DNA of 64,000 nucleotides from an uncultured Paraprevotella sp. (GTDB lineage: Bacteria > Bacteroidota > Bacteroidia > Bacteroidales > Bacteroidaceae): NCBI GenBank assembly GCA_944320775.1, contig CALUIV010000011.1:17831-81830 (forward strand), in the 5' to 3' direction. Of the stretch, positions 1 to 64,000 are shown piece by piece. Made by a program: the position numbers and the translations under genes. How positions within the stretch are numbered: the stretch's first letter is position 1; every line of letters begins with the position of its first letter. The notes under the pieces are model-generated. The model saw only the letters and a list, made by a program, of their open reading frames with translations. It was not told the origin of the DNA and searched no databases.

Positions 1-929
1 TTGAACATAAAATAGAGCGAAAACCCGAAGGACTTTATGATCCGATCCGTTATGTTTTGTCGCTGGGTGGTAAACGAATACGTCCTGTGCTGATGCTGAT
101 GGCATATAATCTTTATCAGGAAGATGTGACGCCGATCATGTCCCAGGCACTGGCAATCGAAACGTATCATAACTATACGTTGCTGCACGATGATTTGATG
201 GACCGTGCTGAAGTCCGGCGCGGAAAACCGACGGTGCACAAACGCTGGAATGACAATACGGCTATTTTGAGCGGTGATTCCATGCTGGTACTCGCATATC
301 AGCTGATGGCTGACTGTCCGGCTGATAAAATCAAGGACGTTTTGTCGTTGTTTACCGAAACGGCTTTGGAAATAGGTGAAGGACAGCAGTATGATATGGA
401 TTTTGAAACACGTATGGACGTGACGGAAGCGGAGTATCTGGAAATGATTCGTCTGAAAACATCTGTGTTGTTGGCTTGTGCCTTGAAAATCGGAGCCTTG
501 CTGGCTGGTGCTCCGTCTGCCGATGCGGATCGTCTGTATGATTTCGGAGAAAAAGTCGGTCTGGCTTTTCAATTGCAGGATGATTTTCTGGATGTTTACG
601 GTGATTCGGAAGTCTTCGGGAAAAAAATAGGCGGTGATATCTTGTGCAACAAAAAGACTTATATGCTTATTCAGGCATTGCAGTTGGCCGACAGCGATCA
701 GCATGCTTTGTTGAAGAGCTGGCTGGAAAGTAAAGATTATGTCCCGTCAGAGAAAATAGCAGCTGTTACTGCCTTGTATGATCAGATAGGTATCAAACAG
801 GTATGTGACCGGAAAATCAATGATTATTTTTCACAGGCCCGCCAATGTCTCTCTGAGGTGGACTTGCCTGAAGAAAAGAAGGCTTGCCTGTGGGATTTTG
901 CTCTTTCGTTGTTGAACCGGAAATCTTGA
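1..929 (+). CDS. Polyprenyl synthetase (isoprenyl diphosphate synthase), 5' end outside window
   Basis: All-alpha trans-prenyltransferase that condenses isopentenyl diphosphate onto an allylic diphosphate to make a polyprenyl chain for quinone or carrier lipid. The reading frame is open from base 3, giving ...GLYDPIRYVLSLGGKRIRP, so the TTG at 57 is not a real start and the N-terminus lies upstream of the window. Seen: GGKRIRP substrate loop, the first Asp-rich motif DDLMD with the following RRGKPTVH, and the second Asp-rich motif in LQDDFLD with the GKKIGGDI loop after it. Chain length cannot be judged from the sequence alone. tatD follows 12 bp later, so the two are probably co-transcribed. 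Confidence 0.93.
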   Translation, partial: EHKIERKPEGLYDPIRYVLSLGGKRIRPVLMLMAYNLYQEDVTPIMSQALAIETYHNYTLLHDDLMDRAEVRRGKPTVHKRWNDNTAILSGDSMLVLAYQLMADCPADKIKDVLSLFTETALEIGEGQQYDMDFETRMDVTEAEYLEMIRLKTSVLLACALKIGALLAGAPSADADRLYDFGEKVGLAFQLQDDFLDVYGDSEVFGKKIGGDILCNKKTYMLIQALQLADSDQHALLKSWLESKDYVPSEKIAAVTALYDQIGIKQVCDRKINDYFSQARQCLSEVDLPEEKKACLWDFALSLLNRKS

Positions 930-941
930 ACAGGTACTATA

Positions 942-1724
942 ATGTTTTTCATAGATACGCACGCCCATTTATATGGGGAAGAATTTGCTGACGATTTGGA
1001 TGCAGTCGTTGTTCGTGCCCGAGAGGCTGGTGTTGGTAAGATTTTGTTGCCGAATATTAATGAGGATAGTGTTGCATCGATGTTGGATCTTTGTACTCGT
1101 TATCCCCATTATTTTTATCCGATGATGGGATTGCACCCCGAAGATGTCCGGGACGATTACAAAGAGGTGCTGCAACGTATGCGCAGTATGCTGGATGCGT
1201 CGCGGACTTTTGTTGGTGTCGGTGAAGTCGGACTGGATTATTATTGGGACAAGACATACTATCAGGAACAGCAGACGGCTTTTGAGATTCAGGTGGAATG
1301 GGCTGTTGAGCGGGGACTCCCGCTGATGATTCATACCCGTTCGGCACAAAAAGAACTTGTCGATATTTTGAAAAGGTATGATTCAGCTGGGATTCGTGGC
1401 GTTTTTCATTGTTTCGGCGGCAGTGTGGCCGACGCAGAGGAGTTGTTACAGTTCGAACGTTTTGCCCTTGGAATCAATGGACTTGTGACGTTTAAGAAAG
1501 CTACCTTGCCGGAAGTCTTGCGTGGAAATGTTCCTTTGGAGCGACTGGTGTTAGAGACAGATGCGCCTTATCTGGCTCCAGTGCCCTGCCGGGGAAAACG
1601 TAACGAAAGTGCTTATCTGGCATATACTTTAAAGAAAATAGCTGAGATTTACGAAGTCTCAGAACAAACGGTAGCCTTGACGACAACAGAAACAGCCAGC
1701 CGGATCTTCCATTTTGAGGAATAA
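942..1724 (+). CDS. TatD family metal-dependent DNase
   Basis: Cytoplasmic TIM-barrel hydrolase of the TatD family (260 aa, normal length), known elsewhere as a 3'-5' exonuclease or deoxyribonuclease. Metal-site motifs are visible: THAHL at the N-terminus (His7, His9), GEVGLDYYWD with the bridging Glu, MIHTRSA, FHCFGGS and the final ETDAPYLAP with the catalytic Asp. It follows the polyprenyl synthetase gene after 12 bp and likely shares its transcript. Which nucleic acid it acts on here cannot be told. Confidence 0.93.
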   Translation: MFFIDTHAHLYGEEFADDLDAVVVRAREAGVGKILLPNINEDSVASMLDLCTRYPHYFYPMMGLHPEDVRDDYKEVLQRMRSMLDASRTFVGVGEVGLDYYWDKTYYQEQQTAFEIQVEWAVERGLPLMIHTRSAQKELVDILKRYDSAGIRGVFHCFGGSVADAEELLQFERFALGINGLVTFKKATLPEVLRGNVPLERLVLETDAPYLAPVPCRGKRNESAYLAYTLKKIAEIYEVSEQTVALTTTETASRIFHFEE

Positions 1725-1746
1725 ACGGATGTGAATAAATAAAAAT

Positions 1747-1789
1747 GTATTGCCATTTAAAAGATTTTTTCTTTAACCTATGGCAATAC
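1747..1789. terminator. Hairpin after tatD, weak terminator
   Basis: GTATTGCCAT (1747-1756) pairs perfectly with ATGGCAATAC (1780-1789) across a 23-nt loop. On the plus strand it is followed by a run of A, not T, so it is not a textbook intrinsic terminator. Its place between tatD and the tRNA promoter still suggests transcript ending or mRNA protection. Confidence 0.4.
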
Positions 1790-1802
1790 TAAAAAAAAAG
1801 AA

Positions 1803-1851
1803 TATTTTTGCACGTGAAAACGTTTGCATCTCGCATTTTTTTTGTAATTTG
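1803..1851 (+). promoter_or_regulatory. Probable promoter of tRNA-Ser
   Basis: A perfect Bacteroidota -7 box TATTTTTG lies at 1803-1810. A second candidate combines TTTG at 1823-1826 with TAATTTG at 1845-1851, 18 bp apart, with a spacing one base short of TAnnTTTG. Either would start RNA just upstream of the tRNA. No clear separate promoter is seen between the tRNA and exbB. Confidence 0.45.
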
Positions 1852-1899
1852 CACCCGTTTTTGAAAGACAGGGCTGTAGTCCGCAGAAAAACATGACGA

Positions 1900-1987
1900 G
1901 GAGAGATGCTCGAGTGGCTTAAGAGGCACGCCTGGAAAGCGTGTATACGTCAAAAGCGTATCGGGGGTTCGAATCCCCCTCTCTCCG
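1900..1987 (+). tRNA. tRNA-Ser (anticodon GGA)
   Basis: An 88-nt class II tRNA. Acceptor arm GGAGAGA (1900-1906) pairs with TCTCTCC (1980-1986), with discriminator G at 1987. The anticodon loop CTGGAAA carries GGA at 1934-1936, reading UCC/UCU. The long variable arm is typical of serine tRNA, and the T-arm GGGGGTTCGAATCCCCC is present. CCA is not encoded. Confidence 0.97.
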
Positions 1988-2074
1988 CGCAGATAATGGA
2001 ACCGTGATAAAACAATTTATATAGAAAATAATAACAATCAATAAATTATTTAATCTTAAAAAATTAGACACACA

Positions 2075-2908
2075 ATGAAAAAGTTATTTGCAATTGTTGC
2101 GATGATGGGAGTTTTTGCGTTTGGCATGACTCAGTCAATGATGGCACAGGATGCAGCTGCTGCCGTAGCTGCTGATACAGCTGTTGTTGATTCAGCTGCT
2201 GTAGACACAGCTGCTGTTGATACAGCTGTTGTTGAGGAAGTAGTGGAAGAAGCACCTATCGTTGAGGAAGAAGGTGGTATCCACAAAGAATTGAAGACTA
2301 AGTTTATCGAAGGTGATGCAGGCTTTATGTCTTTGGTAGCAATCGCTTTGGTATTGGGTCTTGCTTTCTGTATTGAACGTATTATTTATTTGAGCCTTGC
2401 CGAAATCAACGTAAAGAAATTGTTGGCTGCTTTGGAAGAGAAACTTTCTAAGGGTGACATTGAAGGCGCAAAGACTATTTGCCGTAACACTCGTGGTCCT
2501 GTTGCTTCTATCTGCTATCAGGGTCTGATGCGTATCGATGAAGGTATCGAAAACGTAGAGCGTTCAGTTGTTGCTTACGGTAGCGTACAGTCAAGCTATT
2601 TGGAGCAGGGTTGCTCATGGATCACTTTATTTATCGCTATGGCTCCGTCACTCGGATTCTTGGGTACTGTGATCGGTATGGTTATGGCGTTCGACCAGAT
2701 CCAGCAGGCTGGTGATATTTCTCCGACAATCGTTGCCGGTGGTATGAAAGTGGCCTTGATTACAACTATCTTCGGTATCGTGGTAGCTTTGGTACTTCAG
2801 ATTTTCTACAACTATATCCTTTCTAAGATTGAGAACATCACTTCTAACATGGAAGAGGCTACAATCTCATTGCTGGATATGTGTATGAAGTATAACTTGA
2901 AAAAATAA
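2075..2908 (+). CDS. exbB: ExbB/TolQ/MotA family proton channel protein with Ala/Val/Asp-rich linker
   Basis: Inner-membrane stator subunit that uses the proton gradient to drive TonB-type transport (277 aa). Residues 1-24 form a signal-like segment ending MMAQ. About 45 residues of low-complexity Ala/Val/Asp then Glu (AAVDTAAVDTAVVEEVVEEAP) follow, then the channel domain with TM helices near residues 85-110, 190-215 and 225-255 and the family-typical APSLGFLGTVIGMV. The extended periplasmic N-terminus is longer than in E. coli ExbB. It heads a four-gene operon with a 4-TM protein and two ExbD proteins, which supports a TonB energiser rather than a flagellar role. Confidence 0.93.
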   Translation: MKKLFAIVAMMGVFAFGMTQSMMAQDAAAAVAADTAVVDSAAVDTAAVDTAVVEEVVEEAPIVEEEGGIHKELKTKFIEGDAGFMSLVAIALVLGLAFCIERIIYLSLAEINVKKLLAALEEKLSKGDIEGAKTICRNTRGPVASICYQGLMRIDEGIENVERSVVAYGSVQSSYLEQGCSWITLFIAMAPSLGFLGTVIGMVMAFDQIQQAGDISPTIVAGGMKVALITTIFGIVVALVLQIFYNYILSKIENITSNMEEATISLLDMCMKYNLKK

Positions 2909-2916
2909 TTTGAACC

Positions 2917-3405
2917 ATGATTAAAACAGAAAAATTGTCCAGATATGCGTTGAACGCCTGCATCGTCGTTATTTTGGTGATCTTCGGCTTGTTCTTCGGT
3001 GTCGGATATGATAACCCACAGGGCGATTACAATGCCCCGCAGTTTACAGAAGTGCTGATGTATTTGATGTACGTCATGACGGTTGTTACTGCATTGCTCG
3101 CTGTTTGGAGTGCCATCAAGAGCGTGAAAGACAGCATGGGTGGAAACGGCGAGAACCTGAGTGGTGTACCTGGCAGTAAAGTAAGCCTTTTCTCCATTAT
3201 CATCATGTTGGTTTCTTTGGCTGTTGGTTTCTTCCCGAACATGAACGAAACTGAGTTTGTGACAGCTTCAGGTGCGGTAACAAGCGCAACCATGGTCACA
3301 ATCACTGATATGTTTATTATTTCCATTTATATCATGCTGGCTGTTGCTGCCTTGGCTGTTGTCATCAACATGAGCGGCATCATCAAGAAGAGTGGTATTA
3401 AATAA
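2917..3405 (+). CDS. Conserved membrane protein of the Exb operon, function unknown
   Basis: A 162-aa protein I cannot place in a named family. Four hydrophobic segments are visible, near residues 12-28, 45-66, 88-106 and 128-152, with a glycine-rich loop (SMGGNGENLSGVPGSK) between the second and third. It starts 8 bp after exbB and is followed 38 bp later by the first exbD, so it is almost certainly co-translated with the energiser. From memory a protein of this kind sits at this place in other Bacteroidales. It may be an accessory stator subunit, but that is inference from position only. Confidence 0.8.
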   Translation: MIKTEKLSRYALNACIVVILVIFGLFFGVGYDNPQGDYNAPQFTEVLMYLMYVMTVVTALLAVWSAIKSVKDSMGGNGENLSGVPGSKVSLFSIIIMLVSLAVGFFPNMNETEFVTASGAVTSATMVTITDMFIISIYIMLAVAALAVVINMSGIIKKSGIK

Positions 3406-3443
3406 TTGCATACATCGTTTTCATATTATAAAACAGTAAGTAA

Positions 3444-4034
3444 ATGGCAAAGGAAAAAAGAAAAGTACCTGGTTTGAACGCGACTTCTACAGCGGACATC
3501 TCTTTCATCTTGCTGATCTTCTTCCTGGTTACGACTTCAATGGATACGGATACGGGTCTTGCCCGTCGTTTGCCGCCTCCACCAGAAGATGAAAACAGTG
3601 AAGCTGAAATCGATGTAAAAGAGAGAAATGTGCTGAATGTGAAAGTGAACTCATTAGGACAGATCATGGTAAACGGCGACATGTTGGATATTTCCCTGCT
3701 GTGTGATCGTGCTAAGGAATTTGTCAAGAATGAGAACAACGATCCGAACTTGCCGGAGAAACATGCAAAGAATATACCCTTGTTGGGTATGTGTGCTGTA
3801 ACCGACAAGCATGTGATTTCAGTTCAGACCGACCGTGGTACAAGTTATAACGTTTATTTTCAGATTCAGAATGAGTTGGTTCGCGCATATAATGAATTAC
3901 GTGATGAACTGAGTAAGGCTAAGTTTGGAAAACTTTATGCCAATCTGACTGAAGAGCAGCAGGAAGCAATTCGTGGATACTATCCACAGAAGATTTCTGA
4001 GGCTGAACCTAAAAATTATGGAGGAGACAAGTAA
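3444..4034 (+). CDS. exbD: ExbD/TolR family biopolymer transport protein (first copy)
   Basis: Single-pass ExbD protein, 196 aa. After a short basic cytoplasmic tail, the helix begins TADISFILLIFFLVTTSM, and Asp18 is the family's proton-carrying residue. The periplasmic domain follows, beginning with a proline-rich RRLPPPPED. At about 196 aa it is longer than E. coli ExbD (about 140 aa), and the extra length is in the C-terminal half. Its stop codon overlaps the start of the second exbD by one base, which suggests coupled translation and a heteromeric ExbD pair. Confidence 0.93.
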   Translation: MAKEKRKVPGLNATSTADISFILLIFFLVTTSMDTDTGLARRLPPPPEDENSEAEIDVKERNVLNVKVNSLGQIMVNGDMLDISLLCDRAKEFVKNENNDPNLPEKHAKNIPLLGMCAVTDKHVISVQTDRGTSYNVYFQIQNELVRAYNELRDELSKAKFGKLYANLTEEQQEAIRGYYPQKISEAEPKNYGGDK

Positions 4035-4492
4035 TGAGCAGATTTAATAAGAAAGGCAGCAGAGAGATGCCTGAAATGAACACCTCATCACTTCCTGACT
4101 TGATCTTCACGATTTTGTTCTTCTTCATGATCGTTACCACCATGCGTGAGGTGACTTTGAAGGTTAAGTTTACGGTTCCGGCCGGTACGGAGCTGGAGAA
4201 ACTGGAAAAGAAATCAGCTGTGTCGTTTGTCTATGTTGGTCCTCCAATAGATCAGCTTAGAGCAACAATGGGATCGGGTACACGTATTCAGTTGAATGAT
4301 AAGTTCGCTGAGCCGGCAGAAATTATGGATTTCGTGGCACGTGAACGTTCAACAATGTCCGATCAGACAGCTCAGACAATTTCTTTGAAAGTGGATCAGA
4401 AAACAAAGATGGGTATCGTAACGGATATCAAACAGGTGTTGCGTAAGTCTTGGGCTTTGAAGATAAATTATTCTGCAACCCGTCGTAATTAA
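4034..4492 (+). CDS. exbD: ExbD/TolR family biopolymer transport protein (second copy)
   Basis: Second ExbD of the operon, 152 aa. The membrane helix SLPDLIFTILFFFMIVTTM carries Asp22 at the expected proton-relay position. The periplasmic part has the ExbD pattern ending in a VTDIKQVLRKSWALKINYS-like strand. The start ATG shares its first base with the previous stop (TAATG). The operon ends at a strong hairpin terminator at 4549-4583. Confidence 0.93.
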   Translation: MSRFNKKGSREMPEMNTSSLPDLIFTILFFFMIVTTMREVTLKVKFTVPAGTELEKLEKKSAVSFVYVGPPIDQLRATMGSGTRIQLNDKFAEPAEIMDFVARERSTMSDQTAQTISLKVDQKTKMGIVTDIKQVLRKSWALKINYSATRRN

Positions 4493-4548
4493 TCGAGGTT
4501 TTCTGTGTGATTTCAATGCAAATCGCCTAAACTTAAATATTATAAAAA

Positions 4549-4583
4549 AGCGGAGCTTTACTTACAGAAGCTCCGCTTTTTTT
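4549..4583 (+). terminator. Intrinsic terminator of the exb operon
   Basis: AGCGGAGCTT (4549-4558) pairs perfectly with AAGCTCCGCT (4568-4577) over a 9-nt loop, followed by a seven-T run and preceded by an A run. Confidence 0.9.
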
Positions 4584-4613
4584 GTGTTGTTCTTATAGAT
4601 TTGATTATTTTTG
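4581..4613 (+). promoter_or_regulatory. Promoter of the Lrp-type regulator gene
   Basis: TTTG at 4581-4584 and a perfect -7 box TATTTTTG at 4606-4613, spaced 21 bp. RNA would start near 4620, which rules out the longer reading frame from 4582 and supports the ATG at 4639. Confidence 0.65.
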
Positions 4614-4638
4614 CACGGATTTTAAACTAAAGTATTCT

Positions 4639-5154
4639 ATGAGTAATGTTCATTTGGATGCTCTGGACGAGCAGATATTACGTTTGGTGGCGGATAACGC
4701 ACGTATTCCTTTTCTGGAGGTGGCCCGTGCCTGTCATGTCTCAGGTGCTGCCATTCACCAACGGATTCAGAAGTTGACGAAACAGGGTGTATTAAAAGGT
4801 TCTCAATACGTACTCGACCCAGAGAAAATAGGATATGAGACTTGTGCTTATATGGGATTGTTTCTAAAGGATCCTTCTGATTTTGATCGTGTGGTCTCAG
4901 CACTGGAAAAGATTCCAGAGGTGGTGGAATGCCATTACACAACGGGGGATTACGATATGTTCATTAAGATCTATGCCCAGAATAATCATCACATGTTAAG
5001 TATTATTCATGACAAACTGCAGCCATTAGGTTTGCAGCGTACTGAGACGATTATTTCTTTTCATGAGGCTTTTTCAAGACAAATGCCCATATTGCACCTG
5101 GCTGAAGAGAATTTGAATGAAGAGGAATGCGACGGGGAAACAATTGCCGAATAA
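4639..5154 (+). CDS. Lrp/AsnC family transcriptional regulator
   Basis: A 171-aa DNA-binding protein: N-terminal winged helix-turn-helix (LDEQILRLVADNARIPFLEVARACHVS..., residues 7-60) and C-terminal RAM ligand-binding domain (about 70-150). Proteins of this family sense amino acids and form octamers or hexadecamers. The start at 4639 is chosen because the promoter -7 box lies at 4606-4613 and because MSNVHLDALDEQ fits the family's N-terminus. It converges on the sulfhydrylase gene, with a shared terminator between. Whether it controls that gene is unknown. Confidence 0.9.
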   Translation: MSNVHLDALDEQILRLVADNARIPFLEVARACHVSGAAIHQRIQKLTKQGVLKGSQYVLDPEKIGYETCAYMGLFLKDPSDFDRVVSALEKIPEVVECHYTTGDYDMFIKIYAQNNHHMLSIIHDKLQPLGLQRTETIISFHEAFSRQMPILHLAEENLNEEECDGETIAE

Positions 5155-5193
5155 GTTTTAATCGTGTTTTCCGTTCTTAATGTGTAAAATATA

Positions 5194-5226
5194 AGCCGGT
5201 CTGATTATGTTCAGACCGGCTGTTTT
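5194..5226. terminator. Bidirectional terminator between lrp-type gene and sulfhydrylase gene
   Basis: AGCCGGTCTGA (5194-5204) pairs perfectly with TCAGACCGGCT (5211-5221), 6-nt loop, followed by GTTTTTA. It serves two convergent genes. Confidence 0.85.
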
Positions 5227-5246
5227 TATGTTCTTAAAATTTTATT

Positions 5247-6539
5247 TTAAGCTTTGATCACCTTGTCAAGTGCTTGTTTAATGTCGTCTATGATGTCATT
5301 TACGTTTTCGATACCTACGGAGAGGCGGATCAGATCGGGAGCGATTCCTGCTTCTTTCAGTTGTTCATCGGATAACTGGCGATGGGTGTGACTTGCAGGG
5401 TGCAACACGCATGTGCGTGCATCTGCTACGTGTGTGACAATACAGATCATTTCCAGACTATCCATAAACTTGATAGCTTCTTCTTTTGACCCTTTCAATC
5501 CGAATGCGATGACCCCACAAGATCCGTTGGGTAAATATTTCTGTGCCAGTGTGTAGTATTTGTTACTCTTCAGACCACTGTAATTCACCCAAGCAACCCT
5601 TTCGTCGTTTTCCAGAAATTCTGCTACGGCTTGTGCATTTTTGCAATGTTGCGGCATACGAAGATGGAGGGTTTCCAATCCCAGATTTAGTAAAAATGCG
5701 TTCTGTGGACTTTGGATTGATCCCAAATCGCGCATCAGTTGTGCGGTTGCTTTCTGAATGTAGGCCATTTTGCCAAATGCTTTGGTGTACGTCAGTCCGT
5801 GATAGCTTTCGTCAGGCTCACATAAACCCGGAAATTTTTCTGCATGGGCATTCCAGTCGAAGTTTCCACTGTCTACAATGGCACCACCTACGGCAGTCGC
5901 ATGGCCGTCCATATATTTTGTCGTGGAATGTGTCACAATGTCTGCACCCCATTCAAACGGGCGACAATTGATTGGCGTAGCAAATGTGTTGTCTACAACC
6001 AAGGGGACACCGTGTTTGTGCGCCAGCCGGGCAAAGCGTTCGATATCGAAAACCTGGCATCCTGGATTGGAAATAGTCTCACCGAAGAAACATTTTGTAT
6101 TCGGACGGAAGGCTGCTTCAATTTGTTCGTCACTCCAGTCCGGTTCGATGAACGTGCAATCAATGCCCAGTTTTTTCATCGTGACGCCAAACAGATTATA
6201 TGTGCCACCATAGATCGTGTTGATGGAAATAAAATGATCTCCCGCCTGGCAGATGTTGAATATGGCGTAGAAATTGGCAGCCTGACCGGATGATGTCAGC
6301 ATGGCTGCGATTCCACCTTCAAGGGCAGCTATTTTTGATGCTACGGCATCGTTTGTCGGATTTTGCAGACGAGTATAGAAATAACCACTTTCTTCCAAAT
6401 CGAAGAGACGGGCCATTTGTTCGCTGTTGTCGTATTTGAATGTTGTACTTTGGTAAATAGGAAGAACCCGTGGTTCTCCTTTTTTAGGCTTCCATCCTCC
6501 TTGTACACACAAGGATTCTCTGCTGAGTTTTTTTTCCAT
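5247..6539 (-). CDS. O-acetylhomoserine sulfhydrylase / aminocarboxypropyltransferase (PLP)
   Basis: Cys/Met metabolism PLP enzyme of 430 aa, the length expected for MetY/Met17 enzymes, which make homocysteine from O-acetylhomoserine and sulfide. Seen: the N-terminal AVQGG-type segment (LCVQGGWKPKKGEPRVLPIYQSTTF), the tyrosine loop YFYTRLQNPT, SSGQAA, and the PLP lysine in THSTTKYMDGHATAVGG (Lys208). The C-terminal half carries the substrate arginine region (LIRLSVGIEN). The gene follows the RlpA-like gene after 44 bp on the same strand. Confidence 0.9.
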   Translation of the reverse strand: MEKKLSRESLCVQGGWKPKKGEPRVLPIYQSTTFKYDNSEQMARLFDLEESGYFYTRLQNPTNDAVASKIAALEGGIAAMLTSSGQAANFYAIFNICQAGDHFISINTIYGGTYNLFGVTMKKLGIDCTFIEPDWSDEQIEAAFRPNTKCFFGETISNPGCQVFDIERFARLAHKHGVPLVVDNTFATPINCRPFEWGADIVTHSTTKYMDGHATAVGGAIVDSGNFDWNAHAEKFPGLCEPDESYHGLTYTKAFGKMAYIQKATAQLMRDLGSIQSPQNAFLLNLGLETLHLRMPQHCKNAQAVAEFLENDERVAWVNYSGLKSNKYYTLAQKYLPNGSCGVIAFGLKGSKEEAIKFMDSLEMICIVTHVADARTCVLHPASHTHRQLSDEQLKEAGIAPDLIRLSVGIENVNDIIDDIKQALDKVIKA

Positions 6540-6583
6540 GTTATGTATAAACTTTATTGTTGTTTTGTCTGGTGATACATTGC

Positions 6584-7138
6584 TTATTTGCTCTTTTGAT
6601 CTTTCAGTAATGTATCAGCTGCTTTCTTGATATTCTTTATTGAAGGTGATTTTTGTATTTTAGCCTGTGTTGTTTCGTCCAATTGCCATTGGGGAACAGG
6701 GAAGGTTGCGCATGGTATAAAGTTCAGGTTAAGTTCCATGCGTCCGTCTTTCCCGGATGAGCGGTAAGGGCTGCGTTCTTCATGATATGACGTAATTTCT
6801 ACCAGACAGACCCCCGATTGTAGCATATCCAATTCTTTGGCAGCGGCCATAGACAAATCGATGACTCGTTGTGGTATAAATGGTCCACGGTCGGTAACTT
6901 TGACAACAACACTTTTTCCGTTCATCGGATTTCGTACTTGCAACATGGTTCCAAGCGGATATGTTTTATGTGCACACGTCAGGCTGTCACGGTGGTAACG
7001 TTCACCGTTGCTCATCATGCTACCATGCAGCTTGTCTGAATAATATGAAGCTTTTCCTTTTAAGCTGATTTGTGCAAATAAAAAGATAATCAGACCGAAT
7101 AACAGATACAGGCTGATTAAAAATCGTCTGTTTAGCAT
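6584..7138 (-). CDS. Septal ring lytic transglycosylase RlpA family protein
   Basis: Exported protein of 184 aa with an N-terminal hydrophobic signal or anchor (residues 5-22). A double-psi beta-barrel RlpA domain follows (about 27-120): KGKASYYSDKLHGSMMSNGERY, TCAHKTYPLGTMLQV, VVVKVTDRGPF and DLSMAAAKELDM. Homologues cleave denuded glycan strands during division. No SPOR domain is present, so peptidoglycan targeting must come from elsewhere. The last 60 residues have no recognised domain. It lies divergent to the efflux-operon regulator. Confidence 0.88.
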   Translation of the reverse strand: MLNRRFLISLYLLFGLIIFLFAQISLKGKASYYSDKLHGSMMSNGERYHRDSLTCAHKTYPLGTMLQVRNPMNGKSVVVKVTDRGPFIPQRVIDLSMAAAKELDMLQSGVCLVEITSYHEERSPYRSSGKDGRMELNLNFIPCATFPVPQWQLDETTQAKIQKSPSIKNIKKAADTLLKDQKSK

Positions 7139-7252
7139 ATTGGCATTTTATCTGTTGCTTGTTGCAAAGTACATAAAAATCTTGGTTTTTACCAAATATT
7201 GGTGTGTTTTTCTTACAATTGTTAATTATGATTTAAGATTTATAGATAGAAT

Positions 7253-7282
7253 AGAAAACTTTTTGATTGCAAAAAGTTTTCT
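7253..7282. promoter_or_regulatory. Perfect palindromic operator at the efflux operon promoter
   Basis: AGAAAACTTTTT (7253-7264) and AAAAAGTTTTCT (7271-7282) are exact inverted repeats with a 6-bp centre. The palindrome covers the -33 element and most of the spacer of the promoter below. This is the usual geometry of a TetR-family autoregulatory operator. Binding by the adjacent TetR protein is inferred. Confidence 0.75.
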
Positions 7283-7292
7283 ATTACTTTTG
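7262..7292 (+). promoter_or_regulatory. Promoter of tetR-type/efflux operon
   Basis: TTTG at 7262-7265, 19 bp spacer, -7 box TACTTTTG at 7285-7292: an exact match to the Bacteroidota consensus. RNA would start near 7299. Confidence 0.8.
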
Positions 7293-7351
7293 CTAAGGAT
7301 AAAAAAAAGAAAAAATTGGTGAATCAGGATTCTCAGAACAATAAGGAACGC

Positions 7352-8002
7352 ATGGAGCAAAAGGAACATGTGCTACGGATTGCCATGCATGAATTTATTC
7401 ATCACGGTATCAAGCAAGTCAAGATGGATGACGTTGCGAAAATGCTGGGGATGTCCAAGCGTACGCTTTATGAGATTTTTCAGGATAAGGAAGATTTGCT
7501 TTTAGAAGGTGTAAAAAGCTATAAGCAATATTGCCGCGAGCAACAGGAGCTTGATTTGCAAAGATCTCAAAATATTTTAGAATTGCTTTTGCGTTCGTTC
7601 AGTAGAAAAATGGAAGAATTTCGACATACGAATTTTCGCTTTTATCAGGATATTTATCGTTATCCGAAGGTTCTCCAGTATTTGATACATTGCAGTGAGG
7701 AAGAAAATAAGGATTTTCGGGAACAGATGGAACGGGGCGTAAAAGAAGGATTGTTCCGTTCTGACATCAATTACGATATTTTTATATTATTACTTAGTGA
7801 ACAGTTCCGTGTCTTGTTTGAGCGGGACGGATGGGATCGCTTTTCGCCGATGGATATGTTCCGGTCCATCTTGTTTGTCAGTTTACGGGGCATATTGACT
7901 CATCAGGGACTTTTGCTTTTTGAGCAGTTTGTAGATGAAGATTTTATCATTCGTGATACACATTTTTTTGAAGAGACAGAAAGAGTAATTAATAACAGAT
8001 AA
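7352..8002 (+). CDS. TetR/AcrR family transcriptional regulator of the efflux operon
   Basis: Regulator of about 216 aa. The N-terminal helix-turn-helix (HGIKQVKMDDVAKMLGMSKRTLYEIFQDKEDLL) is typical of TetR repressors, and the helical C-terminal half is the divergent ligand-binding domain. The frame could also start at TTG 7316 or GTG 7319. ATG 7352 is preferred because AAGGAA precedes it and HTH spacing from the N-terminus is then usual. It heads the TolC-MFP-RND operon (next gene 9 bp after its stop), and a palindrome covers the promoter, so autorepression relieved by a pump substrate is the likely scheme. Confidence 0.88.
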   Translation: MEQKEHVLRIAMHEFIHHGIKQVKMDDVAKMLGMSKRTLYEIFQDKEDLLLEGVKSYKQYCREQQELDLQRSQNILELLLRSFSRKMEEFRHTNFRFYQDIYRYPKVLQYLIHCSEEENKDFREQMERGVKEGLFRSDINYDIFILLLSEQFRVLFERDGWDRFSPMDMFRSILFVSLRGILTHQGLLLFEQFVDEDFIIRDTHFFEETERVINNR

Positions 8003-8011
8003 GTGTCAATA

Positions 8012-9352
8012 ATGGAAAAGTTGTTTTTGAAGAAACGTCTGCTGGTTTTTATACCAGTTTTTTTGTTCGGTCTTGTGGGACATGGACAGCAACGGGGATC
8101 TGTTTTGCAACTGACTTTGCGTGACGCCATCGGGATCGCTTTAAGCGAGAATCCGACAATCAAGATGGCTGATCAGGATGTAGAACTGAAAAAGGTGAGC
8201 CGAAAGGAAGCATGGCAGAGTTTGTTGCCAACAGTCGATTTGTCGGGAAATATTTCCTATACGATTGAAGCGGCTACTATGAATATTGATGGTAATCAAT
8301 TTAAAATGGGCCGTGACAAGTCTAATTCCTGGACGGGTGCCTTGCAAGTCAGTCTGCCTTTGTTTGCCCCTTCTGTTTATCGTACGATGAACATGACCCG
8401 TGAAGATATAGAGCTGGCATTGGAAAAAAGTCGTGAATCACGAAACAGTATGGTTAATCAAACGACAAAGGCTTATTTTCAGCTGCTTTTAGCGCAGGAC
8501 AGTTATGACGTGCTCAAGAAAAGCTATGATTTCAGTGTTGAAAACTATAATGTGGTCAAGGCTAAATTCGAGCAGGGAAAAGTAAGCGAATATGATAAAA
8601 TATCGGCTGAAGTACAGATGCGTAACATGAAACCGAGCGTTGTTTCTGCCGAGAATGCCGTGAATCTGGCTATGCTTCAGCTTAAAGTCTTGCTGGGAAT
8701 ATCCGATGCCGAACTTCAGATCGAAATCAAGGATAACTTGAAAAACTATGAAGCTGATGTCGCAGCATTCGACGGACAGATGCTTGTTTCGCTGAAAGAG
8801 AACTCTACGTTGAAACAGTTGGATTTCAATGAACGTCTGTTACATTCAAGTTTGAAAGTGCAGAAAGCATCTTTTATGCCGACTTTGGCTTTGAGCTATC
8901 AATACCAGTATCAGTCGATCAGTAATGCGGATTTCCGGTTGGGAAATTATAATTGGTCGCCGAGTTCTACTTTGGCTCTGTCGTTGAGTGTACCTTTGTA
9001 TCGGGCTTCAAATTTTACAAAAGTAAAATCTACACGTATCCAGCTGGAACAACTGACTGAAAATAGAATTAATACGGAGCGCCAGTTGCAGATGCAGGCT
9101 ACTTCGTATCAGGACAATATGGAAGCCAGTGCGGAACAGTTGACGAGTAACAAGGAATCTGTGGCACAGGCGGAGAAAGGACGGTTGATTGCTCAGAAAA
9201 GATATGAAATCGGTAAGGGAACCATTTTGGAACTGAACAGTAGCGAGGTGGCGTTGACCCAATCGCAGCTGACATATAATCAGTCGATTTATGACTATTT
9301 GGTGGCAAAAGCAGATTTGGATTATTTAATGGGAAAAGATTATCATGAATAA
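8012..9352 (+). CDS. TolC-like outer-membrane efflux protein
   Basis: Outer-membrane channel of an RND pump, about 446 aa. Signal peptide at residues 1-25 (KKRLLVFIPVFLFGLVGHGQ), then two TolC repeats of long amphipathic helices (LRDAIGIALSENPTIKMADQDVE...; LKVLLGIS). The in-frame GTG at 8003 would add three residues. ATG 8012 is the better start. Its 3' end overlaps the adaptor gene start by 8 bp, indicating translational coupling. Confidence 0.92.
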   Translation: MEKLFLKKRLLVFIPVFLFGLVGHGQQRGSVLQLTLRDAIGIALSENPTIKMADQDVELKKVSRKEAWQSLLPTVDLSGNISYTIEAATMNIDGNQFKMGRDKSNSWTGALQVSLPLFAPSVYRTMNMTREDIELALEKSRESRNSMVNQTTKAYFQLLLAQDSYDVLKKSYDFSVENYNVVKAKFEQGKVSEYDKISAEVQMRNMKPSVVSAENAVNLAMLQLKVLLGISDAELQIEIKDNLKNYEADVAAFDGQMLVSLKENSTLKQLDFNERLLHSSLKVQKASFMPTLALSYQYQYQSISNADFRLGNYNWSPSSTLALSLSVPLYRASNFTKVKSTRIQLEQLTENRINTERQLQMQATSYQDNMEASAEQLTSNKESVAQAEKGRLIAQKRYEIGKGTILELNSSEVALTQSQLTYNQSIYDYLVAKADLDYLMGKDYHE

Positions 9353-10406
9353 AAAGAAGAATATGACTAAGAGATTTTGTTTTCACTATGTGATGCTGGG
9401 ATTGATTGCTTTGGGAGCAGCCGCATGTTCATCAGGCAAGGGCGGCGAAAAGCAAAGCACTACGGATCAGGCAGTACAGGCAGATGAAAAGCCTAAGGTA
9501 AAGTTGGCTCAAGTGACAGAACGTGATGTAGATCAGATTGAAGAGTACACGGCTACTGTGGAGAGCGACGTTAAGAACAATATTTCTTCGAATGCAGCCT
9601 TACGAATAGAAAAAGTGCTGGTTGATGTCGGTGATGCCGTTAAAAAAGGGCAGGTTCTGGTAAAAATGGATGCTTCGAACCTGGTTCAGTTGGATTTGCA
9701 GATTAAAAATCAGGAAATTGAGTTTAAGCGTATTGATGAGTTGTATAAAGTTGGAGGAGCCAGTAAGTCAGAATGGGACAATATAAAGACACAGCTGGAT
9801 GTGAACCGGACGGCTTATAACACAATGAAGGAAAATACGCAACTGATCAGTCCGATCAATGGTGTGGTTACAGCCCGGAATTATGATGATGGAGATATGG
9901 CTTCCACATCACCGATTCTGACCGTAGAAACATTGGCTCCAGTGAAAATGTTGGTCAATGTTTCCGAAACCTATTATCCGAAAGTTAAGAAGGGGATGCC
10001 TGTATCTGTAAAACTGGATACGTATGGTGATGAAGTTTTTGCAGGTAAAGTTAGTATTGTGTATCCAACAATTGATCCGGCAACTCATACTTTCCCGGTT
10101 GAAATACAGTTGGCAAATGCGGATCAGCGTGTGCGGCCGGGTATGTTTGCACGTGCTACATTGACATTTGGTGTCGAACGCCGTACGGTAATTCCGGACA
10201 TGGCAATAGTGAAACAAATGGGTGCCGGTGATTATTATGTCTTTATTTATGAGGCTAATGGTACGGTGACTCGTAGTGTTGTGAAACTGGGCCGTCGTAT
10301 GGGAAATGAGTATGAGGTAATCAGTGGTGTGCCAGCTGGTTCACGTGTCGTAATTGCCGGACAGAATAAACTGGCGAATAAAGTTGCGGTAGATGTGGTT
10401 AAGTAA
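9345..10406 (+). CDS. RND efflux periplasmic adaptor (MFP/HlyD family), lipoprotein
   Basis: Periplasmic membrane-fusion subunit of 353 aa. The N-terminus is a lipoprotein signal with lipobox LGAAAC, so it is lipid-anchored. A barrel-sandwich (lipoyl-like) part (NAALRIEKVLVDVGDAVKKGQVLVKMD), a short helical hairpin, the second lipoyl half (LISPINGVVTARNYDDGDM), and beta-barrel and membrane-proximal domains follow. The alternative ATG at 9363 would shorten the positively charged N-terminus by six residues. It links the TolC and RND subunits of this operon. Confidence 0.92.
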   Translation: MNKKKNMTKRFCFHYVMLGLIALGAAACSSGKGGEKQSTTDQAVQADEKPKVKLAQVTERDVDQIEEYTATVESDVKNNISSNAALRIEKVLVDVGDAVKKGQVLVKMDASNLVQLDLQIKNQEIEFKRIDELYKVGGASKSEWDNIKTQLDVNRTAYNTMKENTQLISPINGVVTARNYDDGDMASTSPILTVETLAPVKMLVNVSETYYPKVKKGMPVSVKLDTYGDEVFAGKVSIVYPTIDPATHTFPVEIQLANADQRVRPGMFARATLTFGVERRTVIPDMAIVKQMGAGDYYVFIYEANGTVTRSVVKLGRRMGNEYEVISGVPAGSRVVIAGQNKLANKVAVDVVK

Positions 10407-10450
10407 CTGGAGGCCCATACTAAGTAGTAATCTTAAAACGAATTAAGCTT

Positions 10451-13400
10451 ATGAGTCTATATGAAGGAGCGGTCAAAAAGCCGATTATGACCACACTCTG
10501 CTTTGTGGCAGTGATGATTCTGGGTCTGTTCTCCCTGACCAAGTTACCGGTGGACCTCTATCCGGATATCGACACCAACATGATTATGGTGGTGACGACT
10601 TATTCGGGTGCATCGGCATCGGATATCGAGAATAATGTGACCCGTCCCTTGGAGAATACGCTGAATGCGGTCGAACATTTGAAGCATATTACTTCCGAGT
10701 CGCGTGAAAATACTTCTGTGATTACCTTGGAATTTGAATATGGTAATGACATAGAGGTGATTACGAATGATGTACGGGACAAACTGGATATGATTAGTTC
10801 AATGCTTCCTGATGAAGCGAATACACCGATCATATTCAAGTTCTCTTCTGATATGATTCCGATTGTCATTCTTTCGGTTCAGGCAGAGGAAAGCCGGAGT
10901 GCTCTGTACAAAATCTTGGATGATAATGTCGCTAATCCATTGGCGCGTATTGATGGTGTCGGTACGGTATCCATCTCCGGTGCTCCCGAACGGGAAATCA
11001 ACGTTTATATGGATCCCAATAAAATGGAAGCCTACGGAATTACTGTGGAAGCAGTCAGTCAGGTGATTGCCCAGGAAAACAAGAATGTTCCCGGAGGATC
11101 TTTTGATATTGGAAACAATACCTATCCGTTGCGTGTTGAAGGTGAATTTGCAGATCCGCAGCAGATGAAGAATATCATTGTCGGTACGCACAATGGTGCT
11201 CCTGTTTATTTGCGTGACGTCGCGCGGATTGTAGATGGTGTTCAGGAAAGAGCGCAGAAGGCGTATAATGAAGGAGTGCAAGGTGCGATGATTGTCATTC
11301 AGAAGCAGACGGGTGCCAATTCCGTGCAAATTGCTCAGGATGTCAAGAAAATGTTGCCGACGCTGCAGAAACAGTTGCCAACCGATGTAAAATTGGGTGT
11401 GATTGTCGATACTTCGGACAATATTCTGGATACAATCAATTCGTTGACCGAAACGATTCTATATGCCATTTTGTTTGTGGTCATTGTGGTCTTTGTATTC
11501 TTGGGACGCTGGCGGGCAACGTTGATTATTTGTATAACCATTCCGATGTCGCTTATCGCTTCGTTTATTTATCTGTTGATTGCAGATGGCTCGTTGAACA
11601 TGATTTCACTGTCCTGTTTGAGTATTGCAATCGGTAGCGTAGTGGACGACGCCATTGTGGTTCTTGAGAATGTTACAACCCATATAGAACGTGGCTCCGA
11701 TCCGAAACAGGCGGCTATTCACGGAACAAACGAGGTGGCCATTTCTGTTGTTGCCTCAACATTGACCATGATTGCTGTGTTCTTCCCGTTGACGATGGTG
11801 ACCGGTATGTCGGGTGTCTTGTTTGAGCAATTGGGTTGGATGATGTGTGTCATTATGACGATTTCTACTATTTCTGCTTTGACGTTTACGCCGATGCTTT
11901 GTTCGCAGATGTTGCGCTTGCAGAAAAAGCAGAGCAAGGTGTTCCTTTATTTATATGCTCCGGTCCGTAAATCGCTGGATAAATTGGATGATTTATATGC
12001 TCGTTTGCTGGATTGGGGTGTGCGTCATCGTAAAACGGTGATTGCTTCATGTGCCGCTTTGTTTCTGGCCAGTCTGGGATGTTGTTCAGGAATTAATTCC
12101 GAATTCTTCCCGACAAGTGATAACGGGCGTGTAGCGGTCAATCTGGAGTTACCGATTGGTACGCGTGTTGAATTTGCCGAAAAGATATCTTTGGAACTGA
12201 CACGTAAATGGCAGGAACGTTATGGTGAGGATATGGATGCCATTAACTTCAAGGTTGGACAGGCCAGTGATGATGATACCTTCAACTCGTTGTCAGACAA
12301 CGGTCCGCATATTATTAACTTTAATATTTCTTTTGTTCCGTCTACAGACCGTGAAAAGGGATTACAGGAAATTTGTGATGAAATGCGTGCCGATCTGGCG
12401 CAATATCCGGAGTTGGTTAAGACCGATGTAATCATGGGCGGCCAGCATGGTGGTATGGGCGGTCAGGCTATGGCTTCTTTTGAAATTTATGGTTATGATT
12501 TCAACCAGACAGACAAGGTTGCCAAGGAGTTGAAAACTAAACTGGAAGAGGTGAAGGGTGTAGCTCAGGTAAATATCAGCCGAAGCGATTATCAACCGGA
12601 ATATCAGGTCGATTTTGACCGGGAGAAACTAGCTTTACATGGTTTGAACCTGACAACTGCTGCTACCTATCTGCGTAACCGTATTAATGGTGCTACAGCT
12701 TCTTATTATCGTGAAGACGGTGATGAATACGACATTAAGGTTCGTTATGAGCCGGATCAGAGAACAAGTGTTGAGGCGCTTGAGAATGTAGTCTTGTATA
12801 CGGCTAACGGTAAAGGGGTACGCGTGAAGGATGTCGGAACTGTTGTTGAACGTTTTTCACCACCTACAATCGAACGTAAGGACCGTGAACGTATTGTGAC
12901 GGTTGATGCCGTTTTGTCGGGTATCGCTTTGAGCCAGGGTGTGGCTGCCGGAAATGCCATTATCGACAAGATGGAACTGCCGCAGGGAATTTTCATTAAA
13001 GTTGCCGGTTCATATGAGGATCAGCAAGAATCAAACCGGGATTTGGGAACTTTAGCTGTTCTGATTGTCATTCTGGTATTTATCGTGATGGCTGCTCAGT
13101 TTGAATCTTTGACTTATCCGTTTATCATTATGTTCTCAATACCATTTGCATTCAGCGGTATTATATTGGCCTTGTTCTTGACAGGAACTCCGTTGAGCAT
13201 CATGTCGCTTTTAGGAGGTATCATGTTGATTGGTATTGTGGTGAAGAACGGTATTGTGCTGATTGACTATATTTTGCTTTGCCGTGAACGTGGTATGGGT
13301 ATTATCCGTGCAGTAACGACTTCGGGACGTAGCCGACTTCGTCCGGTATTGATGACAACGCTGACAACAATTTTGGGTATGGTGCCGATGGCGGTCGGTC

Positions 13401-13657
13401 AAGGTGTCGGAGCTGAGATGTGGCGCCCGTTGGGTGTAGCCGTGATCGGTGGTTTGACCGTATCTACTGTGCTGACATTGATTCTTGTGCCTGTGGCTTA
13501 TTGTTCGTTTGCCGGAAACGGTGTTGCTTTCAAACGTAAAAAAATGAAAAAAGCCCGTGAGTTGAATGCTTATTATCAGAGTCATAAAGATAAGATGACT
13601 CGTGTAAAAGCTAGTGGACGAATCCGTCATCACCATGATGACAGTCAGGAATCTTGA
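10451..13657 (+). CDS. RND (AcrB/HAE-type) inner-membrane efflux transporter
   Basis: Proton-driven multidrug-type transporter, 1068 aa, with the usual 12-TM layout and two large periplasmic loops. TM4 contains GSVVDDAIVVLENV, the paired aspartates of the proton relay, and TM10 contains VVKNGIVLIDY with its lysine. The porter-domain start KLPVDLYPDID is typical. The acidic pair with no metal-type CzcA motif favours a drug or lipophile pump. The C-terminal tail is very basic, then His/Asp-rich (RIRHHHDDSQES). The PII-like gene follows after 25 bp. Confidence 0.93.
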   Translation: MSLYEGAVKKPIMTTLCFVAVMILGLFSLTKLPVDLYPDIDTNMIMVVTTYSGASASDIENNVTRPLENTLNAVEHLKHITSESRENTSVITLEFEYGNDIEVITNDVRDKLDMISSMLPDEANTPIIFKFSSDMIPIVILSVQAEESRSALYKILDDNVANPLARIDGVGTVSISGAPEREINVYMDPNKMEAYGITVEAVSQVIAQENKNVPGGSFDIGNNTYPLRVEGEFADPQQMKNIIVGTHNGAPVYLRDVARIVDGVQERAQKAYNEGVQGAMIVIQKQTGANSVQIAQDVKKMLPTLQKQLPTDVKLGVIVDTSDNILDTINSLTETILYAILFVVIVVFVFLGRWRATLIICITIPMSLIASFIYLLIADGSLNMISLSCLSIAIGSVVDDAIVVLENVTTHIERGSDPKQAAIHGTNEVAISVVASTLTMIAVFFPLTMVTGMSGVLFEQLGWMMCVIMTISTISALTFTPMLCSQMLRLQKKQSKVFLYLYAPVRKSLDKLDDLYARLLDWGVRHRKTVIASCAALFLASLGCCSGINSEFFPTSDNGRVAVNLELPIGTRVEFAEKISLELTRKWQERYGEDMDAINFKVGQASDDDTFNSLSDNGPHIINFNISFVPSTDREKGLQEICDEMRADLAQYPELVKTDVIMGGQHGGMGGQAMASFEIYGYDFNQTDKVAKELKTKLEEVKGVAQVNISRSDYQPEYQVDFDREKLALHGLNLTTAATYLRNRINGATASYYREDGDEYDIKVRYEPDQRTSVEALENVVLYTANGKGVRVKDVGTVVERFSPPTIERKDRERIVTVDAVLSGIALSQGVAAGNAIIDKMELPQGIFIKVAGSYEDQQESNRDLGTLAVLIVILVFIVMAAQFESLTYPFIIMFSIPFAFSGIILALFLTGTPLSIMSLLGGIMLIGIVVKNGIVLIDYILLCRERGMGIIRAVTTSGRSRLRPVLMTTLTTILGMVPMAVGQGVGAEMWRPLGVAVIGGLTVSTVLTLILVPVAYCSFAGNGVAFKRKKMKKARELNAYYQSHKDKMTRVKASGRIRHHHDDSQES

Positions 13658-13682
13658 TTTGTTTAATATAAAAATAAGAAAT

Positions 13683-13976
13683 ATGAAATCAGTGATGATC
13701 ACTTTTGATCAGGCTTTCTATGAGCGCATTATTGAAACTTTGGACCGTATGAATTGCCGTGGCTTCACTTATTGGCAACAAGTACAGGGGCGAGGTTCAA
13801 AAACAGGTGAACCGCATTACGGTTCGCATGCTTGGCCGTCTATGTGTTCGGCAATCATGACGGTAGTGGATGATGCCAAAGTGGATCCATTATTGGAAGT
13901 GCTCCATGCGATGGATCAGGAAACAGAGATGTTGGGTTTGCGTGCGTTTGTATGGAACGTTGAAAAAACAATATAA
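13683..13976 (+). CDS. PII-like small regulatory protein in the RND operon
   Basis: A 97-aa protein resembling P-II-family ferredoxin-like trimers: strand MKSVMITFDQ, helix YERIIETLDRMNCRGFTYW, a glycine-rich loop at the T-loop position (QGRGSKTGEPHYGSHAWP), strand SMCSAIMTVVDD, helix VDPLLEVLHAMDQE, and final strand LRAFVWNVEKTI. The frame is open from 13614, inside the pump gene, but ATG 13683 fits the fold. No uridylylation tyrosine motif of GlnB is seen. PII-like proteins next to RND pumps are known (DUF3240 type), suggesting regulation of the pump by a small ligand. That role is inferred. Confidence 0.82.
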   Translation: MKSVMITFDQAFYERIIETLDRMNCRGFTYWQQVQGRGSKTGEPHYGSHAWPSMCSAIMTVVDDAKVDPLLEVLHAMDQETEMLGLRAFVWNVEKTI

Positions 13977-14011
13977 AGCCGCCGCTGTTTGATAAAAACA
14001 TTAATTAGATG

Positions 14012-14061
14012 AAAAAACTGCACTCCGAAGGTTTTTAAATCCCCAAGGAGTGCAGTTTTTT
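14012..14061 (+). terminator. Terminator of the efflux operon
   Basis: A 15-bp perfect stem: AAAAAACTGCACTCC (14012-14026) with GGAGTGCAGTTTTTT (14047-14061), 20-nt loop. The A/T flanks make it work in both directions, facing the minus-strand GH20 gene. Confidence 0.9.
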
Positions 14062-14086
14062 ATTTTAATAAAATGATTATTATGGC

Positions 14087-16114
14087 TTATTGTTTGGTTT
14101 TGTCGTTTTCTACGGTTTTGAAATCTTCGTATGGAGCTAAAGAGAAAATAACATTACCATAAGAATCTGTTCCAGCGTATCCTGAAACTTCTGCACGTAA
14201 CGTATAGCGGGCTTTAGGATCGTATTGGCGTACGTTTAAAAAATACAGATAGTTTTTTCGTTTAGAGGTCGCTCTTGTTTCGTCGGCAAATCCACGATGT
14301 AAATCTTCGTCGATAACTTTACCGTTTTGCAACAGTTGCATATTCTTAATATTCAATTTGTTTTTTCCTTTGGTATAGAAGAGACCGGCCATGGCACGTC
14401 CGTTAGCGTAAATTTTATCTGTAACATCCCATTCCCAGGTAACATATTCAATGGTTTTTACGTCTTCTGGTTCCCAGGTAGCAATGATATGGCCATTGGG
14501 CTTGTAGTAATCTACTTTCATTGCATCTAATCGTTTATATTGTTGGTTTAGTCTTTGTTCAAAATCAGTAAAGTCTTTTTTCTGATTTGTCCAGGCAATT
14601 TCTGCCAAGGCGAGTAGTCGGGGGAAATTCTGAACATTGATGTCTTTAACCTCTTGGGGTACTGCCGGCCACATATTAGCCTGTACACCTAATAAGCAAG
14701 ATTTTTCTTTTTCTGTCAGACCGGCGGCGGGATCGTAATCGTATATCTTTTTTATGGTAATGGCATAGGGATAGGCCAAGTCGGCTAAAAGACCGTCATC
14801 CGGGGATCCCTGACGGATATCAAAATACAGGTGACTGCTTGGAGTAGCAATAGTTGGAAAACCATATTGAGCTGCATTTTTTACGGCTGAGCTTCCGATC
14901 CAGGACATAATATGTGTACCTTCAGGAAGATTTTCTGCATCACTCAGGATGTCGTTCCAGCCGATAGGAGTTTTTCCCTTACTGCGGATGATTTTTGAAA
15001 CACGTCCAACGAAATAGCTTTGCAGTTCTTCTACTCGTTTCATGCCATTTTTTTCCATAAAACTTTTGATGTGAGGCTCATTTTCCCATACTGAATGAAC
15101 AACTTCATCTCCGCCAAAGTGAATATATTCGGCAGGGAATAAGGCTGCGATTTCAGTAAAGACATCGTCAAGAAATGTATAAACCTTTTCGCTGGTCGGA
15201 TCTATGGTGTTAGGTGTAAACTGATGTCCCCAGACATGATAGGTTTCACAGAAAGGCATTACATAATCCGGATATAGATTGTTGTTGGCAGCCAACTCCG
15301 GATAGGTGATCAAAAGCGGCCAGCAATGTCCAGGTATATCTATTTCAGGAATAATGCGAACTTGTCTCTTTGCAGCATAATTGATGAGATCTTTCATTTC
15401 TTCCTGAGTATAGAAACCACTACGTTTTTCCGGTTGTTGGAATTGTTCCGGGAATCGGGTGGCTTTTTCAGATGTCAGTCTCGGATATTTTTTTATTTCA
15501 ATTCGCCAACCCTGATCGTCTGTCAGATGTAAATGTAACGTGTTGAGTTTGTATAGTGAAAGAACATCTATATATTTTTTCAGGACATCAATAGAATAAA
15601 ATGTTCTGCTGACATCCTGCATATAACCGCGCCATTTGAATCTGGGAGCATCCTGAATGGACAGTGCCGGCACGGTAATTACTTCCTGGTTCGTTGGGCT
15701 TCCCATAATATTCTCCGGCAACAGCTGGTTTAATGTCTGTGCTCCGTAGAATAGTCCTGCACCACCCGTTGCTTCAATCAGAATACGTTTGTTGCTAATA
15801 TCTAATTTGTACGTTTCAGATTGTTGGCTTCGTTCGGGAAGGATGAAGCAGATACCTTTTTTTCGGTTTGCTTGCCGTGTCGTTTTTACCGGAAGTTCCC
15901 AACCGGTTGCCTTTCTTATGTTCTCCGTCCATAGTTCGGCAATATCTGTTGCAGCCGGTGTTGCATATATTGTGGTTTCTTCATTAAATAAAAAAGGAGG
16001 GGCATTTTTTTCAATCAGACTTTGAGGTTGGGGAATGATACTGATGTTGTCGGCAAATGACAATAGATAACCCCATATAGCCAATATGGCTATACAAAAA
16101 AATTTTTTCATCAT
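14087..16114 (-). CDS. Beta-N-acetylhexosaminidase, GH20
   Basis: Secreted exo-hexosaminidase (675 aa) that releases terminal GlcNAc/GalNAc from glycans. Signal peptide at residues 1-21, GH20b N-terminal domain (NISIIPQPQSL...), then the catalytic barrel starting near GRWRGYMQDVSR-type sequence (RFKWRGYMQDVSRTFY) with HLHLTDDQGWRIEIKKYP. The catalytic Asp-Glu pair lies in HFGGDEVVHSVW (Asp336, Glu337). The C-terminal ~130 residues look like a beta-sandwich accessory domain. It converges on the efflux operon and shares the hairpin terminator. Confidence 0.93.
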   Translation of the reverse strand: MMKKFFCIAILAIWGYLLSFADNISIIPQPQSLIEKNAPPFLFNEETTIYATPAATDIAELWTENIRKATGWELPVKTTRQANRKKGICFILPERSQQSETYKLDISNKRILIEATGGAGLFYGAQTLNQLLPENIMGSPTNQEVITVPALSIQDAPRFKWRGYMQDVSRTFYSIDVLKKYIDVLSLYKLNTLHLHLTDDQGWRIEIKKYPRLTSEKATRFPEQFQQPEKRSGFYTQEEMKDLINYAAKRQVRIIPEIDIPGHCWPLLITYPELAANNNLYPDYVMPFCETYHVWGHQFTPNTIDPTSEKVYTFLDDVFTEIAALFPAEYIHFGGDEVVHSVWENEPHIKSFMEKNGMKRVEELQSYFVGRVSKIIRSKGKTPIGWNDILSDAENLPEGTHIMSWIGSSAVKNAAQYGFPTIATPSSHLYFDIRQGSPDDGLLADLAYPYAITIKKIYDYDPAAGLTEKEKSCLLGVQANMWPAVPQEVKDINVQNFPRLLALAEIAWTNQKKDFTDFEQRLNQQYKRLDAMKVDYYKPNGHIIATWEPEDVKTIEYVTWEWDVTDKIYANGRAMAGLFYTKGKNKLNIKNMQLLQNGKVIDEDLHRGFADETRATSKRKNYLYFLNVRQYDPKARYTLRAEVSGYAGTDSYGNVIFSLAPYEDFKTVENDKTKQ

Positions 16115-16207
16115 AACTCTAAAATGATTAAGTATTGTTTAATAAGATAATTTGATTCGGTAAAGATACAAAGAAAAAAGTATAATCTGGTCTTTTTCTG
16201 AAAACGA

Positions 16208-16257
16208 AATTACACGCATAACGAAGTGCAAGAGTTGCTCTGGTTATGCGTGTAATT
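16208..16257 (-). terminator. Terminator of sulP-type gene
   Basis: AATTACACGCATAAC (16208-16222) pairs perfectly with GTTATGCGTGTAATT (16243-16257) over a 20-nt loop. On the minus strand it lies directly after the transporter stop and is followed by T-rich sequence. Confidence 0.85.
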
Positions 16258-16269
16258 GATTTATGTGGT

Positions 16270-17955
16270 TTATTTATTATTCTTTTCTAAAAAATCCTGA
16301 GCCTTTTCTATAGCTTCATGAATGTTGCTGCAGATGTTTTCTTTGCCCAGCATTTCATTGAATCCGCTGCGTTCGAGTACTTTGTGAACTTTCGGATTAA
16401 CTCCGGAAAGAATGATATGAATACCTTCTTTGCGGCTGATTTCACAAAGGTTGGTCAGATTATGGATTCCTGTTGAATCGATAAATGGGATTTTGCGCAT
16501 CCGGATAATTCGTACTTTCGGACGTTCCTTTGTTAATAATACGACTTCTTCAAAGCGACTGGCAATACCGAAAAAATATGGGCCGTTGATTTCGTAGGTT
16601 TCTACGTCTTTTGGTAAGGTCAGATGTTCTTCTTCACCCGAAATGGTTGTATCTTTGGTATGTACGATTTCGTCTCGGTCAATTTTGACTTCTACTACTT
16701 CCATTACTCGTTTGATAAACAGCAGACAAGCCAGTACGAGACCAAACTCAATGGCAATAGTCAGGTCAAAGATGACAGTCAGGAAGAATGTTATCAGCAA
16801 TACGGCTACGTCCGATTTTGGATTTTTCAGTAATTCACGGAAGGTTCTCCAACCGCTCATGTTATAACTGACAATGACCAAAACGCCGGCCAGGCAGGCC
16901 ATTGGGATGTACTGTGCCAAAGGCATTAGAAAAAGGAATATCAATAATAAAACCAATGCATGAATTACGCCGGCAATCGGAGTCTTTCCACCATTATTGA
17001 TATTCGTCATGGTTCTGGCGATGGCACCGGTTGCAGGGATTCCACCGAAAAGTGGAGAAAGAATATTAGCTATACCCTGACCAACAAGTTCTTGGTTGGA
17101 GTCGTGACGGTCACCGATGACGCCATCAGCAACAGTTGCTGATAATAAAGATTCAATAGCGCCCAAAATGGCAATTGTGATGGCTGGTTGAAGCAGTCCC
17201 TTTGCTGTTTCCCAGCTCATGTGAGGCATAGTCAGCGCAGGAATAGATGCATTGATTTGAAAACGGTCGCCAATGGTCTCGATACTGTTTATACCGGCAT
17301 ATTCCTTCAACAGATAGACACCGACAGTCATAAGAATAATGGCAATAAGTGAACCTGGGATTACACGAGAGATTTTAGGTGATATGGCAATGATTATGAT
17401 ACTGACGATTCCGACACCTGCCGACCACCAGTCTATTGTGCCAAAACATTGTATATAGGCAATCCATTTCTCGATAAAATCAGAAGGAACTTCGGCCATA
17501 GTCAGTCCAAACAAGTCTTTGATTTGAGTCGTAAAGATGGTTACGGCAATACCACTGGTAAAGCCGACTACAATAGGATAGGGGATGAATTTGATAATCG
17601 TTCCCAGACGGAATACGCCAAGCAGAACGAGAATGATACCTGCCATAATTGTGGCAATGAGCAATCCGCTTTCGCCATACTGTTGGATAATGCCATAAAT
17701 AATAACAATAAAGGCACCAGTCGGACCGCCAATCTGTACCCGGCTTCCTCCGAAAATAGAGATGGCCAGACCGGCAATAATAGCAGTGATAATTCCTTTC
17801 TCAGGAGTGACTCCCGAAGCGATGCCGAATGCAATGGCCAATGGCAAAGCTACGATACCAACAATGATACCGGCCATAATGTCTGAGGCCAGTTTTGCTT
17901 TGGAATAATTCTTCAGATCCGTGAAGAGTTTGGGCTGAAACGTGAAACCTTTCAT
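16270..17955 (-). CDS. SulP family inorganic anion transporter with STAS domain
   Basis: Inner-membrane anion transporter, 561 aa. About 11-14 hydrophobic segments span residues 25-420. SulP signatures VGIVALPLAIAFGIASGVTPEKG and GGSRVQIGGPTGAFIVI are present. The cytoplasmic C-terminus (about 450-550) is a STAS domain with IPFIDSTGIHNL. Relatives carry sulfate, bicarbonate or dicarboxylates, and the substrate here cannot be assigned. A minus-strand -7 box TAATTTTG sits at 17991-17998, 36 bp before the start. Confidence 0.9.
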   Translation of the reverse strand: MKGFTFQPKLFTDLKNYSKAKLASDIMAGIIVGIVALPLAIAFGIASGVTPEKGIITAIIAGLAISIFGGSRVQIGGPTGAFIVIIYGIIQQYGESGLLIATIMAGIILVLLGVFRLGTIIKFIPYPIVVGFTSGIAVTIFTTQIKDLFGLTMAEVPSDFIEKWIAYIQCFGTIDWWSAGVGIVSIIIIAISPKISRVIPGSLIAIILMTVGVYLLKEYAGINSIETIGDRFQINASIPALTMPHMSWETAKGLLQPAITIAILGAIESLLSATVADGVIGDRHDSNQELVGQGIANILSPLFGGIPATGAIARTMTNINNGGKTPIAGVIHALVLLLIFLFLMPLAQYIPMACLAGVLVIVSYNMSGWRTFRELLKNPKSDVAVLLITFFLTVIFDLTIAIEFGLVLACLLFIKRVMEVVEVKIDRDEIVHTKDTTISGEEEHLTLPKDVETYEINGPYFFGIASRFEEVVLLTKERPKVRIIRMRKIPFIDSTGIHNLTNLCEISRKEGIHIILSGVNPKVHKVLERSGFNEMLGKENICSNIHEAIEKAQDFLEKNNK

Positions 17956-17990
17956 AAAAAATAAACTGTTCGATTTTTAAATTTGAGTTG

Positions 17991-17998
17991 CAAAATTA
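17991..17998 (-). promoter_or_regulatory. -7 box for the SulP transporter gene
   Basis: The plus-strand bases CAAAATTA read TAATTTTG on the minus strand, matching TAnnTTTG. No good -33 TTTG is seen at the normal distance. Confidence 0.45.
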
Positions 17999-18184
17999 CG
18001 ATTTTTTATTCAATTTACTGTGCTTTTTTTATAATAAAATAACCTTTTTGCTAACTCTATATATCAAAAACTGCATTTTCTAGTCTTTATTCTCTGAGTG
18101 AATTGTGAAAAATAGAGAGAATACGTAAGCAAAAAACAGATTAAGGATTAAAAAAAGTCATTCATTTAAGTATAAATGTGTGGT

Positions 18185-18218
18185 TTTGATATATTTTATC
18201 TATCTTTGCGCAGAAATC
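18185..18218 (+). promoter_or_regulatory. Promoter of the POT transporter gene
   Basis: Perfect -7 box TATCTTTG at 18211-18218, 34 bp before the ATG. TTTG at 18185-18188 is a possible -33 but the 22-bp spacing is long. Confidence 0.55.
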
Positions 18219-18252
18219 CAATAATTAATAAAATCTTAAAATACCATTTATT

Positions 18253-19782
18253 ATGTTTGAAGGACAACCTAAAGGTCTTTATGCGTTGGCTTTGGCCAAC
18301 ACGGGCGAGCGCTTCGGTTATTATACGATGCTTGCTATTTTTGTTTTGTTTTTAAAAGCCAATTTTGGCTTGTCTCATGCCGTAGCCGGTAACATTTATT
18401 CTATATTTCTGGCTTTGGTTTATTTTCTTCCATTTATCGGAGGTATTTTGGCGGATAAGTTTGGTTATGGCAAGATGGTGACGATAGGTATTGTGGCCAT
18501 GTTTGTCGGTTATGTTCTTTTGGCGCTTCCTATGGGAACTGGTACATTAGGCCTGATTGCTATGGGTGCTGCGTTACTCGTGATTAGTGCTGGTACGGGA
18601 CTTTTCAAGGGAAATTTGCAGGTAATGGTCGGTAATCTTTATGATACACCTGAATATGCTTCTAAGCGTGATTCTGCATTCAGTATTTTCTATATGGCCA
18701 TCAATATCGGTGCTCTTTTTGCTCCTACCGCTGCTGTTGCCATGATGGATTATGCACAGAGCGCTTTAGGTGTCAGTGAAAATGATTCTTATCATTATGC
18801 TTTTGCTGTAGCTTGTTTGTCTTTGATTGTATCCATGGCTATTTATTATGGATTCCGCAGTACGTTTAAGCATGTTGAAGGCGGAAGTAAACCTGTTGCT
18901 TCCGGTAAGACTCAGGAGGCAACTGTGGAAGAACTTTCTCCGCGGGAAACGAAAGATCGTATTGTTGCTTTGTGTCTGGTTTTTGCTGTGGTTATTTTCT
19001 TCTGGATGGCTTTCCATCAGAATGGTTTGACGCTGACTTATTTTGCTGATGAATTTACTGCAAGAAGCTCTGAAGGATTAGAAAGTATGATGTTCAGCGT
19101 ATGGAATCTGGTAGCAGTTATTTTTATTGTGTATGCCCTCTTTTCATTATTCCAGTCTAAAACTGGTAAAGGTAAGGCTATTTCTGCAATTGTTATTCTT
19201 TTGTCTGTTGCTTTCCTGGGATGGCGTTATGCAAATATTGATGGTGCAACTGCAGTAAATGCACCTATTTTCCAACAGTTTAATCCATTCTTTGTGGTAG
19301 CTCTGACACCGGTTTCTATGGCAATTTTCGGTTCTTTAGCTCGTAAAGGTAAAGAGCCTTCAGCACCTCGTAAGATCGGTTTGGGTATGTTGGTTGCTGC
19401 TTGTGGTTATATTTTAATGATGTTTGCTTCTTTCGGTTTGTTAACTCCGAACGAGCAGGCTGCTGCATTGGATGCTGGTACAGCTTCTTTTGTATCACCG
19501 AATTGGTTGATTTCAACTTATTTGGTATTGACTTTTGGTGAATTGCTGTTGTCTCCAATGGGTATTTCTTTTGTTTCTAAAGTGGCTCCTCCGAAATATA
19601 AAGGTATGATGATGGGTGGTTGGTTCGTTGCTACGGCAATTGGTAACTACTTGACTTCTGTTGCTGCCATGTTGTGGGGTGATATCAATTTATGGGTCGT
19701 TTGGGGCGTTCTGATGGGGCTCTGTTTGTTAGCTGCCCTGTTTATTTTCTCTGTTATGAAGAAATTGGAGAAAGTTGCCTGA
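18253..19782 (+). CDS. POT/PTR family proton-dependent oligopeptide transporter
   Basis: Major-facilitator peptide transporter, 509 aa, about 12-14 TM helices. The POT signature region is LANTGERFGYYTMLAIFVLF followed by FIGGILADKFGYGKMVTIG, and the second signature is FSIFYMAINIGALFAP. The usual ExxER motif of TM1 reads NTGER here, so the first Glu is missing, which may change proton coupling. Di/tripeptide uptake fits the nearby secreted dipeptidyl peptidase elsewhere in the window. A terminator follows at 19809-19850. Confidence 0.92.
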   Translation: MFEGQPKGLYALALANTGERFGYYTMLAIFVLFLKANFGLSHAVAGNIYSIFLALVYFLPFIGGILADKFGYGKMVTIGIVAMFVGYVLLALPMGTGTLGLIAMGAALLVISAGTGLFKGNLQVMVGNLYDTPEYASKRDSAFSIFYMAINIGALFAPTAAVAMMDYAQSALGVSENDSYHYAFAVACLSLIVSMAIYYGFRSTFKHVEGGSKPVASGKTQEATVEELSPRETKDRIVALCLVFAVVIFFWMAFHQNGLTLTYFADEFTARSSEGLESMMFSVWNLVAVIFIVYALFSLFQSKTGKGKAISAIVILLSVAFLGWRYANIDGATAVNAPIFQQFNPFFVVALTPVSMAIFGSLARKGKEPSAPRKIGLGMLVAACGYILMMFASFGLLTPNEQAAALDAGTASFVSPNWLISTYLVLTFGELLLSPMGISFVSKVAPPKYKGMMMGGWFVATAIGNYLTSVAAMLWGDINLWVVWGVLMGLCLLAALFIFSVMKKLEKVA

Positions 19783-19808
19783 TTGAATAATTAGATCATT
19801 GTATATAG

Positions 19809-19852
19809 AAAATGCGCCGTTGCCTGTACATAAGGAAAACGGCGCATTTTTC
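19809..19852 (+). terminator. Terminator of the POT transporter gene
   Basis: AAAATGCGCCGTT (19809-19821) pairs perfectly with AACGGCGCATTTT (19838-19850), 16-nt loop, plus trailing T. Confidence 0.9.
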
Positions 19853-19939
19853 AAGTCTTTTCGTGGCCATTATGTGGCTTGCACGTATTATGGTGAAAAA
19901 GATTGTAGATGAATTTTAAGATTGTAAACAGGATAAAAA

Positions 19940-21460
19940 ATGAAAGAAGACTACAAAGTTAATCCCGAACTGTTGCATCATGAAACGGGTTCGGGCAGAA
20001 AATTACTACCGGTTTGGGTAGCATTTGTGCCCTTGGTTATTTTGGTGGGCTTACTTGTTTTTGTGATTTCTGCATTTGGCAGTGATGCGTTGTCCGGTGC
20101 CAGTCAGATTGCTTTGCTGACAACGTCTGCATTTTGTGTATTGATAGGTCTGATGCTTAAAACCATGCATTGGAGTGATTTTGAACAGGCCGTAAATGAG
20201 AATGTCAGTGGCGTGGCACAGGCTATTCTGATTCTTTTATTGATTGGTGCTGTCGGAGGGTCCTGGATGGTAAGTGGTATTGTACCGACCATGATTTATT
20301 ACGGTATGCAGTTGATAGATCCACAATGGTTTCTCGTATCTTCTTGTGCTATTTGTGCCTTTATTTCGGTGATGACCGGAAGTTCCTGGACGACCATTGC
20401 TACAATCGGTATTGCTTTGATGGGTATTGGCAAGGCACAAGGATTTGCCGAAGGTTGGATTGCCGGTGCTATTATTTCTGGGGCATATTTTGGTGATAAG
20501 ATTTCTCCGATGAGTGAAACGACTGTTTTGGCTGCCTCTACTACGCGCACGCCACTTTTTACCCATATCCGTTATATGACTTATACGACGGTACCTTCGT
20601 TTGTCATTACTTTGACAGTTTTTGCGATAGCCGGTCTGATGCATCAAGAATCGAGTGCACAAAGTATGGGTGAATTTACGGATGGTTTACAGCGGGTTTT
20701 TGTCATTTCTCCGTGGTTGATGCTTGTTCCGTTGGTTACGGCTTTGATGATCGCTCGGAAACTCCCGGCCGTAGTTATTCTTTTTGTTGCAACCGTGTTA
20801 GCCAGTATGGCTGCCATATTGGTTCAGACAGATTTGGTCGATCAAATAGCGGCTGATGATTTGGGAGTTTGGATGAATCGTTTCAAAGGAGTTATGATTC
20901 TGGTCTACGGAAGTACCAGTCTGGATACCGGTGTTCCGGCTTTGAATGAATTGGTGGCTACACGGGGAATGTCGGGCATGATGAGTACCGTTTGGCTGAT
21001 TTTCTGTGCGATGATTTTTGGAGCATCTATGAGTGCGGCCGGCATGATTGAAAGTATTATGCGTATGTTTATTCGTTTAGCACATAATACTTTTTCATTG
21101 GTGGCTTCTACCGTAGGTGTCGGACTCTTTATGAATATTGTTTGTGCAGACCAGTATCTGTCTCTGATTCTTACGGGGAATATGTTCCGTGATACGTATA
21201 AGAAATTAGGTTTTGAAAGTCGGTTGTTGAGCCGTACTACAGAAGATGCCGTCACGGTGACTTCTGTTTTAATACCTTGGAACTCCTGTGGTATGACCCA
21301 ATCTATGGTGTTGGGTGTTTCTACATTGGTTTATTTTCCATATTGTTTCTTTAATTATTTGAGTCCTGTTATGACTTTGATTGTAGCAGCTTTGGGTTTT
21401 CGGATCTTTAGAACTGGTTCTGGAGATGCAGATAAAGACAATAAAACTATTGGAAACTGA
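19940..21460 (+). CDS. Na+/H+ antiporter, NhaC family
   Basis: Inner-membrane sodium/proton exchanger, 506 aa, with about 11-12 hydrophobic segments. Typical NhaC features: GAVGGSWMVSGIVPTMIYYG, MTGSSWTTIATIGIALMGIG, GAYFGDKISPMSETTVLAAS and LIPWNSCGMTQSMVLGV. It would return sodium outward at the expense of protons and complements the sodium-pumping decarboxylase at 49.3-52.7 kb. It stands alone, with terminators on both sides. Confidence 0.9.
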   Translation: MKEDYKVNPELLHHETGSGRKLLPVWVAFVPLVILVGLLVFVISAFGSDALSGASQIALLTTSAFCVLIGLMLKTMHWSDFEQAVNENVSGVAQAILILLLIGAVGGSWMVSGIVPTMIYYGMQLIDPQWFLVSSCAICAFISVMTGSSWTTIATIGIALMGIGKAQGFAEGWIAGAIISGAYFGDKISPMSETTVLAASTTRTPLFTHIRYMTYTTVPSFVITLTVFAIAGLMHQESSAQSMGEFTDGLQRVFVISPWLMLVPLVTALMIARKLPAVVILFVATVLASMAAILVQTDLVDQIAADDLGVWMNRFKGVMILVYGSTSLDTGVPALNELVATRGMSGMMSTVWLIFCAMIFGASMSAAGMIESIMRMFIRLAHNTFSLVASTVGVGLFMNIVCADQYLSLILTGNMFRDTYKKLGFESRLLSRTTEDAVTVTSVLIPWNSCGMTQSMVLGVSTLVYFPYCFFNYLSPVMTLIVAALGFRIFRTGSGDADKDNKTIGN

Positions 21461-21480
21461 ATAAAGAGAACAAAATAAAA

Positions 21481-21530
21481 AAGGAACCGTTTTTACCATT
21501 TATCAACTTTGGTAAAAACGGTTTCTTTTT
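21481..21530. terminator. Bidirectional terminator between nhaC-type and nitroreductase genes
   Basis: An 18-bp stem with one G-T pair: bases 21481-21498 with 21510-21527, core AACCGTTTTTACCA / TGGTAAAAACGGTT, 11-nt loop, then a T run. Confidence 0.88.
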
Positions 21531-21552
21531 AGACTTATTCGTCAAGTTCTTT

Positions 21553-22062
21553 TTATTTTATAGTCCATATTTCATTGATTTCTTTTCGGACTTTTTCCGG
21601 AACAACATTTTGACTTGGATAACCGATAGGGATTATGGCAATAGGATTCTGGTTTTCTGGTAACTCAAACAGTTCGCGGAACAATTGTATTCGGAAATTA
21701 CATACCCAACATGTGCCCAGTCCTTGCTCTGCCGCAGCTAAACAGAGGTGTTCTATTGCAATTGTGACATCGATGTCTGCATGATTCTTCTCATCATATC
21801 TTCTGGTCCAGGCTTCGTCCGTTAGGGCATATGCTACAATGTAGGCCGGCGCTTCCTGTATCCATTCGCGTCCATAACATTGCTGGATTTTCTGTTTGTC
21901 AGTTTCGTTGGTGTATATGGTGAAATGCCAAGGTTGCTTGTTTACTGCAGAAGGTGCCAGACGGACACATTCCATAATGTAATCCAGTTTTTCCTGAGGA
22001 ATTGCTTCCGGTTTGTATGAGCGTACGGAATAACGTTGTTCACAAAGTTCTTTAAAATTCAT
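21553..22062 (-). CDS. Nitroreductase family protein
   Basis: FMN-dependent oxidoreductase of 169 aa. The N-terminal FMN phosphate site is FKELCEQRYSVRSYKPEAIP, followed by LDYIMECVRLAPSAVNKQPWHF. The IEHLCLAAAEQGLGTCWVCNF segment and the IIPIGYPSQ near the C-terminus are standard for the family. Physiological substrate unknown. It lies 47 bp downstream of the GH2 gene on the same strand, so the two may be co-transcribed. Confidence 0.9.
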   Translation of the reverse strand: MNFKELCEQRYSVRSYKPEAIPQEKLDYIMECVRLAPSAVNKQPWHFTIYTNETDKQKIQQCYGREWIQEAPAYIVAYALTDEAWTRRYDEKNHADIDVTIAIEHLCLAAAEQGLGTCWVCNFRIQLFRELFELPENQNPIAIIPIGYPSQNVVPEKVRKEINEIWTIK

Positions 22063-22109
22063 AAGTTTGATTCTTTTAAGTTGATGATAGTATTGTTATA
22101 AAACGTAGA

Positions 22110-24662
22110 TTATTTGACTTTAATCTCAATTGAAGCAGGTTCAAGGCCTTCGCCGCTGACTTGTATTTTCAGTTTACCTTTAGCATCTTTTTTCCCGCGA
22201 ACAATAGCTAAGGCCAGACCATTGAATGATGCTCGTTCTGGACTTTGAAAGGGGGTAAAGGAAGTAGGATCACCATTATCTGTTGCGACAAGTTCTCCAC
22301 AGCCCATTACGTCTATTTTTAGTGGTAAGCAAGCTGTTGGTACTTTTCTGTTTGCTTCGTCTGCAACTGTAATTGTGATAAAGGCCAGATCGTCTGTTCC
22401 TCTTTTTAACGTACTCCGATCTGTTGAGAGCAGGATTTTTCGGGCTGTTCCGGTGGTTTCTATTTCATCTTCAGCCCATGGTTTCCCATTTTTATAGGTT
22501 ATGACTTTGACGTTGCCGGGTTGATAGATTACGTTGTCCCATATCAGACGAAAATCCCTGCCTTCTGTTTTCTTCTTTCGTCCATAACTTTTTCCGTTTA
22601 CGAATAATTCAGCTTCTGTCCCCGAAGTATAAACATGTATGGGAATGATCTTTCCTTCCTGTCCCGGCCAGTTCCAATGAGGAAGAATATGGGCCATAGG
22701 TAAGTCCGGACGCCAATGTGACTGATATAGATAATATCGGTCTTTGGGAAATCCTGCGAGATCCACAATACCGAAGTAGCTGCTTCGTGAAGGTGGTTGT
22801 GTACGTTTAAGTGTTTCTAGTTGGGCCTCTAATTCGGCTTTTTTAGATGGATCTGTTCGGAAATTCAAAAGATTCGTATTGTCAGAATTGAACGGGGTGG
22901 GTTCACCCAAATAATCAAAACCAGTCCAGACATATTCGCCTAATAAATGCGGAAAACGATAGTTTGTGGCAAACTGTGTATCCGGGTTGCAGCCCCATCC
23001 GGGGGCATCCTTATCGTATGATGTTATCTGAAAGTTTTTACGTATGGTATCGCCAAGGAAGTAGATGCCTCGTGTACTCAAACAGGAAGAGGTTTCAGTT
23101 CCGATTGTCGGCATATTCTTATAATATTCATCTTGATCCCATTTGGCCTGTTCCTGGAAGAAATAATTGACTCCCATGATGTCCAAGGCTTTGCTGGCAC
23201 CTGAGGCGCGTCCTCCGTTAGGATCATTATATCCGTTTGTTACCGGACGTGTTTTATCCAGAGCTTTTACAATATCAACCAAATGACGTGTCATTGTGAC
23301 ATCTTGTTGTTCCATGACTTCGTTACCAATCGACCAAAAAATAACCGAAGGGTGATTCCAGTCTCTACGTATCAAGGCTTCCAGGTCTTTTTGGTGCCAG
23401 TCTTTATACAACTTATTATAATCCCATTCCCGTTTTCCATGTGCCCAGGCGTCGAATGCTTCATCCATAATCAACATGCCGGTTTTGTCTGCCAAATCCA
23501 ATAAATCGGGTGCCGGTGGATTATGTGATGTTCTGATTGAATTACAGCCCATTGTTCTCATGATACGGAACTGACGTTCTAATGCACTTCTGTTGAATGC
23601 AGCTCCCAATGCACCGAGATCGTGATGATTACAAACTCCTTGGATCTGTACCTTTCGTCCGTTCAGGAAAAACCCTTCGCGTGATACTTGGATATCGCGA
23701 ATTCCAAAAGGAGTATAATAGCGGTCCGTTTCTATACCGTTATTCTGTATTGTTATACAGGCAACATAACGATTTGGATTTGTGATATCCCATCGTTTCA
23801 CATGTTGCATTTGCTGTTGCAAATGAATTTTTTTCGTTTCTTGTGCTGTTAAGGATAGTATCTGTTCTTCGAATTGAAGAACTTTTTTACCAATACGGTC
23901 TAACGAATCCAATTCATATATAGATGTATTAATTATTGTTTGCGCTTTTTGATTTAAATGGTTTTCTACTTCAATTGTGAAATGTAAGTCTGCTGTTTGA
24001 TCAGTTAAATTGGTCGTTTCCATTTTGGTTCCCCAATGTCTGATATGTACTTGTCCGGTTTTTACAAGCCAGACATGACGATAGATGCCAGCTCCCGGAT
24101 ACCAGCGTGAATCCCATTTTTCTGTGTCTGTTCGTACTGCTAATAAATTTTCTTGGCCAATCTGAATATATGGAGTTAAATCCAGTCGGAATGAATTGTA
24201 ACCATATGGCCATGTCCCGACGTATTTACCGTTTAACCAAACTTGTGCGTTAGCCATGACACCGTCGAAATCAATATAGAACCGTTTTCCTGCATCTTTT
24301 TTGTTTATTTTAAATGCTTTTCGATACCAGCCGATGCCTTGGAACGGAAGTCTGCCAGTATTACCAGCAAGATCCATTCTGAATGGACCCTTGATGGCAA
24401 AATCATGAGGTACATCTAATATTTCCCAATCAGAATCGTCGGTTGATGGTTGGAATATGCCGGATGGTTCCTTTTTATATGTCCCGTCAGCTTGTAAGCC
24501 ATAACGGGCAAAACGCCAGTTTTCATCGAATGAAACAACTTGGGCTTGTCCTGATCGTAATAGGATCTGATTTTTGGCTCTTACCTTGAAAGTACCGGCC
24601 AAACATAGAATCACAATACAGATCCATAATTTTGTTGTTCTTTTCATCATTATGTTTTTCAT
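22110..24662 (-). CDS. Beta-galactosidase-type glycoside hydrolase family 2
   Basis: Secreted GH2 enzyme, 850 aa. Signal peptide at residues 1-29 (the start could equally be Met5 or Met6). The jelly-roll sugar-binding domain (about 45-210) contains VPHDFAIKGPF and GIGWYRKAFKI. An Ig-like domain and TIM barrel follow (about 335-640). The acid/base is Glu448 in SIGNEVMEQQ and the nucleophile Glu523 in GTETSS. The C-terminus (about 700-850) has a DUF4982-like and an invasin-like Ig domain (LSTDRSTLKRGTDDLAFITI). Substrate could be a galactoside or a modified one. A matching promoter lies at 24700-24731. Confidence 0.9.
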   Translation of the reverse strand: MKNIMMKRTTKLWICIVILCLAGTFKVRAKNQILLRSGQAQVVSFDENWRFARYGLQADGTYKKEPSGIFQPSTDDSDWEILDVPHDFAIKGPFRMDLAGNTGRLPFQGIGWYRKAFKINKKDAGKRFYIDFDGVMANAQVWLNGKYVGTWPYGYNSFRLDLTPYIQIGQENLLAVRTDTEKWDSRWYPGAGIYRHVWLVKTGQVHIRHWGTKMETTNLTDQTADLHFTIEVENHLNQKAQTIINTSIYELDSLDRIGKKVLQFEEQILSLTAQETKKIHLQQQMQHVKRWDITNPNRYVACITIQNNGIETDRYYTPFGIRDIQVSREGFFLNGRKVQIQGVCNHHDLGALGAAFNRSALERQFRIMRTMGCNSIRTSHNPPAPDLLDLADKTGMLIMDEAFDAWAHGKREWDYNKLYKDWHQKDLEALIRRDWNHPSVIFWSIGNEVMEQQDVTMTRHLVDIVKALDKTRPVTNGYNDPNGGRASGASKALDIMGVNYFFQEQAKWDQDEYYKNMPTIGTETSSCLSTRGIYFLGDTIRKNFQITSYDKDAPGWGCNPDTQFATNYRFPHLLGEYVWTGFDYLGEPTPFNSDNTNLLNFRTDPSKKAELEAQLETLKRTQPPSRSSYFGIVDLAGFPKDRYYLYQSHWRPDLPMAHILPHWNWPGQEGKIIPIHVYTSGTEAELFVNGKSYGRKKKTEGRDFRLIWDNVIYQPGNVKVITYKNGKPWAEDEIETTGTARKILLSTDRSTLKRGTDDLAFITITVADEANRKVPTACLPLKIDVMGCGELVATDNGDPTSFTPFQSPERASFNGLALAIVRGKKDAKGKLKIQVSGEGLEPASIEIKVK

Positions 24663-24699
24663 TATTTCGTTTTTTGGGGAGTTAGTAAATTCTAATATG

Positions 24700-24731
24700 C
24701 AAAGATAATCAAGGAATAGAGAGTATACAAA
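24700..24731 (-). promoter_or_regulatory. Promoter of the GH2 gene
   Basis: On the minus strand TTTG (24731-24728), 20 bp, TATCTTTG (24707-24700): a consensus Bacteroidota promoter. Predicted RNA start is near 24693, 31 bp before the ATG. Confidence 0.75.
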
Positions 24732-24925
24732 AAAATAATTTTTTTATTTATGCTTATAAGTAGTTGATTATTAATTTGATATATTGATGAAATATTCTCA
24801 TGATTGTTAATGAAAGTGAAAAATAAGAATTCTGCCATTAGGTAATCTCAGTTTTCGCTCAGTCAAAATTTACACCATCAGAAAACAAGCACGATATCCG
24901 GATTTCAATCAGTGATGGAACACCA

Positions 24926-25420
24926 ATGACGATGACCGGTATTTTTGGAAATGCATTTTCAGATGCTGTATTGGGAAGTAAACGTACCGATGAAAAGGTT
25001 TTGGGAGTGTTTGGTTTGGGTTACCGTTATGCAATCAACCGTTTTAAAGTCGGTGGTGATTTAGGATTTGGTATAGCAAGCAGCAAATTAGCTTTTGCCG
25101 GTCAGCCTGCTCCGTCAATCAAAGAACGTGATATTCATTTGTTGGTACTTACTACCGCAGAGTTTTCTTACTTCCGGAGAGGTCTTGTCGAACTTTATGG
25201 ATCTGCAGCTGCCGGTGTTGATTTGAAACGTCATTCAGAGTCTGGGCTTACACCGGAAGGTAAGGAGATGGCAAGTGCAAAATCGGACTTTGGAGCATCA
25301 TTTGCTTACCAGGTTAATCCAATTGCCGTACGCGTAGGAAACGACCGGATCGGTGGTTTTGTTGAGGCCGGTTTTGGTACTAAGGGCTTTGTTACGGCAG
25401 GTGTTAGCCTTGGATTCTAA
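24926..25420 (+). CDS. Outer-membrane beta-barrel protein with broken signal peptide, probable pseudogene
   Basis: A 164-aa open frame with alternating beta-strand pattern (VLGVFGLGYRYAINRFKVGGDLGFGIA, VELYGSAAAGVDLKRH) and terminal Phe (AGVSLGF), as in small outer-membrane beta-barrels. The frame is open upstream to 24842 and encodes VISVFAQ-SKFTPSEN, which looks like the end of a signal peptide plus the mature N-terminus. The start codon and hydrophobic core are missing, and a TAG at 24839 closes the frame. ATG 24926 would give a protein without export signal. No promoter is seen. Probably inactive. Confidence 0.6.
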   Translation: MTMTGIFGNAFSDAVLGSKRTDEKVLGVFGLGYRYAINRFKVGGDLGFGIASSKLAFAGQPAPSIKERDIHLLVLTTAEFSYFRRGLVELYGSAAAGVDLKRHSESGLTPEGKEMASAKSDFGASFAYQVNPIAVRVGNDRIGGFVEAGFGTKGFVTAGVSLGF

Positions 25421-25475
25421 TGAGCGCATGAGCCAGTAATGCCACTCTGAAGGTTTTCTAATCACGTAAGAATAA

Positions 25476-26376
25476 TACCTTAATATTTCTTTTCACCGTA
25501 ATTTTTTTCCGACGCAATATGAGGGACGTATTTCTTCCGTGACGGATGTCCGTATGAAAGAAGGAAACAAACAGGAGCACGAACGCACTTTGTCACTCGA
25601 CATGCCGGCTGTTTCATTGATGTTGGAAGGGCCGATCTGGAAAAACCGGATGTCTTATCTGGTCAGTGCCCGTCGGAGTTGGCTCGATTTTTTCGATGCA
25701 ACGCCTTTCTCTTCGTTGCAGGCGATGGCCTGCTATTCCGACGATGAATATCATTTTCCGGATGACCAGGGAAACCGGGAGACGGGTATGCGTTGGCGGA
25801 ATCCTGTCTGCGTTTTATAAAACCCGTCGACGGGTTGCGGCGTTGCGTCCTGATGCTTTTCCGGTGGATAACCAGTGGCACGAATATATCATGACGGGCG
25901 ATGGAAACAGTTATGGGGCAAAAGCTTATCTTGCGACAGACTGGAAACGACTGGGAATTCAGCTGTCCTATGCGTATATCCGTAGTTGGGAATGGTTTTC
26001 TGATTATGCCAGTTTGGGTCGGTTGCCTTCGCTTTACGATGTTCCTCATGCCTTTGCAGCGGCTCTGACATATCGTTTCACGGAACGTTCTTCCGTATCC
26101 CTTGGTGGCGAGATTCGTTCCGGACGGGTACAGGATCTGGATGAAGATATGGAGGCCATTCCCGAGGAACAGTTCCGAAGTTTTCGTGATCCGCTCCGTT
26201 ATCGGCTCGATGCCGGTTATGGTTATCAGAAAACATTTCGGAATGCTCTGTTGGCTTTTCGTGTAGGATTATACAGTATTGTCGGAAATCCACCTTTAGA
26301 AGAGATTCAAAACTTCTATTTTGTAAATTTCCAGCAGCAGTGTTTGCCTTATGCGGCGATGAGTGTCCGTTTCTAG
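25476..26376 (+). pseudogene. TonB-dependent receptor remnant (internal deletion and frameshift)
   Basis: Two pieces of one receptor in different frames. The first (25476-25820) reads FPTQYEGRISSVTDVRMKEGN...LEGPIWKNRMSYLVSARRSWLDFF, the end of a TonB plug and start of the barrel. The second (about 25790-26376) reads GGILSAFYKTRRRVAALRPDAFPVDNQWHEYI...FVNFQQQCLPYAAMSVRF, the last barrel strands. Signal peptide, most of the plug and the middle of the barrel are absent. Full-length relatives have roughly 700-800 residues. It cannot make a working receptor. Confidence 0.82.
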
Positions 26377-26474
26377 TACTGCCGGTAGCGTTCTGAGTCT
26401 CTCAATCAAAATATTTTTTTTTTATTTGGTCGATTTCTTTGGCCTGTTTCGTTGCATCTTTCGTTTTCCGTGGT

Positions 26475-26482
26475 TATATTTG
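26475..26482 (+). promoter_or_regulatory. -7 box of the superoxide dismutase gene
   Basis: TATATTTG, 26 bp before the ATG, matches TAnnTTTG. The -33 position holds GTTG (26452-26455), three of four bases. Confidence 0.55.
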
Positions 26483-26508
26483 ATGGCGAACTTTAATTTA
26501 TCAAGACT

Positions 26509-27108
26509 ATGGCAACACTTTTTACTCTTCCGGTTCTGCCGTATGCGTTGCAGGATCTGGAACCTGTGATCAGCAAACAGACGTTGGATTTTCATTATGG
26601 CAAACATTTGCAAGCTTATGTAAATCAATTGAATGCTTTGTCCGAAGGAACTCCATACGCTGAGATGACTCTCGAGGAAATCATTCGTCAGGCACCGGCA
26701 GGACCTCTTTTCAATAATGCCGGTCAGGTGTATAATCATACCCAGTATTTCCTGCAATTTCAGACCCCAGTGGTTGATGAGGCTACACATGTGCCATCCG
26801 GCCGTTTGTTGGAAGCATTGGTCGGAGCATTCGGCAGTTTTGAAGCGTTCCGCGAACGTATGACTGCGGCGGCTACCGGACTTTTCGGATCTGGTTGGAT
26901 CTGGTTGGTTCAGAATGAATCCGGAACGTTGGATTTATTGCCTTGTCCGAATGCCGATAATCCGGTGAAACACGGAGTGAAAGGACTGATGTGTTTCGAT
27001 GTGTGGGAACATGCCTATTATCTGGATTATCAGAATCGTCGGGCCGATCATCTGAAAGCTTTGTGGCGTCTGATCGATTGGGCTGTTATCGAACAGCGTA
27101 TGGGTTGA
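26509..27108 (+). CDS. Superoxide dismutase, Fe/Mn family
   Basis: Cytoplasmic enzyme converting superoxide to peroxide and oxygen, 199 aa. Metal ligands: His29 (DFHYGKH), His77 (NAGQVYNHTQY), and the Asp and His of CFDVWEHAYYLDYQNRR. Gln73 sits at the position where iron enzymes keep the second-sphere glutamine, so this is Fe-type by sequence. Relatives in Bacteroidales can be cambialistic, using Fe or Mn. Single gene, convergent with the helicase gene only 19 bp away. Confidence 0.93.
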   Translation: MATLFTLPVLPYALQDLEPVISKQTLDFHYGKHLQAYVNQLNALSEGTPYAEMTLEEIIRQAPAGPLFNNAGQVYNHTQYFLQFQTPVVDEATHVPSGRLLEALVGAFGSFEAFRERMTAAATGLFGSGWIWLVQNESGTLDLLPCPNADNPVKHGVKGLMCFDVWEHAYYLDYQNRRADHLKALWRLIDWAVIEQRMG

Positions 27109-27127
27109 TCGTTATTCCGGCATATTC

Positions 27128-29035
27128 TTATACGTTCAGACTTTCGATATAGCTTTCCAGTTTTTTATAGAAAGGCGAGCGGCATAATGTGGCCTTGTTA
27201 CCCAGCAGGATCAGTTTCATTCGGGCTCGGGTGATGGCCACATTCATGCGGCGCAGGTCATTCAGAAAACCGATATTTCCTTCCTGATTGGCGCGTACGA
27301 GACTGATGACAATAATGTCACGTTCCTGTCCTTGAAAACCGTCGACGGTGTTGACGGTGATGGCTTGTCGGAACGGTTTGAAATACGGATCTTTTTTTAA
27401 TAATTGCCGGAGCAGGACGACCTGACCTTTGTAGGGTGAGATCAGTCCCAGATCAATGCGTTCGGATAAGATTCTTTCTTTTCCGATTTTCTCAAAATAG
27501 CGGCGGATGGTTTCAATCGTCATTTCTGCTTCTGCACGGTTGCAGCGACTCAGTCCGTCGGTGGTTTCTTCCGGCATGGTGTCGTCGTCCGTTTGCGTGT
27601 CGATCCATTCTATGGGGGTATCCCAATCAAGAATTCCTCTGTATTTGACTTCCGGGGCGCTTTTCAGTTTTCCGCCGTAGAACCATTCGGCCGGGAAACG
27701 CATGATTTCTTCATTCATGCGGTATTGAATTTCAAGCAGATGGACGGTCGCCGGTTTGTTTTCTGCGATGGCCTGCATCAGGGTGCGGTCCAGTCCGCCT
27801 CGTTTGGCTTCGAACGATTTGATGGTGGGGGGGAGTTGCTGATGGTCGCCGGCCAGAATGACGCGTCCGGCTTTTTGTATGGCAATCCAGCAGGCGGCTT
27901 CGAGAGCCTGTGCCGCTTCGTCGATAAACAGGGTAGAGAATTTCTTGCCGGTTAATACCCGGTTGGCCGAGCCGGTCAGCGTGGAGGCGACAACGCGCGC
28001 TTCGTTGAAAAGTGCTTCGTTGATGGCAATTTCCAGTTCTGTGGCCCGTTCGCGCAGTCTGGCTATCTTTTGATGGAAGCTGTCGCCCGATGCATGACTT
28101 TTTCGATTGGTATACAGGTCGCGGATGGCTTTCCGGATGGCCCATAATTGGGGATAGGACGGATGACTTTCGAAGCGCCGTTCGTAGGTGAACGAAAGCA
28201 TTTTGTCGTTCACCCGGGCCGGATTACCGATGCGCAGAACCGGTACACCGCGGTCAACCAGTTTTTCGGCAATCCAGTCGACAGCCATATTACTTTGTGC
28301 ACAGACGAGCACCTGACTTTCCCGATGGAGTGTTTCGTAGATAGCCTCTACCAGCGTAGTTGTTTTTCCAGTTCCCGGAGGTCCGTGGACAATTGCTACG
28401 TCTTTGGCGCGCAGCACCAGATTGACGGCGGCTTCCTGGCTCGTGTTCAGCCAGGGAAAGCGTATGGGTTGAAAAGCATAGTTGCCGGCTGGTTGTGTGC
28501 CGTGAAAGATTTCACGCAGTTCGGGCAGTCTGCCGGTTTTGGCCCGAAGTACCCGGTCGAGTGCTTCGAACATCAGTTTGTAGGTTGTTTCGTCCAGATA
28601 AAGCTGCACCCCGAGCCGATAAGCGGATTGAAGGGCGCTCCAGCCTTCCGGACCGGGAAGGGTAATGGTCATTATGTCGCCGTCTACATAGCTTACCTGT
28701 CCTTGGATATTCATATATTTGAGCCGGCCTTCTCCGCCACGACGGATGTTGTCGCCCGAAATTTCTTCCGTGAAGAAACAAACCGGTTTTCCCGGTTCAA
28801 AGTTATGGTCGGTGTCGAGTTGTTCCGTACGCTCCACTTCAATGGTAAACTGGTTGAGCGAATTGTAGTAGCTTTTGCGTACGCGTAAAGGAAACCAGCA
28901 GACTCCCTGACGGATTTTCCGGTTGATGCCTGTCGTTTCGGTCTGCTTTTCGAAAAGCCGTTTCTCCTCTTCGTATTCCAATTCGAGCAGTTGTCGCTGT
29001 TTTTGTAGGGTGAGTATGCTGGATCCTGTTGCCAT
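27128..29035 (-). CDS. SF1 DNA/RNA helicase, Upf1/IGHMBP2 type
   Basis: AAA_11/AAA_12 helicase of 635 aa. Motif order: Walker A GPPGTGKTTT (about 220), Walker B FIDEAAQALEA, motif III GDHQQLPPT, motif IV QYRMNEEIMRFP, motif V VDGFQGQERDIIVISLVR and motif VI RRMNVAITRARMKLILLG. The N-terminal ~200 residues include a beta-rich 1B-like segment, as in eukaryotic IGHMBP2. Such proteins unwind DNA or RNA 5'-3'. No nuclease domain is attached, so this looks like a stand-alone housekeeping helicase. Confidence 0.9.
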   Translation of the reverse strand: MATGSSILTLQKQRQLLELEYEEEKRLFEKQTETTGINRKIRQGVCWFPLRVRKSYYNSLNQFTIEVERTEQLDTDHNFEPGKPVCFFTEEISGDNIRRGGEGRLKYMNIQGQVSYVDGDIMTITLPGPEGWSALQSAYRLGVQLYLDETTYKLMFEALDRVLRAKTGRLPELREIFHGTQPAGNYAFQPIRFPWLNTSQEAAVNLVLRAKDVAIVHGPPGTGKTTTLVEAIYETLHRESQVLVCAQSNMAVDWIAEKLVDRGVPVLRIGNPARVNDKMLSFTYERRFESHPSYPQLWAIRKAIRDLYTNRKSHASGDSFHQKIARLRERATELEIAINEALFNEARVVASTLTGSANRVLTGKKFSTLFIDEAAQALEAACWIAIQKAGRVILAGDHQQLPPTIKSFEAKRGGLDRTLMQAIAENKPATVHLLEIQYRMNEEIMRFPAEWFYGGKLKSAPEVKYRGILDWDTPIEWIDTQTDDDTMPEETTDGLSRCNRAEAEMTIETIRRYFEKIGKERILSERIDLGLISPYKGQVVLLRQLLKKDPYFKPFRQAITVNTVDGFQGQERDIIVISLVRANQEGNIGFLNDLRRMNVAITRARMKLILLGNKATLCRSPFYKKLESYIESLNV

Positions 29036-29150
29036 GATTTATGCTTCTTTGAATTTCTTTGATTTTGAGATAATTACTTCCCTTGTTTTTTTAGGCCTTT
29101 GTTCAGGCTTATCTTGTTTTTTTATTTCTACGACTTATTTGAATTTTTAA

Positions 29151-30083
29151 TTATCGCGTTTTAACCTGATTTTCTTTTTTCATTTGCGCCCGGCTTTTGC
29201 TTTGGGTCACCAGCCAGACTCCTCCGAAGACCAGAGCCACGGCAAGCCCCTGTTGCCAACCGAAAACGCCCAGTCCGACAGCAACACTGACCAGACAAGC
29301 CACAATGGGCTGTACGTAGTTATACATGCTGACCACTGTCGGGCGTAAAGTCTTCTGTCCGTACATCATCAGGATATAGGCCAGGAATGTGGCCCCGACG
29401 ACGACAAATGCCGTTTCGAGCCAGGTGGTCAGTCCGATTTCTGTCCAGGGCAAAGCATTCAGTTCCGTATAGCTGAACGGCAGAATGACGATGGCTGCAT
29501 ACGTAAACATCCATTTCATGCAGGTAATGACATGATACTGGCTGACGAAATTCTTGAAAATAGTCAGATAAACGGCAAAGCTGCATTGGGCAAACAGACA
29601 GAGCAGGTCACCGGTCAGATTGCCGGATTTGTTTCCTGCGGCACCGGTACTTCCCAATATAAGCAACAGAGCACCGATGGCTCCCAGAAAAATACCCAAT
29701 ACCTTTTTATTGGTCACCGGTTCTTTCAGGAACAGGGCTGCCAGAATCATGGTCACGATCGGCATGGTCGTTGTCACAATACTGGCATTGACCGGCGAAG
29801 TGAGCGACAGTCCGATGGTAAAGCAGCACTGGTTGAACACAATGGCCAGCATGGCTGCAAAAAAGAAACGGAGCAGATGGGCTGGAGGGACTTCTTTCTT
29901 TTCCCGGACAAAGAGTGAGGCGATCCAGAAACAAATGGCTGCTCCGACAGCCCGGAACGTTACCATACTCAAACCACTGATACCATGAGCCATGGCATCT
30001 TTTCCCATGGGCGACATCAGTCCCCAGCAGGCACAGGCCACAAACATGCTGGCATGTCCCCAAATGTTTTTGTCTTGTTTCAT
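29151..30083 (-). CDS. DMT superfamily (EamA) transporter
   Basis: Ten-TM drug/metabolite-type transporter, about 310 aa, made of two EamA repeats (HASMFVACACWGLMSPMGKDAM... and LTGDLLCLFAQCSFAVYL...). Substrate unknown. The frame extends to an ATG at 30122, but a minus-strand -7 box TACCTTTG at 30120-30127 would start RNA near 30113. ATG 30083 (MKQDKNIWGH) or 30098 is therefore the real start. Confidence 0.85.
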   Translation of the reverse strand: MKQDKNIWGHASMFVACACWGLMSPMGKDAMAHGISGLSMVTFRAVGAAICFWIASLFVREKKEVPPAHLLRFFFAAMLAIVFNQCCFTIGLSLTSPVNASIVTTTMPIVTMILAALFLKEPVTNKKVLGIFLGAIGALLLILGSTGAAGNKSGNLTGDLLCLFAQCSFAVYLTIFKNFVSQYHVITCMKWMFTYAAIVILPFSYTELNALPWTEIGLTTWLETAFVVVGATFLAYILMMYGQKTLRPTVVSMYNYVQPIVACLVSVAVGLGVFGWQQGLAVALVFGGVWLVTQSKSRAQMKKENQVKTR

Positions 30084-30119
30084 AGGTTGTGAATGCATTC
30101 TGTGATTGTTTAAATCATG

Positions 30120-30127
30120 CAAAGGTA
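30120..30127 (-). promoter_or_regulatory. -7 box of the EamA transporter gene
   Basis: Minus-strand TACCTTTG, consensus TAnnTTTG. No matching -33 at the usual spacing. Confidence 0.45.
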
Positions 30128-30183
30128 CAGCTTTTCAGGCAAAAAGTTTTGGATTTATCATTGTTTTATTGCTGCTTTCCGAT

Positions 30184-30191
30184 TATCTTTG
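30184..30191 (+). promoter_or_regulatory. -7 box of the ATPase-DUF4435 operon
   Basis: TATCTTTG, 26 bp before the ATG. ATTG at 30160-30163 is a near match to the -33 TTTG at 20 bp spacing. Confidence 0.6.
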
Positions 30192-30217
30192 TTGGCATAC
30201 CTTTATAGAAGAATGAT

Positions 30218-31042
30218 ATGGAAAAGCAAGGTGAATATATTCGTCGCGTAGAGATTGACTCTTTGTGGAGCGGACGCCATCATGTGATTTGGAATTTGCA
30301 GCCCGATGTGAACATTCTGAGTGGCGTGAATGGCGTGGGCAAGAGTACGATTCTGAACAAAGTAGTCCGTTATCTGGTGCAGCAAGCCAGCGGTTGTCTG
30401 AGTCGTGACATGCCAGGAGTCAAGATTACGTTTCATCCGAAAGATGCCGAAAGCGTGCGGTTTGACGTAATCCGAAGTTTCGACCGGCCTTTGATTCAAG
30501 GCGGTTTGTTGGAGAAACTTACGGATACCCGTGTGGCAACGGAGCTCGACTGGCAGCTCTATCAGCTTCAGCGCCGTTATCTGGATTATCAGGTCAATAT
30601 CGGTAATCGGATGATCGAGATGTTGACCAGTGGTAATCCCGATGCCCAACGGTTGGCTCAGGAGCAGGCTTTTGCCAAGACTCAGTTTCAGAATATAGTG
30701 GATGAGCTTTTTCAGGAAACGGGTAAGACGATAGATCGGAAAAGTAACGAAATCCTGTTTTTCCAAATGGGTGAAGTGTTGGCTCCTTATCAGTTGTCTT
30801 CAGGAGAAAAACAGATTCTGGTGATCCTGCTGACGGTGTTGGTCGAGGATAAACAGCCTTACGTATTGTTCATGGACGAGCCGGAAATCAGTCTGCATGT
30901 GGAATGGCAACAGAAACTGATCGACCTGATCCGTCAGATCAATCCGAAAGTCCAGATTATTTTGACGACGCATTCACCGGCGGTTATTATGAACGGTTGG
31001 ATGGATGCCGTGACGGAAGTTTCCGACATTACGAAAGAATAA
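30218..31042 (+). CDS. ABC-type AAA ATPase, partner of DUF4435 protein
   Basis: Compact SMC/OLD-like ATPase of 274 aa. Walker A is GVNGVGKST (residues 36-44), the ABC signature is QLSSGEKQILVILL, Walker B is YVLFMDEPEISLH and the H-loop is ILTTHSPAVI. Only about 120 residues separate Walker A from the signature, so there is no long coiled coil. It is followed by a DUF4435 gene whose start lies 35 bp after this stop. The pairing of an ABC ATPase with a DUF4435 protein is the architecture of PARIS (AriA-AriB) and related OLD-type defence. It may also be a conserved Bacteroidales pair with another role. Confidence 0.85.
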   Translation: MEKQGEYIRRVEIDSLWSGRHHVIWNLQPDVNILSGVNGVGKSTILNKVVRYLVQQASGCLSRDMPGVKITFHPKDAESVRFDVIRSFDRPLIQGGLLEKLTDTRVATELDWQLYQLQRRYLDYQVNIGNRMIEMLTSGNPDAQRLAQEQAFAKTQFQNIVDELFQETGKTIDRKSNEILFFQMGEVLAPYQLSSGEKQILVILLTVLVEDKQPYVLFMDEPEISLHVEWQQKLIDLIRQINPKVQIILTTHSPAVIMNGWMDAVTEVSDITKE

Positions 31043-31077
31043 ACAACTGTCCCCTGTGGATTAAACCGATTCTGATT

Positions 31078-32142
31078 ATGGCAAAGCGATTGTCCGAGCA
31101 TTTGAATTCCCTTTATGTGGGAGCTGCTAATAAAATGCGTCCGAAAAAGACGCGTCGTCGGATTGTGGCTTATGTGGAAGGGTATGATGATGTGTCCTTC
31201 TGGCGGTCTGTGCTGGATGAGTTTGAGGACGAAGAGCATTATTTTGAAGTAATGCTGCCTTCGCGCACATCGCTGGGTAAGGGCAAGAAACTTGTCCTGA
31301 CCAATCAGTTGGGCGAGCAGTTGGGCGAGAATATGATTGCGTGTGTCGATGCCGATTATGATTATTTGTTGCAGAATGCCAATTATACTTCCCGGTTTAT
31401 CAACCGTAGTCCTTACGTGTTTCACACCTATGTCTATGCCATAGAGAATTATCAGTGCTATGCACCCAGTCTGCACAGTGTTTGCGTCATGGCGACGCTG
31501 AACGACCATCAGTTGGTCGATCTGGAAGGCTTTATGCGCAAGTATTCCATCATTATCTGGCCCTTGTTTGTCTGGTCAATCTGGGCTTACCGGAATAATT
31601 GTTATCGGGAATTTACGATGACGGATTTCGGCAATATCATTTCCTTTGGTGAGATTAATGTTTATCATCCCGAGAATACGCTGGAGGCCGTACGCCGCAG
31701 GGTAAACCGGAAAATGGCTGCCTTGCAGCATCATTTCCCGGAGGCAAAACGGAGTTACGAACCCCTGAAAAAGGAATTGCTCCGTTTGGGAGTAACGCCC
31801 GAAACTACTTACCTTTATATTCAGGGACACACACTTTTTGATAATGTCATATCTCCTTTGCTGGTTCCAGTCTGTACACTGCTCCGTAAGGAACGCGAGC
31901 GCGAAATCCATCGGTTGGCAGAACACGAAGTGCAGATGCAGAATGAATTGTCGTCTTATCAGCACAGTCAGAATCCGGTAGAGGCGATGTTGCGAAAGAA
32001 CCAGAATTTCAAAACGGCCCCTCCTTATCAGCTTTTACGCAGAGATCTGTCGCGGCTTATGGAGCGGATTCGAAGGTCTGAAGAAGAGAAAATTCAGACG
32101 GCCGACGCACAACAGCCGGAAGAAATACAGAATCAGGACTGA
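31078..32142 (+). CDS. DUF4435 (TOPRIM-like) protein, partner of ATPase
   Basis: A 354-aa protein. The N-terminal half fits DUF4435 with a TOPRIM-type acidic site: Glu34 in RIVAYVEGYDDVSFW and Asp91/Asp93 in CVDADYDYLL. A middle region carries FHTYVYAIENYQCY, also typical of the family. The C-terminus (about 270-354) is charged and helical, probably coiled coil. The frame is open back to 30904 inside the ATPase gene, but ATG 31078 is the sensible start. In PARIS the DUF4435 subunit is a nuclease released by the ATPase. The catalytic residues are all present here, so nuclease activity is plausible but unproven. Confidence 0.82.
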   Translation: MAKRLSEHLNSLYVGAANKMRPKKTRRRIVAYVEGYDDVSFWRSVLDEFEDEEHYFEVMLPSRTSLGKGKKLVLTNQLGEQLGENMIACVDADYDYLLQNANYTSRFINRSPYVFHTYVYAIENYQCYAPSLHSVCVMATLNDHQLVDLEGFMRKYSIIIWPLFVWSIWAYRNNCYREFTMTDFGNIISFGEINVYHPENTLEAVRRRVNRKMAALQHHFPEAKRSYEPLKKELLRLGVTPETTYLYIQGHTLFDNVISPLLVPVCTLLRKEREREIHRLAEHEVQMQNELSSYQHSQNPVEAMLRKNQNFKTAPPYQLLRRDLSRLMERIRRSEEEKIQTADAQQPEEIQNQD

Positions 32143-32230
32143 GCCGAAATTTTCTTTGAACAGGGCTTATTTATTGGGGATAAAATTTGTCCGTCAATAG
32201 AAATGAATCTGATTTACAGCAGATAATCAA

Positions 32231-32273
32231 AATGGCTTTATCGGTTCTTTGTATCAGAAGCGATAAAGCCATT
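32231..32273. terminator. Terminator between the DUF4435 gene and trkA
   Basis: AATGGCTTTATCG (32231-32243) pairs perfectly with CGATAAAGCCATT (32261-32273), 17-nt loop, between two convergent genes. The T-run is weak on the plus side. Confidence 0.75.
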
Positions 32274-32314
32274 GTTATATCAGGTTGGTATATTGAAACC
32301 AATACCTGTTGTCG

Positions 32315-33658
32315 TTAATTGAAATATTTTTCGATTTTCTTAATCAGCATACTTTTACAGAATACCACCACGCTGTCTCCAGCCTGAATCATCGTATTTC
32401 CGCTTACGAGCATACCTTCACCTTTACGGACCAGACCACCAATAGTCACTCCGTGAGGCAATCCCAGGTCTTTCACCGGTTTGCGGGTGACTTTGGCATC
32501 TTCTTTGACTACAAATTCTGCTACATCGGCATTGGCCAGTGTGAGGCATTTTACGTTGGCCACATCCGCATCGAGCATCATCTGGTAAATATGACTGGCC
32601 GCAATGGCCTTCTTGTTGATTATCGTACCGATATCCAGTTTCTCGGCCATACCGATATAATCCATGTTTTCAATCAGCGCTACCGTTTTTCTGACACCCA
32701 TTCTTTTTGCCGTCAGGCAGGCCAGAATGTTCACTTCCGTCTGGTTGGTCAGTGCGACAAATGCCTGAGTACGGCTGATATCCTCGTCGGCCAGTAAGGC
32801 TGCATCCCGACCATCTCCTTGAATGACCATAATATTCTTGTCGGCTAAAGACAGGTTCAGACGGTCGCAGGTGGCTTTGTCCTGATCGATGATTTTTACG
32901 TTCATATAGTTCGGTTTGAACAAAGCTGTGTGCAGACTCATCAGGCCACCACCCATGATAATGACATTCTTGACATCTTCATAATGTTCCTTGCCTACAA
33001 TTTTTCGGATATAAGGAATATATTTTTTGGTCGTCATGAAATAAACCAGATCGCCCAGCATCAATTTGTTGTCTCCGTTGGGGATGATGGTTTCTTCGCC
33101 TCGTTTGATGGCTACTACGTGATAGTTTGATCCCGGACAGCATAAGTCTTTTAAGGGAATGTTTAGAATTTCAGCTGTATCCCGTAGTTTTATACCCAAC
33201 ATGATGAGTGCTCCGTTGTGCACTTCCCACCATTGTCGTACCCAGCTTCTTTTCAGGGCATCAACAATTTCATGGGCTGCCAGCAATTCCGGAAAAACCA
33301 TGGAATTGATACCCATACGCTTGAAAAAATCCCGATGCTCCGGTTGCAGATATTCATCGTTGTCGATGCGGGCTACTGTTTTCTTGGCTCCCATGGCACT
33401 GGCCAGCATACAACAGGTCATGTTTTTGTTCTCGTCCGGAGTTACGGCGATAAAAAGATCTGCTTCTGCCGTACCTGCTTCTTTAAGACCGCTTATGGAA
33501 GTCGGAGAAACATTGAGCGTCATCAGGTCAAAATTTCCGGAAATATTGGAGAGTTTTTGCTCACTTTCGTCAATCAGTACGATGTCTTGATTCTCTTTGG
33601 AGAGCAGTTCTGCAAGGTGAGTGCCGACAGCGCCTGCTCCCGCAATGATAATTTTCAT
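32315..33658 (-). CDS. trkA: TrkA, K+ uptake NAD-binding regulatory subunit
   Basis: Cytoplasmic ring-forming regulator of Trk potassium channels, 447 aa, with two RCK-N/RCK-C units. The first Rossmann motif is MKIIIAGAGAVGTHLAELL with the acidic strand end IVLIDE. The second (about residue 230) is degenerate, VIIMGGGLMSLHTA. RCK-C domains lie at about 140-220 and 365-447. It is 21 bp downstream of dxs. No trkH channel gene lies next to it, although trkH often does in relatives, so the membrane partner must be elsewhere. Confidence 0.92.
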   Translation of the reverse strand: MKIIIAGAGAVGTHLAELLSKENQDIVLIDESEQKLSNISGNFDLMTLNVSPTSISGLKEAGTAEADLFIAVTPDENKNMTCCMLASAMGAKKTVARIDNDEYLQPEHRDFFKRMGINSMVFPELLAAHEIVDALKRSWVRQWWEVHNGALIMLGIKLRDTAEILNIPLKDLCCPGSNYHVVAIKRGEETIIPNGDNKLMLGDLVYFMTTKKYIPYIRKIVGKEHYEDVKNVIIMGGGLMSLHTALFKPNYMNVKIIDQDKATCDRLNLSLADKNIMVIQGDGRDAALLADEDISRTQAFVALTNQTEVNILACLTAKRMGVRKTVALIENMDYIGMAEKLDIGTIINKKAIAASHIYQMMLDADVANVKCLTLANADVAEFVVKEDAKVTRKPVKDLGLPHGVTIGGLVRKGEGMLVSGNTMIQAGDSVVVFCKSMLIKKIEKYFN

Positions 33659-33679
33659 ATAGTCAGTAATTGGTTGATA

Positions 33680-35611
33680 CTAATTTGTTCCTATGCCGCA
33701 GCAGGCATTTATTGTCGCAACGATATGTTCCTCATCAATACCGCACAGTTGATATAATTCCTTGACGGTTCCGTGTTCGACGAAGCTGTCCGGCAATCCC
33801 ATACGTACAATCTGAGGTTTGAACCCATGTTCGTTCATGTATTCGACTACAGCCGATCCCAGTCCGCCCGTCAGAACTCCGTCTTCGATGGTAATGATCC
33901 GGTCGAATTCACTTCCGATTTCCTGCAGCAGTGTGGTGTCGATTGGTTTCAGAAAACGCATGTCGTAATGAGCAATGCTGATTTCTTTCTTTTGTTCTTT
34001 GGCTTTTTTTTCGGCACGGATAATGGCTGTTTCGGCATCATAGCCGATAGGGCCGATTGTCAGTATCGCCAGGTCGTGTCCGGCTTTCAGCTTTCTGCCG
34101 GTTCCGACTGGTATTTCCTGCATGGGGCATTTCCAGTCAACAAGTTTGCCTCTGCCGCGTGGGTAACGGATAACGAACGGTCCTTTGTCCGGCAATTGTG
34201 CTGTATACATCAGGTGGCGCAGTTCGTGTTCGTTCATCGGAGAGGCAATGGTCAGATTTGGTATCGGCCGCAGGTAGGCCAAGTCGAAGGCACCATGGTG
34301 CGTCGCACCGTCCTCACCGACCAGTCCGGCCCGGTCCAGACAGAGCACAACGTTCAGTTTCTGAATGGCTACATCGTGGATGATGTTATCATAGGCCCGC
34401 TGGGCAAACGACGAATAGATGTTGCAGAACGGCAGCATGCCGTCTTTGGCCAGTCCGCCCGAGAAGGTTACGGCATGGCCCTCGGCAATACCGACATCGA
34501 AGGCACGTTCGGGCATTTCCTGCATCATGATGTTCAGGGAACAGCCCGTAGGCATGGCGGGTGTGATTCCGATGATTTTATCGTTCTTGCGGGCCAGTTC
34601 CACTATTGTATGTCCGAATACATCCTGAAAGCGTGGAGGCAATCCGTTGGTGTCGCTTTTCAGTCGTTCGCCGGTTTCCTTGTCGAATTTTCCCGGGGCA
34701 TGCCATTCGGTGGCCGATTCTTCGGCCGGTTTAAATCCTTTGCCCTTTATGGTGTGCAGATGGAGCAGCTTGGGCCCCTTCATGTTCTTGATGCTTTGCA
34801 GCACTTCTACCAGCTCGATGACATTATGTCCGTCCCGCGGACCGAAATAGCGAATATTCATGCCTTCGAAAATATTTTGCTGGTTGCTGATCAGCGACTT
34901 GATGGAATTGTTGAATCGGATGATGCTTTTCTTGCGGTCATCGTCCAGCCATCCCCAGCTGTTGAGCTTTTGAGATACTTTAAAGCGCATCCGGTTATAC
35001 CAGGGACTGGTGTGCAATTGCAGCAGATAATGCTTCATGCCACCGACACTCCGGTCGATGCTCATGTTGTTGTCGTTCAGAATAATGAGCAGATCGTTTG
35101 GGGTGGATGAGGCATTGTTCAGTCCTTCGAACGCCAGTCCACCGCTCATGGAACCGTCTCCGATCACTGCAATGACGTTACGGTCGGTTTCCCCTTTCAG
35201 TTTGGATGCGACCGACATACCCAGTGCGGCCGAAATAGAATTCGAGGCATGGCCGCAAGTAAACGTATCGTATTCGCTTTCGCTGGGTGAGGGAAACGGA
35301 CGGATTCCGTGAAGTTTTCGGTTGGTCGAAAATGCTTCCCGACGTCCGGTCAGTATTTTATGTCCATAGGCCTGATGCCCCACATCCCAGACGATGCGGT
35401 CGTAGGGCGTGTTAAATACATAATGCAGGGCTACCGTAAGTTCTACAACACCTAAGCTCGAGGCGAAATGCCCCGGGTTGTCGGCCAGCTCATCAATGAT
35501 GTCCTGACGCAATTCCTGGCAAACTTCAGGTAGTTTTTCGACAGGAAGTTTGCGCAAATCAGCCGGATAATTAATTCCGGACAATAGCTTATATGTTTTT
35601 TCTTTACTCAT
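33680..35611 (-). CDS. dxs: 1-deoxy-D-xylulose-5-phosphate synthase
   Basis: First enzyme of the MEP isoprenoid pathway, joining pyruvate and glyceraldehyde 3-phosphate with thiamine diphosphate (643 aa). Seen: [36 protein letters not shown], the ThDP motif [20 protein letters not shown], and the transketolase middle domain with [20 protein letters not shown]. The frame extends to 35632, but a minus-strand -7 box TAAATTTG at 35630-35637 makes the ATG at 35611 ([10 protein letters not shown]) the real start. It supplies precursors for the polyprenyl synthetase at the window start. Confidence 0.95.
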
Positions 35612-35629
35612 TACGGATATTAATTGATG

Positions 35630-35637
35630 CAAATTTA
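35630..35637 (-). promoter_or_regulatory. -7 box of dxs
   Basis: Minus-strand TAAATTTG, consensus TAnnTTTG, 18 bp before the ATG at 35611. Confidence 0.5.
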
Positions 35638-35659
35638 GAATAATTTCGTATAAGATATC

Positions 35660-35667
35660 TATTTTTG
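35660..35667 (+). promoter_or_regulatory. -7 box of the GSCFA gene
   Basis: TATTTTTG, 36 bp before the ATG at 35704. It is divergent to the dxs promoter, the two -7 boxes being 22 bp apart. Confidence 0.55.
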
Positions 35668-35703
35668 CACTAGATTTTTCAAACTATATGTATTTGTCTT
35701 GTT

Positions 35704-36753
35704 ATGGAATTCCGTGTTCATGTAGCTCTGCCGCAAACGGATAAAAAGATCCTTCCGGCCGACTCTTTCCTTTTTGTCGGCTCTTGTTTTGCCGAGCATA
35801 TCGGTGCATGTATGTCCGATTCGGGTTTGGATTGTTTGGTCAATCCTTTTGGAGTCTTGTATAATCCGGCCAGTATCCGGAATTGTCTTTTGCTGGCAGC
35901 TGAATTGTCCGATGCTTTGCCTGGCAGTGCCGGTGAATGTTCCGCTTGTACCGATAGAGAGCAAGATTATTCCGGGCGTCTGTTTTTTGAGTCGGGCGGA
36001 ATGTGGCATTCCTGGTGGAATGATTCCGGTTTTTCCAGAACAAACCGTACGGACTGTATTGCTTTTTTTGAGCAGCAGTATCGTTTGACCGGAGCGCGTT
36101 TGAAAACGGCTTCACGTATTTTTATTACTTTGGGTACCAATCACTGTTATCTCCTTTCCGATGGTATGGTGGTGGGAAACTGTCATAAACAGCCTGCCCG
36201 TCTTTTTGACGAGTGCGTACTTTCTTTGGAGGAAACAACCGGCATTTTGCGTCAGATTGTTTTGGTTTGCCGGAAGCTCAATCCTCAGTTACAGCTTGTT
36301 TTCACGGTCAGTCCGTATCGTTATGCCAAATACGGTTTTCATGAAAGCCAGTTGGGCAAGGCCGTGCTGTTGCTGGCTGTAGACGAAATATGCCGTGCCT
36401 ATGCCGACTGCTGTTCCTATTTTCCGGCTTATGAACTCCTGTTGGACGAATTGCGGGATTACCGTTTTTACAAAGAAGACATGCTGCATCCGTCAGATCA
36501 GGCCGTGTCGTATATCTGGGAATGTTTCCAGCAAAGTTATTTTGCGGATGAAACGTCACAATATACAGCGGAATGGAGCGCCTTGAAAAAGGCTTTGGCC
36601 CATCGGCCCTTGCATCCCGAGTCGGAAGCTTATCATCAGTTTTTGTGTAAAACTATGTTAAAGATTGATACCTTGCAAAAAAAATATCCGAACTTAGCAA
36701 TAGAAAAGGAACGTGCCCGTCTGGCGGCACTTCTGGAACAATATTCCGTTTAA
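35704..36753 (+). CDS. GSCFA domain-containing protein
   Basis: A 349-aa protein of the GSCFA family, named for the motif seen here at residues 26-30 in LFVGSCFAEHIG. The fold is of the SGNH/GDSL hydrolase type: the Ser is in GSCF, ITLGTNHCYLL holds the third-block Asn, and DEL..YRFYKEDMLHPSDQA has the late Asp/His pair. Acyl or glycan esterase activity is inferred; the substrate is unknown. It lies 26 bp upstream of the MurF-Alr gene and is probably co-transcribed, which hints at a cell-envelope role. Confidence 0.88.
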   Translation: MEFRVHVALPQTDKKILPADSFLFVGSCFAEHIGACMSDSGLDCLVNPFGVLYNPASIRNCLLLAAELSDALPGSAGECSACTDREQDYSGRLFFESGGMWHSWWNDSGFSRTNRTDCIAFFEQQYRLTGARLKTASRIFITLGTNHCYLLSDGMVVGNCHKQPARLFDECVLSLEETTGILRQIVLVCRKLNPQLQLVFTVSPYRYAKYGFHESQLGKAVLLLAVDEICRAYADCCSYFPAYELLLDELRDYRFYKEDMLHPSDQAVSYIWECFQQSYFADETSQYTAEWSALKKALAHRPLHPESEAYHQFLCKTMLKIDTLQKKYPNLAIEKERARLAALLEQYSV

Positions 36754-36779
36754 GACAAACGATTTAATTACAGGAAGAA

Positions 36780-39269
36780 ATGTCATATTCTGCAGAACAA
36801 ATAGCTTCGCTCATCGGAGCCAAGCTGGTTGGTAATCATGATTCAAGAATAGACTGGATTTTAACAGACAGCCGTTCTTTGTGTTTCCCCGAGGAAAGTC
36901 TTTTTTTTGCCTTGCGTACGCAGCGTAACGACGGGCATCATTATGTAGCCGATCTTTATCGCCGTGGTGTGCGTCATTTTGTGGTCGAGGCGATTCCCGG
37001 CAGTCCGGAAGATTTTGCCGATGCCGATTTTCTGATGGTCAAGAATCCGTTGAAAGCCTTGCAACGGTTGGCTGAACGTCATCGGGAGTCGTTTTCCATT
37101 CCGGTTATCGGTATTACCGGTAGCAATGGCAAGACAATCGTGAAAGAATGGCTTTATCAGATTCTTGCAAACGACAAGGCTGTGGCCCGTTCGCCGCGCA
37201 GCTATAATTCGCAGATCGGTGTCCCCTTGTCTGTATGGACGCTGAATGCGCAGACCGATCTGGGAATTTTCGAGGCCGGTATTTCCGAACCGGGCGAAAT
37301 GGAGGCCTTGCGGACCATGATTCAGCCGACTATGGGTATTTTCACTTGTCTGGGCAGCGCGCATCAGGAAAATTTCAGTTCGATGGAAGAAAAATGCATC
37401 GAGAAGCTGAAATTGTTTCAGGATGTCCGGGTGCTGGTTTGTTCTGCCGATGATGAGCTGTTGCAACAGTGTGTGAACCGGCAGGGGCTTCAGGACAGAT
37501 TGTTTACCTGGTCATTCCGTAATCCGGAATGCGATGTGTTTGTCGAATCAGCCCGGATTTTGCCATCGGCTGTATCCGGTGGTCAGCCGCAGACGGAATT
37601 CGTTTACCGGTATCAGGGCCAGCAGCAGCGGTTCAGCATTCCGTTTATTGATGAGGCTTCGCGCATGGATGCCCTTCATTGTCTGGCAGCAGCGCTTTGT
37701 CTGGGATTGTCTCCCGAGACGATAGCCGTCCGCATGGCCGGATTGGAACCGGTGGCCATGCGTCTGGAAGTAAAGGAGGGCCGTAACGGCTGCACGTTGA
37801 TCAACGACAGTTATAATTCAGATATTCATGCATTGGATATAGCGCTCGATTTCATGAACCGACGTCCGGATCATGCCGGAAGATGCCGTACGCTGATTCT
37901 GAGCGATATGGATCAGACGGGCGAAGATGCCGAACAGCTTTACACGAAAGTAGCCCAGTTGGTAAAAACCCGGGGCATCGACAAACTAATCGGAGTAGGG
38001 CAGGAGATCGTCCGTATGGCCGATATGCTGACCTTGCCGGCCTATTTCTTCCCGACTACGGAGGAACTGTTGCAAAGTCCGGTTTTTGCTGCTTTGCGTC
38101 ATGAAGTGATTTTAATCAAGGGGGCCCGCCGTTTCCGTTTCGATGAAGTGACGGAACATCTCGAACTGAAGGTACACGAAACCATTCTCGAGGTGAATCT
38201 CAATGCTGTGGTCGATAATATGAATTATTATCGCAGTTTCATGAAACCCGAGACCAAGATGGTCTGTATGGTCAAAGCTTCGGCTTATGGTGCCGGTTCG
38301 GTCGAAATTGCCAAAACCCTTCAGGACCATCATGCCGACTATCTGGCTGTGGCCGTAGCCGATGAAGGCGTGGATCTGCGGAAGGCCGGTATTACTGCCA
38401 ATATCATCATCATGAACCCCGAAATGACGGCTTTCCGTACGCTTTTCGAGTATGAACTGGAACCCGAAGTGTATAGCTTCCGTTTGCTCGATGCTTTGAT
38501 TCATGCTGCGGAAAAGGAAGGTATCACCAATTTCCCCGTACACATCAAGCTCGACACCGGCATGCACCGTCTGGGATTTGATCCGATGAAGGATATGCCG
38601 CGTCTGATTGACCGGCTGAAACATCAGACGGCCGTGATTCCTCGTTCTGTCTTTTCCCACTTTGTCGGAAGCGACAGTGATGATTTCGACCGTTTCTCTC
38701 AATTGCAGTACGACCGTTTCCTGAAAGGCAGCGGTGCGTTGCAGGCTGCGTTTGCTCATCCGATTTTACGCCATATCTGTAACAGTGCCGGTATTGAACA
38801 TTTCCCGGAACGTCATCTGGATATGGTTCGTCTCGGACTCGGACTCTACGGCATTAATTCCCGCAACAATGAAATGCTGCACAATGTCAGTACGTTGAAG
38901 ACCACCATACTGCAAATTCACGATGTGCCCAAGGAAGAAACTGTTGGTTATAGCCGTAAGGGCATCTTGCATCGCGACAGCCGTATTGCCGCTCTGCCGA
39001 TCGGATACGCCGACGGATTGAACCGGGGATTGGGCTGCGGACGGGCCTATTGTCTGGTGAATGGACAGAAAGCGCCTTATGTCGGGAATATCTGTATGGA
39101 TGTCTGTATGATTGATGTGACTGATATTGATTGCCGCGAGGGCGACAGTGTGACCATATTTGGCGAAGATCTCCCCGTGACCGTGCTGAGCGATATTCTT
39201 GGTACGATTCCTTATGAAGTGCTTACCGGAGTCAGCACCCGGGTGAAACGGGTTTATTATCAGGATTAG
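36780..39269 (+). CDS. Bifunctional MurF (UDP-MurNAc-tripeptide:D-Ala-D-Ala ligase) / alanine racemase
   Basis: A fusion of 829 aa joining two steps of peptidoglycan precursor synthesis. The N-terminal MurF part (about 1-455) has GITGSNGKTIVKEW with the ATP lysine Lys118 and NDSYNSDIHALDIAL. The C-terminal racemase part (about 460-829) has the PLP lysine Lys499 in MVCMVKASAYGAGS, HIKLDTGMHRLGF and the second catalytic tyrosine region RIAALPIGYADGLNRG. The fusion supplies D-Ala near its point of use and is typical of Bacteroidota. It is the last gene of the GSCFA operon. Confidence 0.94.
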   Translation: MSYSAEQIASLIGAKLVGNHDSRIDWILTDSRSLCFPEESLFFALRTQRNDGHHYVADLYRRGVRHFVVEAIPGSPEDFADADFLMVKNPLKALQRLAERHRESFSIPVIGITGSNGKTIVKEWLYQILANDKAVARSPRSYNSQIGVPLSVWTLNAQTDLGIFEAGISEPGEMEALRTMIQPTMGIFTCLGSAHQENFSSMEEKCIEKLKLFQDVRVLVCSADDELLQQCVNRQGLQDRLFTWSFRNPECDVFVESARILPSAVSGGQPQTEFVYRYQGQQQRFSIPFIDEASRMDALHCLAAALCLGLSPETIAVRMAGLEPVAMRLEVKEGRNGCTLINDSYNSDIHALDIALDFMNRRPDHAGRCRTLILSDMDQTGEDAEQLYTKVAQLVKTRGIDKLIGVGQEIVRMADMLTLPAYFFPTTEELLQSPVFAALRHEVILIKGARRFRFDEVTEHLELKVHETILEVNLNAVVDNMNYYRSFMKPETKMVCMVKASAYGAGSVEIAKTLQDHHADYLAVAVADEGVDLRKAGITANIIIMNPEMTAFRTLFEYELEPEVYSFRLLDALIHAAEKEGITNFPVHIKLDTGMHRLGFDPMKDMPRLIDRLKHQTAVIPRSVFSHFVGSDSDDFDRFSQLQYDRFLKGSGALQAAFAHPILRHICNSAGIEHFPERHLDMVRLGLGLYGINSRNNEMLHNVSTLKTTILQIHDVPKEETVGYSRKGILHRDSRIAALPIGYADGLNRGLGCGRAYCLVNGQKAPYVGNICMDVCMIDVTDIDCREGDSVTIFGEDLPVTVLSDILGTIPYEVLTGVSTRVKRVYYQD

Positions 39270-39857
39270 GAAGAGCTGAACAGGCAACTTATTCTAATTT
39301 TTCTGTCCGTTAAGTATGTATGGTTCTAAAAAACGAAAAAAAGGACGAAAAAAGTGTTTTCCGTATGCAAATACTTTTGAATTTACATACTTGGAATCTG
39401 GTGAATGAAAAAACGGAAGTATAGGAAGGTTGTTTTGAGCGTAATTTGTTAGAATACAAATAAATAACGCGGAAATTTTATGGCGTTGGGAAGACTGTTT
39501 TAGCGTCAAAAAGACCTTAAAAGCGGAAAAATTCCGGCAAATAAAAAGATGATCACGATCATATTCCAATGAGTTCAGCATCATATCCGATCGTGACGGC
39601 CATCTAAAATTCTTGTTTCCGACAGAAAACGGGAACAAAAGACTAGAAAATATGCAGAAAAACGGAATATTTCGGATGAAAATGCAAATAAATTCTGCAT
39701 ATTTATGCATAAAATTTCCTGGATCAATATTTTTTCTGGAGGTTTGGAACCGCTGAAAAAGAAAAAATGAACATAATCTGCCAGTTCAGCAAATATAGGA
39801 CTGGTGGATTATGTTCATTTACTCCTTCACGCTTATTTCGTATATAGGTTGTCTTGA
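39270..39857. other. 588-bp AT-rich intergenic region
   Basis: No convincing gene: the longest minus-strand frame (39294-39710) has a composition unlike protein and no start signal. It holds an 8-bp inverted repeat TCACGATC (39553-39560) / GATCGTGA (39589-39596) and the receptor terminator at 39761-39819. Otherwise I see nothing. Confidence 0.6.
39761..39819 (-). terminator. Terminator downstream of the tandem receptors
   Basis: A 20-base arm at 39766-39785 pairs with 39800-39819 with two mismatches (core AATGAACATAATC / GATTATGTTCATT). On the minus strand it is followed by TTTTTTC, so it ends the receptor transcript. Confidence 0.8.
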
Positions 39858-40784
39858 TTAATAACTTCTTACAGTACTTTCCGATGAGGATTCGAAGGTC
39901 CGTACTTTACGTTGTTTGTTTTTGCTGCTCTTACCCTTTCTGAAAGAATACCTGACGCCCAACATGGCCCGGAAAGAACGGCCGATATTGTTACTGTAAT
40001 ATTCATAATAACCGTCTATATCCGTCTCGCCCCGGTAGGTCAACGGCTCAAAATAGCGGCATTGAAGCAACAGCATCCAGGAATCCGTCAGCCGGTAGGA
40101 CATGTCCAGACTACTTTCGGATACAGTTCTGGTATATCCGGTGAATGTACGCTGTTTGAACGTAACCGGGAATCTGAAACTGGCATAAAAACGCTTGGTA
40201 TTAATCGTTCCGTAGGGCATGAGCGAAGTACGCCAAAGATTTTTATTGAACTGCTCCTCACGGTCATCCTGATACATTGAATAGGAGGCGGTTGCATAGA
40301 TACCCAGTTTCAGCCACGAGTTTATAAACCAGGCGATATCGATCGTACCTCTCGGGGATTTCCAGCTGGAAGCGCGGCCGTAGGTAATGATGTTGATTCC
40401 CTCGTCGTTGACCTTGCTCAGAGAAGAGAACGAATTTCCCCATCTGTATCCCAGCGTCAGATAAAGATAAAGCTTCTTCACATAAGAATAGAAGCCCAGA
40501 GTCGTCGAGTGGGTATATACGGGCAGCAGATCGGGGTCGCCCTGATAGATGCGCACGGAGTCTACGGTAACCGGCGTCGGATTGAGCATCGACATGCCGG
40601 GCACCCGACGCGAACGCGCATAGCTGGCGCTGATGAACTGTTGCGGTGACATGATGTAGCGAAGACTGGCCGAAGGCATCACGTCGGCATAGACGTTCGA
40701 ACGCCCCAGGATCGCCGTCTTGGCAATATCCATTGTGGCTCCGACCCGGTAGAACCATTTGGGATGGAATTTTCCGGAAAGGTC

Positions 40785-40998
40785 GACATACAGGCTGTTG
40801 CGCCACTCCTGATACAGCAGGTCGGTGATGTCCTGATTGATCCGTTTGTAAGCGTCATTCCGTTTCCACGAAAACCGGTATCCTTCGCCCAGTGTCACCG
40901 GTTTCCATTTATGTTCCATATTGACCTGTACGTCGGCACTCATGTTGTCATTGTCCTCAAACTGATTGACCTGGTTAAACGGTTCACTGTTTTCGGTT
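40785..40998. repeat. 214-bp exact repeat, receptor copy 1
   Basis: Identical base for base, by eye, to 43201-43414 (offset 2416), within the barrel-coding part of the tandem receptors. A second identical block is 41494-41694 = 43910-44110, in the plug. Flanking barrel regions are clearly diverged. Confidence 0.88.
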
Positions 40999-42098
40999 TC
41001 CATTTCCCGATAGTCACTTTCAGGTTTCATGTTATACCACGAATAATTGGCATCCACGCTCAATGTGTGGATTTTGTTCCATGTAGTCTGGTGATAAAAA
41101 TCGGCTTTGGCAGCGTGATAGAAACATTCATCATTTTGCGCTGCAAAATAATCATGTACGTTTCCTGCCTGTTCATCCTGAATCTGGTATGTTTCTTCTG
41201 ACTGTTGATGGGAGTACGAATAAGATAAAGACAGCGAACTGTACGAACGGTCAGAAGGCGTATAGTCAATGCTGGTACCGAAATGTGGACCGGCCATATT
41301 AAATGTGCCGTCGTCCGACCGGCGCTCCATGCGGTTCCACTGCTCTCCTTGTCTTGTCTTACGCAACGTATAACTCTCCCGGTTATCTTCATCGAAATAA
41401 AAATTATTTCCATACAAAGAATAAGTCCATTTCTCATAGACTCCGGTAAAGCTGGCGTTTTGTGTTCCAAACTGTAGCAACGGATCCTGGGTTAAGGACA
41501 AGTTTCCTGAATAGCCCCGGACAGGTTCCTTGGTGACAATATTAATCAGGGCCCCGACACCGCGCGACAAATAGCGCATGCTCGGAAAACGACTGACCTC
41601 TATCCGCTCGATTGTCTTCGGATCGATGGTCTGCACATAATATTTATCACGCCGGATGTTGTTGACCATGATCTGCGTCGCCCCTTCGCTGCCCCGTACG
41701 GAAGCATCGTTATTGATCGGATTTACATCTATTCCAGGTATATCGGCCAGGGCCATAAACGCCGAAGCAGCATTCCGCTTGACCCGGCTGGACAGGGTGT
41801 AGACCTCCTTGTCGTCTTCCATCCGGACCACCGTGCGCTCCATTTCGCCACTGACCGAAACTTCGCCGAGCGACTTGACCGACTCTTTCAAGAGAATATC
41901 GCCAATGTAGGTTTGCCGGTCCGTGCCGTGTACCGACAATGCATGTTCGTAGGGCACGTAGCCCATGTGCAGCACCTGCAGGACGTAACGGGCCGTATCG
42001 GCCTGAAACCGGAACATGCCCCACTGGTCGGTGGAGACAACCTGTAAAGGGGTGGAATCGTTGGCCAGATAAAGCAGCACCGTGGCCTGCTGCAATGC

Positions 42099-42125
42099 GA
42101 CACTGTCCTGATTCAGGACAGTGTC
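42099..42125. repeat. Perfect palindrome at the frameshift site
   Basis: GACACTGTCCTGA (42099-42111), one base, TCAGGACAGTGTC (42113-42125). The intact paralogue at 44515-44540 has the same left arm but TCAGGACGCGTC on the right, an imperfect palindrome one base shorter. Confidence 0.92.
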
Positions 42126-42273
42126 CGCTCACGGTTTTCTGGGCTTGTGCCCCAAGTGCCGTGCATAAGAACAGCACTAATGCAGAGAAAAATTTTTTCG
42201 TTGTCATCATATGCAAATATTTATTTAGTATTTAATGTGAAATTGGGAAAATTTTTTCGTTGGATTACCTTGA

Positions 42274-44625
42274 TTAATATTTTCCTACAGTACTTTCCGA
42301 TGAGGATTCGAAGGTCCGTACTTTTCGTTGCCTGTTTCTGCTGCTCTTACCCTTTCTGAAAGAATACTTGACGCCTAATATAACCCGAAGAAAACGGCCG
42401 GTATCATTACCGTAATTTTCGTAATAACCGTCTATATTTGTTTCGGTTTCAAAAGTCAATGGTTGAAGATAGCGGCATTGAAGCAACAGCATCCAGGAAT
42501 CTGTCAGCCGGTAGGACATGTTCAGACTACTTTCTTTCGTCTTTTTTGTGTATCCGGTGAGTGTGCGCTGTTTGATTTTAACCGGAAACCTGAAACTGGC
42601 ATAAAAACGCTTGGTATTAATCGTTCCGTAGGGCATGACCGAGGTGCTCCAAAGATTTTTATTGAACTGTTCCTCATAGTCATCCTGATACATCGAATAG
42701 GAGGCGGTTGCAAAGACACCTAATTTCAGCCACGAATTTATAAACCAGGCGATATCGATCGAACCGTTCGGGGCTTTCCATCCGGAAGCGCGGCCGTAGG
42801 TAATGGTGTTGATTCCCTCGTCGTTGACTTTGCTCAGAGAAGAGAACGAATTTCCCCAGCCATATCCCAGCGTCAGATAAAGATAAAGCTTCTTCACATA
42901 AGAATAGAAGCCCAAAGTCGTCGAATGGCTATATACGGGCAGCAGATCGGGATTACCCTGATAGACGCGCACGGAGTCCGTGGTAATCGGCGTCGGATTG
43001 AGCATCGACATGCCGGGCACCCGACGCGAACGCGCATAGCTGGCACTAATATATTGTCGCGGCGACAGGGTGTAACGAAGACTGGCCGAAGGCATCACGT
43101 CGGCATAGACGTTCGAACGCCCCAAGATCGCCGTCTTGGCAATATCCATCGTGGCTCCGGCCCGGTAGAACCATTTGGGATGGAATTTACCGGAAAGGTC
43201 GACATACAGGCTGTTGCGCCACTCCTGATACAGCAGGTCGGTGATGTCCTGATTGATCCGTTTGTAAGCGTCATTCCGTTTCCACGAAAACCGGTATCCT
43301 TCGCCCAGTGTCACCGGTTTCCATTTATGTTCCATATTGACCTGTACGTCGGCACTCATGTTGTCATTGTCCTCAAACTGATTGACCTGGTTAAACGGTT
43401 CACTGTTTTCGGTTGCCATTTCCCAATAGTAGTTTTCAGGTTTTATATACGTCCACAGATAATTGGCATCCACGCTCAACGTGTGGATTTTGTTCCACGT
43501 AGTCTGGTGATAAAAGTCGGCTTTAGCCGTGTGATAGGGACGTTCTTCTTTTAGCATCGCGAAATAATCATGTACTTCCCCTGCTTGTTCTTCCTGTACA
43601 CGGAACGTGTTTTTTGCCCGCTCACTTGTATAGGTATAAGATAAAGACAGTGAACTGTACGAACGGGCAGAAGGCACATAGTCAATGCTGGTACCGATAG
43701 ACGGACACACCATATTGGCCGTGCCGTCGTCTGACCGGCGCTCCATGCGGTTCCACTGTTCTCCTTGTCTTGTCTTACGCAATGTATGACTCTCCCGGTT
43801 TTCTTCATCAAAATAGAAATTACTTCCGTACAAAGAATAAGTCCATTTCTCATAAACTCCGGTAAAATTGGCATTTTGTGTGCCGAATTCCAGTAACGGA
43901 TCCTGAGTGAAGGACAAGTTTCCTGAATAGCCCCGGACAGGTTCCTTGGTGACAATATTAATCAGGGCCCCGACACCGCGCGACAAATAGCGCATGCTCG
44001 GAAAACGACTGACCTCTATCCGCTCGATTGTCTTCGGATCGATGGTCTGCACATAATATTTATCACGCCGGATGTTGTTGACCATGATCTGCGTCGCCCC
44101 TTCGCTGCCCTGTACGGAAGCATCGTTGTTGATCGGATTTACATCTATTCCGGGCACATCGGCCAGAGCCATAAATGCCGAAGCGGCATTCCGCTTGACC
44201 CGGCTGGACAGGGTGTAGACCTCCTTGTCGTCTTCCATCCGGACCACCGTGCGCTCCACTTCGCCACTGACCGAAACTTCGCCGAGCGACTTGACCGACT
44301 CTTTCAAGAGGATATCTCCGATGTAGGTTTGCTGGTCCGCGCTGCGTACCGACAATGTATGTTCGTAGGGCACGTAGCCCATGTGCAGCACCTGCAGGAC
44401 ATATCGGGCCGTATCGGCCTGAAACCGGAACATGCCCCACTGGTCGGTGGAGACAACCCGCAAAGGGGTGGAGTCATTGACTAAATAAAGCAGCACCGTG
44501 GCTTGCTGCAATGCGACACTGTCCTGATTCAGGACGCGTCCGCTCACGGTTTTCTGGGCCTGTGCCCCAAGTGCCGTGCATAAGAACAGCACTAATGCAG
44601 AGAAAAATTTTTTCGTCGTCACCAT
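42274..44625 (-). CDS. TonB-type outer-membrane receptor with carboxypeptidase-like N-terminal domain
   Basis: Outer-membrane receptor-like protein, 783 aa, intact. Signal peptide at residues 1-23 (cleaved after GAQA). CarboxypepD_reg-like domain (about 25-100: KTVSGRVLNQDSVALQQATVLLY), TonB plug (about 105-215: DVPGIDVNPINNDASVQGSEGATQIMVN, IERIEVSRFPSMRYLSRGVGALINIVTK) and a C-terminal barrel of the OMP_b-brl_3 type. It ends at 62 bp before the paralogous copy on the same strand, so the two likely formed one transcript. It lies divergent to a PAS-LuxR regulator. Ligand unknown. No SusD partner is present. Confidence 0.88.
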   Translation of the reverse strand: MVTTKKFFSALVLFLCTALGAQAQKTVSGRVLNQDSVALQQATVLLYLVNDSTPLRVVSTDQWGMFRFQADTARYVLQVLHMGYVPYEHTLSVRSADQQTYIGDILLKESVKSLGEVSVSGEVERTVVRMEDDKEVYTLSSRVKRNAASAFMALADVPGIDVNPINNDASVQGSEGATQIMVNNIRRDKYYVQTIDPKTIERIEVSRFPSMRYLSRGVGALINIVTKEPVRGYSGNLSFTQDPLLEFGTQNANFTGVYEKWTYSLYGSNFYFDEENRESHTLRKTRQGEQWNRMERRSDDGTANMVCPSIGTSIDYVPSARSYSSLSLSYTYTSERAKNTFRVQEEQAGEVHDYFAMLKEERPYHTAKADFYHQTTWNKIHTLSVDANYLWTYIKPENYYWEMATENSEPFNQVNQFEDNDNMSADVQVNMEHKWKPVTLGEGYRFSWKRNDAYKRINQDITDLLYQEWRNSLYVDLSGKFHPKWFYRAGATMDIAKTAILGRSNVYADVMPSASLRYTLSPRQYISASYARSRRVPGMSMLNPTPITTDSVRVYQGNPDLLPVYSHSTTLGFYSYVKKLYLYLTLGYGWGNSFSSLSKVNDEGINTITYGRASGWKAPNGSIDIAWFINSWLKLGVFATASYSMYQDDYEEQFNKNLWSTSVMPYGTINTKRFYASFRFPVKIKQRTLTGYTKKTKESSLNMSYRLTDSWMLLLQCRYLQPLTFETETNIDGYYENYGNDTGRFLRVILGVKYSFRKGKSSRNRQRKVRTFESSSESTVGKY
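43201..43414. repeat. 214-bp exact repeat, receptor copy 2
   Basis: Partner of 40785-40998 in the upstream receptor copy. The exact-match patches within diverged genes suggest gene conversion. Confidence 0.88.
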
Positions 44626-44915
44626 ACGGAAATCATTTTATTGTTTAACATATTTCTCATTTTTATTTTTTATTATCATTATGATATGATTCATTATTAC
44701 CGTTTTGTTCCGGGCAAATTCTTCCGGTATATTCGTGGATTTTATTAACTTTTCAAAAATATGGTGCAAGGTGATAGAAAAAATAACAAAAAACAAAAAA
44801 TAATCAATGTTTTTTTACAAAAGTGTACTTAAGTATATTTTTGAAAAATATTCAGGGAAATGTGTTTGAAAAATTAGAAAAAACATTATCTTAGCCCCGC
44901 GTAAAATGTTGGGAT

Positions 44916-45665
44916 ATGGACATACATAAGTTATTTAACCAATTAAATAAAGTCAGTGATGCCATTGATTATTCCGAAAGGGAAGCCGCTCAGCTGATCC
45001 ACATCATTAAACTGATTTTGGCAGACGAATATCAGAGTTTTTATATCATTGATTATAGCCGGAAGAAATTTGTATATGTCCATGAAAATCCCTTGTTTCT
45101 TTGTGGACATTCTGCCCAGGAAGTGCAATGCATGGGCTATGATTTTTATGCGCGATACGTACACCCCGAGGATATTCCCTTTTTGTTTGAAGTCAATGAA
45201 ATCGGTTTCGGCGGATACTGGCAACTTTCGGAGGAAGATCGTGAAAAGGATATTTATATATCCTATGATTTCCGAATCCGGAGTGGGGATACTTATTTGC
45301 CTGTACGGCACACCTTGATTCCACTGATCAAGAATAAACGGCAGGAAATCGTCTGGGCTTTGTGCAAGGTTTCCTTGACCGATCAGAAGCATCCGGGACC
45401 CATTATGGCTCGATTGGGCGAGAAAGAATTACTTTGGAATCGGGAAACAAAATGCTGGGACGAACTTCCGAAACCCAAATTAAGCGAGAAAGAAAAGGAA
45501 ATTGTCCGTATGTCTATCCAGGGCTATACGGAAAAAGAAATGTCGGACCTGCTGCAACTGTCTGAGAGCGCCGTTAAACGAAGGAAAAAATTTTTGTTTC
45601 AGAAGTTACGCGTGAAAAATATGTCCGAGGCTATTGTCTGTTGCAGCAATAAGAAACTGTTTTGA
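44916..45665 (+). CDS. LuxR/GerE-type transcriptional regulator with PAS-like domain
   Basis: A 249-aa regulator. Residues about 35-165 look like a PAS sensor (FYIIDYSRKKFVYVHENPLFLCG, YVHPEDIPFL, FRIRSGDTYLPVRHTLIPL), followed by a linker and a C-terminal GerE helix-turn-helix (KLSEKEKEIVRMSIQGYTEKEMSDLLQLSESAVKRRK split over about 189-230). No phosphoacceptor receiver domain is present. It lies divergent to the receptor pair across 290 bp, so it may control them; that is inference. The last 118 bp are duplicated at 48045-48162. Confidence 0.87.
   Translation: MDIHKLFNQLNKVSDAIDYSEREAAQLIHIIKLILADEYQSFYIIDYSRKKFVYVHENPLFLCGHSAQEVQCMGYDFYARYVHPEDIPFLFEVNEIGFGGYWQLSEEDREKDIYISYDFRIRSGDTYLPVRHTLIPLIKNKRQEIVWALCKVSLTDQKHPGPIMARLGEKELLWNRETKCWDELPKPKLSEKEKEIVRMSIQGYTEKEMSDLLQLSESAVKRRKKFLFQKLRVKNMSEAIVCCSNKKLF
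45548..45665 (+). repeat. 118-bp repeat, copy in intact LuxR gene
   Basis: From CCTGCTGCAACTGTC to the stop codon TGA. It matches 48045-48162, same length, with scattered substitutions. Confidence 0.9.
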
Positions 45666-45701
45666 TTGGTTGGGGCACTATAAAATATTTTGTGTAAATG
45701 G

Positions 45702-45738
45702 AAAATACGGGATTCAATTTAGAGTCTCGTATTTTTTA
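45702..45738 (+). terminator. Terminator of the LuxR-type gene
   Basis: AAAATACGGGA (45702-45712) pairs with TCTCGTATTTT (45725-45735) with one G-T pair, 12-nt loop, then T-rich. Confidence 0.75.
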
Positions 45739-46023
45739 TTTTATAGATTTCTCCAACGCTGTTGTTGGAGAATAAAAATCATATACCATCCCAGTATTTC
45801 CATAAGAACCTTTAGCAGGATATGGATATGGTATGGTCGTGTAACCCATCTTGGATAAAAGCTTAATAGCATCATATACAGTGTTTACATATTTCGTTAT
45901 CCGAATGGAATGCGTTTTGGCGTTGATACGCTTCGTTCTACATTTGCCGAAGAAAAGAGGGAACAGATTCGGCAAGGGATATAGAAGAAATTAGGGTAAA
46001 AGAGTGGTTTATGCGTAAAATTG
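45739..46023. other. Unassigned fragments upstream of the AbiE pair
   Basis: No intact gene. On the plus strand an open stretch ends MRFGVDTLRSTFAEEKREQ...QGI at 45984, with protein-like composition but no start. On the minus strand a 79-codon frame (45736-45975) contains GYTTIPYPYPAKGSYGNTG. At most one can be real. I read both as likely remnants at the left edge of the accessory insert. Confidence 0.35.
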
Positions 46024-46055
46024 TTTGGGTAGTTCAGCGAAATATTGTACTTTTG
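46024..46055 (+). promoter_or_regulatory. Promoter of the AbiE operon
   Basis: TTTG (46024-46027), 20 bp, TACTTTTG (46048-46055): consensus. Predicted start of RNA is near 46062, which excludes the in-frame start at 46045. Confidence 0.78.
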
Positions 46056-46067
46056 CATTGAAAAATC

Positions 46068-46096
46068 TGTCGCCAAAAAAGCATTCTTTGGCGACA
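46068..46096. promoter_or_regulatory. Inverted-repeat operator in the AbiE leader
   Basis: TGTCGCCAAA (46068-46077) and TTTGGCGACA (46087-46096) are perfect inverted repeats, 9 bp apart, just after the predicted transcription start. AbiEi antitoxins elsewhere bind inverted repeats at their own promoters. Confidence 0.7.
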
Positions 46097-46110
46097 AAAC
46101 AATAGTAAAA

Positions 46111-46722
46111 ATGGCAACACAAAGCATTGAGAACAAGATACTTTCAGCCATAAATAGGAAAAAGCACGGTGTGATACTATTTGCAAGCGATTTTGCGGAT
46201 TTGGGAGAGCGTAAAGCCATAAACAAGGCATTTGAACGCATCGCCCTGTCCGGAAAGATAATCCGTCTTGCAAGGGGCATCTATTGTAAGCCGAAAGTCG
46301 ATACCGAGTTCGGCTTCGGCATCGTTTATCCCAGTGTGGATGATGTCGCCAAAGCCATCGCGCAGAGAGACAAGTGCCGTATCGTACCGACCGGTGACGC
46401 TGCACTGAACAAACTCGGACTTTCCACGCAAGTTCCGATGAATGCGGTTTATTTCACGGACGGTACATCCCGAAGAATAAAGGTTTATAACGGTAGAGGT
46501 ATTCTCTTCAAGCACGTCGTACCCAAGAGACTCGATTTCAAATCAGAGCTTGTCATGCTGATAACCTTCGCTCTCCAAAGGCTTGGACAAGGTAACGTGC
46601 GTGAGGACCAACTTAACCGTGTCAAGCAACTACTATCCAATGAACCCAAAGAGCAAATAGCCGAGGACTTGAAACTTGTTCCGGGATGGATTCGCTCTAT
46701 AATATTGAAAACGTATGAATAA
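46111..46722 (+). CDS. AbiEi-type antitoxin (DUF6088)
   Basis: Type IV toxin-antitoxin antitoxin, 203 aa. An N-terminal winged helix (SIENKILSAINRKKHGVILFASDFADLGERKAINKAFERI) is followed by the domain with LARGIYCKPK and the AbiEi C-terminal region. ATG 46111 is chosen because the promoter lies at 46024-46055. The 3' end overlaps the toxin gene by 8 bp. By analogy it represses its own operon and counters the toxin without direct binding. Confidence 0.88.
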   Translation: MATQSIENKILSAINRKKHGVILFASDFADLGERKAINKAFERIALSGKIIRLARGIYCKPKVDTEFGFGIVYPSVDDVAKAIAQRDKCRIVPTGDAALNKLGLSTQVPMNAVYFTDGTSRRIKVYNGRGILFKHVVPKRLDFKSELVMLITFALQRLGQGNVREDQLNRVKQLLSNEPKEQIAEDLKLVPGWIRSIILKTYE

Positions 46723-47722
46723 ATTCCTTCAACTTCCGCCGGATACACGCCGTACCATCTATGAACAAGTCAGTTTACGGTTAGGCATTGACGATCCCAA
46801 GGCTATCGAGAAGGATATTTGGGTTACTGGGATTCTGCAAGCGGTCTATACATTGCCCTATGCGGATAAACTGGTTTTTAAGGGAGGGTCATCCCTTAGC
46901 AAGATATGGAATCTGATCTCCAGATTCTCGGAAGACATCGACCTTGCCATTGACCGGAGTGTTTTCGGTCTGGAGGGCGACCTGACCAAGAAGCAACTGA
47001 AAAAACTGCGTAAAGCATCATCTCTGTTTGTCAAGGATGTATTTGCCGTGGATTTGCAGGGAGTTGTCAATGAGAAAGGTCTGGCCGACCACTGCACGAT
47101 AACACCGGATCCGGACGGTGAAGGGGATGCGACCTATCCGGAACCTCGAAAGGTTCATATCGCTTACGAATCTGTTTTTGGCAATTCCAGTCCCGATTAT
47201 CTGCAATCCGAGGTATTGTTGGAAATTGGAGCAAGGTCGTTGTTCGAGCCTACCGCCAAGGCCAAAGTCAAATCTTTGGTGAGCAAAAATTCCACGATAG
47301 ACACCACTGTTGCAGACGTGGATATAATCTCAGCCGTGCCGGAAAAGACTTTTCTGGAAAAGGCATTTCTGCTTCACGAACTGTTTACCACCAACGGTTG
47401 CCGCCAAGCAAACCGCAAATCACGCCACCTTTATGATTTGATGAAAATGATGGACGAACCGTTTGCACAGAAAGCAGTTGGCGATGATGAGTTGTGGAAT
47501 ACCATCCACCATCATAGAGAGCTGTTCACATCCATCAAGGATGTGGATTATACGCCCGACATACGCAAACGCATTGTCCTATTACCTCCTGAAGAGGTGT
47601 TGAAAGTATGGCAAGATGACTACAAGGCCATGCAGGAGTCCATGATATACGGCGAACATCTTACATTCGAGCAGCTCATTTCCAAAATAGAAGAGTTGCA
47701 GACGCGGTTCCGTTCAATCTGA
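46715..47722 (+). CDS. AbiEii-type nucleotidyltransferase toxin
   Basis: A 335-aa DUF1814/AbiEii nucleotidyltransferase. Active-site motif I is KGGSSLSK (Gly57-Gly58-Ser59) and the metal-binding carboxylates lie in SEDIDL (Glu73, Asp74, Asp76). Further signatures are LEKAFLLHELF and SRHLYDLMKM. Relatives transfer nucleotides to tRNA and stop growth on phage infection. The gene is complete and overlaps the antitoxin, so the system looks functional. It is flanked on the right by IS21 debris. Confidence 0.9.
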   Translation: MNKFLQLPPDTRRTIYEQVSLRLGIDDPKAIEKDIWVTGILQAVYTLPYADKLVFKGGSSLSKIWNLISRFSEDIDLAIDRSVFGLEGDLTKKQLKKLRKASSLFVKDVFAVDLQGVVNEKGLADHCTITPDPDGEGDATYPEPRKVHIAYESVFGNSSPDYLQSEVLLEIGARSLFEPTAKAKVKSLVSKNSTIDTTVADVDIISAVPEKTFLEKAFLLHELFTTNGCRQANRKSRHLYDLMKMMDEPFAQKAVGDDELWNTIHHHRELFTSIKDVDYTPDIRKRIVLLPPEEVLKVWQDDYKAMQESMIYGEHLTFEQLISKIEELQTRFRSI

Positions 47723-47761
47723 TTTAGGTCTAACGCTGTATCTGCAAACTGCTGGAGCTCC

Positions 47762-48020
47762 CTGGAAGAAACACATCAGCTGGACAAGCTTACCCTGCGT
47801 GAGGGCATGCAGATCATGCTCCAGTACGAACGTGACACGAGAAGTAACAACCGCATCCAGCGTCTTATAAAGAATGCCGGCTTCCGTCTGAGAGCCTCGA
47901 TGGAAGAACTTGAAACGGACACGGCAAGGGGTATATAGGCCTGCTCTGCAGCCGACCTTGCAACCGGAAAGCACTCATCCTGGCCAGCCAGCTTCCCGTA
48001 GCAGACTGGTATGATGTGGA
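47762..48020 (+). pseudogene. IS21-family istB remnant
   Basis: Translated pieces LDKLTLREGMQIMLQYERDTR, RIQRLIKNAGFRLRASMEEL and DLATG match the N-terminal part of an IstB helper ATPase as I remember it. A later piece, ALILASQLPVADWYDV, in another frame matches the C-terminal part. About 100 residues between them, including the Walker A motif, are deleted, and the frame has stops. No istA and no IS ends are seen. It is joined directly to the LuxR tail fragment. Confidence 0.8.
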
Positions 48021-48044
48021 TACTTTTGGAAAGCGCATGAAGCA

Positions 48045-48162
48045 CCTGCTGCAACTGTCCGAAAGCGTCGTTAAACGAAGGAAAAAAATTCTGTTTGAGA
48101 AGTTATGCGTGAAAAACATGTCCGAGGCTATTGTCTGCTGCAGTAATAAGAAACTGTTTTGA
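48045..48162 (+). pseudogene. C-terminal fragment of a second LuxR-type regulator
   Basis: Encodes LLQLSESVVKRRKKILFEKL then CVKNMSEAIVCCSNKKLF and a stop, the recognition-helix half of a GerE domain. It differs from the intact gene at 45548-45665 by several substitutions, so it is an old paralogue or a diverged duplicate. The 5' part has been replaced by istB debris in the same reading frame. Confidence 0.85.
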
Positions 48163-48168
48163 AAAAAT

Positions 48169-48203
48169 ATCTCCCTGTCGGAAAAGGCTTCCGGTAGGGA
48201 GAT
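48169..48203. terminator. Hairpin between LuxR fragment and aldolase gene
   Basis: ATCTCCCTGTCGG (48169-48181) pairs with CCGGTAGGGAGAT (48191-48203) with two imperfect pairs, 9-nt loop. Flanking A and T runs suggest action in both directions. Confidence 0.7.
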
Positions 48204-48223
48204 TTGTTTATTTATTGGTCGTG

Positions 48224-49270
48224 TCAGTCCGTTTGGCGGATTCGACGCAAGGCTTCGATAAGTTGGTTGACATCTTCTTCTGTGGTTGCCCAACTGGTGG
48301 CCAGGCGGATAACGGTGTGGTCCGTTCCGACGGCGTCCCATACGCTGAACGTGGCATAGGTTTTCAGAGCGTTCAGTTGCCGGTTGTTGAGCAGAACAAA
48401 CAGCTGGTTGCTTTGCGGACGTACGAAAAAGATATATCCCAGGGCTTCGAGTGCTTCGCGCAGTTGTTCCGCGCGGTTGATGGCCTGACGCGAAATCTCA
48501 AAATAGAGATTGTTGCTGAACAGGGTGTCGAATTGCAGCCCCAGAAGCCTTCCTTTGGCCAGTAAGGCTCCGTGTTGCTTGACGATGGAGAACATTTGTT
48601 TGATCCGACCCGGACGGGGGAAAACAAGTGCTTCGCCAAACAGAGCGCCGACTTTGGTTCCGCCGATATAGAAAGCGTCGCAGAGCGCGGCAATGTGCGG
48701 TAGTGTGAGATCGGTGTCGCGTGCGGCAAGTCCGTAGCCAAGCCGTGCGCCGTCGAGATACAGCGGCAACTGATGCTGGTGGCAGACTTCGGCAAGCGCT
48801 TCCAGTTCGCTGCGTGTATAAAGGGTGCCGTATTCCGTCGGATGGGAAATATAGACCATACCCGGGTTTACCATGTGGGGATAGGTTTCGTCGGCATAGA
48901 AACGGTTCAGGTAGTCCTTAAGCGTTTCGGCTGCCAGTTTGCCTTCCTGATGCGGTAGCGCGATTACTTTGTGGCCACCGGCCTCGATGGCTCCGGCTTC
49001 GTGCTGGTTGATGTGTCCGCTTTCTGCGGCAATCACGCCTTCGTAGGGGCGGAGCCAGGCATCGATGACTGTGGCGTTGGTCTGTGTGCCGCCAACGAGG
49101 AAATGGATTTCGGCATCCGGACAAGCACAACTGTGCCGGATTTTCTGACGGGCCATGTCGCAATACTCGTCCGTGGTGTAGCCCGGAGTCTTTTCCATAT
49201 TGGTTTCCATCAGCCGTTTCAGTATCAGCGGATGGGCACCTTCTAAATAATCACATTCAAAATGTAACAT
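48224..49270 (-). CDS. Low-specificity L-threonine aldolase / beta-eliminating lyase family
   Basis: PLP fold-type I enzyme of about 348 aa that cleaves threonine to glycine and acetaldehyde. Seen: NMEKTPGYTTDEYCD, FLVGGTQTNATVIDAWL, HINQHEAGAIEAGGHK, the strand LPLYLDGARLGYGLA with the PLP Asp, and the PLP lysine in CDAFYIGGTKVGALFGEALV. The frame starts at 49279, but ATG 49270 (MLHFECDYLEGAHP) matches the usual N-terminus better. It follows the oad operon by 22-30 bp on the same strand and may be its last gene. Confidence 0.9.
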   Translation of the reverse strand: MLHFECDYLEGAHPLILKRLMETNMEKTPGYTTDEYCDMARQKIRHSCACPDAEIHFLVGGTQTNATVIDAWLRPYEGVIAAESGHINQHEAGAIEAGGHKVIALPHQEGKLAAETLKDYLNRFYADETYPHMVNPGMVYISHPTEYGTLYTRSELEALAEVCHQHQLPLYLDGARLGYGLAARDTDLTLPHIAALCDAFYIGGTKVGALFGEALVFPRPGRIKQMFSIVKQHGALLAKGRLLGLQFDTLFSNNLYFEISRQAINRAEQLREALEALGYIFFVRPQSNQLFVLLNNRQLNALKTYATFSVWDAVGTDHTVIRLATSWATTEEDVNQLIEALRRIRQTD

Positions 49271-49300
49271 ATCGTGCACGTATTCTTGTTTTAGAGCCGG

Positions 49301-50548
49301 TTAGCTCAGGAAAGAGATGAGCACACCGGCAGCGACTGCCGAACCGATGACACCAGAGATGTTGGAAGCCATGCAATAGTTCAGCACATGATTCTTGGGG
49401 TCGTATTTGGTGGCGATTTCGTTGCAGACACGGCTGGCCATCGGAACGGCGCTCAGGCCGGTGGCACCGATCAGCGGATTGATTTTCTTCTTCGTGAAGA
49501 GGTTGAAAATCTTCACCATACAGATGCCGGAAGCGATGGAAAGCGCAAATGCCAGAAATCCGCCGACAACAATTCCCAGAGTCTGCATGTTCAGGAAGGC
49601 TTCGGCCGTCATGGTGCCGCCGACGCAGAGTCCCAGGAATATTGTAGCTGCATTCATGATGGAATTGGAGGCAGCATCGAACAGACGGCTGGTGTCGGCA
49701 CCGATTTCCTTCAGCAGATTACCGAACATGAGCATACCGATGAGCGGTACGGCTGTCGGAACAAACAGGGCGACAATGGTTGTCACGGCAATCGGGAAAA
49801 TGATTTTCAGGGCACGCAGGTTCTTGATTTCTGTTTTCGACGGATGCAGCTTTTCCTGCTCCTTCATGTTGATCATCAGTTCTTTCTTGCTGCAAGTGAG
49901 TTTCACGACAAGAGGAATGATGACCGGAACGAGCGCCATGTAGGAATAGGCGGCAATGGCTATGGGACCGAGCAGGTGAGGAGCCAGCTTAATGGTCGTA
50001 AAGATGGCCGTCGGACCGTCGGCACCGCCGATGATGCCCAGCGAAGCGGCTTCCTGGGGAGTGAATCCCATCAGAATGGCCACAAGCAGGACGCAGAAAA
50101 TACCGAACTGTGCGGCCGCTCCGAAAATGGAGAGACGCAAATTGCGCAGCATCGGACCGAAATCGGTCAGGGCACCTACACCCATAAAGATGACCGGAGG
50201 CAAAAAGCCGGTCTTGATCAGCATGTAATAAAGGAAATTCATCAGACCGAATTCATGGGCAATCTGATGGAGCGGCATCTCCCAGATGATGCATCGTGTG
50301 CCGTCGGCACAGGTGACGTATCCTGCCGAGTCGGCCTGGATGACTCCCATCTCGCCGCCCGGGAAGTTGGCGAGCAGCACGCCGAAGGCAATGGGGATGA
50401 GCAGCAGCGGTTCGTACTTCTTCACGATGCCCAGATAGAGCAGGATGAAGGCTAAGGCATACATGATGAGAAACTGCGGCTCGGCAATGATGTTGCTGAA
50501 GGCCGTCATCTCATAAAGCCTGTTCAAAATATCACTAATCTGGTTCAT
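49301..50548 (-). CDS. Sodium-translocating decarboxylase beta subunit (OadB-type)
   Basis: Integral membrane subunit of 415 aa that couples carboxybiotin decarboxylation to Na+ export. About 9-11 hydrophobic segments are seen. The conserved sodium-site region is SLGIIGGADGPTAIF, with its Asp. The loop GALTDFGPMLRNLRL and C-terminal NHVLNYCMASNISGVIGSAVAAG are typical. It is adjacent to the alpha subunit with no spacer. Oxaloacetate is the likely substrate because the alpha subunit is OadA-like. Confidence 0.93.
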   Translation of the reverse strand: MNQISDILNRLYEMTAFSNIIAEPQFLIMYALAFILLYLGIVKKYEPLLLIPIAFGVLLANFPGGEMGVIQADSAGYVTCADGTRCIIWEMPLHQIAHEFGLMNFLYYMLIKTGFLPPVIFMGVGALTDFGPMLRNLRLSIFGAAAQFGIFCVLLVAILMGFTPQEAASLGIIGGADGPTAIFTTIKLAPHLLGPIAIAAYSYMALVPVIIPLVVKLTCSKKELMINMKEQEKLHPSKTEIKNLRALKIIFPIAVTTIVALFVPTAVPLIGMLMFGNLLKEIGADTSRLFDAASNSIMNAATIFLGLCVGGTMTAEAFLNMQTLGIVVGGFLAFALSIASGICMVKIFNLFTKKKINPLIGATGLSAVPMASRVCNEIATKYDPKNHVLNYCMASNISGVIGSAVAAGVLISFLS

Positions 50549-52423
50549 TTATTTTCTGGCTATCTTCATTAATACATCGTCTTCTTCTACCGAATCACCC
50601 GACTTGACGACAAATTCGGTGATCGTACCGTCGAATTCCGCACGGATGGCATTGTAGGTCTTCATGGCTTCGATATAGCCGATGATGTCGCCCCGTTGCA
50701 CGCTGTCGCCCACATTCTTGGCTGTTTCCTGAGCGCTTTTCACACGGTAGAATTTGCCTTCCAGTGGAGCCAGAATGGCTTCGCCTTCAGCTGAGGCCGT
50801 GCCTGTGGATGCTTTGCTGTCCGTAGTCGGGGCCGGTGCATTTACCGGAGCGCCGTCGTAGGCGATATGCACTTCATAGTTCTTTCCGTCGACGGTAAGT
50901 ACCAGTTTTTCGGGTTGCGCTGCCGGAGCTGCTGTGCCTGAAGCCGGATGCTGGAGTTCCGCTTTCCGTTTGGCCACATCGGCCAGAAAGTCTTCTTTCG
51001 CTTTTCCGCTTTTATAGGCTTCGTACTGCGACGGATGCATGGCATATTCGAACAGTTCTTCGTCGTCCTGGCCCGTCTCCCAGCCCTTTTCGGCCATCAG
51101 CTGGCGGTATTTGTCGAGTTCGTCCGGATAGTTGGCCTGCGGATCAGTTGTGCTGAACGTGCGGCCCTGAGCTTTGGCCAGTTCCTGGATTTCGGGAGCT
51201 ACCGGGCCGGGAAGCTGTCCGGCTTTTCCGAGAATCATGTCCCAAATATCATCGGCAATCATGCTCCAGCGTTCTTTTCCTTTTTCCATCTGCATGACAT
51301 TCATCAAGGCCAGATTCTTCACATACTGGCTGAATGGAGTGACCAGGCAGGGATAACCTAATTTAGGCCAGATGTAGGAAACTTCATCGAACAGCTTGAT
51401 GAGCAGATCGTCCTGAGTGAGCAACGGATGGCCGTGTTTTTCTTTCCATTTATTGATACTTTCCAGATTGGTTTCCAGATCGGACATGAGCGAACCCATC
51501 ATACCACCCGGCAATCCCGGAGCAATCAGCAGGGAGTTGTTGATACGGTTGAGCGGGTTGCAGTACAGACCCAGAAAATCGTCCATCATGGCCTGAATCT
51601 GCGAACGTACTTCCATGTAGGCCATCATGTTGACGTCCTTCACTTCGAAACCGGCATCCCGAAGCATGGCCTGGACAGCCAGAATGTCGGCGTGGCCCGT
51701 TCCCCAGGCCAGCGGTGCAATGGCCGTGTCGATATAATCACAGCCGTTTTTGCAGACCTCGAGAATGGAGGCCATATTGAATCCAGGACCGGAATGGGAG
51801 TGATACTGGATGATGATGTCGGGGCGGTAGGCTTTGATTCCGGCACAGATTTTACCAAGTGTCGCCGGACGTCCGATTCCGGCCATGTCCTTCAGACAGA
51901 TTTCGTCGCAGCCCAGATCAATCAGTTTCTTGGCCATATCCACATAATAGCCGACCGTATGGATCGGGGAGTGGGTGATGCAGAGACAGCATTGTGAAAT
52001 CATACCTGCTGCCTTGGCGTATTCAATACTGGGCGCGATGTTACGGATATCGTTCAGACCGCAGAACGTACGGGCGATATCGGTGCCCTGGGCTTTCTTT
52101 ACTTTATAGAACAGGCGGCGTACATCGGCCGGTACGGGGCTCATGCGCAGGCCGTTCAGGGCACGGTCGAGCATGTGGGTCTGGATGCCGGCTTCGTGGA
52201 AAGGCTTGGTCCATTCCCGGACAGCCTTATTGGGATTTTCGCCGAAAAGCAGATTGACTTGTTCGAATCCACCACCGTTGGTTTCCACACGGTCGAAACA
52301 GCCCATTTTGATAATTGCCGGGGCTACGCGAACCAACTGGTCTACCCGCGGAACGTATTTGCCGGCACTCTGCCACATGTCGCGGAATACCAGACTGAAC
52401 TTAACTTCTTTCTTCTTTTCCAT
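50549..52423 (-). CDS. oadA: Oxaloacetate decarboxylase alpha subunit (biotin-containing)
   Basis: Cytoplasmic carboxyltransferase of 624 aa. An HMGL-like TIM barrel (about 8-275: FSLVFRDMWQSAGK; CLKDMAGIGRP; YHSHSGPG) is followed by a conserved carboxylase domain, a Pro/Ala-rich linker (about 500-555) and a biotinyl domain with the biotin lysine Lys588 in GYIEAMKTYNAIRA. The usual arginine-aspartate start motif of the barrel, LRDGxQ, reads FRDMWQS here. It works with OadB and OadG as a sodium pump. The same protein layout also serves methylmalonyl-CoA decarboxylases less often. Confidence 0.92.
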   Translation of the reverse strand: MEKKKEVKFSLVFRDMWQSAGKYVPRVDQLVRVAPAIIKMGCFDRVETNGGGFEQVNLLFGENPNKAVREWTKPFHEAGIQTHMLDRALNGLRMSPVPADVRRLFYKVKKAQGTDIARTFCGLNDIRNIAPSIEYAKAAGMISQCCLCITHSPIHTVGYYVDMAKKLIDLGCDEICLKDMAGIGRPATLGKICAGIKAYRPDIIIQYHSHSGPGFNMASILEVCKNGCDYIDTAIAPLAWGTGHADILAVQAMLRDAGFEVKDVNMMAYMEVRSQIQAMMDDFLGLYCNPLNRINNSLLIAPGLPGGMMGSLMSDLETNLESINKWKEKHGHPLLTQDDLLIKLFDEVSYIWPKLGYPCLVTPFSQYVKNLALMNVMQMEKGKERWSMIADDIWDMILGKAGQLPGPVAPEIQELAKAQGRTFSTTDPQANYPDELDKYRQLMAEKGWETGQDDEELFEYAMHPSQYEAYKSGKAKEDFLADVAKRKAELQHPASGTAAPAAQPEKLVLTVDGKNYEVHIAYDGAPVNAPAPTTDSKASTGTASAEGEAILAPLEGKFYRVKSAQETAKNVGDSVQRGDIIGYIEAMKTYNAIRAEFDGTITEFVVKSGDSVEEDDVLMKIARK

Positions 52424-52469
52424 TGTATTTTTCTCTTTTTGCTGTCAGAGTTTTGGGGTTTGTAATCAA

Positions 52470-52727
52470 TTAGATTTTCCGGATTTCCGTAATCCGGCCT
52501 TTTCCGCCTGTAATCTGTGCAACGGCTTCCTGCAGGACTTTCTTCGTGGTGGCGTCCAAAGCCTGAGGTGCGGAGACTGTAGCGGGCTGAGCCGGCTTTT
52601 CTTCCGGAATAGCCCGATTGACAAAGGCAATCAGCCATTTGCTCAGCTGGATAATCAGGAGCAGAATCAGAAAAACGGTAACCATCCCGACAACCATCAG
52701 TTGTAGGGCAATACTGATATTTTCCAT
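52470..52727 (-). CDS. Oxaloacetate decarboxylase gamma subunit (OadG family)
   Basis: An 85-aa protein with one N-terminal TM helix (about 8-30: LMVVGMVTVFLILLLIIQLS), a Pro/Ala linker and a short C-terminal tail. It anchors and assembles the alpha and beta subunits. It is the first gene of the oadG-oadA-oadB operon, 46 bp before oadA. Identification rests on size, topology and position. Confidence 0.85.
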   Translation of the reverse strand: MENISIALQLMVVGMVTVFLILLLIIQLSKWLIAFVNRAIPEEKPAQPATVSAPQALDATTKKVLQEAVAQITGGKGRITEIRKI

Positions 52728-52922
52728 TGATATTGAATTTATATGTTTAGATGTTTTCTTGAGATCAAGTGTGCGTTTGGTTTTATTTTGTTTGTTTTGC
52801 TGATGATTTGATATAGTTTTTGCGAATTTACTTGTTTTTTGTTTATAAAGGTTTTACATTGACGTTAAAATAGTATTACGTTTATCTTTTTTAATCATGC
52901 AGTCTAATCTTGATTTTACGAT

Positions 52923-53291
52923 TTAACGGTCGGCTTCGATGCTGATTCCGGCATATTTGCAATCGGCACCCATCGGAGGATTTTCTTTATAAAGTTCGAT
53001 CTTCAGGTGTTTCACATCCGGATGACAGGCGAAAATTCTTTTGAGAATCCGACCGGCAACATGTTCCAGCAGTTTGGAGGGAATGGACATTTCTGATCGG
53101 GCAATGGCATAGAGATCGCCGTAACTGACTGTATGACCGAGTTCGTCCGATTCGAGCGACGCGGTGAAGTCGACCGTAGCTTCCAGGGTGATGAAAAAGT
53201 TGGCTCCGGTTTGTTGTTCCTGAGGAAATACGCCATGGTGCGCGAAAATGCGGACGTGGTCCAGAATAATTTTTGTTTTGGTTATTTTCAT
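52923..53291 (-). CDS. folB: Dihydroneopterin aldolase
   Basis: Folate-pathway enzyme of 122 aa that splits dihydroneopterin into hydroxymethyl-dihydropterin and glycolaldehyde. Seen: VRIFAHHGVFPQEQQTG with the catalytic Glu region, HTVSYGDLYAIA, KLLEHVAGRIL, and IELYKENPPMG with the catalytic Lys. Length is normal. It lies alone between the oad and nrdJ units, with a terminator upstream. Confidence 0.93.
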   Translation of the reverse strand: MKITKTKIILDHVRIFAHHGVFPQEQQTGANFFITLEATVDFTASLESDELGHTVSYGDLYAIARSEMSIPSKLLEHVAGRILKRIFACHPDVKHLKIELYKENPPMGADCKYAGISIEADR

Positions 53292-53317
53292 GATTCAGAA
53301 GATATTTTTTTTGATTC

Positions 53318-53382
53318 AAAAAAGGCCTTGAGCGGGCAAAACGATTTTAGGGTCGTTCTGCTCTCGCATCAAGGCTTCTTTT
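53318..53382 (-). terminator. Terminator of the ribonucleotide reductase gene
   Basis: On the minus strand a long imperfect hairpin (arms about 53322-53345 and 53352-53379, core AAGCCTTGA / TCAAGG) is followed by TTTTTTGA. Confidence 0.7.
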
Positions 53383-53419
53383 TCTTGTCTGTTATTTAAG
53401 GATTAGATTTCTGAACGGA

Positions 53420-55957
53420 TTAGCCGCATCGGGATGCACCGCAGTGCTTGCAGATGAGGCATCCTTCCTGATAAATGAGGGTTTCGTGACCACAGTTCGG
53501 ACATTTTTGTCCTTTGGCTTCCGTGCCGTCGGAAATGTATTTTTTCAAGGCACGTTCCACACCGTTTTTCCAGGTGTTGATGCTTTCGCTTTCCAACTGC
53601 AGCGAACCAACCAGACGGATAACGTGGTCGAGCGGCATGCGATAACGGAGCACTCCGGAAATCAGTTTGGCATAATTCCAGTATTCTTTGTTGAATTTTT
53701 CGGAAAGGCCTTCGACGGTGGTCTTGTAGCCCTTCTTGTTTTCGAACTGGAAGTCGTAATGCTTGGTACCGTCTTCATTGACATTTTTGATGATTCGCCC
53801 TTTGGTGACGCTTTTGGGAAGAACGATACCCTCGTCGTCGTCCTGAAGACCGGTGAATATTTCGTAGGGATGACCGTCGAGCAGTCCTACGAAAGCCACC
53901 CATTTTTCTTTATTGTTCTGGAAACGAATGACATCACATTCAAGAGATTGCGGACGGGTCTCCGTGACTTCCGGAGCTTTGCAGATTGGAATTTCCTGCT
54001 TGTCTTTCTTCTTGACCGAAATCATGACGCCTGAGCGCGAGCCGTCGCGATAAATGGTGCAGCCTTTGCAACCGGATTTCCAGGCTTCGACATATAGCTT
54101 GTTGACGAGCTCTTCGTCGACCGTGTTGGGCAGATTTACGGTGACGCTGATGGAGTGGTCTACCCATTTCTGGATGGCTCCCTGCATTTTGACTTTCATG
54201 AGCCAGTCTACATCGTTGGCTGTGGCTTTGTAATAAGGCGACTGAGCCACTAAATTGTCTATTTCCTCCTGCGTGTAGTTCTTGGTTGTGTCGTAGCCGT
54301 TAACCTGCATCCAGGTGAGGAATTTGTGGTGGTAAACGATGTATTCCTCGAAAGCATCTCCTGTTTCGTCTACGAAATCAATACGCACTTCGGGATCGTT
54401 CGGGTTGACTTTACGACGGCGCTTGTAGACCGGAAGGAATACAGGTTCGATGCCGGAGGTAGTCTGGGTCATCAGGCTGGTTGTTCCCGTCGGCGCAATG
54501 GTCAGACAGGCAATGTTCCGGCGACCGTATCGGGTCATTTCTTCATAAAGCTCCGGATCGGCTTCTTTGATACGGTTGATAAACGGATTTGCAACTTCAC
54601 GCTGGGTATCATAGATTTCGAATGCTCCTCTTTCTTTGGCCATGTGAACCGAAGAACGATAGGCTTCGAGGGCGATTGTTTTATGGACGTTGACTGAGAA
54701 GTCGGTTGCTTCCTGCGTACCGTAGCGGAGACCGAGTGCGGCGAGCATATCGCCTTCGGCGGTGATACCTACTCCGGTGCGGCGGCCCAGACCGCTCTTT
54801 TTATAGATCTTCTCCCAAAGATGCTTTTCTGTTTCTTTAACTTCGTCGGATTCAGGATCGGATTGGATTTTTGCCATGATAGCTTCGATCTTTTCCAATT
54901 CCAGATCGATGATGTCATCCATGATGCGCTGGGCAATCTGAACATGTTTCTTGAACAGTTCGAAATCAAAATAAGCATCCTTTGTAAACGGATTGACCAC
55001 GTAGGAATAGAGGTTGATGGCCAGCAGACGACAGCTGTCGTAAGGGCACAATGGGATTTCGCCGCAAGGATTGGTGCTGACCGTGCGGAAACCTAAATCG
55101 GCATAGCAGTCGGCTACGGATTCCCGGATAATCGTGTCCCAGAACAAAACCCCGGGTTCGGCAGACTTCCAGGCATTGTGTACAATTTTTTTCCATAATT
55201 CGCTGGCATTGATATCCTTCTGGGTCAATGGCTCTTTGCTGTCGATCGGATATTGCTGGGTATAGGGCTGATTGTTGATAGCGGCCTGCATGAATTCGTC
55301 GTCCAACTTGACCGAAACATTGGCGCCCGTTACTTTTCCTTCTGTCATTTTGGCGTCAATAAAGGCTTCGGCATCGGGATGTTTGATGCTGACAGACAGC
55401 ATCAGGGCACCGCGGCGGCCGTCTTGAGCCACTTCGCGTGTGGAATTGCTGTAACGTTCCATGAAAGGAACAAGTCCGGTAGAAGTTAAGGCTGAATTTT
55501 TTACAGGAGAACCTTTGGGACGAATATGGGAAAGATCATGACCTACGCCGCCACGCCGTTTCATCAGCTGTACCTGTTCCTCATCGATGCGGATGATGCC
55601 TCCATAGGAGTCGGCCTGACCGTCGAGACCAATGACGAAACAGTTGGATAACGAAGCGATCTGATAGCTGTTGCCAATACCGGTCATCGGACTTCCGGCT
55701 GGAACAATATATTTGAAATGATCCAGCAATTCGAAAATCTCGGTTGCAGCCATTGCGTTCGGATATTTAGACTCTATCCGGGCTATTTCGTTGGCCAGAC
55801 GCCAATGCATGTCGACTGGAGATTTTTCGTAGATATTGCCGTAAGAATCTTTCATGGCATACTTGTTCACCCAGACACGGGTGGCCAGTTCATCACCTTT
55901 GAAATAGGCTAATGTAGCGTCAAAGGCTTCGTCGTAGGTGTAGGTTTGTTTTTCCAC
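53420..55957 (-). CDS. nrdJ: Adenosylcobalamin-dependent (class II) ribonucleoside-diphosphate reductase
   Basis: Oxygen-indifferent, vitamin B12-dependent reductase making deoxyribonucleotides, 845 aa. Seen: GSPMTGIGNSYQIASLSNCFV with the first active-site Cys, RRGGVGHDLSHIRPKGSPV, NPCGEIPLCPYDSCRL, with the radical Cys and acid of class II, and IAPTGTTSLMTQTTSGIEPVF. The C-terminus has a four-Cys element (CPNCGHETL, CLICKHCGASRCG), probably both zinc site and redox Cys pair. A consensus promoter precedes it. No cobalamin riboswitch is visible in the leader. Confidence 0.93.
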   Translation of the reverse strand: MEKQTYTYDEAFDATLAYFKGDELATRVWVNKYAMKDSYGNIYEKSPVDMHWRLANEIARIESKYPNAMAATEIFELLDHFKYIVPAGSPMTGIGNSYQIASLSNCFVIGLDGQADSYGGIIRIDEEQVQLMKRRGGVGHDLSHIRPKGSPVKNSALTSTGLVPFMERYSNSTREVAQDGRRGALMLSVSIKHPDAEAFIDAKMTEGKVTGANVSVKLDDEFMQAAINNQPYTQQYPIDSKEPLTQKDINASELWKKIVHNAWKSAEPGVLFWDTIIRESVADCYADLGFRTVSTNPCGEIPLCPYDSCRLLAINLYSYVVNPFTKDAYFDFELFKKHVQIAQRIMDDIIDLELEKIEAIMAKIQSDPESDEVKETEKHLWEKIYKKSGLGRRTGVGITAEGDMLAALGLRYGTQEATDFSVNVHKTIALEAYRSSVHMAKERGAFEIYDTQREVANPFINRIKEADPELYEEMTRYGRRNIACLTIAPTGTTSLMTQTTSGIEPVFLPVYKRRRKVNPNDPEVRIDFVDETGDAFEEYIVYHHKFLTWMQVNGYDTTKNYTQEEIDNLVAQSPYYKATANDVDWLMKVKMQGAIQKWVDHSISVTVNLPNTVDEELVNKLYVEAWKSGCKGCTIYRDGSRSGVMISVKKKDKQEIPICKAPEVTETRPQSLECDVIRFQNNKEKWVAFVGLLDGHPYEIFTGLQDDDEGIVLPKSVTKGRIIKNVNEDGTKHYDFQFENKKGYKTTVEGLSEKFNKEYWNYAKLISGVLRYRMPLDHVIRLVGSLQLESESINTWKNGVERALKKYISDGTEAKGQKCPNCGHETLIYQEGCLICKHCGASRCG

Positions 55958-56040
55958 TTTTTATATCGTTTTAATTAGAATCAATAGGTTTGGAAGACTG
56001 AATAAACGCGCTTCCAATGATGAAAAATATAAAAGCGATG

Positions 56041-56071
56041 CAAAACTAGTGATGTTTTCTGAATAATCAAA
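56041..56071 (-). promoter_or_regulatory. Promoter of nrdJ
   Basis: Minus strand: TTTG (56071-56068), 19 bp, TAGTTTTG (56048-56041), an exact consensus. RNA start is predicted near 56034, a leader of about 75 nt. Confidence 0.75.
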
Positions 56072-56081
56072 ATAAAAAAAG

Positions 56082-56112
56082 GGAAAACTCCCGGATAAAA
56101 AGGTAGTTTTCC
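56082..56112. repeat. Hairpin between divergent nrdJ and nitroreductase promoters
   Basis: GGAAAACT (56082-56089) and AGTTTTCC (56105-56112), 15-nt loop, T-rich on both outer sides. It lies upstream of the nrdJ promoter, so it is not an nrdJ attenuator. It may be a regulatory site. Confidence 0.5.
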
Positions 56113-56226
56113 GGTTTTTGATATTAAGTTGTTGATAATTAATTGTTTAGTTATTTTTGTAAACAAAAAAGTTTTCCAAAAAGTAATTTTACCGTTTGTT
56201 TCTTCGTTTATTTATCTGTGTTTTTG

Positions 56227-56234
56227 TATCTTTG
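56227..56234 (+). promoter_or_regulatory. -7 box of the NfsA-like nitroreductase gene
   Basis: TATCTTTG, 24 bp before the ATG at 56259. It excludes the longer frame starting at 56196. Confidence 0.55.
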
Positions 56235-56258
56235 TGTGGATTGTTTAATAGTAAAAAA

Positions 56259-56999
56259 ATGGAATCAATAAAACAAAGAAGAACCATACGGAAGTATGCG
56301 GATAAGGATGTTCCCGAGGAACTGTTGAACCGGTTGCTGGAAGAGGCTGCAAGAACTCAGACCATGGGAAATCTGCAATTGTACAGTGTCGTAGTTACCC
56401 GAGATGCCGAGATGAAGAAGAAATTGGCTCCGGCACATTTCAACCAGCCTATGGTGACACAGGCGCCGGTGGTACTGACGATTTGTGCGGATTATAACCG
56501 GACCTCAGAATGGTGCAAAAACCGGGATGCGGAGCCGGGATATGATAATCTGCTTTCGTTTATGAATGCAGCAACAGATGCTTTACTGTTTACACAGACT
56601 TTCTCGGTACTGGCCGAAGAGGAAGGACTTGGCCTTTGTTATCTGGGAACAACGGTGTATATGCCTCAGACGATAATCGATGTGTTGCAACTGCCTCGTC
56701 TGGTAATGCCGGTTGCTACGCTGACTGTAGGTTATCCGGATGAGAATCCGGCTCAGTCCGACCGGTTGCCGTTGGCTTCGTTTGTTCATCAGGAAACCTA
56801 TAAAAATTATGACAAAGAGCTGATTGACAAATATTATTCCTATAAGGAATCTTTGCCGGAGAACAAAGAATTTGTTGCCATCAATAAGAAACAGACATTG
56901 GCTCAGGTGTTTGCGGAGATCCGGTATACAAAACGGGATAATGAAGCGATGAGTGCTACTTTGCTGGAAACATTGAAACGCCAGGGATTTTTGGATTGA
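56259..56999 (+). CDS. Nitroreductase family protein, NfsA/FRP-like
   Basis: FMN-dependent NAD(P)H oxidoreductase of 246 aa. FMN contacts are in MESIKQRRTIRKYADKDVP and EEAARTQTMGNLQLYSV. The middle has FMNAATDALLFTQTFSVLAEEEGLGLCYLG, and the C-terminal ~60 residues are the extra helical cap of the NfsA/FRP subgroup. The start ATG 56259 fits the promoter and the family N-terminus. Relatives reduce flavins, quinones and nitroaromatics. The true substrate is unknown. Confidence 0.9.
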   Translation: MESIKQRRTIRKYADKDVPEELLNRLLEEAARTQTMGNLQLYSVVVTRDAEMKKKLAPAHFNQPMVTQAPVVLTICADYNRTSEWCKNRDAEPGYDNLLSFMNAATDALLFTQTFSVLAEEEGLGLCYLGTTVYMPQTIIDVLQLPRLVMPVATLTVGYPDENPAQSDRLPLASFVHQETYKNYDKELIDKYYSYKESLPENKEFVAINKKQTLAQVFAEIRYTKRDNEAMSATLLETLKRQGFLD

Positions 57000-57063
57000 A
57001 CGTTTCAGATAGGTGGTATGGGGGCAAAATCCCGCCGTTTCCTGAATTTGTTGATTCGAACAT

Positions 57064-57103
57064 AAAAAATAAAAGCAGGGTGTTTGCCCTGCTTTTATTT
57101 TTT
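57064..57103. terminator. Bidirectional terminator between nitroreductase and DPP IV genes
   Basis: A 17-bp perfect stem (57064-57080 with 57087-57103, core AAAAGCAGGG / CCCTGCTTTT), 6-nt loop, with A run before and T run after. Confidence 0.93.
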
Positions 57104-57112
57104 ATGTTTTGT

Positions 57113-59317
57113 TCATTTTTTCAATTCTCGGATAAAGAAATTGGAAATGCTGGTGAACAGATGGTTTCTGGTGTTTCCGCCATAGATTCCATGATTTCTG
57201 TTGGTATAGGGAAGCATCATAAATGGTTTGTCTGCTTGAACCAATGCCTCGGCATATTCGGCAACGTTGCGGAAGTGTACGTTGTCGTCGGCCATACCAT
57301 GACAGATCAGCAGGCTTCCATGCAATTGTCCGGCACGTGAAATCGGGTTGCGGTCGTAGCCACTCGGATTCTCTTTTGGAGTACGCATGAAGCGTTCGGT
57401 ATAGACTGTGTCATAGAAACGCCAGCTGGTTGGAGGAGCTACGGCAACACCGGCCTTAAACACCGGCCGTCCTTCACTCATACTCATCAGGGTGTTGAAT
57501 CCGCCGAAACTCCATCCCCAGATTCCAATGCTGTTTTTGTCTACATAAGGCAAAGTTCCGAGATAGATGGCTGTTTCGACCTGGTCTTTTGATTCAAGGT
57601 CGCCAAGATTCAGATAAGTGCAACGTTCGAATGCTGCTCCACGTCCACCGGTACCACGTCCGTCTACACAAACCATGATGAAACCTTGTTGGGCCATATA
57701 TTGTTCGTAAAGCGTACCACCCATATTACCGGCATTCCAGGAGTCGAGCACTTGCTGTGAACCCGGTCCGCTGTATTGGAACAGGATAACCGGATATTTC
57801 TTGTTGGCATTGAAATCAGCTGGTTTTACCATATAACCGTTCAGTTCGACTCCTTCGCTGGTCTTGAAAGTGAAGAATTCCCGGCTACCCAGATTAAGTT
57901 GAGCCAATTTGTCTTTCAGTGCTTGATTATCGAGCAGAACTTTGAGTTCCTTACCTTTGTTGTTGCAAAGAGAAGTGACGAACGGGGTATTGATGTTTGA
58001 ATAGACATTCATGTAATATTTGAAGTTCTTGCTGAAAATTGCACTATTTTGGCCGGCGTCCTTGGAAAGTTTGGTCGTTTTGCCTTTTGAATCCGTACAG
58101 TAAACGGCATTTTTAGTAGGGCCTTCCTGGTTGGAAGTGTAATAGAAAGAACCGGTTTTTTCATCATATCCGTAGAAATCAGTGACAACAAAATTACCTT
58201 TGGTAACTTGTTTGAGCAAATTACCGTTGGTGTTGTACCAGTAGATATGGTTATAGCCGTCGCGTTCGCTTAGCAAGGCAAATTTATCTCCGTAGAAGTG
58301 GATGTGGCTATAAGCCTTTTCAGTGATGTATTTGTCAACCTGATCGCGTACGATCATTTTGCATTCCGTAGAACGTGGATTGGCCATGTAGATTTCAAGA
58401 TTGTCCTGATGACGGTTCAGGGTATAGATGGCCAGCTTGTTCGGATCGTTGGTAAATTTAATGCGTGGAATATAACCGTCTGCCGGTAACGGCAATTTCA
58501 TCTGACGCGTTACGCGTGTCTTGATTTCGAAAGTATGTACGGTGACAGTAGCATTCGTCTCGCCGGCTATCGGATATTTGTATTCATAGCTTCCGGGATA
58601 GTCTGCATACTGGTTCATGGTCGGGCTGCTGCCTTTGAACAATGGGAATGAAAACATACGGACTTTGCTTTCATCGTAGCGAACCCATGCGATCATGCTG
58701 TTGTCGGCGTTGAAGTCGAAAGAACAGTCGTTGCTGAATTCTTCTTCATTGACCCAGTCGGGGATTCCGTTGATGATTTCATTCATTTTACCATCCTTGG
58801 TGATTTGACTCTCGCTGTTGTTGTACAGGAGTTTCACCAGGAATAGATTGTTTTCACGGACGAAGGCTACCATGTTTCCGTCGTTGGAGAACATCGGAAC
58901 CTGTTGTGGACCACCGTCAGAAAGAGGGACAATGGTGTTGTTCTCTACATTATATATATAATAGACGGCGGTGTTGGAATGACGGTAGATGGCTCTGGTT
59001 TGTGTACGGATCAGAATGTTTTTTTCGTCCGGTGACATGATATAACCGTCGATATAGTCCAGTTTGACTTCTTTTAATTTGCTTACATCGAAAAGGACTC
59101 CGGTCTGGGTTCCGTTTTTGAATGAATATTTCACAATCTGTTTGTGGTCGGGACTGAGTTGTGAATAACTTTCTCCGTCGTTCATCGGATTTACGCCATA
59201 AATGCGTTGTGCTGAATAAACGCCATTGCAAATGTCTTTCAGGTTCAGTGTCTTTTCTGCTCTAGCAGGGAACAGAAAGGCGACCAGCAGAATGAATAAG
59301 TTAATTGTTTTTTTCAT
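57113..59317 (-). CDS. Dipeptidyl peptidase IV-type S9 serine peptidase
   Basis: Secreted prolyl dipeptidase, about 734 aa. Signal peptide near residues 1-20 (MKKTINLFILLVAFLFPARA), beta-propeller domain (about 60-480) with the amine-binding Glu pair in DWVNEEEFSND, then an alpha/beta-hydrolase domain. The nucleophile serine lies in WGWSFGGFN, the Asp in HGMADDNVH and the His in YTNRNHGIYGGNT. The frame could start at 59326, three codons earlier. It cuts X-Pro dipeptides that a POT transporter could import. Prolyl tripeptidyl peptidases are close relatives and cannot be fully excluded. Confidence 0.9.
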   Translation of the reverse strand: MKKTINLFILLVAFLFPARAEKTLNLKDICNGVYSAQRIYGVNPMNDGESYSQLSPDHKQIVKYSFKNGTQTGVLFDVSKLKEVKLDYIDGYIMSPDEKNILIRTQTRAIYRHSNTAVYYIYNVENNTIVPLSDGGPQQVPMFSNDGNMVAFVRENNLFLVKLLYNNSESQITKDGKMNEIINGIPDWVNEEEFSNDCSFDFNADNSMIAWVRYDESKVRMFSFPLFKGSSPTMNQYADYPGSYEYKYPIAGETNATVTVHTFEIKTRVTRQMKLPLPADGYIPRIKFTNDPNKLAIYTLNRHQDNLEIYMANPRSTECKMIVRDQVDKYITEKAYSHIHFYGDKFALLSERDGYNHIYWYNTNGNLLKQVTKGNFVVTDFYGYDEKTGSFYYTSNQEGPTKNAVYCTDSKGKTTKLSKDAGQNSAIFSKNFKYYMNVYSNINTPFVTSLCNNKGKELKVLLDNQALKDKLAQLNLGSREFFTFKTSEGVELNGYMVKPADFNANKKYPVILFQYSGPGSQQVLDSWNAGNMGGTLYEQYMAQQGFIMVCVDGRGTGGRGAAFERCTYLNLGDLESKDQVETAIYLGTLPYVDKNSIGIWGWSFGGFNTLMSMSEGRPVFKAGVAVAPPTSWRFYDTVYTERFMRTPKENPSGYDRNPISRAGQLHGSLLICHGMADDNVHFRNVAEYAEALVQADKPFMMLPYTNRNHGIYGGNTRNHLFTSISNFFIRELKK

Positions 59318-59395
59318 ATTGTTCATGTTAAAAATTTAAGTTGCAAGTTTTGGTAATTAGAGGTATTGCTGTTTCTATTTTGCTTTTCAAGCCTT

Positions 59396-59424
59396 ACAAA
59401 GATAGGGATTTTTACTATCTTTGT
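59396..59424. promoter_or_regulatory. Palindromic divergent -7 boxes of DPP IV and radical SAM genes
   Basis: ACAAAGATAG (59396-59405) and CTATCTTTGT (59415-59424) are perfect inverted repeats, 9 bp apart. Each arm contains a consensus -7 box TATCTTTG: minus strand 59404-59397 for the peptidase gene, plus strand 59416-59423 for the radical SAM gene. No good -33 elements are seen. Confidence 0.6.
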
Positions 59425-59445
59425 AAGCATAATGCATTAAAATGT

Positions 59446-60369
59446 ATGAATTCGATTCGTTTATATCGGGATTTTGGATGTTTTCTGAAGGAATCTTTCC
59501 CATTTAAGGTGCAAAAGATTTCGTTGAATGCGGGTTTTACCTGTCCGAACAGAGACGGTACGAAAGGTTATGGAGGATGTACGTTTTGTAATAATCAGAC
59601 GTTCAATCCGGATTATTGCCGTACGGAGAAATCTATTACACAGCAATTGGAAGAGGGGCGGACTTTTTTTGCAGGGAAATATCCTCAGATGAAATACCTG
59701 GCCTATTTCCAGGCATATACAAATACTTATGCAGATGTAGGGCTTCTGATGGAAAAGTATGAAGAGGCTTTGTCGGTCGAGGGTGTTGTGGGACTGGTTA
59801 TCGGGACACGGCCGGATTGTATGCCGGACGAGCTGTTGAAAGCTTTGGAGAAGTTGAACAAGCAGACTTTTCTGCTCGTTGAGTATGGTATTGAAAGTGC
59901 GAATGATGAAACGTTGATACGGATTAATCGCGGGCATACTTTTGCGCAGACCCGTGAAGCTGTTGAACGGACGGCAGCTGCCGGAATCCGGGTTGGAGGG
60001 CATGTGATTTTGGGATTGCCCTGTGAGGAACGTGAAGAATTGCTCCGGCAGGCTCGTCTCATTTCGTCTCTGCCGTTGACTACTTTGAAATTACATCAGT
60101 TGCAGTTGATTCGTGGTACGAAGATGGCCCGTCAGTTTGCCGAACATCCGGAATGGTTTCATCTTTATACGGCTGAAGAATATATAGATCTGGTGATTGA
60201 TTATGTAGAACGGTTGCGTTCTGATCTGGTTCTGGAACGTTTTGTTTCGCAGTCGCCCAAAAACTTGCTGATAGCGCCGGATTGGGGACTGAAAAATTAT
60301 GAGTTTACAGAGAAAGTTCGAAAAAGGATGCTGGAAAGGGGCGCTTTTCAGGGAAGGTTGGCGGATTAA
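59446..60369 (+). CDS. Radical SAM protein, TIGR01212/YhcC family
   Basis: A 307-aa [4Fe-4S] radical SAM enzyme. The cluster cysteines have the family's wide spacing, C-x11-C-x2-C, in FTCPNRDGTKGYGGCTFCNN. Further signatures: YFQAYTNTYADV, GLVIGTRPDCMPDELL, LVEYGIESANDETL and LKLHQLQLIRGT. Function in the cell is not established. The longer frame from 59341 is excluded by the -7 box at 59416-59423. Confidence 0.9.
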   Translation: MNSIRLYRDFGCFLKESFPFKVQKISLNAGFTCPNRDGTKGYGGCTFCNNQTFNPDYCRTEKSITQQLEEGRTFFAGKYPQMKYLAYFQAYTNTYADVGLLMEKYEEALSVEGVVGLVIGTRPDCMPDELLKALEKLNKQTFLLVEYGIESANDETLIRINRGHTFAQTREAVERTAAAGIRVGGHVILGLPCEEREELLRQARLISSLPLTTLKLHQLQLIRGTKMARQFAEHPEWFHLYTAEEYIDLVIDYVERLRSDLVLERFVSQSPKNLLIAPDWGLKNYEFTEKVRKRMLERGAFQGRLAD

Positions 60370-60413
60370 TTTTTCTTTTTGTGCATATTCTTCCTTAAAA
60401 AGAGAAAAAAAAT

Positions 60414-60421
60414 TATCTTTG
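60414..60421 (+). promoter_or_regulatory. -7 box of the beta-galactosidase gene
   Basis: TATCTTTG, 56 bp before the ATG at 60478, leaving a leader of about 50 nt. No clear -33. Confidence 0.5.
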
Positions 60422-60459
60422 CTTCATAAATAATGAATATTTCCAATATATATAATTAA

Positions 60460-63621
<3,162 letters not shown>

Positions 63622-63727
63622 TACCTATGTAAAGTAGGGTAAAATCTATTTTATAAATATCTGAAAAAGGATGGGGCGAAACTAAAATGACCGCTCTGGT
63701 AAGTTTCAGATGGTAACTATACACTTA

Positions 63728-63774
63728 AAAGGGTCGTATCTACTTCTGTGCAGAGTAATGATACGACCTTTTCT
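63728..63774 (+). terminator. Terminator of the beta-galactosidase gene
   Basis: AAAGGGTCGTATC (63728-63740) pairs with GATACGACCTTTT (63760-63772) with one G-T pair, 19-nt loop, then TCT. Confidence 0.8.
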
Positions 63775-64000
63775 AGTAAATGTCCAGATATCAAATTATC
63801 GGTTCGTGTTTTTAGGGGGGGATAGTTTCTTTATTTTTGAATTAGGTTATGTTGATCTCTCATTTTTATAGAATATCTGGTTGTTTTCTTCTGTCATATT
63901 TTGATTGAAAACACCGTTCTTTCATCGGTTGCTGCAAGTTTAACGTAAAAAAGTGTGTTTCAGGGCAAAATTTTTTAGTATGTTTTGAAATGCTGTTAAA
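63775..64000. other. Non-coding end of window
   Basis: AT-rich sequence with a run of seven G near 63817. No gene start, tRNA or clear promoter is seen before the window ends. Confidence 0.5.

Follow-up and report, generated by a model that had tools for sequence, protein, structure and literature searches.

Why does one of two tandem receptor genes in this gut-type bacterium lose its reading frame exactly at a perfect inverted repeat, and could a single hairpin event have both completed the repeat and broken the gene? Paraprevotella and its close kin are a group of gut commensals. The window (the whole stretch of 64,000 nucleotides that was analysed) is taken from a draft assembly (2,824,089 bases, 61 contigs; completeness figure 91.05%), in which it corresponds to G000:C11:17831-81830.

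The receptor genes and their inverted repeats

The same contig carries three copies of the receptor gene: a tandem pair, A and B, which in contig coordinates occupies G000:C11 57688-62455 on the minus strand, and a more distant copy, C (Table 1). The reading frame of C is open throughout and its protein is 86% identical to that of A; at the DNA level, B is 94% identical to C and 90% identical to A.

Table 1. Positions of the receptor copies and of the inverted repeats; numbering is that of the window unless a contig is named.
Feature	Position	Strand	Description
Receptor copy A	42274..44625	-	Intact, 783 aa; in tandem with B, 63-nt gap
Receptor copy B	39858..42210	-	Frame lost after residue 30; open part matches Pfam PF14905 and PF07715
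Receptor copy C (L021)	G000:C11:8274-10628	+	Third paralogue, outside the window, same contig, ~47 kb off
Perfect inverted repeat in copy B	42099..42125		13-bp arms, 1-base spacer; arms 42099-42111 and 42113-42125
Imperfect (presumed ancestral-type) inverted repeat in copy A	44515..44540		From the alignment with B and C

Copy A matches the Pfam models PF14905 (OMP_b-brl_3 barrel) at 98.1 bits (cut-off 27) and PF07715 (TonB receptor Plug) at 25.1 bits (cut-off 23.9), and the open part of copy B scores 103.3 and 28.4 bits with the same two models; A and the open part of B are therefore above the Pfam cut-offs for an outer-membrane beta-barrel, TonB-dependent-receptor-like protein. Carboxypeptidase-regulatory-like matches at the N-terminus of A fell below the Pfam cut-off (30.2 vs. 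32.2 and 29.2 vs. 32.3). The NCBIfam search left A without a match and gave the open part of B one match far under the cut-off, and a PDB sequence search returned 0 matches at E <= 0.01. A structure prediction intended for mapping the variable patches of the receptor, made from a two-row alignment, had a mean pLDDT of 24.1 and was set aside.

Divergent from the A-B pair lies a LuxR/GerE-type regulator (44916-45665), a candidate regulator of the pair, and at 46045-47722 a DUF6088 gene is followed by an AbiEii nucleotidyltransferase gene, an arrangement that looks like an AbiE-type toxin-antitoxin pair.

The first-pass annotation, which was made from the letters of the window, had described a perfect palindrome in B and an imperfect one in A, and we found both sequences where it had placed them. 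In A and C the repeat consists of a 7-bp inner stem around a 1-base spacer, a 3-by-2 internal loop and a 3-bp outer stem; this imperfect form is present in both intact paralogues (two of two), and of these C is the closer to B. The rewritten arm in B is the right arm on the plus strand (42113-42125), and it is the exact reverse complement of its partner at 13 of 13 bases, just as the annotation had said that the changed right arm copies the left. The annotation had also counted two substitutions plus one insertion, whereas the simplest alignment of GCG with AGTG contains one substitution and one inserted base, and this is how B differs from both A and C, within three bases, in the alignment of the three genes. 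Apart from this, that alignment is interrupted only by a codon-sized gap at columns 896-898 and, at its ends, by columns that stem from how the sequences were trimmed. Folded as single-stranded DNA, the A site reaches -7.4 kcal/mol (z -0.98) and the B site -14.7 kcal/mol (z -4.75); the corresponding RNA folding values are -19.1 and -25.1.

The frame of B is lost just behind what, judged by eye, is a signal-peptide-like start, and the shifted frame stops at 41710. The remainder is open in the original frame (ORF 39858-42095, minus strand) over 745 codons, as first reported, and shows by eye no signal-like start. A product started inside this remainder would have no signal sequence and should therefore not reach the outer membrane; together with the early loss of frame, this supports, at the level of sequence, the proposal that the gene has been inactivated. 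Over the open part, B has 14 non-synonymous and 12 synonymous codon changes of its own, compared with 23 and 20 specific to its sister C (Fisher p = 1), and pairwise dN/dS is 0.30 for A-B, 0.30 for A-C and 0.35 for B-C. These small numbers give no sign of relaxed selection or long neglect in B, and with no stop in the 745 codons they are in keeping with the earlier suggestion that the event was recent.

Origin of the frameshift

We consider it likely, with a probability of about 0.84, that copy B was put out of frame by one template switch that corrected a quasipalindrome. The nascent strand would copy the first hairpin arm, fold back via the 7-bp inner stem, extend across the mismatched internal loop using its own arm as template, and use the outer 3-bp stem to get back to the true template; the 3-against-2-base internal loop would thus become a perfect stem, with one base gained and one altered in one step. 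If the switch was intrastrand, the nascent strand would be the plus strand of the window and the rewritten arm would be the second one made; an intermolecular switch would yield an identical product. We infer that this was a single event, that it occurred during replication and, if intrastrand, on that strand, and that the gene product was lost.

A single template-switch event had been proposed at the outset, and it is strongly supported by the imperfect form in both intact paralogues, by the exact copy of the arm and by the exhaustive test described below. It is further backed by the lack of any other exact donor in the assembled genome, where the 13-base arm occurs exactly at four places, all of them within the three receptor genes, and with one mismatch at two places elsewhere; the pattern of the whole site occurs at three places.

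All 8 bins of the window show positive GC skew, which is weakest (0.014) where the site lies; under the usual GC-skew rule, the plus strand would be the leading strand. This assignment proves little, because PMC6357072 reports a 5-azacytidine effect that is stronger on the leading strand (44-fold vs. 12-fold), while according to PMC10710837 the lagging strand may form hairpin mutations more readily.

The main residual doubt, and an improbable one, is that a hairpin-induced error entered the draft consensus and that the real copy B is intact. Such an artefact would suit a draft in 61 contigs with near-identical paralogues and a hairpin at the very site, but the perfect form occurs at no other place in the assembly and is thus not a mis-join of known copies. 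Besides B, no examined gene in the window was split over two frames (judged by eye from domain ranges and the ORF list), which is a weak argument against a poor consensus.

Still less credible is that an ordinary substitution and an ordinary 1-base insertion arose independently and completed the hairpin by coincidence. B does have other differences of its own lineage, with 47 columns of the alignment unique to it, but among the 126,576 comparable replacements only the observed one completes the 13-bp arm. This count comes from an exhaustive test of every two-for-three-base replacement in A and in C (126,576 per gene, plain single-base insertions and the extreme ends left out), scored as a success when a perfect arm reached 13 bp or more at a spacer of up to 60; one replacement succeeded in A and one in C, and both times it was the change seen in B. 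The change in B exceeds chance expectation. A looser simulation with random replacements over the whole window, in which plain insertions and existing hairpins were not excluded, gave 2 successes in 20,000.

We also scanned 60 clusters of lineage-specific differences (10 in B, 14 in C and 36 in A, the last unpolarised because there is no outgroup) for a local reverse-complement source of at least 8 bases, and the one cluster that had such a source was the hairpin site in B. Because the reversed-sequence control likewise gave 1 of 60 (an 11-base match in C; the complement control gave 0 of 60), the scan alone is weak, and it is the exhaustive test that carries weight.

Perfect repeats with arms of at least 10 and spacers of at most 12 number eight in the window, vs. 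0-3 in 15 order-2 Markov sequences, where the longest arm was 11. According to the ORF list, intergenic gaps hold five of the eight, one of which reaches an ORF by a single base, and two others are close to the 5' end of ORFs that the list gives with TTG starts. With spacers limited to 12, the longest hairpin in the window is a perfect one of 22 bp with a 6-base spacer (57059-57108), located between two convergent ORFs and probably a terminator.

Probable exchange among the copies and the question of a switch

That the imperfect form came first is suggested by paralogues A and C, which probably exchange sequence, so that conversion could have made the two alike. Searches for relatives gave little to set beside them: of 18 same-genus genomes, the window's own was the one with the site pattern (0 of the 17 others); the family search found the receptor at E <= 1e-40 in 3 of 399 genomes, i.e., its own genome and two at 26-27% identity; and among the loci around the neighbouring murF-alr in relatives (80 of 564, many ending at contig edges), one carried a receptor homologue (L085, 23% identity). 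In the first eight of these 80 loci, the nearest named relatives of murF-alr itself are Paraprevotella records, mostly MAGs, with identity of 74% at best. A protein search of genome_contigs returned 21 pattern matches, no relative among them, and a search of viral_contigs returned none. Thus the same-genus, family, murF-alr-locus and contig searches yielded no orthologue near enough to tell the direction of the change.

The three receptor genes look like conversion mosaics, and their alignment makes conversion within the family likely. B and C are identical over a tract of 486 alignment columns, A and B over 225, and all three over 201 and 173, and divergent patches between copies reach 36 differences per 100 columns, mostly around columns 900-1200. 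Runs of matching polymorphic sites were longer than in shuffled data for B-C (27 sites; 0/5000) and A-B (8 sites; 3/5000) and were not for A-C (2881/5000). Part of this pattern could stem from uneven constraint and from B and C being closer kin.

Copy C is opposite in orientation to A and B and about 47 kb from them, forming a long inverted repeat, so that the segment between could in principle flip.

The first-pass annotation had also raised the idea that the receptor might be switched reversibly. This is not supported: hairpin correction erases the information needed for a return by the same route, and the reaction is one-way because both arms hold the same information once it is complete. 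Since the three genes look like mosaics, a return of B to the imperfect form by conversion from A or C is conceivable, and recombination with one of these copies would be the only such route.

Taken further, the locus could be read as a contingency on/off system, in which the hairpin silences receptor copies that intact sisters then switch back on or reshuffle by conversion; the quasipalindrome, imperfect or corrected, would then lie just behind the signal-like start of every copy, and template switching would silence at an elevated rate. The tandem arrangement of A and B, the same quasipalindrome in the other two copies and the mosaic look of all three genes would accord with such a system. 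However, common descent or homogenisation accounts for the shared quasipalindrome, conversion across the site was not seen, and the hairpin reaction alone runs in one direction only; we regard the system as very unlikely, and an elevated rate of silencing as equally so. Gene conversion from another copy as the origin of the perfect form was rejected, this form being absent elsewhere in the assembled genome.

Known counterparts and biological meaning

Template-switch mutation at quasipalindromes has been described in E. coli (PMC7202029; PMC6357072), and quasipalindrome correction is known in phage, bacteria and yeast (PMC7202029; PMC8604942; PMC10710837). In the reaction, as outlined in PMC7202029, the nascent strand templates on itself and then returns, and the repeat becomes more perfect. 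These sources (PMC7202029, PMC6357072 and PMC8604942) bear out the statement in the first reading of the locus that template switching corrects imperfect palindromes.

The event that we favour for copy B resembles those at the E. coli thyA hotspot, lacZ QP5/QP6, phage T4 rIIB and yeast CYC1, in that a clustered change copies the partner arm and leaves the repeat perfect or more so (PMC7202029; PMC6357072). The lacZ reporters involve a 4-bp deletion, whereas copy B has an insertion and a substitution. Homogenisation of inverted-repeat arms has also been reported in yeast protein-coding genes, and there, too, a multi-base change in a coding gene perfects an inverted repeat and is polarised by relatives; the changes given in the abstract of that report are amino-acid replacements, whereas in copy B the reading frame is broken (PMC8604942). 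Unlike the E. coli, T4 and CYC1 systems, the event in copy B is a natural one, read from a comparison of paralogues in a draft Bacteroidales genome with no laboratory selection. Van Noort et al. reportedly dealt in 2003 with strand misalignment that corrects quasipalindromes; the likeness to copy B is taken from the title of that work.

In the literature searched (titles and abstract openings, with most subscription journals outside the scope), no such event was described in Bacteroidales, and the match for Bacteroides together with quasipalindrome was a paper on Hfq (PMC7603069). The mechanism is long known; what copy B adds is a new natural instance of it, one whose record is unusually clear, rather than a new mechanism. 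Three copies in one genome supply both the before and the after states, leaving a clean natural footprint of a replication error that has been studied with reporters. An adjacent insertion and substitution of this kind are not to be counted as independent mutations, and one hairpin event can be the first step towards losing one gene of a surface-receptor family.
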